The translations under genes and the position numbers were made by a program. From NCBI GenBank assembly GCA_013373425.1, contig JABXHW010000046.1, forward strand, positions 1 through 37,172: a stretch of 37,172 bases of DNA, given 5' to 3'. The notes under the pieces are model-generated. The model saw nothing but the letters and a program-made list of their open reading frames with translations. It was not told where the DNA came from and ran no database searches. The stretch comes from Flavobacteriia bacterium. Lineage in GTDB: Bacteria; Bacteroidota; Bacteroidia; Flavobacteriales; Schleiferiaceae. How positions within the stretch are numbered: the first letter of the stretch is position 1; the number at the start of each line of letters is the position of its first letter. Below are positions 1 to 37,172 of the stretch, piece by piece.

Positions 1-650
1 GCTTCAAAAACTTCATGGCGAAGCTCTATGGTATCGGTGCAGCGATCGTAATTCTTGGTGCACTCTTCAAGATTCTTCACTTGGCTGGTGCGGATATCAT
101 GTTGATCGTAGGTTTGACTACGGAATCTGTAATCTTCGTATTCTCTGCATTTGAGAAACCACATGAAGAGTATGACTGGAGCTTGGTTTACCCAGAATTG
201 GCGAACATGGAGGATCCAGATATGGACGATCGCCGTTCAGTTTCTTCTCCAGCATTGAGCCCATCTCAAGAATTGGACAAGATGCTCGAAGACGCGAAGA
301 TTGGACCAGAGCTTATCCAAAGCTTGGGTGACGGAATGCGTCGCTTGGGTGACACTGCTGCAGGTTTGAGCGAAACAACTGACGCAGTAGGTGCAACTAA
401 AGAATACAGCCAGCAATTGACTGCTGCTAGCCAGCACATGGCTGACTTGAACGCGCTTTACGCAGTTCAACTAGAAAACACTTCTAAGCAAGCTGAAACT
501 CAGAACAACTTGATCGAGAAATTGAGTGCTTCTGAAGGAAATGCTGAGAAGTTGGCTTCTGAAGTTTCAAACTTGGTACAGAATATCAGCAACCTCAACA
601 ACGTTTATGGTAACATGTTGAGCGCGATGGGTGGCGGCAACCGCGGCTAA
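1..650 (+). CDS. gldL: GldL, gliding motility / T9SS inner-membrane motor protein (5' end outside window)
   Basis: GldL forms, with GldM, the proton-driven motor in the inner membrane that powers Type IX secretion and gliding. The reading frame is open from the first bases of the window (FKNF just before the first in-frame ATG at position 15). GldL proteins usually begin with a short stretch ending FKNFMAKLYG, so the true start is probably a few codons upstream of the window and the ATG at 15 is internal. Visible are two hydrophobic helices (YGIGAAIVILGALFKILHL and ADIMLIVGLTTESVIFVFSA), then the conserved cytoplasmic stretch HEEYDW.LVYPEL, then a long helical region rich in Ala, Glu, Asn and Gln. 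That tail is the expected cytoplasmic coiled-coil domain. gldM follows 40 bp downstream and gldN after it, the standard gldKLMN order. gldK would lie upstream. Confidence 0.95.
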   Translation, partial: FKNFMAKLYGIGAAIVILGALFKILHLAGADIMLIVGLTTESVIFVFSAFEKPHEEYDWSLVYPELANMEDPDMDDRRSVSSPALSPSQELDKMLEDAKIGPELIQSLGDGMRRLGDTAAGLSETTDAVGATKEYSQQLTAASQHMADLNALYAVQLENTSKQAETQNNLIEKLSASEGNAEKLASEVSNLVQNISNLNNVYGNMLSAMGGGNRG

Positions 651-690
651 TTCACATTCACCTGATAAACTCTATAAGTACTAAGAAGAA

Positions 691-2265
691 ATGGCAGGAG
701 GAAAATTAACACCACGTCAGAAGATGATCAACATGATGTATCTCGTGTTGACAGCTATGCTGGCGTTGAATGTGTCCCAAGAAATTCTTACGGCCCTGAC
801 GAACCTCAACACGAGCATGGAAGAAACCATCTCGCAGGTGAACGAAGGTAACACCCTCGTTTACGGAGCGCTTCAGGCAGAGGCAGGTGAGAAAGAGAAA
901 GCAAAGCCTTGGAACGATAAGGCACAAGCGCTAAAGCCTAAAGCAGAATCAGCTTGGCAAATGATTGAGGATATTAAAAATCACTTGATCGCAGAGACTG
1001 ATGGCTACGTAGATGGAACAAAGTTTCTTAAAGGAGCAGACAATCGCGATGTAGGCCAGAATTACTTGGTTAATTCTAAGCAAATGGGCGGTGGAGGAAA
1101 AGCGAAGGAGATTCGCGAAAACCTCGAAGCTCTGCGCGAAGAAATGATTGCAACAACAGAAGGTGACGAAAGTGCAGACGCGGCTATGGCACGCAGCATC
1201 GTTACTGAGTTGCTTACATTCGATCCGGTAAAAGGTATCCACGACGACGCAGCTCGTCCATGGGAAGAAGCAAAGTTTGCTGAACTTCCATTGGCAGGTG
1301 TGATTCCTTTCTTGACTGAATTGCAAGCAAACGTTCGTCGCGCTGAATCAGCGATGCTAGAGTACTACGCAAAAGGTATCAACTTGAAGTCTCAAAGCTT
1401 TAACACTGTTATCGCAAAAGCAATTCCTAAAACGACGTTTGTGCCTGTAGGTGGAAACTTGGAAGTGGAATTGATGATTGCTGCTTACGACGATAGCCAG
1501 AACCCTGAGTTCTATATAGGAGAAGGCGAAGATGCAGTGTTGGTAGATACTTCTATGGTTCGCGATGGTATTGCTTACGTTGAAGTACCAGCGGGTGGTG
1601 CCGGAGCAAAGACTTTCACTGGTAGCATTATGCTTCCGGGGGCTGACTCTGCTTACACCTTTAACGTTGATTACATGGTTGTTCCACCAACTGCGGTTAT
1701 TGCAGCAACCAAGATGAACGTACTTTACCGCCAGGTGAAAAACCCAATCTCTATTTCTGTTCCAGGTGCACAACCTGAGCAATTGAGATTGTCAGGTCCT
1801 GGTTCTATTCGTCAGGTATCTCCGGGTAACTTCGAAGTGGATATCACGAACATCAACACTCAGGAAGCGACTTACAAAGTAATCGTGACTGATGAAGAAG
1901 GGAACTCTCGTGAAGCGGGTCAACAGAACTTCCGCTTGAAGAGCCTTCCTAAGCCAATTACACTCTTGAGCGGTCGCTCTGGAACAGGCCCTTACTCTAA
2001 AGGTCTTGTACAAGGTGGTACAGTTCAGGCGGCTTACGAAAACTTCCCATTTGATTTGGAATTGACTGTAACCAAGTTCGAATTGGTTATCCCAGGTCAA
2101 GCACCTTTCCGTGTGAATGGTAGCCGTCTTTCTGATGCTGCAAAGCAAGCACTAGAAAGAGTTAGATCGGGTTCTCTCGTAATGATTCGTAACGTTGAAG
2201 CAACGATTAACGGAACAAACGAAAGACTCGCTAACATCAACCCACTCACATTTGAGATTAACTAA
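691..2265 (+). CDS. gldM: GldM, gliding motility / T9SS motor protein
   Basis: GldM is the partner of GldL in the T9SS motor. One N-terminal transmembrane helix inserts in the GldL ring, and a long periplasmic part built of several beta-rich domains reaches toward the GldK/GldN ring. The protein is 524 aa, normal for the family. It starts MAGGKLTPRQKMINMMYLVL, with the membrane helix at about residues 14-36 (MMYLVLTAMLALNVSQEIL). A helical domain follows to about residue 220, with beta-rich Ig-like periplasmic domains after that. The start at 691 follows a purine-rich AAGAAGAA stretch and matches the usual family N-terminus. It lies between gldL and gldN, very probably in one transcript. Confidence 0.97.
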   Translation: MAGGKLTPRQKMINMMYLVLTAMLALNVSQEILTALTNLNTSMEETISQVNEGNTLVYGALQAEAGEKEKAKPWNDKAQALKPKAESAWQMIEDIKNHLIAETDGYVDGTKFLKGADNRDVGQNYLVNSKQMGGGGKAKEIRENLEALREEMIATTEGDESADAAMARSIVTELLTFDPVKGIHDDAARPWEEAKFAELPLAGVIPFLTELQANVRRAESAMLEYYAKGINLKSQSFNTVIAKAIPKTTFVPVGGNLEVELMIAAYDDSQNPEFYIGEGEDAVLVDTSMVRDGIAYVEVPAGGAGAKTFTGSIMLPGADSAYTFNVDYMVVPPTAVIAATKMNVLYRQVKNPISISVPGAQPEQLRLSGPGSIRQVSPGNFEVDITNINTQEATYKVIVTDEEGNSREAGQQNFRLKSLPKPITLLSGRSGTGPYSKGLVQGGTVQAAYENFPFDLELTVTKFELVIPGQAPFRVNGSRLSDAAKQALERVRSGSLVMIRNVEATINGTNERLANINPLTFEIN

Positions 2266-2283
2266 GCATAAACGAATATTGTT

Positions 2284-3189
2284 ATGATACGCATGGCATC
2301 TTGTTCAAAATGGCTTCTAGGCGCTGCCCTCATGATGGGTACAGTGTCCATGACTGCCCAAAACACGGTCATGGATCCGGAAGCGCAGTCTGGCGGTCAT
2401 GGTAACATTACACCTGCTGATGACGGTTTCATCGATCGCGTAAACCCAAATCCTTACGCGGAGAATCACGAAACAGCGAATCGTGTGATTCCATATCCTT
2501 TCAGAAGACAGGATGACTACATGTGGTCAACCCGCCACTGGGAGCGTATCGATATTCGCGAACGTATCAATCATCCTCTGTATTACCCTTTGCAGGATCT
2601 TCCAGACAGACAAAGTCTTTACTCTTGTCTTCTCGAAGGAATCAATGGCGGTGAACTTCAGTACATCTTCCGTGATGACATGTTCCTACAGCCAGTGACT
2701 CGCCAAGAGGTAAGCGAATTGATGGTTATTCCTATCTCAGACGTTGACCAAATTACAGGTCAGACGCTTTGGGACACCATTCGAATCAAATCGAACAACG
2801 TAGTGGCTTGGCACATCAAGTCTGAGTGGTTCTTTGACAAGGTTCGTGGTGAAATGGTTAACCGTATCATTGGTATCGCACCAGAGGTAGAAGATATCAA
2901 CCCACAGTCTATTGAAGGAAACACGTATGTTCTCTTCTGGCTTTGGTTCCCAGAGACTCGCCAGATTCTTGCACGCAATGATGCGTTCAACCCTGGTAAC
3001 CGTACTCAGCGCATGTCGTTCGACAATCTCTTCCACAAGAGAATGTTCAATGCGGTAATCTACAAAGAGGACAATACATACGATCGTCGTATTGAGGACT
3101 ACAAGGTAGAAGGTATGGAAAGACTTCTTGAATCTCACGCGATTAAAGAGCGTCTACGTACTTACGAGCACGACCTTTGGGAGTTCTAA
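2284..3189 (+). CDS. gldN: GldN, gliding motility / T9SS periplasmic protein
   Basis: GldN (PorN in Porphyromonas) is a periplasmic T9SS component that forms a ring complex with the lipoprotein GldK and contacts GldM. The 301-aa product has a clear N-terminal signal peptide (residues 1 to about 25, hydrophobic core WLLGAALMMGTVSM, ending TAQ). The body contains family-typical segments such as DRVNPNPYAENHETA, WSTRHWERIDIRERINHP and NPQSIEGNTYVLFWLWFPE. The gene starts 18 bp after gldM and is followed by an intrinsic terminator, so it is the last gene of this gld operon. An internal Met four codons in is an alternative start with almost no effect on the product. Confidence 0.96.
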   Translation: MIRMASCSKWLLGAALMMGTVSMTAQNTVMDPEAQSGGHGNITPADDGFIDRVNPNPYAENHETANRVIPYPFRRQDDYMWSTRHWERIDIRERINHPLYYPLQDLPDRQSLYSCLLEGINGGELQYIFRDDMFLQPVTRQEVSELMVIPISDVDQITGQTLWDTIRIKSNNVVAWHIKSEWFFDKVRGEMVNRIIGIAPEVEDINPQSIEGNTYVLFWLWFPETRQILARNDAFNPGNRTQRMSFDNLFHKRMFNAVIYKEDNTYDRRIEDYKVEGMERLLESHAIKERLRTYEHDLWEF

Positions 3190-3208
3190 TAGATTAGACT
3201 CAACTACT

Positions 3209-3245
3209 AAAAGCCCTTCGATATTCTCGGAGGGCTTTTTTATTT
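3209..3245 (+). terminator. Intrinsic terminator of the gldLMN operon
   Basis: Arms AAAAGCCCT (3209-3217) and AGGGCTTTT (3231-3239) form a stem, extended by TC/GG pairs, and are followed by a T-rich run. It starts 19 bp after the gldN stop. The same T-run overlaps a possible promoter for the next gene. Confidence 0.88.
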
Positions 3246-3247
3246 TG
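3241..3247 (+). promoter_or_regulatory. Possible -7 element for the FAD oxidoreductase gene
   Basis: TATTTTG resembles the Bacteroidota -7 element TAnnTTTG but is one base short. It ends 8 bp before the ATG at 3256 and lies in the T-tract of the preceding terminator. If used, the transcript would have almost no leader. No convincing -33 element is seen. Confidence 0.3.
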
Positions 3248-3255
3248 CGCCCTCA

Positions 3256-4287
3256 ATGAAAGATGTCTTAATCATCGGTGGCGGAATCGCCGGAACCACA
3301 CTCAGCTTTCAGCTTCATCGTGCAGGCTGGACTATTCATTTGGTGGATGAACCCAAGGAATTCACCGCCTCGAAAGTAGCAAGCGGACTGTACAACCCCC
3401 TCGTTCTCAAGCGCAGACGCGTTGTTTGGAAGGCTCCAGAAATGCTGGACACACTTCCCTCCTTCTATCGTCAAATGGAAGCTGAATGTAATGGTGATTT
3501 CTTCGATGATAAGCCCGTTTGGGAAGTACTGCACGACCCTGGTGTGGAAAACGATTGGGTAGCCCTATCTGATCTACCCAAGTTTGAGCCTCTGATAGGC
3601 GCTGTGCTTTCCAATCCAAATCCAAACGTCATTGCACACAAGATTGGAGAAGTAGCTGGAAGTGGACGTGTAGACGTTCCCAAGATGATTCAAGAGTGGA
3701 GTAAGCACCTCAAATCAATCTCAAGCTTTTCAGAAGGATGGGTTGAACCTCAAGAACTGACTTATTCAGACGACAGCTGGGAATGGAAAGGTCAGCGATT
3801 CAAGCGCGTCATCTGGACAAAAGGGTTTGATCATCATCATCCTCACTTCCCTGACTTGCCCTTTAGTCCGACGAAAGGAGAAGTTCTTATTGTTAAATCT
3901 CCTGAGCTGAATCTCGATCATATCCTGCATGGAGGTGTGTTCATAATGCCTCTGGGCGAAGACCTATATAAGGTCGGAGCTACCTACAGCTGGGATCCTT
4001 TGGATGTCATTCCAACATCTGAGGGTAAGGAACATCTCTTGGCGGAATGGAAGAAGTTGGTTAACGCAGAGTGCGAAGTCGTAGAACATGTGGCCGGCAT
4101 ACGACCCAATGTAAAAGACCGCAAGCCACTGCTTGGCAAATCGACTGAGGTACCAGAAAGCTACATCTTCAATGGCCTAGGTTCAAGAGGAATTCTCATG
4201 GCACCTTGGCTATCTGAGATGATGCTCAACTTTGTCCAAGGTGACCTACAGCTCCTGCCTGAAGTAGATATCAATCGTTTTTCTTGA
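3256..4287 (+). CDS. FAD-dependent oxidoreductase, DAO family
   Basis: A 343-aa flavoprotein of the D-amino-acid-oxidase-like (DAO) superfamily, which oxidises amines or amino acids using FAD. The N-terminus MKDVLIIGGGIAGTTLSFQL holds the Rossmann dinucleotide-binding motif GxGxxG (residues 8-13), and an acidic residue follows in HLVDEP. The C-terminus has RPNVKDRKPLLG and NGLGSRGILMAPWLSE, the second FAD-contacting segment typical of the family. No signal peptide or membrane segment is seen, so it is probably cytoplasmic. The substrate cannot be told from the sequence; glycine oxidase-like and MnmC C-domain-like enzymes are relatives. Its 3' end overlaps the convergent DUF983 gene by 17 bp. 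Confidence 0.85.
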   Translation: MKDVLIIGGGIAGTTLSFQLHRAGWTIHLVDEPKEFTASKVASGLYNPLVLKRRRVVWKAPEMLDTLPSFYRQMEAECNGDFFDDKPVWEVLHDPGVENDWVALSDLPKFEPLIGAVLSNPNPNVIAHKIGEVAGSGRVDVPKMIQEWSKHLKSISSFSEGWVEPQELTYSDDSWEWKGQRFKRVIWTKGFDHHHPHFPDLPFSPTKGEVLIVKSPELNLDHILHGGVFIMPLGEDLYKVGATYSWDPLDVIPTSEGKEHLLAEWKKLVNAECEVVEHVAGIRPNVKDRKPLLGKSTEVPESYIFNGLGSRGILMAPWLSEMMLNFVQGDLQLLPEVDINRFS

Positions 4288-4660
4288 GTGCATCCTTCCT
4301 ATACTTAACGTTGATGTGAAGCCATGTGCTTCGACTCAACCGGAAAACATAAGGAGCGCAAGCGAGAAGGAGTCCGACAGCTAAAATTACCGTACCGGTT
4401 GCAGAAAGATCAAGTATATATCTTCCCAATACGAAGCTGAAAACAAAGATGCCCGTGGTGTACATGTAGCTGATGTACATAGCGCCGTAGAAGAAGTTCG
4501 GCTCAGGTTCGAAGGATTGCTCGCATTTATCGCAACGCTCATTCACCTTCATCATCTCCTTCAAATTGTATGGATTCTTATTTGGGAATACATCACCTTC
4601 GTGGCAACGGGGACATTTATTAGCAAGAATACCGTAGGCTTTGGTTCCTTTTCCAAACAT
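4271..4660 (-). CDS. DUF983 family membrane protein with zinc-ribbon-like cysteines
   Basis: A 129-aa protein of the DUF983 family, whose function is not established. It has two CxxC pairs, CPRC (residues 16-19) and CDKC (43-46), which look like a zinc ribbon. Two hydrophobic helices follow, at about 58-80 and 88-107. The segment FEPEPNFFYGAMYISYM is strongly conserved in the family. It is encoded opposite to its neighbours, with its stop overlapping that of the FAD oxidoreductase. It diverges from the ABC-F gene, and each has its own -7-like box in the 76-bp gap. Confidence 0.85.
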   Translation of the reverse strand: MFGKGTKAYGILANKCPRCHEGDVFPNKNPYNLKEMMKVNERCDKCEQSFEPEPNFFYGAMYISYMYTTGIFVFSFVLGRYILDLSATGTVILAVGLLLACAPYVFRLSRSTWLHINVKYRKDALKKND

Positions 4661-4691
4661 GATGTGACAGCTATGTGGTTCAGATTTCCGT

Positions 4692-4699
4692 CAAAGGTA
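4692..4699 (-). promoter_or_regulatory. Bacteroidota-type -7 element for the DUF983 gene
   Basis: Read on the minus strand this is TACCTTTG, an exact match to TAnnTTTG. It lies 31 bp upstream of the DUF983 start codon. No clear -33 TTTG is seen. Confidence 0.5.
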
Positions 4700-4722
4700 A
4701 TGCTTGCTCACCACCTCTGTGT

Positions 4723-4730
4723 TACTTTTG
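4723..4730 (+). promoter_or_regulatory. Bacteroidota-type -7 element for the ABC-F gene
   Basis: TACTTTTG is an exact match to TAnnTTTG and ends 6 bp before the ATG at 4737. Transcription would start at or within a few bases of the start codon, giving a leaderless or near-leaderless mRNA. A TTG 16 bp upstream (4704-4706) is a weak -33 candidate. The placement also argues against translation starting at the upstream TTG. Confidence 0.5.
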
Positions 4731-4736
4731 TCACCA

Positions 4737-6668
4737 ATGCTGAGCGTAAACAAAATAGAACTGCACTTTGGAGGTGAAACCCTGTTTCAGGACATCTCCT
4801 TTTTGGTTAATCCAGGAGATAGAATCGGCCTTATTGGTCGAAACGGCGCTGGGAAGTCTACCCTACTTAAAATCATTGCCAATAAAATCACCCCTGATGG
4901 TGGTGAGGTGGCTAAACCCAATGATTACAAGATTGGTTTCCTCACTCAGGATATCCAGCATAAGAAAGGGATTTCCATCTGGGAGGAGACGGCAACCAGT
5001 TTCGAAGAAATCAAAGCACTCGAGAAGAAACTCGAAGAGCTCAACACAGCACTTGCAGAGCGCGATGACTATGAGAGTCAATCGTACATGGACCTCGTTC
5101 ACGACTTAACCGAATTCCAGGAACGCTATCAACTCCTAGGAGGATATACTTATCAGGCGGAGATGGAACGCGTTCTATTGGGTTTGGGTTTTACCCAAGA
5201 GGAATTTGAGCGAAACATCGAAACCTTCTCTGGGGGTTGGCAAATGCGCGTTGAGCTGGCAAAAATACTTTTGCAGAACAACGACCTCCTCCTTCTCGAT
5301 GAGCCGACAAACCACTTGGATATCGAATCCATCATGTGGTTAGAAGAGTTTTTGATGGACAATCAGCAAGCGGCCATCATTGTATCGCACGACCGTGCAT
5401 TCTTGAATAACTCTACGAATAGAACCCTAGAGATAAGCTTAGGCAGAAGCTACGACTTCCCAGTTCCCTACCACAAGTTCGTAGAACTTCGTGCAGACAT
5501 TCGGGAAAAACAAATGGCTGCTAAGAAGAACCAAGAGAAGGAAATCAAGCAGACTCAGGAGTTGATCGACCGATTCAGAGCCAAGGCGAGTAAAGCGAGT
5601 TTCGCTCAAAGCTTGATCAAGCGCCTCGACAAAATGGACATCATCGAAGTAGAGGAAGAAGATGATAGAGAAATGCACTTCCGCTTCCCTCCCGCTCCGC
5701 ACTCTGGAAAGGTAGTGCTCAAAGGTGAGCACATACACAAAGCATACGGCGAAAAGAAAGTCCTCACCGATATCGACATCGAGATTGAAAGAGGAGATAA
5801 AATCGCTTTCGTTGGACAAAACGGTCAGGGTAAAACTACCCTAGTAAAGGTCCTACTCGAGGAAGTGGAGCACCAAGGGAAAGTAACGATTGGTCACCAA
5901 GTAAAGGTTGGATACTACGCCCAGAACCAGGCAGACGCCATGGACGGAAACAAAACCGTTCTGCGCACTATTGAAGATGCCGCCGATGACGAAACCCGCA
6001 AACGCGCGCGTAGCATTCTAGGTAGTTTCATGTTCTCTGGCGAGGATGTAGAAAAGAAAGTAAAGGTGCTTTCAGGTGGAGAAAGAGGTCGATTGGCGCT
6101 TTGTAAGATGATGCTAGAGCCCGCGAACGTGCTCGTTCTAGATGAACCTACGAACCACCTCGACATGCGCGCCAAAGACGTACTCAAAAGCGCATTGGCT
6201 CAATATGATGGTACATTGATCTTGGTATCTCACGACCGCGACTTCCTTTCTGGTCTAGTGAATAAAACTTATGAATTCCGAGAAGGAAAGATCAAACCGT
6301 ACTTGGGTGGAATTGAGTTCTTCCTTGAGCAACGCAAGATTGAGGACATGCGTTTGATTGAAAAGCGCTCTGAAGAAAAGGCCAAAAAAGAGAAGAAAGG
6401 AGACACCCGAGCCGACCAGAAGGCTCAGCGTGAAGCCGAAAAGGAAAAGAAGAAGCTTGAAAGAGAGCTCTCGAAGATAGAATCGGAGGTAGAACAGCTC
6501 GAAGCTCAGATCGCCGAATGGGATGTAAAGCTTCAAGATCCTGCGGAGTATGAAAAACTCAGCAAAGAAGATGGGTTTTTTAACACTTACGAAAAGGCTA
6601 AGTCCGACCTTCAGGCCAAAATGAAGTCATGGGAAGACGTACACTTAAAACTGGAGGCACACTCCTAG
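4737..6668 (+). CDS. ABC-F family ATPase (ribosome-associated, tandem ABC domains)
   Basis: A 643-aa soluble protein with two ABC ATPase domains and no membrane segment, the ABC-F layout. ABC-F proteins bind the ribosome near the E site and act in translation or in protection from antibiotics. Walker A motifs are GRNGAGKST (about residues 34-42) and GQNGQGKTT (about 360). Signatures are FSGGW (about 164) and LSGGE (about 444). Both Walker B regions read LLDEPTNHLD or VLDEPTNHLD. A Lys/Glu-rich coiled coil fills the last 90 residues, as in the Uup/EttA-like group. The ATG at 4737 is preferred over an in-frame TTG at 4704 because MLSVNKIELHFGG is the usual family start and the -7 box lies between them. 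The stop overlaps the next gene by 40 bp. Confidence 0.92.
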   Translation: MLSVNKIELHFGGETLFQDISFLVNPGDRIGLIGRNGAGKSTLLKIIANKITPDGGEVAKPNDYKIGFLTQDIQHKKGISIWEETATSFEEIKALEKKLEELNTALAERDDYESQSYMDLVHDLTEFQERYQLLGGYTYQAEMERVLLGLGFTQEEFERNIETFSGGWQMRVELAKILLQNNDLLLLDEPTNHLDIESIMWLEEFLMDNQQAAIIVSHDRAFLNNSTNRTLEISLGRSYDFPVPYHKFVELRADIREKQMAAKKNQEKEIKQTQELIDRFRAKASKASFAQSLIKRLDKMDIIEVEEEDDREMHFRFPPAPHSGKVVLKGEHIHKAYGEKKVLTDIDIEIERGDKIAFVGQNGQGKTTLVKVLLEEVEHQGKVTIGHQVKVGYYAQNQADAMDGNKTVLRTIEDAADDETRKRARSILGSFMFSGEDVEKKVKVLSGGERGRLALCKMMLEPANVLVLDEPTNHLDMRAKDVLKSALAQYDGTLILVSHDRDFLSGLVNKTYEFREGKIKPYLGGIEFFLEQRKIEDMRLIEKRSEEKAKKEKKGDTRADQKAQREAEKEKKKLERELSKIESEVEQLEAQIAEWDVKLQDPAEYEKLSKEDGFFNTYEKAKSDLQAKMKSWEDVHLKLEAHS

Positions 6669-8263
6669 CCCTATTTAGCACACTGCTGGTCATTGGACAA
6701 TCTACCCCTAGAATGGTAGTGGGAATCACAGTCGATCAAATGCGAGCGGAGTACCTATCCCGTTTCAACAATCATTTTGAAGGTGGTTTTAGAAGGCTCC
6801 TAGACGAAGGAGCGGTCTTCCGAAACTGTCACTATTCGCACACTCCAACCTACACTGCTCCTGGTCACGCGACTATCTACACCGGGGCACAACCTCGCGA
6901 CCATGGCATCATTGGAAACGACTGGTATGATCCAAGAACTCAAACCTCGGTCTATTGCGTAGAGGATAGCACTGTGTTTACCGCTGGAGCTGAACGAGAC
7001 GATGCTGGTCAGCGCTCTCCGCGAAATTTGCTTACTACGACATGGACCGACCAACTTCATTTAGCCACCATGGGCCGTTCCTTTATCGGCGCCGTTTCAA
7101 TCAAGGATAGAGGAGCCATTCTTCCTGGTGGTCATCGAGGCGATGAAGTATACTGGTTCAACTCCAGATCTGGTCAGTTTATTACAAGCACGTATTACAC
7201 CGAAGACACTCCAGAATGGGTGAATGAATTCAACACAATGCATGGCGATTTAGCCTCCTATGCACGTGTTTGGACTCGATTAAAAGCGGATGAAACCTAC
7301 ATCAACTGCATGCTCGACGACAATGACTATGAGACGACGTTCGGCCGTGAGGCATCCACACTTCCGCTAGATATCCCTGTACTCATCGAAGAACATGGTC
7401 CGGGCATGATCGCCAACTCACCGGACGGAAACCGGTTGGTTACAGATTTCGCACTGAGCATGTTGGAGAACATCTCTGAGGAGCAAATGAATGATAATGC
7501 CACCGATGTGCTGGCCATCAGCTATTCATCTCCTGATTATATCGGTCATGCTTTCGGACCTCGTAGTGTGGAAGTAATGGACACATATTTAAGGTTAGAC
7601 CTTGAACTGGGGCGGTTGTTTGCAGCGCTAGATGAGAAGCTTGGAAAGGGGAATTATATCGTCTTTCTCACAGCTGATCATGGTGTAGCGGAAAACCCCA
7701 ACTTCATGCATGATGAATTGCGGATGTCAGCATCCAACCACTCAGGATCCGACTTGTTGGCGGAAATGATTAGTAAAGCTGAAACCGCATTAGGCTTCAA
7801 TCCGATTGAACGATTCGACAACGACGCCATCCATTTTGACGAGGTTGCATGTCGCGAGGCAGGATACAGCAATGCCGATGTAGCTGAAGTAATGAGCACG
7901 ATTCTTATCGACATGAACGGCATCAAGGCCGTTTGGACTCCTGAAGAAATCATGTATTCAGATGTTTATCAAGCCCAGATGAGACGTCAGTTACTGGAAG
8001 TCAGAGCTGCGGACCTTTACATTGAATGGTTCGAGGGGCACTACCTCTACGGCAGAGTTGGCGCCTCCCATGGATCAGGTTATACGTACGATACACACGT
8101 ACCCATGATACTCATGGGTGGAGACGTCCCATCTGGTGAAATTTATCGCAAAACTGCCGTGATCGACTTAGCTCCAACACTTTCGTTCATTTTGGGTATT
8201 TCCTTGCCCAATGCGGCTTACGGTCAACCGATGGAGGAAGTATTGCCTTCCATCGAGGATTAA
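6629..8263 (+). CDS. pafA: PafA-type secreted alkaline phosphatase
   Basis: A 544-aa enzyme of the alkaline phosphatase superfamily resembling Bacteroidota PafA, which releases phosphate from monoesters outside the cytoplasm. An N-terminal signal peptide (TLLALFSTLLVIGQS) precedes the mature start. The active-site pattern is complete: metal ligand Asp in GITVDQMR; nucleophile Thr in TPTYTAPGHATIYTG (about residue 76); Asn in GNDWYDP; the Lys/Arg pair in SIKDRGAI; Asp and His in SPDYIGHAFGP; Asp-His in TADHGVAEN; and the last His in THVPMILMG. The start lies inside the end of the ABC-F gene (40-bp overlap, different frame), suggesting translational coupling although the functions appear unrelated. 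It could instead be called a type I phosphodiesterase/nucleotide pyrophosphatase relative, but the KDR motif favours PafA. Confidence 0.9.
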   Translation: MGRRTLKTGGTLLALFSTLLVIGQSTPRMVVGITVDQMRAEYLSRFNNHFEGGFRRLLDEGAVFRNCHYSHTPTYTAPGHATIYTGAQPRDHGIIGNDWYDPRTQTSVYCVEDSTVFTAGAERDDAGQRSPRNLLTTTWTDQLHLATMGRSFIGAVSIKDRGAILPGGHRGDEVYWFNSRSGQFITSTYYTEDTPEWVNEFNTMHGDLASYARVWTRLKADETYINCMLDDNDYETTFGREASTLPLDIPVLIEEHGPGMIANSPDGNRLVTDFALSMLENISEEQMNDNATDVLAISYSSPDYIGHAFGPRSVEVMDTYLRLDLELGRLFAALDEKLGKGNYIVFLTADHGVAENPNFMHDELRMSASNHSGSDLLAEMISKAETALGFNPIERFDNDAIHFDEVACREAGYSNADVAEVMSTILIDMNGIKAVWTPEEIMYSDVYQAQMRRQLLEVRAADLYIEWFEGHYLYGRVGASHGSGYTYDTHVPMILMGGDVPSGEIYRKTAVIDLAPTLSFILGISLPNAAYGQPMEEVLPSIED

Positions 8264-8338
8264 CTACCAGACGTCGAAAAACTAGCCATTTCACAAAACC
8301 AGAACTGCCTCTCCATCGTTAGTATGTAAGAGAATTCA

Positions 8339-8346
8339 TACTTTTG
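8339..8346 (+). promoter_or_regulatory. Bacteroidota-type -7 element for the large secreted repeat protein
   Basis: TACTTTTG matches TAnnTTTG exactly, 44 bp upstream of the chosen ATG at 8391 and 20 bp before an in-frame GTG at 8367. No TTTG is found at the expected -33 position. Confidence 0.5.
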
Positions 8347-8390
8347 CAAATAGGAAGTAGTTTATTGTGAGGTATTTAGATACACATCGA

Positions 8391-11165
8391 ATGACGGTTC
8401 GTCTGTTCGGTGCGACACTTTTCGCACTGTTTGGTCTGTCCGCTTCTGGTCAAACTTGGACCGGAAGTGTGGATTCAGATTGGACTAACTCTTCTAACTG
8501 GAGCGGCGGTGTTCCTGGCACCAATTCAGCCGTAACCATTCCAGGGAATGTCTCCAATTCGCCCGTTATTACTACTTCTGTGATCATTAAGGATCTCACC
8601 ATTGGCGATTGGAACAACCTTATCACACTTACCGTAGACGGCGGTTCTCTAACCGTGAATGAAGACCTCACTATTAATGACTATGGTGAACTCAAGTTGC
8701 AAAGTGGTTCTATTCTTCTTGATAGAACTAAGAACAACGCCACATTCACTTGTGGTTATAATGGCACCAAAATCACCTTGGTGAACGGTACTTTCACGTC
8801 CGACCTCAACATGTCAATTAATGGTGAGTTCAATTCAGGTTCAGCCAACGTAAACCTGAATGGCACTTTCACCATTCCTTCTAACAAAACTGGAACGACT
8901 GGTTCCTCAGGCATTTGGACGATTGCCAATACATTTACTGTAAATGGTGTATTTGATGCCGGCGGCGCCAATATGAACTTCAACGGTGACTTCTATGTAG
9001 GTAGTGGCGGGCAGTTCGATGCAGGCTCCGGAGCGCTCAATTTCAGTAATATATTCGATGTAGGTAACAACGGCACCTACAACGGAGAAGATGCACATTC
9101 TACTATCGTTACAAGTATTTCAGCAAAGAATGGTGCATACATCACCTTAAATAATGGCATCCTTGAATTTCAAGGATCGGTTGACCTCTTCTCTACAGCA
9201 ACTATGGAGGTGCTGGGAACTGGACAGGTGATTATTACGGGTAGCGGTCAATTCAAGCAGAACGGTAGCCTAATTATTGGGGACGGCTCGCTAGACATCA
9301 ACGGAAACGTAGATTTTCAGCAGGGTGGAACATTAGATGTTGGTACAGGATCCGTGGCAATTTCTGGTGATGCAACGTTTAGTCAATCTGGAACTTTGAA
9401 TATTGAATCTGGGTCCTTGGCGATTACTGGGGACGCCAACTTCGATCAGTCGGGCACAGTGAATGCAACCAGCGCAGACATTACTATTTCTGGAAACCTG
9501 ACATTAGGAAGCAATGGCTCTGAGTTCAACGCAGGAGAATCCACTATCAATTTAGAAGGTGGAACCTTGACGAACAACGGTACATTCAATGCGGATAGTT
9601 CTACGGTAAACTTTACGGGAGACAGCACTCAGACCATTTCGGGTGATATCACCTTCTACAATGTCAATATTGAAACGGAAGGTTCCCTTACCACTACAGG
9701 TAACATCGTAGTAACAAACAACGCCACAGTGGACACTTCAGCCAGCGTCGACATTTCTGGAGGTGGAAGCATTGAGGTGCAGGGTGAATTAGAAGATCCG
9801 AATGGCGGTGTAGTAGCTCCTACTCCCTTTGTGAGAACGATAGTGGCATCAAGCGCTAATTCAGTGATTGTCACCTTCAGTGAAAATATGACCACCACAG
9901 TGAATACTGTGGGTAACTACTCAGTAAACAACGGACTAACTGTACAATCGGCCGTGCAGCAAGTCGACTTAAACAAAGTGGAGCTCACTTTCTCAGGTTC
10001 GATGACCGTTGGAGTGGAATACACTTTCATTTTCAACAATTTGGTTGGTGCCACGAATGGTCAAACCATCAGTCTAAACCATACCAGACGATATATCTAT
10101 AAGCCTCTGATTCAGCAACCGCTATCCGGCGTTTCTGGATTCAAGGTGGATAGCAAGACTAGTTCGCAGCTCGTTGTGAGTTGGAGCAATCCTGCTGCAG
10201 AAGGAACATTAATCGTGATTAAGAAAGGAAGCAAAACAAGCTTCCTCCCAACCGATTTACAGAGCATAAGTGTTTCGAGCAATCTCGAGACCGCAACGAA
10301 TATAGGCGACGGCTTTGCCGTATTTGCAGGCTCGGATTCTAGCGTAACCATTGAAGGACTACTTCCCAACGAGAACTACTTCCTCTCGGCCTTCACATAC
10401 AATGGTTCGTTCCCGAGTACTGCCGTCTATAATACACTTGACTCCGTGGCTTTAGGTGCAACTACCCCATTCGAGTTAGATATTCATCTCGTTCTTGCCG
10501 GTGCATATAACGAGGTAAGCGGAACCATGAGTAGCAATCTCACAGAACTAGGACTGTTACCCAATAGTCAGCCGTTTGCCGATGCACCATGGAATTACGC
10601 TGGTACAGAAAATATAGCCAGCTATCCAAGTAACGACATTGTGGACTGGGTCCTCGTAGAACTCAGAGCAACAACAGAAGCAGCATCGGCTGTCGACTCT
10701 ACGATTCGCGCACGTCAAGCTTGTTTCTTGATGAATGATGGCAGCATTGTCGGTTTGGATGGAATCGCCCTTCCTACATTCCAGTTTGAAACTGGAGAAC
10801 CTTTCATTGTAGTGGTGTATCACAGAAACCACTTGCCAATTATGAGTAGCGATACGCTGACGGTGAATGGAAGCGGGGTATTTGATGTGGACTTCGCGAA
10901 TGACGCCACTGCTTGGTATGAAACGAATAGTGCGCTTCAAGCTGAGGATGGCGTATTCATGTCTTCTTCAGGATCCTCTCAAAGCAATAGTTTCTATGAG
11001 GTCGATTTACAAGCTTTCCAAAAGGCGTGGACGGATAGAAATAGTAGTGGCTATTCGGAGTCTGATGTGAATCTAGATGGCAGCATCGATGCTTCGGATA
11101 GAGCAAAGATTTTCAACTCGAAATTGAATTCTATCCAAGTTCCAAACGCAGGGGCTCCCCAATAG
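8391..11165 (+). CDS. Large secreted beta-repeat surface protein with dockerin-like C-terminus
   Basis: A 924-aa exported protein of unknown function. A signal peptide (LFGATLFALFGLSASGQ) is followed by about 450 residues of repetitive Gly/Asn/Thr/Ser-rich sequence with recurring INGNVDFQQGG- and GDATFSQSG-like units, as in parallel beta-helix or adhesin stalks. Next come a probable Ig-like domain (about 478-570, with VTFSENMTTTV) and a fibronectin-III-like domain (about 581-690). The module DWVLVELRATTE...YHRNHLPIMSS lies at about 750-815. It ends in an EF-hand/dockerin-like loop DVNLDGSIDASD and a tail containing IQVP. The module resembles C-terminal parts of many secreted Bacteroidota proteins I recall, but no standard T9SS sorting domain is evident. 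Start 8391 gives the best signal peptide; an in-frame GTG at 8367 would add eight residues. It is monocistronic, with its own promoter and terminator. Confidence 0.8.
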   Translation: MTVRLFGATLFALFGLSASGQTWTGSVDSDWTNSSNWSGGVPGTNSAVTIPGNVSNSPVITTSVIIKDLTIGDWNNLITLTVDGGSLTVNEDLTINDYGELKLQSGSILLDRTKNNATFTCGYNGTKITLVNGTFTSDLNMSINGEFNSGSANVNLNGTFTIPSNKTGTTGSSGIWTIANTFTVNGVFDAGGANMNFNGDFYVGSGGQFDAGSGALNFSNIFDVGNNGTYNGEDAHSTIVTSISAKNGAYITLNNGILEFQGSVDLFSTATMEVLGTGQVIITGSGQFKQNGSLIIGDGSLDINGNVDFQQGGTLDVGTGSVAISGDATFSQSGTLNIESGSLAITGDANFDQSGTVNATSADITISGNLTLGSNGSEFNAGESTINLEGGTLTNNGTFNADSSTVNFTGDSTQTISGDITFYNVNIETEGSLTTTGNIVVTNNATVDTSASVDISGGGSIEVQGELEDPNGGVVAPTPFVRTIVASSANSVIVTFSENMTTTVNTVGNYSVNNGLTVQSAVQQVDLNKVELTFSGSMTVGVEYTFIFNNLVGATNGQTISLNHTRRYIYKPLIQQPLSGVSGFKVDSKTSSQLVVSWSNPAAEGTLIVIKKGSKTSFLPTDLQSISVSSNLETATNIGDGFAVFAGSDSSVTIEGLLPNENYFLSAFTYNGSFPSTAVYNTLDSVALGATTPFELDIHLVLAGAYNEVSGTMSSNLTELGLLPNSQPFADAPWNYAGTENIASYPSNDIVDWVLVELRATTEAASAVDSTIRARQACFLMNDGSIVGLDGIALPTFQFETGEPFIVVVYHRNHLPIMSSDTLTVNGSGVFDVDFANDATAWYETNSALQAEDGVFMSSSGSSQSNSFYEVDLQAFQKAWTDRNSSGYSESDVNLDGSIDASDRAKIFNSKLNSIQVPNAGAPQ

Positions 11166-11185
11166 TACACGATACTTTTAGGTAT

Positions 11186-11219
11186 AAAAAAAGCATCAAA
11201 ATTTTTGATGCTTTTTTTG
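11186..11219. terminator. Bidirectional intrinsic terminator
   Basis: Arms GCATCAAAA and TTTTTGATGC form a near-perfect stem, with an A-run before it and a T-run after it. It therefore works in both directions. It ends the surface-protein transcript on the plus strand and can stop the response-regulator transcript arriving on the minus strand. Confidence 0.9.
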
Positions 11220-11296
11220 TATATTTTTTCACCTAGGGGAAGGGAGAAATATCAGATAATCAAGGGCTTAGTGTAGGAAAAAAGAGACAAAGATGC

Positions 11297-11914
11297 TTAG
11301 TCTTCTACCTCCATGAAGCGATGTCCAAAGTTCACCAAGTCAACCACGCTTTTTGCACCCAACTTATTCATTAGTCGAATCTTATAGGTGCTTACGGTTT
11401 TCTCGGAGATGTCCAGCTGATTTGAGATCTCTTTGTTCGTCAAACCATTGCTCAGAAGTTTGAGCACTTCGCTTTCACGCTTCGACAATTTCATGGCACT
11501 TACCTCGCCTCTGCGGTTCTTGCGATATAGGTTCTCATTGAAGTACTCATCCCCACGAATCACGAGCTTGATAGCTTTGATAACCTCGGAAGGATCGACG
11601 TCTTTTGAAACGTATCCACTCGCCCCAAGCTTTCTGGCTGTCACTCCATAAATTTCTTCAGGATGCATGCTCAGAATCACCACTTTAAGCTCTGGATAAT
11701 TCTCTTTAATATCGCGAATAGCGGTGATGCCATTCATTCTAGGCATATCGATATCCAACAATAGGATATCAATGTCCTTCTGCTCTAACTTTTCTTGTAG
11801 GTCTTCGCCATCGGCGGCCTCCATAGCCAGGGTCATTTCCGATTCCTGGGAGATGAAAAGCTGTATTCCTCTTCGAATTACTGCATGGTCGTCAGCTATT
11901 CCAACGTGAATCAT
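11297..11914 (-). CDS. NarL/FixJ-family response regulator
   Basis: A 205-aa two-component response regulator: an N-terminal receiver domain (1 to about 120) and a C-terminal LuxR-type DNA-binding domain (about 140-205). Receiver residues are all present: acidic pair Asp8/Asp9, phospho-acceptor Asp54 in LLLDIDMPRMNG, Ser82, and Lys104 in YVSKDVDP. The HTH reads LSKRESEVLKLLSNGLTNKE then ISNQLDISEKTVSTYKIRL. The gene diverges from a histidine kinase whose ATG is 115 bp away, so the two are a natural pair and probably share a control region. The target genes cannot be told from the sequence; the neighbouring secreted protein is an obvious candidate but nothing shows it. Confidence 0.93.
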   Translation of the reverse strand: MIHVGIADDHAVIRRGIQLFISQESEMTLAMEAADGEDLQEKLEQKDIDILLLDIDMPRMNGITAIRDIKENYPELKVVILSMHPEEIYGVTARKLGASGYVSKDVDPSEVIKAIKLVIRGDEYFNENLYRKNRRGEVSAMKLSKRESEVLKLLSNGLTNKEISNQLDISEKTVSTYKIRLMNKLGAKSVVDLVNFGHRFMEVED

Positions 11915-12028
11915 ATCTCTAGCGGTTTGAAGCTAAGTTAATGATAATCGACTTGATGTTCACATGAATTTTTTTTCCGACTTTTGAGAGGAGAGCAAGA
12001 GAACCCTACAACGAATCTGGACAACCTA

Positions 12029-12934
12029 ATGTCTATTTTAGAAGTAATTTTATTAGCTACTTCTTTCGTCCTGATTTTGACAGTCCTATGGCTAATAACC
12101 AAGTTGAGAGCTTCAGCGAAAGTGATTGACAGGTTATCTGATGCTGTAGAAAAACTGCAGAAAGAGAACGAGGATTTAGAATCCAACATGGCGGATTTGG
12201 CAGCGGCTGAAAACCTGCTGCGATCCACCAACTACACCCGTGCAAAAATCATGTCCATCATCTCCCACAATGTGAAGGGACCGTTGAAGTATTTGCACTA
12301 TGTATCAAACTTCCTCGACAAGAATTGGGATACGCTGAGCGATGAGGAGCTCAGACGATCTTCCAGCTCCATCTTGGAGACCTCACAGTCTCTGTATGAG
12401 TTGGTAGACAATGTGCTCAAGTGGGCGAAACAGCAGAATGCAGAAATCCAGTTCAACCCTGAGCGTTTCGCGGTTACATCCCTTATCGACGAAGAGCTCA
12501 AGATTCAATCACCGCTCTTTGCAACCAAAGAAATCAAGACGAAGAACCTCATACCTGACGGTTTCGAACTGATCGCCGACCGCCACCTACTAAGATTGAT
12601 GCTGCAGAATATCTTCAGCAATGCCATTAAGTTTTCTAAGGACGGTGGAACGATTCGCATTAAATCCAAGCAGAACGGTGACACTTCAAGCATCATGATT
12701 GAAGATGAAGGCGTGGGCATGTCTAAGAGAGAAATCGAGCGAATATTCGACATCAACGACCACTACACTCGCCCGGGAACGAACAACGAGAAAGGAAATG
12801 GTATCGGACTGCTCATCATTCAAGATTTGATTTCACTCCACGGCGGAACGATCAACTTTAGAAGTCGACCTGAAAAGGGAACAACGGTAGAACTCTCCTT
12901 CCCGCTTCAATCCAACTCTGCCAGCGTAGCCTAA
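12029..12934 (+). CDS. Membrane histidine kinase with minimal sensor region
   Basis: A 301-aa sensor kinase that probably phosphorylates the divergent response regulator. One transmembrane helix (about residues 4-24) is followed by a coiled coil (about 30-65), the dimerization/phosphoacceptor helix with His80 in ISHNVKGPLKYL, and an ATPase domain. The N box is LQNIFSNAIKFS, G1 is EDEGVGMS and G2 is KGNGIGLLI. There is no periplasmic or PAS/GAF sensor domain, so input must come through the membrane helix or a partner protein. The ATG at 12029 is preferred over an in-frame TTG at 11984 because it begins directly before the membrane helix. The 3' end overlaps the convergent nadE stop by 4 bp. 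Confidence 0.9.
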   Translation: MSILEVILLATSFVLILTVLWLITKLRASAKVIDRLSDAVEKLQKENEDLESNMADLAAAENLLRSTNYTRAKIMSIISHNVKGPLKYLHYVSNFLDKNWDTLSDEELRRSSSSILETSQSLYELVDNVLKWAKQQNAEIQFNPERFAVTSLIDEELKIQSPLFATKEIKTKNLIPDGFELIADRHLLRLMLQNIFSNAIKFSKDGGTIRIKSKQNGDTSSIMIEDEGVGMSKREIERIFDINDHYTRPGTNNEKGNGIGLLIIQDLISLHGGTINFRSRPEKGTTVELSFPLQSNSASVA

Positions 12935-13716
12935 CGATAAGCTTCCGGAATCTCACACACCGGAATAGGTTCCATTTTGTGGCGATTGGCTCTATGTAAA
13001 CGAGTATAAATCTCAAACACTTCCTTCTCTCTCCCCGAGAAGTCGGAGGCGTCTTTCCCTAAATCCGATTGCGCCATAGCCCATTCCAACTCGGGATAGC
13101 TCGCTCCAATCTGATCTTCATCCGTGCGATCATCGCCCCACAGACCGTCCGTCGGAGGCGCTATCAAAATCGATTCAGGAACCCCGAGCACCTTTCCCAA
13201 TTCAAAGACTTCCGTCTTGACTAAATCAGCAATAGGTGACACATCCACTCCACCATCGCCGTATTTCGTGTAAAATCCGACACCGAAATCTTCTACTTTG
13301 TTTCCTGTCCCCGCTACAATGGCTCTACGAATTCCCGCGAAGTAGTAAAGAGTGGTCATGCGGAAACGGGCACGCGTGTTTACCAAACTGTGGTCGTGCA
13401 TGTCGCTATCCGGCTCAGGTAAAGCATTCACGAAAGAATCGAATATTGGAGTGAGGTCCAACCTAGCTTCTTCCACTTTCGGGAACTTTTCCTTCAATTG
13501 AGCAATATGTTCCTGCGCTCGCGTTACTTGTGAAGCGGCTTGGTGAATGGGCATTTCTACGCACAAGGTGGGCAATCCCGTTCGGGCACATAGAGAGGAC
13601 GTTACCGCAGAATCTATTCCGCCACTGACACCCACGACAAAACCGTGAGTTCCAGACTTCTCAACATAGGCTTTCAACCAATCCGTAATGTGTTCAATAA
13701 TTGCATCTGTATTCAT
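12931..13716 (-). CDS. nadE: NH3-dependent NAD+ synthetase
   Basis: NAD+ synthetase catalyses the last step of NAD biosynthesis: ATP-dependent amidation of nicotinic acid adenine dinucleotide. The 261-aa protein has only the synthetase domain, with the PP-loop SGGIDS at residues 31-36 and the conserved YTKYGDGGVDVSPIADL. It lacks the N-terminal nitrilase-type glutaminase domain of the longer glutamine-dependent form, so ammonia is the expected nitrogen donor. It is cytoplasmic. The gene diverges from gldB (57 bp between start codons) and converges on the histidine kinase gene. Confidence 0.93.
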   Translation of the reverse strand: MNTDAIIEHITDWLKAYVEKSGTHGFVVGVSGGIDSAVTSSLCARTGLPTLCVEMPIHQAASQVTRAQEHIAQLKEKFPKVEEARLDLTPIFDSFVNALPEPDSDMHDHSLVNTRARFRMTTLYYFAGIRRAIVAGTGNKVEDFGVGFYTKYGDGGVDVSPIADLVKTEVFELGKVLGVPESILIAPPTDGLWGDDRTDEDQIGASYPELEWAMAQSDLGKDASDFSGREKEVFEIYTRLHRANRHKMEPIPVCEIPEAYR

Positions 13717-13735
13717 GAGTCGCGAGCTTTGTGAC

Positions 13736-13743
13736 TACCTTTG
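13736..13743 (+). promoter_or_regulatory. Bacteroidota-type -7 element for gldB-gldC
   Basis: TACCTTTG exactly matches TAnnTTTG and lies 30 bp upstream of the chosen gldB ATG at 13774. The in-frame TTG at 13741 lies inside this box, which argues against that TTG as the start. Confidence 0.5.
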
Positions 13744-13773
13744 CAGCGAAAATACAATAGTGTGAAGAGAACA

Positions 13774-14769
13774 ATGCGAATTTTCATTCTGTTCATCGGA
13801 CTTTCTGTTCTTTCGAGCTGTTCCGACAATCGTTGGGATGTTGATATTTCGGAAACACCTGAGCAGGTCACCATTTCGAACTACGCCGAAGCTCTCTACA
13901 CGAGTAGCGAAGAAAACTTCTATGCCGAACTGCCACGTTTGCGCGAAGAGTACCCGTTCTTCTACTCCGTGGGGGACAGCACCACTTGGCTGGGATATAG
14001 GAAAGATTCAGAATTGAAGGCCCTGTATCAAGATTCGAAAGTCGCCTTCACCCAAGAGGTGTATGAAGACATCACAAATCAGCTTCGCGATGGGTTCAAG
14101 CGCTTCGGCTATCACTTCCCAGAAGAGCAGCCCGTCACCCTATTCTTCTACCTTGACATTCCTACTCAGTTCAGTCTGTTAGACGATGGTGTTGAATACC
14201 TCGATACCATTCATTCCGTTTTCGTTCGTTTGGACAATTATCTTGGCCTGCAGCATCCGATGTATCGCCAAGCGATGCTTCCTCAATATGTAACCAGAAG
14301 ATTCACACCGGAACATATCCCGGGTGATGTATTTGAAGAGTTGGCTTACGACATCTTGCCCAACGAGGGTGAGGCCCCAGCTCTAATCGACGACATGGTG
14401 CGAAGTGGCATTGCTCGTTACTTCGAAATAGCCATGCTACCGAAGATTCCAGATTCACTTTTATTCGAGTTTACTCAAGATGAAATTGAGTTTTGCCAAC
14501 AAAATGAGGTGAACATTTGGACCTATTTCGTTCAGCAACAGCTTTTGTTTGATACGAGATTAGACACGAAGCAGCGCTTTGTTATGGAGGCTCCATTTTC
14601 AAAGTTTGGAACGGATTTCGACCAACAATCGCCTGGCAGAATCGCCGAGTGGATTGGATACCAAATTGTATCGTCTTACATGGACGAACACCCCGATATG
14701 AGTTTGAATCAACTCGTTCAAACCACTGATTATCAAAAGCTTTTCAGAGAATCTAAATATAAGCCCTAA
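13774..14769 (+). CDS. gldB: GldB, gliding motility lipoprotein
   Basis: GldB is a lipoprotein required for gliding in Flavobacterium; its exact biochemical role is unclear. The 331-aa product begins with a lipoprotein signal peptide whose lipobox is LSSC (Cys16). The rest matches the usual GldB pattern, including EENFYAELPRLREEYPFFY near the N-terminus, a YLDNYLG-like segment (VRLDNYLGLQHPMY) and GRIAEWIGYQIVSSYM near the end. Start 13774 places the signal peptide directly at the N-terminus. gldC follows one base after the stop, so the two are cotranscribed. Confidence 0.92.
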   Translation: MRIFILFIGLSVLSSCSDNRWDVDISETPEQVTISNYAEALYTSSEENFYAELPRLREEYPFFYSVGDSTTWLGYRKDSELKALYQDSKVAFTQEVYEDITNQLRDGFKRFGYHFPEEQPVTLFFYLDIPTQFSLLDDGVEYLDTIHSVFVRLDNYLGLQHPMYRQAMLPQYVTRRFTPEHIPGDVFEELAYDILPNEGEAPALIDDMVRSGIARYFEIAMLPKIPDSLLFEFTQDEIEFCQQNEVNIWTYFVQQQLLFDTRLDTKQRFVMEAPFSKFGTDFDQQSPGRIAEWIGYQIVSSYMDEHPDMSLNQLVQTTDYQKLFRESKYKP

Positions 14770-14770
14770 G

Positions 14771-15109
14771 ATGAGCAATTCACATAAATCTCAGATTGTA
14801 ATCGATATTGAACTCGACGTTAACCGCGTTCCAGAGAAAATCACCTGGGACGCTCCTGATGGCGGCGTGAGCAAAGCTCCAACCAAGGCCGTAATGATGG
14901 GCGTTTGGGATGAGAAAGCCAAAGAGCTTCTTCGCATCGATTTATGGACAAAGGACATGTTGATGGATGAGATGAAGCAGTTCTACCACCAGACCTTCCT
15001 GAGTCTAGCAGACAGCTTTGAGCGCGCCACCGATGAAAAGAATATGGCTGAGGATATGCGCGACTTTGCCGCTCACTTCGCGGACAAGCTCGACCTCATC
15101 AAGAAGTAA
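14771..15109 (+). CDS. gldC: GldC, gliding motility protein
   Basis: GldC is a small cytoplasmic protein that supports gliding in Flavobacterium johnsoniae. The 112-aa product has typical family segments VPEKITWDAPDGG, TKAVMMGVWD and LRIDLWTKDMLMDEMKQFYH. It has no signal peptide. It begins one base after the gldB stop, the classic gldB-gldC pair. Its stop is 2 bp from that of the convergent engB gene, with no terminator between them. Confidence 0.95.
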   Translation: MSNSHKSQIVIDIELDVNRVPEKITWDAPDGGVSKAPTKAVMMGVWDEKAKELLRIDLWTKDMLMDEMKQFYHQTFLSLADSFERATDEKNMAEDMRDFAAHFADKLDLIKK

Positions 15110-15111
15110 GC

Positions 15112-15744
15112 TTACTCCTTAACAAAATGACTCTTGGTCGCATCTATCATCTGATGGATGTAGGCCAAGATTTCAGTTCTACCAATCTTTGAAGACGCTG
15201 AAGTCTTGAACTGCGGCGGCAACTCCTCCCATCGCTGCAGCATCTTTTTCCCGTAAGCGGAAACATTCTTCTGCAGCTGATTACTACTCAGCTTATCAAT
15301 TTTCGTGAAGACAATACTGAAAGGAATTCCCTCTACACCGAGCATCTCCATGAATTCCAGGTCGTTTTTCTGTGGCTCATGACGACTGTCGATTAGCACG
15401 AATAAATTCACCAAGTTCTTACGATCCTTCACATAGTGGTTGATCATCCCCATGAACTTCTTTCTATCCTCCTTACTCACCTTCGCGTAACCGTACCCCG
15501 GAAGGTCAACTAGATACCACTCATCATTCACATTGAAGTGATTGATGAGCTGAGTCTTACCTGGCTTGCCACTCGTCTTTGCCAAATCCTTGTGGTTGAC
15601 CAACATATTGATCAAGCTACTCTTACCCACGTTTGAACGGCCGATGAAGGCGAATTCAGGACGATCGGGATCAGGACATTTATCCGCTCTCGGACTACTG
15701 ATGACGAATTCAGCTTTGTGAATGGGGAAAAGTTCTTTTGCCAT
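15112..15744 (-). CDS. engB: EngB/YsxC, ribosome-biogenesis GTPase
   Basis: EngB (YihA/YsxC) is an essential GTPase needed for assembly of the large ribosomal subunit. The 210-aa protein has the complete set of motifs: G1 GRSNVGKSS (35-43), a TSGKPGKTQ switch region (57-65), G3 DLPGYGYA (80-87), G4 TKID (147-150) and G5 TSASSKIG (181-188). It diverges from the dcw cluster across a 269-bp region holding MraZ-like boxes in both orientations. A TATCTTCG element lies 4 bp before its start codon. Confidence 0.95.
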
Positions 15745-15748
15745 GGCG

Positions 15749-15756
15749 CGAAGATA
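15749..15756 (-). promoter_or_regulatory. Possible -7 element for engB
   Basis: Read on the minus strand this is TATCTTCG, one mismatch from TAnnTTTG, ending only 4 bp before the engB ATG. If real, the transcript is leaderless or nearly so. Confidence 0.35.
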
Positions 15757-15850
15757 CAGAATAACACTGGGGGAACATTCGAGATTTCACCCAGCCTCAC
15801 ACCCCTTCCGACGAGCGCCAAATTCGAGCGATTTTCATCTGTTCAAAACT

Positions 15851-15871
15851 TCTCCCCACTTTTCCCCACTT
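15851..15871 (-). promoter_or_regulatory. Pair of MraZ-like boxes, minus-strand orientation
   Basis: On the minus strand the sequence reads AAGTGGGGAAAAGTGGGGA: two GTGGGG boxes (plus-strand CCCCAC at 15854-15859 and 15864-15869) with an exact 10-bp period. MraZ is known to bind direct TGGG-type repeats with about one helical turn of spacing upstream of its own operon. The pair is opposite in orientation to the pair beside the mraZ promoter and faces engB, whose start is 110 bp away. Confidence 0.5.
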
Positions 15872-15952
15872 GCATATTTCCAGTATTTATCACACTTTTG
15901 GAGAGTCAACAATAAGACGATTACCTAAAAGTTATTAACACTAAGGCATTTG

Positions 15953-15967
15953 GTGGGAAAAAGTGGG
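15953..15967 (+). promoter_or_regulatory. MraZ operator (two GTGGG boxes, 10-bp period) at the mraZ promoter
   Basis: GTGGGAAAAAGTGGGAA contains two GTGGG boxes starting at 15953 and 15963, the spacing expected for MraZ operators. They lie 10 bp upstream of the -7 element at 15978-15985, where the -33 region would be. MraZ binding here would block RNA polymerase, giving negative autoregulation of the whole dcw operon. Confidence 0.7.
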
Positions 15968-15977
15968 AATGTATTTC

Positions 15978-15985
15978 TACTTTTG
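15978..15985 (+). promoter_or_regulatory. Promoter -7 element of the dcw operon
   Basis: TACTTTTG matches TAnnTTTG exactly, 28 bp before the TTG start of mraZ. A TTTG at 15949-15952 could be the -33 element, but the 25-bp gap is longer than usual. MraZ boxes lie between the two. Confidence 0.6.
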
Positions 15986-16013
15986 ATACTAAACGAATCC
16001 AAAACTCAACTCA

Positions 16014-16484
16014 TTGAATCTCATAGGAGTACACGAATGCAAGATGGACGCTAAAGGGCGTTTGTTGCTGCCAGCTGCGCTAAAGAAGCAGTTACTGACC
16101 GTGTTGGAGCATGGATTTGTTTTGAAGCGCAGTGTATTCCAGAAGTGTCTGGAGCTCTACCCAATGACCGAGTGGAACGATGTGATGGGTCGAGTGAACA
16201 AGCTCAACCGCTTCGTCAAAAAGAATAATGACTTCATCCGCATGTTTACGGCTGGCGTCAAGGTGATCGAAATTGATAGCTCAGGAAGAATCTTGGTTCC
16301 GAAGGATTTGATGGCATTCGCCGGATTATCTGGACAACTCGTCTTATCCGCTTCGGTGGACATGATTGAGATTTGGGACAAAGACGCGTACGAATCTGTA
16401 CTCGACGATCCTGAGGTTGATTTTGCCTCCTTGGCAGAGGACGTAATGGGCGGTGCAAATAGTGCCGACCATGACCTATCATAA
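16014..16484 (+). CDS. mraZ: MraZ, transcriptional regulator of the dcw cluster
   Basis: MraZ is an AbrB/SpoVT-fold DNA-binding protein that forms rings and controls its own division and cell-wall operon. The 156-aa product has the two expected repeats: ECKMDAKGRLLLPAALKKQL near the N-terminus and VIEIDSSGRILVPKDLMAFA in the second half. The start is a TTG at 16014. An in-frame stop lies at 15990-15992 and no other standard start codon lies between it and the conserved LIGVHECK segment. It is the first gene of the dcw cluster; its 3' end overlaps rsmH by 14 bp. Paired GTGGG boxes lie just upstream. Confidence 0.95.
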   Translation: MNLIGVHECKMDAKGRLLLPAALKKQLLTVLEHGFVLKRSVFQKCLELYPMTEWNDVMGRVNKLNRFVKKNNDFIRMFTAGVKVIEIDSSGRILVPKDLMAFAGLSGQLVLSASVDMIEIWDKDAYESVLDDPEVDFASLAEDVMGGANSADHDLS

Positions 16485-17385
16485 GCCCGTACTTTTTGAA
16501 GAGTGCCTCGACGGGTTGAACATTAATCCAGCCGGCACGTATGTCGACCTCACTTTTGGAGGAGGAGGACACAGCCGGGGAATTCTCGAGCGACTCGGTC
16601 CAGATGGAAAGCTCTACGCCTTTGATCAAGACCCTGACGCTCACGCCAACGCAATCGACGACCCACGCTTCACACTCATCCCTCAAAACTTCGTTCTCCT
16701 CGAGCGATTTTTGCGTTTTTATAAAGCCATTCCCGTAGACGGTATCCTTGCCGACCTAGGTGTGAGCTCTCATCAATTTGATGAAGTGGAAAGAGGATTT
16801 TCCATTCGTGGAGATGCTGACCTCGACATGCGCATGGATACGACTACCGGAAAGACGGCAGCCGATATCCTTGCCGATTATGAGGAAAGCGAAATCGCCG
16901 ACATCCTTTACAAGTACGGAGAGATCAGAGCTTCGCGACCCATTGCACGTGCCATTGTCATGCGTCGTGAAGAAGAACCTATCGTTCGCGTGAACGACCT
17001 ACTGAAGGTGATTCAGAAGTGGACTCCAAAGTTCAAGGGGCACAAGTTCCAAGCTCAGGTTTTTCAAGCGCTTCGCATTGAAGTGAATCGTGAACTCGAA
17101 GTTCTCGAGCAAATGTTGGCCGCAACTCCCAAAGTGCTAAAAACGGGAGGTCGACTAGTCATCATGAGCTACCACTCCTTGGAAGACCGAATGGTAAAGC
17201 GATTCATTCGCGAAGGCGTATTCCAAGGCGAAGCCGAGCGCGATATGTACGGCAACCGCTTTGTCCCATTTGAACCTATAAACAGAAAGGCCATTGTAGC
17301 CGACGAAAACGAAATCACAGAAAACTCCCGTGCAAGAAGTGCACGATTGAGAATTGCCGAACGCACAGACTACGAAGTGAAATGA
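16471..17385 (+). CDS. rsmH: RsmH (MraW), 16S rRNA N4-cytidine methyltransferase
   Basis: RsmH methylates C1402 of 16S rRNA using S-adenosylmethionine. The 304-aa protein starts MTYHKPVLFEECLDGL, typical of the family. It has the SAM-binding segment YVDLTFGGGGHSRGIL (about 24-39), the acidic residue in YAFDQDPDA, and the conserved ILADLGVSSHQFD and SYHSLEDRMVKRF motifs. An in-frame GTG at 16453 would add six residues, but the ATG at 16471 matches the family start. It overlaps mraZ upstream and ftsL downstream (ATGA). Confidence 0.96.
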   Translation: MTYHKPVLFEECLDGLNINPAGTYVDLTFGGGGHSRGILERLGPDGKLYAFDQDPDAHANAIDDPRFTLIPQNFVLLERFLRFYKAIPVDGILADLGVSSHQFDEVERGFSIRGDADLDMRMDTTTGKTAADILADYEESEIADILYKYGEIRASRPIARAIVMRREEEPIVRVNDLLKVIQKWTPKFKGHKFQAQVFQALRIEVNRELEVLEQMLAATPKVLKTGGRLVIMSYHSLEDRMVKRFIREGVFQGEAERDMYGNRFVPFEPINRKAIVADENEITENSRARSARLRIAERTDYEVK

Positions 17386-17705
17386 GCAAGATAGGAAGTA
17401 ACATAGCCTACATCCTCCGGGGTAGCTTTTTGGCGAATGAGCGCATGATGCGCCTATTCCCATTTGCTGTGTTCCTCACCTTCCTCTCACTCATCACCAT
17501 TTACAGTGCGCACAGCGCCGACCGTAAAGTACACCGGATTAACCAGCTCGAATCGGAGGTAGATGAGCTTGAATCTGAACACTTCGACACAAAAGCACGT
17601 CTCATGCAGCTCGGACTTGAAAGTCGAGTTGAAGAGCGCGCACAGCAACTCGGGCTTCAAACCGCCGAGCACCCACCTATTCAACTGAATGCCGAGAATG
17701 ACTGA
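17382..17705 (+). CDS. ftsL: FtsL-like divisome protein
   Basis: A 107-aa bitopic membrane protein in the ftsL position. A short cytoplasmic N-terminus is followed by one transmembrane helix (about 26-45, FPFAVFLTFLSLITIYSAHS) and a periplasmic coiled coil (RINQLESEVDELESEHFDTK). FtsL forms a complex with FtsB and FtsQ that activates the FtsWI synthase. Sequence conservation in this family is low, so the name rests on topology, size and position. The start overlaps the rsmH stop and its end overlaps ftsI by 17 bp. Confidence 0.85.
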   Translation: MSKIGSNIAYILRGSFLANERMMRLFPFAVFLTFLSLITIYSAHSADRKVHRINQLESEVDELESEHFDTKARLMQLGLESRVEERAQQLGLQTAEHPPIQLNAEND

Positions 17706-19689
17706 GCAAGGATCAAATACCATCACCAAACGTACGCTGGTTATCGGTGTATTGATGGGCTTGTTCGCTATTGCGGTCATTTCCAAGCTCGTCCACACCT
17801 TCGCAGTTGAAGGCACAGAATTGCGCGCAAGAGCTGCGAGACTTGCCACCCGCGACATGCCGCTTGAAGCGAGAAGAGGCAACATCTTCAGCGCAGATGG
17901 GAAACTTTTAGCCACAAGCATGCCGGTGTTCGACATCTACATGGACCCAGTGGCTCCATCCGACGAGAACTTTAACGACAGCTTGCCTGGGCTTTCCTCG
18001 GGACTTGCTCGTATGTTCCCATCGAAAAATGCCACGCAATGGTCATCTTTCTTGCGCTCCAAGCGTGAGAATGGCGACCGATACGTACGCCTCGCCAAAG
18101 ACCTCACTTTTTCGCAACTACAACGCGTCCGAGCTCTACCTCTATTCAACATGGGGCAGTATAAAGGCGGACTCATCGTTGAGCAAAAGCACCACAGGAA
18201 GTTGCCTTTGGGTAAAATCGCGGAACGCACCATAGGCGACGATCAAGCCACCAACCAAGTGGGAATCGAAGGCGCGTATTCGACCTACCTAACGGGTAGG
18301 GACGGACATCGTTTGATGCAAAAAATTGCCAATGGCAATTGGAAGCCAATGGAGGACGACAATGCCATTGCCCCTCGTAACGGTCAAGATGTAATCTCCA
18401 CCATCGACACGCGATTCCAAGATGTAGCACACCGCAGTCTGCTAGCCAGTCTAGAGCGGTTTGAAGCGGATCATGGTTGCGCAGTAGTTATGGAAGTAGC
18501 CACAGGTGAAATCAAGGCGATCGTCAACCTTGGCAGAACCGATGAAGGATACTATTACGAAGACCGCAACTACGCTGTCTGGGAAAGCACCGAGCCTGGT
18601 TCAACGTTCAAACTTGCATCTCTCATGGTTGCCCTAGAGGATGGCCTCGTTGACACGGCGGATGTTGTAGACACAGAGAATGGCATCTATGAAATATATG
18701 GTCGGAAGGTAAAGGACTCCAACGTGGGGTACGGCCGCGGTGGATACGGAGAAATCAATCTCGCTGAAGCCTTCAGAAAATCATCCAACACAGGAATCGT
18801 AAAGGCCATCTATCCCGCCTACCGAGAAAATCCTCAATCGTTTATCGACAGACTCTACCAAATTGGCCTGAACGAGCGCACGGGAATTCGCATACCAGGA
18901 GAGGGCTATCCGCGCATTCCTACACCCGAAGACAATTCATGGTCGGGCACAAGCTTACCATGGATAGCATTTGGATACGAAATACAGCTGACCCCGCTCC
19001 AAGTTCTCACCTTCTACAACGCCATCGCGAACAATGGAGAGATGGTTCGACCTAGATTGGTGAGTGAAATTCAGCAACACGGCAGAACGGTTACATCCTT
19101 CGAACCGGAAGTTATTAATGCATCTATTTGTAGCGAGCCAACATTGCGAATTCTTCAATCGCTCCTTCAAGGGGTCGTCGACCATGGCACAGCTACAAAC
19201 ATCAGAAACGAAACTTTCTCGATGGCCGGCAAGACGGGTACTTGTCAGTTGAATTATTGGATTGCAGGCACGAACGACTATCAAGCTTCATTTGCCGGAT
19301 ACTTCCCGGCAGACAATCCTCAATACAGCTGCATTGTGGTTGTGAACAAGCCAAATCCATCGATTGGATACTACGGTTCAACCGTGGCTGCTCCTGTATT
19401 TCGCGAAATCGCCGATGAAGTTTACCGCAGCACGCCTATCGACGAACCCATTGAAATTGACGAGGACCCTGAACTGTCACTTCCAGAAATGGAAGGCGGC
19501 TGGACCGCTTCCCTTGAATCTCAACGAATGCCAGATGTACGCGGACTCAACGGCATGGAAGTGATCTCAAGATTTGAAAACGAAGGATTTGAAGTGGAAT
19601 TCGACGGCGCAGGAAAGATTACAAGACAGTGGCCACGCCCGGGAGCGGTATTGACCAATACGAGAACCGTACGATTGAATTTGGAATGA
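17689..19689 (+). CDS. ftsI: FtsI (PBP3-like) septal transpeptidase with C-terminal PASTA domain
   Basis: The class B penicillin-binding protein that cross-links septal peptidoglycan with FtsW. The 666-aa protein has one N-terminal transmembrane helix (about 20-40) and a pedestal domain containing LEARRGNIFSADG. The transpeptidase domain has SxxK at Ser305 (PGSTFKLAS), SxN at 365-367 (SSN) and KTG at 515-517 (AGKTGT). The last 60 residues form a PASTA-like domain beginning RMPDVRGLNGMEVISRFE. Two ATGs (17689 and 17698) are possible starts; both overlap the end of ftsL. The stop overlaps the murE start. Confidence 0.95.
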   Translation: MPRMTEQGSNTITKRTLVIGVLMGLFAIAVISKLVHTFAVEGTELRARAARLATRDMPLEARRGNIFSADGKLLATSMPVFDIYMDPVAPSDENFNDSLPGLSSGLARMFPSKNATQWSSFLRSKRENGDRYVRLAKDLTFSQLQRVRALPLFNMGQYKGGLIVEQKHHRKLPLGKIAERTIGDDQATNQVGIEGAYSTYLTGRDGHRLMQKIANGNWKPMEDDNAIAPRNGQDVISTIDTRFQDVAHRSLLASLERFEADHGCAVVMEVATGEIKAIVNLGRTDEGYYYEDRNYAVWESTEPGSTFKLASLMVALEDGLVDTADVVDTENGIYEIYGRKVKDSNVGYGRGGYGEINLAEAFRKSSNTGIVKAIYPAYRENPQSFIDRLYQIGLNERTGIRIPGEGYPRIPTPEDNSWSGTSLPWIAFGYEIQLTPLQVLTFYNAIANNGEMVRPRLVSEIQQHGRTVTSFEPEVINASICSEPTLRILQSLLQGVVDHGTATNIRNETFSMAGKTGTCQLNYWIAGTNDYQASFAGYFPADNPQYSCIVVVNKPNPSIGYYGSTVAAPVFREIADEVYRSTPIDEPIEIDEDPELSLPEMEGGWTASLESQRMPDVRGLNGMEVISRFENEGFEVEFDGAGKITRQWPRPGAVLTNTRTVRLNLE

Positions 19690-21149
19690 AAGTACTGAGA
19701 GACATACTGTACAAGGCGGGTATCGTTGACACCCATGGAAGCACTAATGTCGCTATCCAGAGCATTGTTTTTGATTCAAGACAAGTCAAGAAAGACTGCC
19801 TCTTTGTGGCAATGCGAGGCACGCAGGTGGACGGTCACAAGTACATTCCAAAGGCGATCGAATCCGGCGCTCAAGCCATTGTTTGTGAAGATGCAAGCGG
19901 TTTCGATGCCGGCAATGCAACAGTTGTTGTGGTCAAGAACACCTCAGATGCACTCGCTCAAATCGCGAGCAACTTCTACGACGAGCCTTCCTCTCATCTC
20001 AAGTTGGTGGGCGTAACAGGAACCAACGGAAAAACGACTACAACCACCTTGATGTACGATCTGTGTCAGGCACTCGACAAAAAAGCGGGCCTCATCAGCA
20101 CTGTACGCATAAAGATTGGCAAACACGAGATTCCAGCGACTCACACTACTCCGGATCCTGTAACCATCAATCGCATCTTGCGCGATATGGTCGACCATGG
20201 ATGCAAGTATGCCTTCATGGAAGTGAGTAGTCATGGCTTACACCAAGGGCGAGTACACGGTTTAAAGTTCGCCGCAGGAGTTTTCACAAACATATCTCAC
20301 GATCACCTCGATTATCACAAGACATTCGACGACTACATCCTAGCGAAGAAGATGCTATTCGATATGCTTCCTTCCGATGCGTTCGCACTGGTAAATATTG
20401 ATGACAGACATGGAAACACCATGCTCCATCACACAAAGGCCAAGAAAGTGGGCTTCGGCTTGAAAAAGCCAACTGAATACAAAGCGCGAATCATGGAGCA
20501 GCAGCTCAACGGCACCTTGCTGCGCATCAACGACAAAGAGTTCTGGACCAAGTTGATTGGCGATTTCAATGCTTACAATATGGCTGCGGTGTATGGTGTC
20601 GCTATGGAAATGGGCTTTGATGAACTTCAAACCTTGACCGCTCTCAGCACACTCAATGCGGTGGAAGGAAGATTCCAATATGTGCGATCACCGAAAGGAC
20701 TGATTGGCATTGTGGATTACGCCCACACGCCGGACGCATTGAAGAACGTCCTGGACACCATCAATGGATTGCGCACGGGAAATGAAACGGTGTACTGCTT
20801 GGTTGGATGCGGTGGCGACAGAGATGCAACTAAGCGTCCGATTATGGCGCGCATTGCCACTGAGGAAGCCGACAAAGCCATTCTCACATCCGACAACCCA
20901 AGAACCGAAGATCCTGAAGCCATTCTTCGAGATATGGAGGAGGGGGTTGAAGCTCAAAATTCTGGAAAACGACTCACCATTACCGACCGCCGTGAGGCGA
21001 TTCGAACCGCGTGCTCATTAGCACAAGCGGGAGATATCATTCTCGTAGCTGGAAAAGGCCATGAGAAATACCAAGACGTGAACGGAGTAAAGCACCCGTT
21101 TGACGACCTCGCCGAATTGAACAACGCCTTCACCGAACTCAAGAAATAA
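19686..21149 (+). CDS. murE: MurE, UDP-MurNAc-L-Ala-D-Glu ligase (meso-DAP type)
   Basis: MurE adds the third amino acid to the peptidoglycan stem peptide. The 487-aa protein has the ATP-binding GTNGKTT (112-118) and the substrate motif DNPR (403-406), which marks enzymes that add meso-diaminopimelate rather than lysine. The ATG at 19686 overlaps the ftsI stop (ATGA) and gives the usual family start. A longer frame from a GTG at 19629 would run deep into ftsI and is not needed. murF, often next in other phyla, is absent; mraY follows directly with a TAATG overlap. Confidence 0.96.
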
Positions 21150-22390
21150 TGCTGACTTACCTATTCGAGTACTTACAAACGCAATTCGACTTCCCTGGAG
21201 CAGGTGTATTCCAATACATCTCCTTTCGAGCAGGCATGGCCATCGTAACATCCCTCCTCGTTTCCATGGTAATCGGCAAGCGGATTATCAAGTTCCTCCA
21301 GATTAAGCAAATCGGCGAAACCGTTCGTCAGCTTGGGCTTCAGGGCGAAGACCTCAAGAAAGGCACTCCTACTATGGGAGGCATCATCATACTTGCAGCG
21401 ATCCTCATTCCCACTTTGCTCTTCGCTCGGTTGGACAACGTTTATATCCAGATGTTGCTCATCACTACCGTTTGGATGGGCGCCATTGGGTTCCTGGATG
21501 ACTACATCAAGGTGTTCAAGAAAAACAAAGAAGGGTTACGCGGAAAGTTTAAGGTGATTGGTCAAGTTGGACTTGGGATTATTATCGGCTCTATGTTGTA
21601 CTTCCATCCAGATGTGACCATCAAGGAGGAAGTTCAGCAAGTACAGCAAATCGACCAAGAGCTTTACGGCGATAATGTTCAGTTTACCCCTCAATTCACC
21701 GATGCGGAAAAGTCGACAAAAACGACCATTCCGTTCCTAAAGAACAATGAGTTCGACTACAGTAGACTCATAACTTGGATAGATGAAGGCTTGGGAGGAT
21801 ACACTTGGTTAATCTTCATTCCGATTGTCATCTTTATCATCACCGCCGTTTCGAATGGAGCCAATCTAACAGACGGATTGGATGGATTAGCCACTGGTAC
21901 TTCGGCGATTGTAGCTACAGCATTAGCAGTACTCGCCTATGTCTCCGGCTCGGTGATTTTTGCCGATTATCTCGACATAATGTACATCCCGATGTCGGGT
22001 GAGATGGTGATTTTCGCCGCCGCCTTTGTTGGAGCATGTATAGGATTCTTATGGTACAACAGCTTCCCGGCACAAGTCTTTATGGGTGATACCGGAAGCT
22101 TAGCTATCGGCGCAATTATAGCCGTCCTAGCCATTGCCGTAAGAAAGGAGCTTTTGATTCCTATTCTCTGTGGGGTATTCCTGATAGAGAACCTCAGCGT
22201 GATTATACAAGTCTCCTATTTCAAGTTCACCAAGAAGCGAACTGGTGAAGGCAAGCGCATTTTCTTGATGTCGCCTCTCCACCATCATTATCAGAAAAAA
22301 GGATACCACGAAGCCAAGATTGTCAACCGATTCTGGATTGTGAGCATCATGCTTGCAGTCTTTGCCATCATCACCCTAAAACTGCGATAA
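21149..22390 (+). CDS. mraY: MraY, phospho-MurNAc-pentapeptide transferase
   Basis: MraY is the multi-pass inner-membrane enzyme that moves phospho-MurNAc-pentapeptide onto undecaprenyl phosphate, making lipid I. At 413 aa it is about 50 residues longer than common MraY. The extra length is a hydrophilic segment at about 152-212 (Gln/Glu-rich, containing [17 protein letters not shown]) placed between membrane helices. The catalytic motifs are present: [36 protein letters not shown] and [10 protein letters not shown]. It overlaps murE by one base. Confidence 0.96.
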
Positions 22391-22393
22391 GCC

Positions 22394-23740
22394 TTGAGTA
22401 AGAAGAAGGGAAATATCGTTGTATTAGGCGCTGGCGAAAGCGGCGTGGGCGCAGCCATCCTCGCAAAGAAGCTCGGTATGAACGTCTTCGTGAGTGACAT
22501 GGGCGCTATTGATGAACGTTATCGGGATGAACTTGAGAAACGCGAAATCCCATTTGAGGAAGGTCAGCACACTGAGGCTAAAATCCTCAAAGCAAAAACC
22601 GTCATCAAAAGCCCAGGCATTCCAGAAAAGGCTCCGCTCATTCAAAAGCTTCGAGCAAAAGAAACTGAGATCATTTCAGAGATAGAGTTTGCCTTCCGAC
22701 ACACCGACAGTACAATTGTGGCTATCACCGGCTCGAACGGTAAAACTACAGTTACTAGTCTGACTTACCACGTACTGAAAAACGGAGGCTTAGACGTTGG
22801 ACTCGGCGGGAACATCGGCAAGAGCTTCGCTTGGATGGTAGCTGAAGATCCACATGAATTCTACGTGCTCGAGATCAGCAGTTTCCAGCTGGACGACTCC
22901 TACAAATTCGCCCCCTACATCTCCATTTTGACCAATATCACTCCAGATCATCTGGATCGATACGACCACAAGATGGAGAATTATGTGGCTTCGAAGTTTA
23001 GAATCCTACAAGCCCAAAAGAAAACGGACCATTTCATCTACTGCGGAGATGACATGGAGACCATCAAAGGACTTGGTCGATTTAAGATCAAGCCGAACGC
23101 ACACCCATTCAGTCTAGAGCATCCGGTAGACGACGGAGCTTACTACGACTCAGAAAACGAACGCATTATCATAACAATAGACGAAGAATCCATGAACATC
23201 GATGAACTAGCCCTACAAGGCAAACACAACACCTACAACAGCATGGCCGCTGGAATGGCGAGCCGATTGCTCAATATCAGAAAGGAGACCATCCGCGAGA
23301 GTATGGCCGACTTTGACGCGCTTGAGCACCGCCTTGAGCCAGTAATGGAAATCCACGGAATTGAGTTCATCAACGACTCAAAAGCGACAAATGTAAACTC
23401 TACTTACTACGCTTTGGAGAGCATGAAGAAGCGCTTGGTTTGGATCGTTGGTGGAGTGGATAAAGGAAACGATTACACTTCTCTCATTCCAATGGTTGGG
23501 CAAAAAGTGAAAGCCATTGTGTGCTTGGGGAAAGATGTACAGAAAATCCACGATGAGTTTGAAAACGTGGTTGAGATCTTGACTGACGCTCAAAGTATGC
23601 ACGACGCAGTTGCAGCTGCCTACAAGCTGGCAGACAAGGGTGAAGCCGTTTTACTCTCCCCTGCTTGTGCGAGTTTCGACTTGTTCGAGAATTACGAAGA
23701 CCGAGGAAATCAATTTAAAGAAGAAGTAAGAGCGCTGTAA
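22394..23740 (+). CDS. murD: MurD, UDP-MurNAc-L-Ala:D-Glu ligase
   Basis: MurD adds D-glutamate to UDP-MurNAc-L-Ala. The 448-aa protein has the N-terminal nucleotide-binding segment VVLGAGESGVGAAIL, the ATP loop GSNGKTT (113-119) and the late motifs FINDSKATN and WIVGGVDKGNDY. The start is TTG at 22394. A stop codon (the mraY TAA) lies one codon upstream in the same frame, and the conserved N-terminus would be lost with any later Met. It is 3 bp from mraY and overlaps ftsW by one base. Confidence 0.96.
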   Translation: MSKKKGNIVVLGAGESGVGAAILAKKLGMNVFVSDMGAIDERYRDELEKREIPFEEGQHTEAKILKAKTVIKSPGIPEKAPLIQKLRAKETEIISEIEFAFRHTDSTIVAITGSNGKTTVTSLTYHVLKNGGLDVGLGGNIGKSFAWMVAEDPHEFYVLEISSFQLDDSYKFAPYISILTNITPDHLDRYDHKMENYVASKFRILQAQKKTDHFIYCGDDMETIKGLGRFKIKPNAHPFSLEHPVDDGAYYDSENERIIITIDEESMNIDELALQGKHNTYNSMAAGMASRLLNIRKETIRESMADFDALEHRLEPVMEIHGIEFINDSKATNVNSTYYALESMKKRLVWIVGGVDKGNDYTSLIPMVGQKVKAIVCLGKDVQKIHDEFENVVEILTDAQSMHDAVAAAYKLADKGEAVLLSPACASFDLFENYEDRGNQFKEEVRAL

Positions 23741-24927
23741 TGAACAAGGCACTCAAATACTTTAATGGCGATAGAGCCCTGTGGGTTATCGTCTTCTTGC
23801 TAGGACTATTCTCCTTTATGCCGGTGTATAGTGCGAGTAGCAATATTGCATTCCGTTTTGGCGACGGACATGTAATGACCATGCTATTCAAGCACGCCGC
23901 GTACATGGGACTGGGTCTAGCATTGATGTATTTAGTGCACCGTGTGAATTACAAGTATTTCGCTCCTCTGAGCTTATTGGTAATGCCGTTGATTGCGGGA
24001 TTACTACTCTTCACTTTGGTCAATGGACACGAGGTGGCCAACGCGAGTAGATGGGTAAAGATTCCTATTGTTAATGTGACGTTCCAACCGTCTGCTCTAG
24101 CCTCCATTGTACTGATTACCTACTTGGCCAGATACATGGCCAAATACGGCGACAACCTCAAGCGATTCAGAGATTCATGGCTCAAATTGCTATTGCCCAT
24201 TGCCGTAGTTTGTGGCTTGATTCTACCTGCCAACTTCTCAACTGCCGCCATCATATTCTCATTGAGTATGATTGTCATTTTTGTGGGTGGTTATCCCATC
24301 AAATACATGATGAGAATCTTTGGATTGGGCATAGCAGGATTTGGATTGTTCATTCTCTTAGTGATGGCATTCCCAGAAATTTCCAACCGTACCCATACTT
24401 GGAAAGCCAGAATTGAAAGCTTCTGGTCCGGAGAAGCCGAAGCCAACTATCAAGCTGAGCACGCACAAATGGCCATCGCCAATGGAAGCCTGCTCGGTAA
24501 AGGCCCTGGAAACAGCAGTCAGAAGAACTTCCTTTCCCAAAGTGAAAGTGACTTTATCTATGCCATCATTAATGAAGAGTTTGGTCTCGTTGGCGGATTC
24601 TTGGTATTGATGGCCTACGTCTGGCTCCTTTTGCGGGTCATACGAATATCCATGAAGGCGCAAGATAAATTCGGCCGACTGATGTCATTGGGCATCGGCA
24701 TTGGCGTGTCCTTCCAAGCCTTCATCAACATGGGAGTAGCTGTAAACTTGCTCCCCGTAACAGGACAACCCCTACCCTTCATATCCTCTGGTGGTTCATC
24801 CTTGTGGATGACCTGTATTGCCTTGGGCATGCTTCAAAGTGTGGCCCGCGGTTTAGATGCCAATCCAGAGATAGTGGACGAAACCGAAATGTACAACGAC
24901 AGCATACCTCAAGACGCTTATGCCTAA
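23740..24927 (+). CDS. ftsW: FtsW, SEDS-family septal glycosyltransferase
   Basis: FtsW polymerises lipid II at the septum together with FtsI. The 395-aa polytopic membrane protein has about ten hydrophobic helices. SEDS-family motifs include GSLLGKGPGNSSQKNFLSQS, SDFIYAIINEEFGLVGGF and GQPLPFISSGGSSLW. RodA is a relative, but position in the dcw cluster favours FtsW. It overlaps murD by one base and murG by 8 bp. Confidence 0.95.
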   Translation: MNKALKYFNGDRALWVIVFLLGLFSFMPVYSASSNIAFRFGDGHVMTMLFKHAAYMGLGLALMYLVHRVNYKYFAPLSLLVMPLIAGLLLFTLVNGHEVANASRWVKIPIVNVTFQPSALASIVLITYLARYMAKYGDNLKRFRDSWLKLLLPIAVVCGLILPANFSTAAIIFSLSMIVIFVGGYPIKYMMRIFGLGIAGFGLFILLVMAFPEISNRTHTWKARIESFWSGEAEANYQAEHAQMAIANGSLLGKGPGNSSQKNFLSQSESDFIYAIINEEFGLVGGFLVLMAYVWLLLRVIRISMKAQDKFGRLMSLGIGIGVSFQAFINMGVAVNLLPVTGQPLPFISSGGSSLWMTCIALGMLQSVARGLDANPEIVDETEMYNDSIPQDAYA

Positions 24928-26014
24928 GAAGAGATTTATGGTGAGTGGTGGCGGCACCGGAGGACACATCTTTCCAGCCTTGGCAATTGCCAATGAACTG
25001 AAGAGACGCTATCCTGATTGCGAGATTGAATTCGTTGGCGCAGAAGGAAGAATGGAGATGGATCGCGTTCCGAAGGAAGGGTACAAAATCCACGGCTTAC
25101 CTATTGTTGGACTCAACCGCAAGAGCATTGCAGCCAACTTGAAGTTCCCCGTGAAATTGATTCGCAGTGTGGCCTATTGTAGAAAGCTGTTGAAAAACTT
25201 CGAACCTGATGTTGTGGTGGGCACAGGTGGATTTGCCAGCGGACCACTGCTCTATGTGGCGCAAAGAATGGGCATACCGACGGTCATTCAAGAGCAAAAT
25301 AGCTATGCAGGTATCACCAACAAGAGATTGGGTGCCAAAGCGAGTGCCATCTGTGTTGCCTATGAAGGAATGAATTCATTCTTTCCAAAGGAGAAGATCC
25401 ACCTCACTGGCAATCCTATACGACCAGCTATTGCTGAGAGTAAAGAAGACTCGGCTTCATCAAAATCTCATTTCAACCTCGACCCAGAGCGTCCGGTTCT
25501 GTTGGTCTTGGGTGGAAGCTTAGGAGCTCGACGTGTAAATCAAGCGGTAGAATCACTTATTCCATGGGCTCAAGAAGCCGGATTGCAAGTTTTATGGCAA
25601 TGTGGTAAGCTGTACCATGACGACCTTCATACCCGCTTGAATGACGAAGCCGACGTACACATCCACGCTTTCATTTCAGAGATGGAGAAAGCCTATGCGG
25701 CGGCCGACATGATTCTTTCAAGAGCAGGTGCTGGAACCATAAGTGAACTTGCCGTTGTAGGCAAGCCATCCATTTTGATTCCATCGCCAAATGTGGCCGA
25801 AGACCATCAAACCAAGAATGCATTGGCATTGGTCGACAAGAAGGCTGCACTACTCATTCGAGAATCTGAAATCGATAATAGACTAGTAGCGGATATTGAG
25901 CGATTGCTCGCCGACGCGCCTAGACGGGAACAGCTATCCAATAATCTGAAGAGCCTAGCCATACCTGATGCTACACAACGCATTGTGGATTTAATCGAAC
26001 CCATCATCTCATGA
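24920..26014 (+). CDS. murG: MurG, lipid II-forming GlcNAc transferase
   Basis: MurG transfers GlcNAc from UDP-GlcNAc to lipid I at the inner face of the membrane. The 364-aa protein has the N-terminal glycine-rich loop GGGTGGH (10-16), a GTGGFASGP segment, the second-domain loop VLGGSLGARRVNQ and the UDP-sugar site SRAGAGTISELAVVGKPSILIPSP. It overlaps ftsW upstream and murC by 4 bp (ATGA). Confidence 0.97.
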   Translation: MPKKRFMVSGGGTGGHIFPALAIANELKRRYPDCEIEFVGAEGRMEMDRVPKEGYKIHGLPIVGLNRKSIAANLKFPVKLIRSVAYCRKLLKNFEPDVVVGTGGFASGPLLYVAQRMGIPTVIQEQNSYAGITNKRLGAKASAICVAYEGMNSFFPKEKIHLTGNPIRPAIAESKEDSASSKSHFNLDPERPVLLVLGGSLGARRVNQAVESLIPWAQEAGLQVLWQCGKLYHDDLHTRLNDEADVHIHAFISEMEKAYAAADMILSRAGAGTISELAVVGKPSILIPSPNVAEDHQTKNALALVDKKAALLIRESEIDNRLVADIERLLADAPRREQLSNNLKSLAIPDATQRIVDLIEPIIS

Positions 26015-27357
26015 AGGCGGGTGAATATCAAAATATCTTCTTCCTTGGCATCGGCGGTATCGGTGTAAGTGCTCTTGCTCGGTATTTCCACGCAAAAGGA
26101 AAGACTGTAGCGGGATACGACAAAACCGACTCTCCCCTGATCAGACGACTAATGGAGGAGGGAATTGATGTCACGTTCGACGATCAATGGAATCATCTCA
26201 AGGATGATTTTAGAGATATTGAAAAGACACTCATCGTCTTCACCCCTGCTGTACCGAAGAACCTTGCGCTCTTCAAGTACTTTGCTGAGAATAAGTTTGA
26301 AATGCGCAAGCGAAGCGTTGTGCTTGGAGAGATAATAAATGCAGGAGATGGAATCGCGGTAGCTGGCACGCATGGCAAGACGACCACTTCCTCAATGGCT
26401 GCACATATTCTTCACCACGCGGGAATTCACGCAAGCGCTTTCCTCGGAGGAATTGCCAATAACTTTGGAAGCAATTTAGTGATCGGAAGGGCGAAGCAGG
26501 TTGTTGTTGAAGCCGACGAGTACGATCGTTCATTCATGCAACTTCACCCGAAGTACACTGCCATCACATCCATGGATGCCGATCATATGGACATCTATGG
26601 CAATCCTGAAGAGATGGTAGCGACCTACGTGAACTTCGCTAAGCAGGCCGCCGAAAGCGGAACTGTTATTCACAGAGCCGGACTTCCGATTGAAGGTCCG
26701 TCTTATGGTGTTGAAGTAGAAGCTGACTATTCAGCGCAGAATGTGCGTATCGAAGACGGCTGGTATGTTTTTGATTTGAAATTCCCTCACATGACTATTG
26801 AGGGCGTTAAAGCTGGATTACCAGGTAGACATAATGTAGAAAATGCTGTTGCAGCTGCTGCCCTTGCCTACTTAGCTGGCGCGAGAGCACAAGATATAGC
26901 AGATGGCATCACCACATTCAGAGGAGTGAAGCGCAGATTTGATTTTGTGCTTCGTGATGACGACCGTGTAATTATAGACGACTACGCGCATCACCCTGAA
27001 GAATTGAAGGCGATCATTTCGTCGGCGAAGAGCTTGTTTCCCGATAAAAAAATCACTGTGCTATTTCAGCCGCATCTGTTTTCTAGAACCAGAGATTTCC
27101 TTCTGGAATTTGCCAAGGTTCTAAGTGAAGCAGACAATTTGCGATTGCTTGAAATCTATCCTGCTCGGGAGGAGCCTATTCCCGGAATCACGAGTTCAAC
27201 ATTGTTGAAAAAGTGCACTACTGAGGGGGCAAAAGTTCTTTCCAAGGAGGAAGCAGTTGACGAAATTCGCAGCCTATCCCCAGAGGTGCTACTCATCCTC
27301 GGCGCGGGAGATATCGATCGTTTAGTTGAACCCCTAGTAAATGCCTTTCAATCGTGA
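26011..27357 (+). CDS. murC: MurC, UDP-MurNAc:L-Ala ligase
   Basis: MurC adds the first L-alanine to UDP-MurNAc. The 448-aa protein has an N-terminal GIGGIG loop (13-18), the ATP loop GTHGKTT (119-125), the motif EADEYDRSFMQLHP and the late segment IIDDYAHHPEELKA. MurC-type sequence rather than MurD/E/F is shown by GTHGKTT and DDYAHHP. Its stop overlaps the GTG start of ftsQ. Confidence 0.96.
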   Translation: MKAGEYQNIFFLGIGGIGVSALARYFHAKGKTVAGYDKTDSPLIRRLMEEGIDVTFDDQWNHLKDDFRDIEKTLIVFTPAVPKNLALFKYFAENKFEMRKRSVVLGEIINAGDGIAVAGTHGKTTTSSMAAHILHHAGIHASAFLGGIANNFGSNLVIGRAKQVVVEADEYDRSFMQLHPKYTAITSMDADHMDIYGNPEEMVATYVNFAKQAAESGTVIHRAGLPIEGPSYGVEVEADYSAQNVRIEDGWYVFDLKFPHMTIEGVKAGLPGRHNVENAVAAAALAYLAGARAQDIADGITTFRGVKRRFDFVLRDDDRVIIDDYAHHPEELKAIISSAKSLFPDKKITVLFQPHLFSRTRDFLLEFAKVLSEADNLRLLEIYPAREEPIPGITSSTLLKKCTTEGAKVLSKEEAVDEIRSLSPEVLLILGAGDIDRLVEPLVNAFQS

Positions 27358-28085
27358 AGAGGAAGCGCGTCATAAAAGCTACATCCTGGCTACTGGGCAT
27401 CGCATTTTATGTGGTGGTGATTGGCTTTGCGTCGAATCAGAACGAGCAAATCAGGGTTCAAGAGTTGGAAATCAACCTAATACAACCCGAAAACCAGTTC
27501 TTCATCACCCGCGACAATGTGCTTCAAATCATTGTAAATGAGTACGATAGCGTAGAAGGCAAGCCCCTCAATTTAATTAACACTGCATTGTTAGAAGAAA
27601 GCATTGAGACTCACCCGCTTATCGAAGATGCAGAGGTATATTTCACATTAGACGGTCGCGTTTCCGTTGATGTTCTGCAGGAAACCGCATTGGCGCGAGT
27701 TCGTGAAGCCAATCGGGATGTGTACATGAGCATCTATGGAGAGGCGATCCCAAGAAGTTTGAACCATTCAGCCAACGTCCCCATGATTACCGGGCACATC
27801 GACAGCAGTCATTGGCAGGAAGCATTTCACTTCCTCCGATTGCTCGACGACTCCTCTTGGCTCGGCAACAATATCGAAGCATTGGAAAGAGACTCCACCG
27901 GACTGTATCGAGTTTACCCTCGATTCGGTCGCCATCACATTGTATGGGGGGAACTCGATGAAGCAGAGCAAAAGTTGAAAAAACTTCATGTGTTCTACTC
28001 CTATTTGGAGGAGACCAAGACGTTGAATGATATAAAGACCATTGATGTAAGATTCAATGATCAAGTAGTAAGTACGAAGTATTGA
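27354..28085 (+). CDS. ftsQ: FtsQ-like divisome protein
   Basis: A 243-aa bitopic protein in the ftsQ position. A basic N-terminus (KRKRVIK) is followed by one membrane helix (about 11-27, SWLLGIAFYVVVIGFAS), a POTRA-like region (about 45-115, with FFITRDNVLQII and LIEDAEVYFTLDGRVSVDV) and a beta-domain. FtsQ links the FtsLB complex to the rest of the divisome. The family diverges strongly, so the call depends on topology and location between murC and ftsA. The start is GTG at 27354, overlapping the murC stop (GTGA). Confidence 0.88.
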   Translation: MKRKRVIKATSWLLGIAFYVVVIGFASNQNEQIRVQELEINLIQPENQFFITRDNVLQIIVNEYDSVEGKPLNLINTALLEESIETHPLIEDAEVYFTLDGRVSVDVLQETALARVREANRDVYMSIYGEAIPRSLNHSANVPMITGHIDSSHWQEAFHFLRLLDDSSWLGNNIEALERDSTGLYRVYPRFGRHHIVWGELDEAEQKLKKLHVFYSYLEETKTLNDIKTIDVRFNDQVVSTKY

Positions 28086-28092
28086 CCGCACT

Positions 28093-29499
28093 ATGGAAGG
28101 GAAACGTATAGCCGTTGGATTGGATATCGGAACCACGAAAATCGTCGTGGTAGTCGGTCAATTGAACGAGCACGGTAAAATAGAAGTACTGGGCATCGGA
28201 AAGGCCAAGAGCCTTGGTGTTCAGCGAGGCGTGGTGACGAACATTGTTCAGACCATCGAATCGATAGAAAAGGCGGTGACCATGGCCGAAGAAGCTTCGG
28301 GATTGAAGATCCGAAGCGTGGTTGTGGGGATAGCCGGACAACACATTCGCAGCTTACAGCACAGCGATTACATCACGCGCGAAGATCCTGAAAGCGTGAT
28401 TGAAGATCAGGATATCGACCGACTCATCGAAAACGTCCACAAGCTGGTGATGATGCCGGGTGAAGAAATCATTCATGTACTTCCTCAGGAATACAAGGTG
28501 GATGGTCAGCCTGAAATCCACGAGCCACGAGGGATGTATGGAGGTCGCCTTGAAGCGAATTTCCACATTGTAGTTGGACAGATTTCTAGTATCAAGAACA
28601 TTGGTCGATGTGTGAAAAACACCGGTCTCGAGCTAGCCAATATCACTCTTGAGCCACTTGCATCTGCGGAGGCGGTTTTGAGTCAGGAAGAGAAAGAGGC
28701 AGGTGTGGTCTTGGTAGATATCGGCGGCGGGACATCCGACATTGCCATTTTCAAAGACGGCATCATCCGTCACACTGCAGTGATTCCATATGGTGGTAAC
28801 ATTATCACTAGCGACATCAAAGAAGGATGTTCCATTATAGAGAAGCAGGCTGAGCTTTTGAAAATCAAGTTCGGTTCGGCATGGCCTGGCGAAAACAAAG
28901 AGAACGAGATTGTTTCAATTCCAGGTCTTCGCGGTAGAGAGCCTAAAGAGATTTCTCTGAAGATGCTATCCAAGATTATCCACGCTCGATGCGTTGAAAT
29001 TATTGAGAGCGTTTTCCAGGAGATCAAGAACTACGGATATGATGAGCAGAGAAAGAAACTCATCGCTGGTATTGTATTGACAGGTGGTGGTTCTCAGCTT
29101 CGTCACATCAAGCAACTCGTGGAATACATCACGGGAATGGACACTCGCATTGGCTTCCCGAATGAACACATGGCGAGCGGCTCGGAAGAAGACCTCAGCA
29201 GTCCGCAATACGCCACTGCAATTGGCCTTTTGATGAAAGGGCTAACCTCTCCGGAAGCTCAATTGATGGCAGCAGAACCGGGAGCAAACGTAGAAGAGCT
29301 CGAGGCAGCAATCGCCCAAGCCAATAAAGAACAAGCTGAACGCGAAGAGCAGGAGGCCCAAGAAGCACAAGCGTCTTCGGAGGAAGACACCAATGATGAT
29401 CCAGATCACGAACAGCCTGAAGCTGTGGCCAAGCCCAGAAAAGGGGTGTTCGAGAGCTGGGTTGAGCGCTTCAAGCAATTTTTAGATAACGACGTATAA
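28093..29499 (+). CDS. ftsA: FtsA, actin-like cell-division protein
   Basis: FtsA anchors FtsZ filaments to the membrane and recruits later division proteins. The 468-aa protein has the actin-fold phosphate-1 motif VGLDIGTTKIVVVV, the phosphate-2 segment VLVDIGGGTSDIAIF and the adenosine region IVLTGGGSQLRHI. After the core, an acidic, Gln/Glu-rich linker (about 395-440) leads to a basic, amphipathic C-terminal helix (GVFESWVERFKQFL), the expected membrane-binding tail. It starts 7 bp after ftsQ and is followed by ftsZ after 35 bp. Confidence 0.96.
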   Translation: MEGKRIAVGLDIGTTKIVVVVGQLNEHGKIEVLGIGKAKSLGVQRGVVTNIVQTIESIEKAVTMAEEASGLKIRSVVVGIAGQHIRSLQHSDYITREDPESVIEDQDIDRLIENVHKLVMMPGEEIIHVLPQEYKVDGQPEIHEPRGMYGGRLEANFHIVVGQISSIKNIGRCVKNTGLELANITLEPLASAEAVLSQEEKEAGVVLVDIGGGTSDIAIFKDGIIRHTAVIPYGGNIITSDIKEGCSIIEKQAELLKIKFGSAWPGENKENEIVSIPGLRGREPKEISLKMLSKIIHARCVEIIESVFQEIKNYGYDEQRKKLIAGIVLTGGGSQLRHIKQLVEYITGMDTRIGFPNEHMASGSEEDLSSPQYATAIGLLMKGLTSPEAQLMAAEPGANVEELEAAIAQANKEQAEREEQEAQEAQASSEEDTNDDPDHEQPEAVAKPRKGVFESWVERFKQFLDNDV

Positions 29500-29534
29500 A
29501 CGAGACCGTGAATCCAACAAAGGCATAGAGTAAA

Positions 29535-31625
29535 ATGGAAGAAGGTTTGAATTTCGATTTACCCAAGAACAGATCATCAGTGATCAAAGTCATCGGTGTG
29601 GGCGGTGGCGGAAGTAACGCTGTGAACCACATGAAGCGCCTCGGCATCAACGGGGTCGATTTCGTGGTTTGTAACACAGACGCACAGGCACTAGAGCACA
29701 GTCCGGTTGAAAACAGAATTCAACTCGGAGCTAACCTTACAGAGGGGCTCGGGGCAGGAGCAAATCCTGAAGTCGGAGAGCGTGCCGCACTTGAGACTAT
29801 CGAAGAAATTAAAGAAGTATTGGGCACCAGCACCAAGATGCTGTTCATCACTGCCGGAATGGGTGGTGGAACAGGAACTGGAGCTGCGCCTATTATTGCG
29901 AGAGTTGCCCAAGAACTCGGTATTCTAACCGTGGGTATCGTCACTATCCCTTTCGCCTTTGAGGGAAAAATTCGCTTGCAACAAGCGAAAGACGGTATCG
30001 AAAAGTTCAAGCAGAACTTAGACTCTCTGATTGTCATCAACAACAACAAGCTTCGTGAAGTATACGGCAACCTTGGATTCAAAGCCGGTTTTGCGAAAGC
30101 AGACGAAGTGTTGGCAACTGCAGCTAAGGGAATTGCGGAAGTAATTACCCACCACTACACTGCGAACATCGACTTGAAAGATGCTAAGACGGTTCTCGCC
30201 AACTCAGGAACAGCCATCATGGGGTCGGCCGTAGCAACAGGCCAAACTCGCGCTATGGATGCAATCCGTGGAGCATTGGATTCACCTTTGCTCAACGACA
30301 ATCACATCGTGGGTGCTAAGAATGTCTTGCTGCTCATAGTGAGTGGAAGCGACGAGCATGAAATTACATTCGATGAAATCGGTGAGGTGAACGACTTCAT
30401 TCAGACAGAAGCAGGTGGCGACGCGAATATCATCATGGGTATTGGACAGGATGAAACTCTGAACGATTCCGTGAGCATCACCATCATAGCAACAGGTTTC
30501 TCGGCACAATCTACGGTTCAACCGTTCACTCGTGCTCCTGAGCGTGTGATTCACACTTTGGATGAGAGCGAAGCACCTACAGAGAAGCCCCTCGCGGAAA
30601 AGCCGAAGCCTAACCCAATAGAAGACAAACCGAAATCTCAGTTCGTACAGCCGGGTCTGTTCGACATTGACCCAGAGCCTACTGTGGGAGATATTAACCC
30701 CGTCGATGCGCCAATTCAGGAAGAAGAAAAGATGCCTGAAATCATCGGCGAAGCGGTTCAGGAGAATATTTTAGAAGAGCCCACTGCTGAATTCTCACCA
30801 GAACCTCATGTTGAGGAAGTGGAAGAAGAGCCAGTAGCAGAAACCGAGGAGCGTGTGGTATTCGACCTAGGCTCATTCGAATTGGCTGATGATTCAGATT
30901 TCGTAATTGAAGACGAGCCCGTGGAAGAGCCCGTTTCTGAAGAGCAGCCTGAGGAGGTTATTGAAGAAGAAATGGATCCTTTCGACTTTTCGATAAGTGA
31001 GGCATTCTCAGGTGAAACCGAGCCCAACGTAGAATGGGAAGTTACTGCAGAAAATGAAGTAAGCGAAGAACCTGTTGCTGAAGTAGAAGAAGACATTCCG
31101 TCTCAAGAATCGTACGAAGAAGTTCGCTTCCAGCTGGAAGAAGAACCGGAGATGAAAAAGCCGGAAGTGTCGAAGGACGAGCCAGTGCTCAGATCTGACA
31201 ATAAGGTGGTTCACACTTTAGACGACTTGAGAGAATTGGAAGCACGACTAGGCACCAGATCTCCTAAAAAAGAAGTGGAAGAAGAAGATGAATCGTTGAA
31301 GTTTGAAGTTCGCAAAGCTGAGCAGCCTGCGGCCTCACACGCAACAGATGAGCGCGATCCGTTGGATCTTCCAATCGAAGAGTCTTTAAAAAGAAGAAAC
31401 AATGCGCGTATGGAGCGATTGAAGCAATTCAACTATAAGTTCCAGAACGTGCAGAACAACTTGATGGATGGCGAAAAAGAGCCAGCGTACAAACGTCAAG
31501 GGGTTGAAATCGATCACTCCAAGCAGAGCCAACAATCCCGCATGGGAGGCACGAGCATTGGAGGGGATGGCAGCGACTTGGAGTTCCGCAGCAACAATAG
31601 CTTTCTACACGATAATGTAGACTGA
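29535..31625 (+). CDS. ftsZ: FtsZ, tubulin-like division GTPase with long acidic linker
   Basis: FtsZ polymerises into the Z ring. The N-terminal 335 residues are the conserved core: VGGGGSNAV, the tubulin signature GGGTGTG (110-116) and the T7-loop residues in NIDLKDAKTV. A further 360 residues follow, far more than the short tail of E. coli FtsZ. They contain a Glu/Pro-rich acidic linker (about 345-555), then a more basic, Gln/Asn-rich region with LKRRNNARMERLKQFNYKF. The end is the Bacteroidota-type terminal peptide NNSFLHDNVD, which should bind FtsA and other partners. V[IV]HTLD occurs both at the end of the core (about 337) and after the linker (about 557). It is the last gene of the dcw cluster and is followed by a terminator. 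Confidence 0.97.
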   Translation: MEEGLNFDLPKNRSSVIKVIGVGGGGSNAVNHMKRLGINGVDFVVCNTDAQALEHSPVENRIQLGANLTEGLGAGANPEVGERAALETIEEIKEVLGTSTKMLFITAGMGGGTGTGAAPIIARVAQELGILTVGIVTIPFAFEGKIRLQQAKDGIEKFKQNLDSLIVINNNKLREVYGNLGFKAGFAKADEVLATAAKGIAEVITHHYTANIDLKDAKTVLANSGTAIMGSAVATGQTRAMDAIRGALDSPLLNDNHIVGAKNVLLLIVSGSDEHEITFDEIGEVNDFIQTEAGGDANIIMGIGQDETLNDSVSITIIATGFSAQSTVQPFTRAPERVIHTLDESEAPTEKPLAEKPKPNPIEDKPKSQFVQPGLFDIDPEPTVGDINPVDAPIQEEEKMPEIIGEAVQENILEEPTAEFSPEPHVEEVEEEPVAETEERVVFDLGSFELADDSDFVIEDEPVEEPVSEEQPEEVIEEEMDPFDFSISEAFSGETEPNVEWEVTAENEVSEEPVAEVEEDIPSQESYEEVRFQLEEEPEMKKPEVSKDEPVLRSDNKVVHTLDDLRELEARLGTRSPKKEVEEEDESLKFEVRKAEQPAASHATDERDPLDLPIEESLKRRNNARMERLKQFNYKFQNVQNNLMDGEKEPAYKRQGVEIDHSKQSQQSRMGGTSIGGDGSDLEFRSNNSFLHDNVD

Positions 31626-31645
31626 TTTAGAAGCTAAAACACGAA

Positions 31646-31674
31646 GGAGGGAGGCCATGGGTCTCCCTTTTTTT
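31646..31674 (+). terminator. Intrinsic terminator of the dcw operon
   Basis: GGGAGGCC (31649-31656) pairs with GGTCTCCC (31660-31667) through one G-U pair and a three-base loop, followed by a run of T. It lies about 20 bp after the ftsZ stop. Confidence 0.92.
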
Positions 31675-31690
31675 ATGGCCCGATGCTTCG

Positions 31691-31698
31691 TATCTTAC
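31691..31698 (+). promoter_or_regulatory. Weak -7-like element for the acetyltransferase gene
   Basis: TATCTTAC partly matches TAnnTTTG and lies 23 bp before the ATG at 31722. It favours that ATG over the one at 31683, which is upstream of the element. Confidence 0.25.
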
Positions 31699-31721
31699 AC
31701 AAGCACTCTTACCCTTCGCGC

Positions 31722-32258
31722 ATGAAACTTCCCAAGCTTGGTTCACCATATCGTCCTCTTCAGTCTTCCGACTATGAATTGATTCGCGATTTCATCATCG
31801 ATTCTTCAAAATCGAGGCACGATGAATTTGAGATGATGGATGACGAGGGGATTCAAAAGTGGATGAAATCTTGGCTGGAGCGCGCGGACAGTGGCCAAGG
31901 CGTATTCTATGTCATCGAACAGGAAGGCGTCATTGAATCTTGGGTAAGCTTCACCCAAGCACCGTATTCCCAAAACACGCTGAAGTTGTCATTCCGATTT
32001 TTGAGAGAGAGCGTGGATTTCAAGTCGAGGAGAAAAGCACTTTCAAAGCTTACCCTCTCTATTCTCCAAAAGGGTGAATGGCACCGGATAGAATCTGTTT
32101 GCAGTGCAGATGATCAAGAGTCACGCGACCTTCTAGTACTTTGCGGATTTCGGCTTGAAGGGACTATCCGCCAATCCTTGAACTTGCGTTCCGGATGGAC
32201 CGATTTGAGTATTTACGGTATCCTCGCGAGTGATTTACCCCTTGAGAATCGGTTATAA
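31722..32258 (+). CDS. GNAT-family N-acetyltransferase (RimJ/RimL-like)
   Basis: A 178-aa protein resembling the GNAT acetyltransferases that move an acetyl group from acetyl-CoA to an amine. The middle contains YVIEQEGVIESWVSFTQAP, as in the core beta strands. The C-terminus RDLLVLCGFRLEGTIRQSLN followed by WTDLSIYGILASDL matches the 'GF..EG..R' pattern of RimJ/RimL-type members. The acetyl-CoA loop is not a clean Q/RxxGxG/A, so activity is uncertain. An upstream in-frame ATG at 31683 would add 13 residues. The gene stands alone after the dcw terminator; its substrate is unknown. Confidence 0.7.
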   Translation: MKLPKLGSPYRPLQSSDYELIRDFIIDSSKSRHDEFEMMDDEGIQKWMKSWLERADSGQGVFYVIEQEGVIESWVSFTQAPYSQNTLKLSFRFLRESVDFKSRRKALSKLTLSILQKGEWHRIESVCSADDQESRDLLVLCGFRLEGTIRQSLNLRSGWTDLSIYGILASDLPLENRL

Positions 32259-32301
32259 AATTTAGCGACCAGTAACTTGGTTGAACACCAACAACCAAGT
32301 C

Positions 32302-32676
32302 ATGTTCTTCTATTCTACTCCCAGCAGTCCCACGCTGCTAAATGCATCTATCCTAATTAATGTTTTCTTGCTTCTCGCCTTAGCTGTAGTCTATGGCCGG
32401 CGGATAAAGCGCAACCGTTCTGTATTGAGTAATCAATCTATGGATTCTTATTCAAGCATCGCACGACGTTTCCCCGAGTTATCCCCTAGAGAACTTTTGC
32501 TCGTGGAGCTAATTCTCGAAAGGGCGACCACCGAGCGCATTGCTGATCAATTACACATCTCACCGGATAGTGTTAAGAAGTCAAAATACCGTCTTAAGAG
32601 AAAGCTCAAAGTGGCGAAATCAGAATCACTAGATGCGTTCCTATTCCGAACTGTCCACCAATTTCCACTCAATTAA
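32302..32676 (+). CDS. Membrane-tethered LuxR-type HTH protein without receiver domain
   Basis: A 124-aa protein with one predicted transmembrane helix (about 14-31, NASILINVFLLLALAVVYG), a basic stop-transfer stretch (RRIKRNR), and a C-terminal LuxR/GerE-type helix-turn-helix (about 57-110: FPELSPRELLLVELILER, then IADQLHISPDSVKKSKYRL). It has no receiver or ligand-binding domain. The HTH would face the cytoplasm if the N-terminus is outside, which the positive residues after the helix support. It is therefore probably a membrane-bound transcription factor. An in-frame TTG at 32281 could add seven residues. The 3' end of the gene is part of a direct repeat (GTCCACCAATT) that recurs 31 bp further on, before the next small gene. 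Confidence 0.6.
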   Translation: MFFYSTPSSPTLLNASILINVFLLLALAVVYGRRIKRNRSVLSNQSMDSYSSIARRFPELSPRELLLVELILERATTERIADQLHISPDSVKKSKYRLKRKLKVAKSESLDAFLFRTVHQFPLN

Positions 32677-32706
32677 TCTCTTCGTCCACCAATTGTCCAC
32701 TTGAAT
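32653..32706 (+). repeat. Direct repeat GTCCACCAATT, two copies 31 bp apart
   Basis: Copy 1 (32653-32673) reads GTCCACCAATTTCCACTCAA and encodes the last codons of the HTH gene. Copy 2 (32684-32706) reads GTCCACCAATTGTCCACTTG and continues GAAT. Each copy contains two CCAC cores about one helical turn apart. The minus strand shows GTGGA-type boxes. It may be an operator for the adjacent HTH protein. Confidence 0.6.
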
Positions 32707-32758
32707 AAACACCTTCCTCAAATAGGCTTATGCAGTTTTGTAGGGTAACCAAAATCCT

Positions 32759-32947
32759 ATGCCTATGCGAAAACTCGTGTTTCTATTTGTGTTCGGCGCA
32801 ACGACAACACTCGTCTCTGCCCAACCTGATTTTCCAGCCGATCCGGCCCCTTTAGATGAGTGGAGTTTGCTCCTACTCTCAGGAGGTGTCGTTTTAATAT
32901 CGGTAGCGAAACTCAGAAAGAGATTGAGTGCGATGCGGTTGCCTTGA
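32759..32947 (+). CDS. Small exported peptide with C-terminal anchor (PID-CTERM-like)
   Basis: A 62-aa protein with an N-terminal signal peptide (LVFLFVFGATTTLVSA, cleavage probably before QPDF), a short Pro/Asp-rich mature stretch (PDFPADPAPLDEW), a hydrophobic helix (SLLLLSGGVVLISV) and a basic end (KLRKR). This tripartite PxD-helix-basic layout resembles the small PID-CTERM-type proteins of Bacteroidota, where the usual motif is PIDG before the helix; here it is PLDEW. It could equally be a plain small membrane protein. A weak -7-like CAGTTTTG lies at 32733-32740. Two ATGs (32759, 32765) are possible starts. It follows the HTH gene by 82 bp. Confidence 0.55.
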   Translation: MPMRKLVFLFVFGATTTLVSAQPDFPADPAPLDEWSLLLLSGGVVLISVAKLRKRLSAMRLP

Positions 32948-32950
32948 ACG

Positions 32951-33030
32951 GAAGAGGACGTCGGGGCGACATCAAACTATGTTAAACTTGGTGATAGGAA
33001 GCGGACCTCCACGCTTCGACGTCCTTCTTC
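32951..33030. repeat. Imperfect 80-nt palindrome with nested hairpins
   Basis: Arms GAAGAGGACGTCG (32951-32963) and CGACGTCCTTCTTC (33017-33030) pair with one bulged base. Between them are smaller stems GTCG-GGG-CGAC (32960-32970) and GAAGCG/CGCTTC (32998-33017), the latter overlapping the outer arm by one base. It begins 4 bp after the small peptide gene. There is no T-run after it, so it is not an ordinary terminator; it may be a REP-like element or an RNA structure. Confidence 0.55.
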
Positions 33031-33118
33031 ATAACGTATTGTTTACCTTTAGTCAGTTGGAAGTTTCCGTGAAGATTTGAATCTTTCAACCTGGAACAAT
33101 CAACGAACCCCAACTGCT

Positions 33119-33520
33119 ATGAAAACAAAACAAATCGAGCTTATCCTTATCGGACTGGCCGGCATATTGATTATCGCCTATTTAGGTGTTCGCTTCGGTA
33201 CGGACAACGTTGAGCTACTGAGCATCATTCAATATGCGATTATCGGTGCTATTGGGCTTTACGTTGCATATGTGTTCATCTCGCAGCAGCGCGACAAGGT
33301 GAAGATGGCAGATATGAGAGATAAAATTGAAAGCCTGGAAGCAAAAGTTGCCGAGCACGAAAGCACCATCGCATCGCAGAAAAGTCAAATTGGAGAATTG
33401 GAGTCCAATCTTGAAGCAGCGGAAAAGAAAGCCGACAAATTGGACGCCGACTTCAAGAAAGCTAAGAAGGCATGGGAAACCGAAAAGAAAGAGCTGCAAT
33501 CAAAGATTCCTGAGGCATGA
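33119..33520 (+). CDS. Two-helix membrane protein with C-terminal coiled coil
   Basis: I do not recognise this 133-aa protein. It has two hydrophobic helices (about 6-24, IELILIGLAGILIIAYLGV, and 36-54, IIQYAIIGAIGLYVAYVFI) followed by about 75 residues of heptad-rich coiled coil (KIESLEAKVAEHESTIASQ onward), Lys/Glu/Ala-rich to the end. Such proteins often scaffold envelope complexes, but no function can be assigned. The ATG at 33119 is preferred over an in-frame TTG at 33077 because it starts directly before the first helix. A TACCTTTA element (33044-33051) is a possible -7 box. The stop overlaps the next gene (ATGA), so the two are probably translated together. Confidence 0.6.
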   Translation: MKTKQIELILIGLAGILIIAYLGVRFGTDNVELLSIIQYAIIGAIGLYVAYVFISQQRDKVKMADMRDKIESLEAKVAEHESTIASQKSQIGELESNLEAAEKKADKLDADFKKAKKAWETEKKELQSKIPEA

Positions 33521-33837
33521 GAAAGCTTCTCTCCTTCCTATCAATCGTAGGTATACTTGCTGCTGTTGCATGCACAAGCAACGGCAAAGAAGGCGGACCC
33601 TGTAGTTATGAAACCATGGACGTTCGTATGCTTTCTACCGACTCTGGATCATTCATTCAGAGGCTCCCAGTGGAAATGCACCCCTTCCTTAGCAATGGCT
33701 TGAGTAAGGACGTCACCACCCTTTTCCAAGAATTCGATCAAACCATTATTACGGAGAATACCGATTCGGTATTTGATGTGAAGCTTGATATAATTACAGA
33801 GGGAAGTTGTACTCCAGTGCAACTTAGTTTGAAATGA
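33517..33837 (+). CDS. Small lipoprotein of unknown function
   Basis: A 106-aa protein with a lipoprotein signal peptide (LLSFLSIVGILAAVAC, Cys19 in AVAC). The mature part has no recognised domain; it contains two further cysteines (in GGPCSYETMD and EGSCTPVQLS) that could form a disulphide and bracket the domain. It overlaps the upstream coiled-coil gene by 4 bp, suggesting a membrane-protein/lipoprotein pair acting together at the envelope. A tandem heptamer repeat begins directly after the stop codon. Confidence 0.65.
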   Translation: MRKLLSFLSIVGILAAVACTSNGKEGGPCSYETMDVRMLSTDSGSFIQRLPVEMHPFLSNGLSKDVTTLFQEFDQTIITENTDSVFDVKLDIITEGSCTPVQLSLK

Positions 33838-33838
33838 G

Positions 33839-33873
33839 TATCTAGCATCTAGTATCTAGTATCTAGTATCTAG
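33839..33873 (+). repeat. Heptamer tandem repeat, 5 x TATCTAG
   Basis: Five units of TATCTAG, the second being CATCTAG, begin one base after the lipoprotein stop codon. On the minus strand the unit reads TACTAGA. A related heptamer, TACTGGG, ends the window at 37154-37172. Confidence 0.9.
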
Positions 33874-33975
33874 CAAAATTCTGATTTTCAGAGTTATTCT
33901 GCACGAATCAACACTTCATTACATTTTCGAGACGACCACGTGCCTAGGTCACTAGGTAACCAGCTCACCAACCCA

Positions 33976-33983
33976 TACCTTTG
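33976..33983 (+). promoter_or_regulatory. Bacteroidota-type -7 element for tRNA-Arg
   Basis: TACCTTTG matches TAnnTTTG exactly, 17 bp upstream of the mature tRNA 5' end. No clear -33 TTTG is seen. Confidence 0.55.
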
Positions 33984-34000
33984 CACCTTCATTCCTTCTA

Positions 34001-34072
34001 GGCCCCGTAGTACAATGGATAGTACGTGAGTCTCCGGAACTCAAGATCCAGGTTCGATTCCTGGCGGGGTCA
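34001..34072 (+). tRNA. tRNA-Arg (anticodon CCG)
   Basis: A full cloverleaf folds by hand. The acceptor stem pairs GGCCCCG with CGGGGTC (one G-U). The D arm is GTAC-AATGGATA-GTAC. The anticodon stem TGAGT/ACTCA encloses loop CTCCGGA with anticodon CCG (34034-34036), reading CGG arginine codons. The T arm is CCAGG-TTCGATT-CCTGG and the discriminator base is A at 34072. CCA is not encoded, so it must be added after transcription. Confidence 0.95.
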
Positions 34073-34129
34073 CTAGACGGGCGCAAGAACGGAAGTGTGG
34101 AAGTACAGAGGTTACGACCAGGAAAGCTC

Positions 34130-34193
34130 TCCCTACTCAAGAACTCTCCCCTTCGCCAACCTGTGCACCTCGACACCTCAGCACCTCTCAACC
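34130..34193 (+). repeat. Dispersed repeat, copy A
   Basis: A block TCCCTACTCAAGAACTCTCC followed by CCAACCTG and an 8-bp-periodic CACCTCGA-CACCTCAG-CACCTCTC run ending CAACCT. The first 23 bp are identical to copy C at 36968. The stretch 34073-34210 otherwise holds no gene. Confidence 0.8.
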
Positions 34194-34210
34194 TATGCGC
34201 ACCTCCCTAT

Positions 34211-36736
34211 CTACTCGATCCGCTCTCCCAAAGCACGCAAGTGCTCACGAGTAATTGGCTTTGCAATAAAATCCTTGACCATGTCGTATTCCCGTGTCTG
34301 ATTCTGATCTTCCGCGGAAATCGAAGATGTGACAATGAATACAGGAACGTGAATATCTCTAGCCTTTAATGCATCCAAAAATCCCCAACCATTCATTATT
34401 GGCATATTCAGATCGAGCAGGACTAGAACCTTGGATGTGTTGAGTTCTTCAAGTTTGGCTAATGCTTTCTTAGCATCTAAGTAACTATGGATTTTCAGAG
34501 ATGGAAGCGTTCTTTCAGCGAGAAAGCTGTGAATCTTCATGACCATCGGATCGTCATCTACTATAAACAGGTGTTCGACGCTGAATTTATCTCCTTCTTC
34601 ACGATAGATTGATTTGCTAGTGAAGCTGATCTTGTCGTTCAACTTAGATATGCTAGCATCCATGGCTGTAAAAATGCTCCGACTCTCCTTCAAAAGCTCG
34701 CGGAGCTCATCGTCAATTTGATCGATGTTTGTCAGGAGATCAATGAGACCTTCAATCTTGGCATAGTCGTGGCGAAGCTCATGGGAAGTAATGAACGAAA
34801 GCTCCTTGAACAGCTGGAGTTGCTTCTTCGCTTGAAGTTCGGAGCGCTTTCGTTCAGTGATATTATCAATAGAAATAATCACGTGAAGAACATTTCCACC
34901 CGAGCTAACTGGAACCATTTTAATGCTGTACCAATGGTCTAGGTCATCGCTTTGAGGATAGGCAACATCGTAAAAAAGAGTTTCCCCTTTCATTGCCCTC
35001 TGTATGTACGCCATTACATCTTTGAAGCGTGAATTGTCCAGGAAACGATCCACAGTAAGAGCGACTCCACTCTTCACTCCAAGCTCCTGTTCTGCAAAAT
35101 CAACTGCTGCAGAATTGAAGGAGATTACATTCAGATTGGTATCGATAAGCACGTATGCAGAACTCGTGTTATTGAAAATGGTGCTCAAATTGGCTTCAGA
35201 TATAGCCACCTTCTGCATATTCCATTTTTCCGAATACTCCACCTCAATCATCTCAGCAATTACCTTGATCAAGCTGCGCTCTTCTTCTAAGAATGGATCA
35301 TCTGCATTTACTCTATCGCTCTGTTTGTAGAATACCTCGATGCTGCCCTCTGAACCATCAAAGAGTTGGAAATGAAAAGGAAGTTGATAGGGTCCGATTT
35401 CGAAATCGTCGCTCAGCCACTCTAGTTCACTAATACGAATTCGAGCTGTAGTGATTGTGGGAAATTGCCAGGCCTCAGGAAAGTAATTCACCAAGGTGTG
35501 AAGCTTCCTGTATAGCTCACCAGGTTTCCGAATGAGATCGGCCGCTTTTGATATCAAGGAGAGCTCTTTGACTCTTTCCACGAGCTGGGCATTGACATGC
35601 ATCAACTGATCTTCTGCCCGCTTCTTCGCGGTAATATCATTCATGGTGTATATCAAGGACAATCCTTCTTCAAGCAATACACTCGTCCCTTTCGCTTCTA
35701 CCCAAATTTCTTCTCCCTTCGCCGTGAAAGCTCTGCGACTAAAACTCACATCATCATCTTCTAAGTGCTCGTGTATCTCATGCGACTCTTCTGTAGTGAA
35801 GTTGAACAACTCTGAAAAGCGCAAGCCATCCATGTCAGTCCATTCATAACCAAACAACTCACGAAACGACGAATTCGAGTAAACGAACCTATCATCTCTA
35901 ATTATGATCACGCCAACCTGCGAGCTCTCGACCATAGCACGGAACTTCGCCTCACTCAGACGAAGGGCATTCTCTATTTCCTTTCGTTCGGTAATGTCCT
36001 TGGCGACCAACATCATCCACAAGAATTCATCATCCTGAGATAGCACAGGCGCCGTGTTGAATTCGAACCACATGGTGAACTGTTGAGTACTCAATCGTTT
36101 CTCAACATGATAGTCCTCCTTATCAAGAGCAAGTCGATGCGCTTCTCTAAAGTTCTCTAGAGCTGCAGGGTGCACAAAGTCTTCAAAAAATCCACCTTCC
36201 TTTACCTCTTTCCCGAAGAGAGTATTGAGATATTTCTCCATGTTCTTGTTAGCAAAGACTACATGCTTGTCTTTGTCCAACAACACGATACTATCATTCG
36301 AATGATTCAAGATATACCGATACTTAGTCTCCCGATAATCCAGGTTCGCCAATAGATTTTTCTTGTCCTGAAGGTACTCGAGTTCGCGCTCAACTGATGC
36401 CGTAACATCCACTGATACAATCATAGCTCCTAATTCGACAGGCGTAATCTTAATATCAAAGTGCCCCTGAGTACCGTCGGGTAAATCGAATGGGTTGGTA
36501 AAGTGGAAAGATTCCTTCAACTCAAGGCACCGCTTGATCTTGTCAAAAAAGGAAGTTTCTTTAATTCCGGGATAAGCCTCCTGCATGGTTCGACCAAGCA
36601 GTTTTTCAGCTGTAGTCATACCATGGCCGGCGGCAACTTGATTTACATACAGGTATTCGAACTCGAACGAGATAATCTGAACCCCCTCTTCAAGATGGTC
36701 AAAGTAACTCCAATCGATATTTGAAGAAGGTTTCAT
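34211..36736 (-). CDS. Multi-PAS sensor with DHp helix and receiver domain, lacking an ATPase domain
   Basis: An 841-aa soluble signalling protein. Likely domains: PAS (about 1-115); PAS (137-255, ending VAKDITERK); PAS (260-375, ending YTMNDITAKKRA); a GAF-like region (385-505); PAS (510-632, ending SIDNITERKR); a histidine-kinase dimerization-type helix pair (636-705) with His652 in TSHELRHDYAKIEG; and a receiver domain (720-841) with Asp727-729, Asp775 in LVLLDLNMPIMNG, Thr803 and Lys826 in IAKPIT. Between the DHp and the receiver only about 15 residues remain, so there is no N/G1/G2-box ATPase domain. It cannot phosphorylate itself in the usual way. It may accept or relay phosphate or work by binding. 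No membrane helix is seen. It is monocistronic and points back toward the tRNA. Confidence 0.88.
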   Translation of the reverse strand: MKPSSNIDWSYFDHLEEGVQIISFEFEYLYVNQVAAGHGMTTAEKLLGRTMQEAYPGIKETSFFDKIKRCLELKESFHFTNPFDLPDGTQGHFDIKITPVELGAMIVSVDVTASVERELEYLQDKKNLLANLDYRETKYRYILNHSNDSIVLLDKDKHVVFANKNMEKYLNTLFGKEVKEGGFFEDFVHPAALENFREAHRLALDKEDYHVEKRLSTQQFTMWFEFNTAPVLSQDDEFLWMMLVAKDITERKEIENALRLSEAKFRAMVESSQVGVIIIRDDRFVYSNSSFRELFGYEWTDMDGLRFSELFNFTTEESHEIHEHLEDDDVSFSRRAFTAKGEEIWVEAKGTSVLLEEGLSLIYTMNDITAKKRAEDQLMHVNAQLVERVKELSLISKAADLIRKPGELYRKLHTLVNYFPEAWQFPTITTARIRISELEWLSDDFEIGPYQLPFHFQLFDGSEGSIEVFYKQSDRVNADDPFLEEERSLIKVIAEMIEVEYSEKWNMQKVAISEANLSTIFNNTSSAYVLIDTNLNVISFNSAAVDFAEQELGVKSGVALTVDRFLDNSRFKDVMAYIQRAMKGETLFYDVAYPQSDDLDHWYSIKMVPVSSGGNVLHVIISIDNITERKRSELQAKKQLQLFKELSFITSHELRHDYAKIEGLIDLLTNIDQIDDELRELLKESRSIFTAMDASISKLNDKISFTSKSIYREEGDKFSVEHLFIVDDDPMVMKIHSFLAERTLPSLKIHSYLDAKKALAKLEELNTSKVLVLLDLNMPIMNGWGFLDALKARDIHVPVFIVTSSISAEDQNQTREYDMVKDFIAKPITREHLRALGERIE

Positions 36737-36830
36737 GACTTAGGCTAGCTGAAAATACGAAACACTAAGAAGTAATGAAAGGTTCACCCCTCAGCAGATG
36801 GCATATAATTAACATTGAGCACGGTATCTT

Positions 36831-36873
36831 CTACACCAACCTGAGTACCTCAACACCTCAACACCTGCCAACC
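36831..36873 (+). repeat. Dispersed repeat, copy B (partial)
   Basis: CTACACCAACCTGAG followed by TACCTCAA-CACCTCAA-CACCTGCC and CAACC. It matches the second half of copies A and C but lacks the TCCCTACTCAAGAACTC block. Confidence 0.7.
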
Positions 36874-36890
36874 CCTTCTCAATCTCATGA

Positions 36891-36910
36891 CGTCGGGTTG
36901 CCACCCGACG
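36891..36910. repeat. REP-like perfect hairpin
   Basis: CGTCGGGT and ACCCGACG form a perfect 8-bp stem around the loop TGCC. The 9-mer GACGTCGGG at its left edge also occurs in the palindrome at 32957-32965. Confidence 0.75.
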
Positions 36911-36967
36911 CCAGCCAAAGTGAACGTATTAGACCAGGATTACCGCAAGCACCGCTTGTGAAAGATA

Positions 36968-37023
36968 TCCCTACTCAAGAACTCTCCCCTACACCAACCT
37001 GAACACCTCAGCACCTCCCAACT
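36968..37023 (+). repeat. Dispersed repeat, copy C
   Basis: TCCCTACTCAAGAACTCTCC then CCTACACCAACCTGAA, CACCTCAG, CACCTCCC and CAACTT. It is nearly the same as copy A but with an 11-bp shorter middle part. Confidence 0.8.
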
Positions 37024-37094
37024 TTGTAGCACTTCCCTTCGTCTACTTCCTACAACACATACCACACCGATTTCACCCGATCGGTTTAGGAAGG

Positions 37095-37145
37095 GATTAC
37101 CCGTAGCTCGAAGGAAATACGTACCGCCGGAGAGTGCGGGTAATC
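37095..37145. repeat. Inverted repeat GATTACCCG / CGGGTAATC
   Basis: Two perfect 9-bp arms (37095-37103 and 37137-37145) enclose 33 bp. No gene lies inside. It ends 8 bp before the TACTGGG heptamers. Confidence 0.65.
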
Positions 37146-37153
37146 TTGGTTTT

Positions 37154-37172
37154 GGGTACTGGGTACTGGGTA
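37154..37172 (+). repeat. Heptamer tandem repeat GGGTACT, cut by the window edge
   Basis: GGGTACT occurs twice and a third unit begins before the window ends. In the register TACTGGG it differs only by purine changes from TACTAGA, the minus-strand unit of the array at 33839-33873. Confidence 0.75.

Follow-up and report, generated by a model that had tools for sequence, protein, structure and literature searches.

MraZ is a widely conserved bacterial regulator, and to our knowledge the reason for its ring formation and its mode of control over the division cluster are open questions. In the window, a stretch of 37,172 nucleotides, two pairs of MraZ-type boxes lie on opposite strands upstream of mraZ (Table 1).

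MraZ has been described as an octameric toroid (accessible part of PMC7761207). Its boxes in Burkholderia cenocepacia are four repeats of seven nucleotides with a 3-nt spacer, hence a 10-bp period, and direct repeats also lie upstream of mraZ in Mollicutes (accessible parts of PMC7761207 and PMC8475190). The window resembles E. coli, B. cenocepacia and Mollicutes, as portrayed in those parts, in having GTG repeats upstream of mraZ, with MraZ regulating dcw. The sites described there form one series of repeats, whereas here two or three forward boxes are accompanied by a phased inverted pair 80-140 bp away. In place of a single block of about four repeats in one direction, the window has two strict forward boxes and the inverted distal pair.

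Table 1. Features upstream of mraZ and adjacent genes, in window coordinates
Feature	Position	Strand	Remarks
engB/yihA GTPase	15112..15744	-	Pfam MMR_HSR1, ribosome-binding-type GTPase, presumed to be engB; predicted start 15744; divergent from mraZ here, other neighbours in some relatives
Distal inverted MraZ box pair, GTGGGG-N4-GTGGGG	15854..15869	-	Boxes 15869-15864 and 15859-15854; GTGGGGAAAAGTGGG is the minus-strand pair at 15869-15855
Spacer within proposed loop	15870..15931	.	Sequence diverged among genera, length quantised
DnaA-box-like TTATTAACA	15932..15940	+	Fixed distance from forward array; missed in the initial annotation
Third forward box position	15943..15946	+	Reads AAGG in the window, a degenerate box; many relatives have GTGG
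Proximal forward MraZ box pair, GTGGG-N5-GTGGG, GTGGGAAAAAGTGGG	15953..15967	+	10-bp period; boxes at 15953 and 15963
-7 box TACTTTTG (TAnnTTTG), mraZ promoter	15978..15985	+	Starts 15 bp after the start of the second forward box
mraZ	16014..16484	+	dcw cluster gene 1, predicted TTG start; Pfam and PDB matches
rsmH/mraW	16471..17385	+	Next dcw gene; ORF, frame from ATG at 16471; name presumed from homology

The initial annotation had reported the plus-strand GTGGG boxes and the minus-strand GTGGGG boxes, and both were found exactly where it placed them. The pattern GTGGGN5GTGGG occurs twice in the window, and 100 shuffles gave a mean of 0.01 with none reaching 2. The same annotation called the arrangement head-to-head; the pairs actually stand back to back and point apart. 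The intergenic region between engB and mraZ measures 269 bp. Within it the first bases of the inner inverted box and the last forward box are separated by 94 bp, and the second forward box starts 15 bp before the start of the -7 box. The looser pattern GTGGN6GTGG was found 86 times in the 3.1-Mb genome and 87 times with a reversed control. As this count is at background level, the looser pair is uninformative alone, and the information is carried by context and conservation; a wider MraZ regulon could not be read from such genome counts.

The protein encoded by mraZ matched Pfam MraZ at 82.3 bits (cut-off 23) in two stretches, corresponding to two related halves. In the PDB it matched the solved MraZ chain 1n0e (E 6.3e-15) as well as 9qlr, 9qlg and 9sx6, and it is 91% identical to MraZ of Phaeocystidibacter luteus, a genus of the Flavobacteriales according to NCBI. 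The operon shows two features of an autoregulated dcw cluster: its first gene encodes MraZ, and its promoter carries GTG(G) repeats in direct orientation every 10 bp. Each of the 26 representative loci has a rightward -7 box (TAnnTTTG) whose first base lies 14-16 bp downstream of the first base of the last forward box. The proposal that the right pair serves autorepression of dcw fits these observations, and MraZ would bind and repress there. Immediately before engB, at 13741-15109, are gldB-like and gldC-like gliding motility genes (Pfam).

MraZ was present in 86 of the 88 genomes of the window's family, which yielded 87 loci. At 85 of them the forward array is strict, with GTGG repeated at 10-bp intervals, and the inverted pair was found at 48, in 13 genera, with genus g6 contributing 23 of the 48. 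A second distal pair oriented in the same way as the forward array was seen at one of the 87. The inverted pair was not found at 39 family loci, one of which (G027) has just 146 bp of upstream sequence; by this search it was absent from g3, g5, g10, g11, g12 and G019 (g18), and from two loci of g4, one in G031 and its near-copy in G067. Each of two order-level pattern searches covered 395 genomes, 76 of the window's family and 319 others. The strict pattern gave no inverted pair at mraZ in the 319 sampled Flavobacteriales genomes outside the family. The matches outside the family, in G204 and G182 alone, and a family match away from mraZ (G026) lie in stop-free frames of 313-561 codons, with no MraZ in the surrounding stretch. 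Since the inverted pair was not found at 39 family loci nor, by strict pattern, at mraZ in these 319 genomes, it is dispensable for dcw control in general.

Forward and inverted boxes are alike: after GTGG the next base is G in most cases, and A-rich positions come next. The strict third forward box is missing in at least some members of seven genera having the inverted pair, and family loci with a strict array and no inverted pair never have fewer than three forward boxes. The distal boxes behave as if they replaced proximal ones, a pattern that is only suggestive. The 26 representatives are 25 loci outside g6 and one of its 23; one g6 locus was used for the promoter and period tests, three for the box comparison and five in the tree.

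The distance D between the two arrays was measured from the first base of the inner inverted box to the first base of the last forward box. In the 13 family genera it falls into six classes: 81 bp (g6, 23 loci), 93-94 bp (g1, g2 and g14), 104 bp (g9), 114-117 bp (114-116 bp in g8, g15, g16 and g19, and 117 bp in one of two G028 pairs), 126-128 bp (g4, g7, g17 and G036) and 139 bp (G014 and G028). The g13 genus median of 133 is meaningless, being bimodal, and was left out, as was a second inverted pair in G066 at 241 bp (200-bp limit). A line through the class means, 81.3 + 11.49k, leaves no residual above 0.72 bp. The six classes gave p=0.003 when the period was left free from 9 to 13 bp, and p=0.0016 when class means were used. 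Loops formed in vivo by lac repressor fit 11.60 bp per turn at spacings of 57.5-155.5 bp, and 11.08 bp in another data set (accessible part of PMC1762422). At a fixed period of 11.6 bp, the published lac value, the six classes gave p=0.00035, at 11.08 bp p=0.0028, at 10.5 bp p=0.15, and at 10.0 bp p=0.81 with R=0.20.

The spacing changed several times on a tree of MraZ and RsmH (54 sequences, RsmH for 36). Nine spacing states assigned by eye on this tree gave R=0.95 and p=1e-4, again for any period from 9 to 13 bp, and the number of independent changes is rough, because deep nodes are weakly supported and 18 of the 54 sequences are without RsmH. Spacers of the same class share 22-48% identity between genera, so length is conserved more than sequence. 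The spacing controls were not perfectly clean. For the interval between outer box and engB, unpooled values reached p=0.006 with a period of 10.5 bp and p=0.044 with 11.6 bp; once near-identical values were pooled and the period was free, p was 0.096 (best 10.62 bp). For the interval between forward array and engB, p was 0.20 (best 11.40 bp). G028 (locus L006) has two inverted pairs, 22 bp apart and some 168-200 bp ahead of mraZ; with D=117 and 139, both are near the lattice.

Pattern searches across the class covered 149 genomes at one gap range and 395 genomes, 16 of them Flavobacteriales, at each of two gap ranges. At the latter two, 50 and 33 of the 395 genomes matched, as against 10 and 12 with the reversed pattern; these frequencies are lower bounds, since exact GTGG boxes were required. 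The two gap ranges are contiguous, so gaps in the spacing distribution are no search artefact. Reading of 75 matched loci placed MraZ beside the boxes at 64 (64 genomes, 18 other families; families outside the order carry labels from f17 to f92). The 11 loci without a MraZ match were dropped, and second matches in G777 and G611 were left out. The idea that the arrangement is an oddity of the window's family alone was overturned by these matches in 18 other families.

Before the class distances were measured, the lattice had been set from the data of the window's family, with a period of 11.487 and an offset of 81.29. Within each family, spacings separated by steps of 2 bp or less were pooled, and the 24 resulting family-level values agreed with the prefixed lattice with a mean cosine of 0.73 (p=5e-6, the simulation floor), 17 of them lying within 1.5 bp of it where 6.3 were expected. 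One median per family gave p=5e-6 and unique medians p=1e-5, even family medians being partly independent only, as the families are inter-related. All 36 distinct family-distance values, including second pairs, gave p=5e-6. Taken alone, the class set prefers 11.40 bp (p=0.0002, period free). Spacings more than 1.5 bp off the lattice were 102 (f49), 107 (f74), 113 (f25), 119 (f20, f35), 121 (f35), 129 (f68), 137 (f26, f75) and 145 bp (f24, second pair). Pooling for the 24-value test merged the 114-121 bp of f35 to a mean of 117 and so masked the off-lattice 119 and 121, which stand separately in the 36-value test; the second pair of G611 (145 bp) was excluded from the former and included in the latter.

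Arrays of the same motif flank the spacer and are conserved together, and their spacing keeps one helical phase apart from the off-lattice exceptions, as in a looping repressor. The boxes, their orientation, conservation and phasing, and the position of the promoter can be read directly from the sequence. We consider it likely that MraZ bridges both arrays and loops the mraZ promoter. As a ring-forming repressor it would bind the forward boxes just upstream of the mraZ -7 box and, simultaneously, the inverted pair 80-140 bp upstream, so that one MraZ assembly would close a small loop of 80-140 bp with the promoter at its base. Such a loop would strengthen repression of mraZ and the dcw operon. 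Efficient looping would need both arrays on one face of the helix, and this requirement would explain why evolution held the spacing near an 11.5-bp lattice while spacer sequence and neighbouring gene changed. The loci at which no inverted pair was found, the off-lattice spacings and the imperfect controls speak against the loop. Inverted sites on a rotationally symmetric ring might be accommodated, speculatively, by parallel DNA arms or by two rings stacked face to face. The looping guessed at in the initial annotation has gained strong indirect support from the phasing, while MraZ binding, looping and repression themselves are what we infer. The retention of a phased distal operator across many families would give a reason for the multivalency of MraZ, and would make that multivalency directly testable by half-turn versus whole-turn changes of spacing.

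The same phasing would be equally expected if the spacer were bent and MraZ at the inverted pair touched RNA polymerase, or another factor, for instance DnaA, on the forward array, and both the DnaA-like element and the -7 box do stand in near-fixed register with the forward array. We think such a contact unlikely. The inverted pair consists of MraZ-type boxes like those of the forward pair, and MraZ is multivalent by family (octameric ring, accessible part of PMC7761207); with MraZ-type boxes in both arrays and a multivalent protein, a bridge from MraZ to MraZ is the simpler reading.

The initial annotation also proposed that the left pair couples ribosome assembly to division through engB. 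On such a reading the inverted pair would be an ordinary MraZ operator of the divergent engB, giving joint control with no loop. The inverted boxes do point to engB, at 115 bp from its start in the window, and loci with the pair and a divergent engB occur in g1, g6, g13, g16, g17, g19 and part of g4. The left boxes are kept, as that annotation would have them, where engB is divergent (G019 is an exception), but they are also kept where engB is absent from that position, next to other neighbours of which Pfam identified nine or more. Six genomes have the inverted pair and, as the closest upstream gene that could be identified, one directed towards mraZ: a GDSL lipase (G010), urocanase (G063), inositol phosphatase (G064), WYL protein (G065 and G066) and glutamate dehydrogenase (G015). 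A seventh case, G009, has a long open frame upstream with propeller matches below threshold only. Divergent neighbours other than engB are HsdR-like (G062), an alpha/beta hydrolase (G008), a cNMP-binding protein (G023) and TIM (G021). These identities come from Pfam on ten ORFs, that in G066 being assigned by likeness to G065. The outer inverted box lies anywhere from 28 to 263 bp from an adjacent engB start, while the spacing between the two arrays remains quantised. Of the 26 representatives, one (G036) has a leftward -7 box no more than 40 bp from the inverted pair; four more (G002, G001, G008 and G033) have one at 70-95 bp. Neither neighbour, distance nor promoter ties the left boxes to engB. 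Because the pair is retained beside other neighbours and 25 of 26 representatives are without a near leftward -7 box, an engB operator is distinctly improbable, and the divergent co-regulation of engB and mraZ was rejected.

It is very improbable that the regular spacing is a by-product of scarce indels, common descent or slippage by whole 10-bp boxes: the 115-bp class is common to several families and may be ancestral, but spacer identity between genera is low, slippage predicts the 10-bp steps that the six classes do not follow, and the lattice replicates in other families with p of about 1e-5.

The MraZ bridge that we favour has parallels in the lac and araC loops, which likewise combine two operators, one multivalent repressor and a preferred spacing; the lac helical repeat of 11.08-11.60 bp, in the accessible part of its source, is close to the 11.4-11.5 bp found here. 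The present case differs in its protein family and in having paired boxes in place of single operators. Looping is presumed here, and the phasing is read from evolution and not from a series of constructs. Among the matches listed from the open-licence literature, no title or start of an abstract described a distal MraZ operator that is inverted, a loop formed by MraZ, or a site for DnaA at mraZ. MraZ box repeats are already known, and, within that literature, the phased inverted distal operator is a new variant.

The DnaA consensus box is TTWTNCACA. The element inside the proposed loop at mraZ has the TTWTNNACA core, and TTWTNNAC stands exactly two bases before the three-box frame at 131 of 162 loci (the family loci, unthinned, and other Flavobacteriales); 22 of the other 31 belong to g11, where in most cases the element is displaced by a single base. 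Unlike a canonical box it often has A at position 6 (100 of the 162 loci, with strict TTWTNCACA matches at 31), and it is a single site beside MraZ boxes, where DnaA binding is putative. At the class loci the element lies within 40 bp of the first strict box in 57 of 64 cases, at offsets near 11, 21 and 32 bp. TTWTNMACA was also found within 60 bp outside the inverted pair in five of 28 representatives (0.44 in shuffles, p=0.001), three of the five being g6. Single TTATCMACA sites number 82 in the window's genome, with 41 for the reversed pattern. Close pairs of TTATNMACA in 15 genomes were near background, 20 versus 16 reversed, and give no help to a DnaA reading.

In a congener (G001, L248 9977-10231) there is a cluster of DnaA-box variants, two copies of TTATCAACA with a single copy each of TTATTCACA, TTTTCCACA and TTTTCAACA. 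The cluster precedes a gene presumed to be rpiB, at a switch of GC skew (9 of 10 windows negative on the left, 6 of 7 positive on the right), as expected at oriC, and is a candidate origin. The same two TTATCAACA occur 24 bp apart in the window's genome (contig C63, L259 10329-10361). The candidate oriC cluster supports TTATCAACA as a DnaA-box variant here. A counter-case is G054, from another family of the order, which has a cluster of TTATCCACA and yet carries TTATTAACA at mraZ.

The DnaA-like element is possibly a DnaA input to the dcw operon. Lying inside the loop beside the forward boxes, it may let DnaA modulate the switch, a weaker proposal than the loop itself. We put forward tentatively, and with some doubt, a Bacteroidia-wide dcw switch in which MraZ would close the phased loop and DnaA, bound inside it beside the proximal boxes, would open or lock it. 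If true, a DnaA-MraZ switch would tie the expression of cell-division genes to replication initiation, and the element beside the MraZ boxes would make that coupling testable at one promoter. In f35, g128 loci (L274, L284 and L286; L285 and L288) have off-lattice spacings of 121 and 119 bp, and their DnaA-like element and first strict box are 22 or 21 bp apart. Several relatives, L051 and L061 among them, carry an extra GTGG 21 bp before the first forward box, beyond the DnaA-like element (GTGGTAAAACTTATTAACAAAGTGG).
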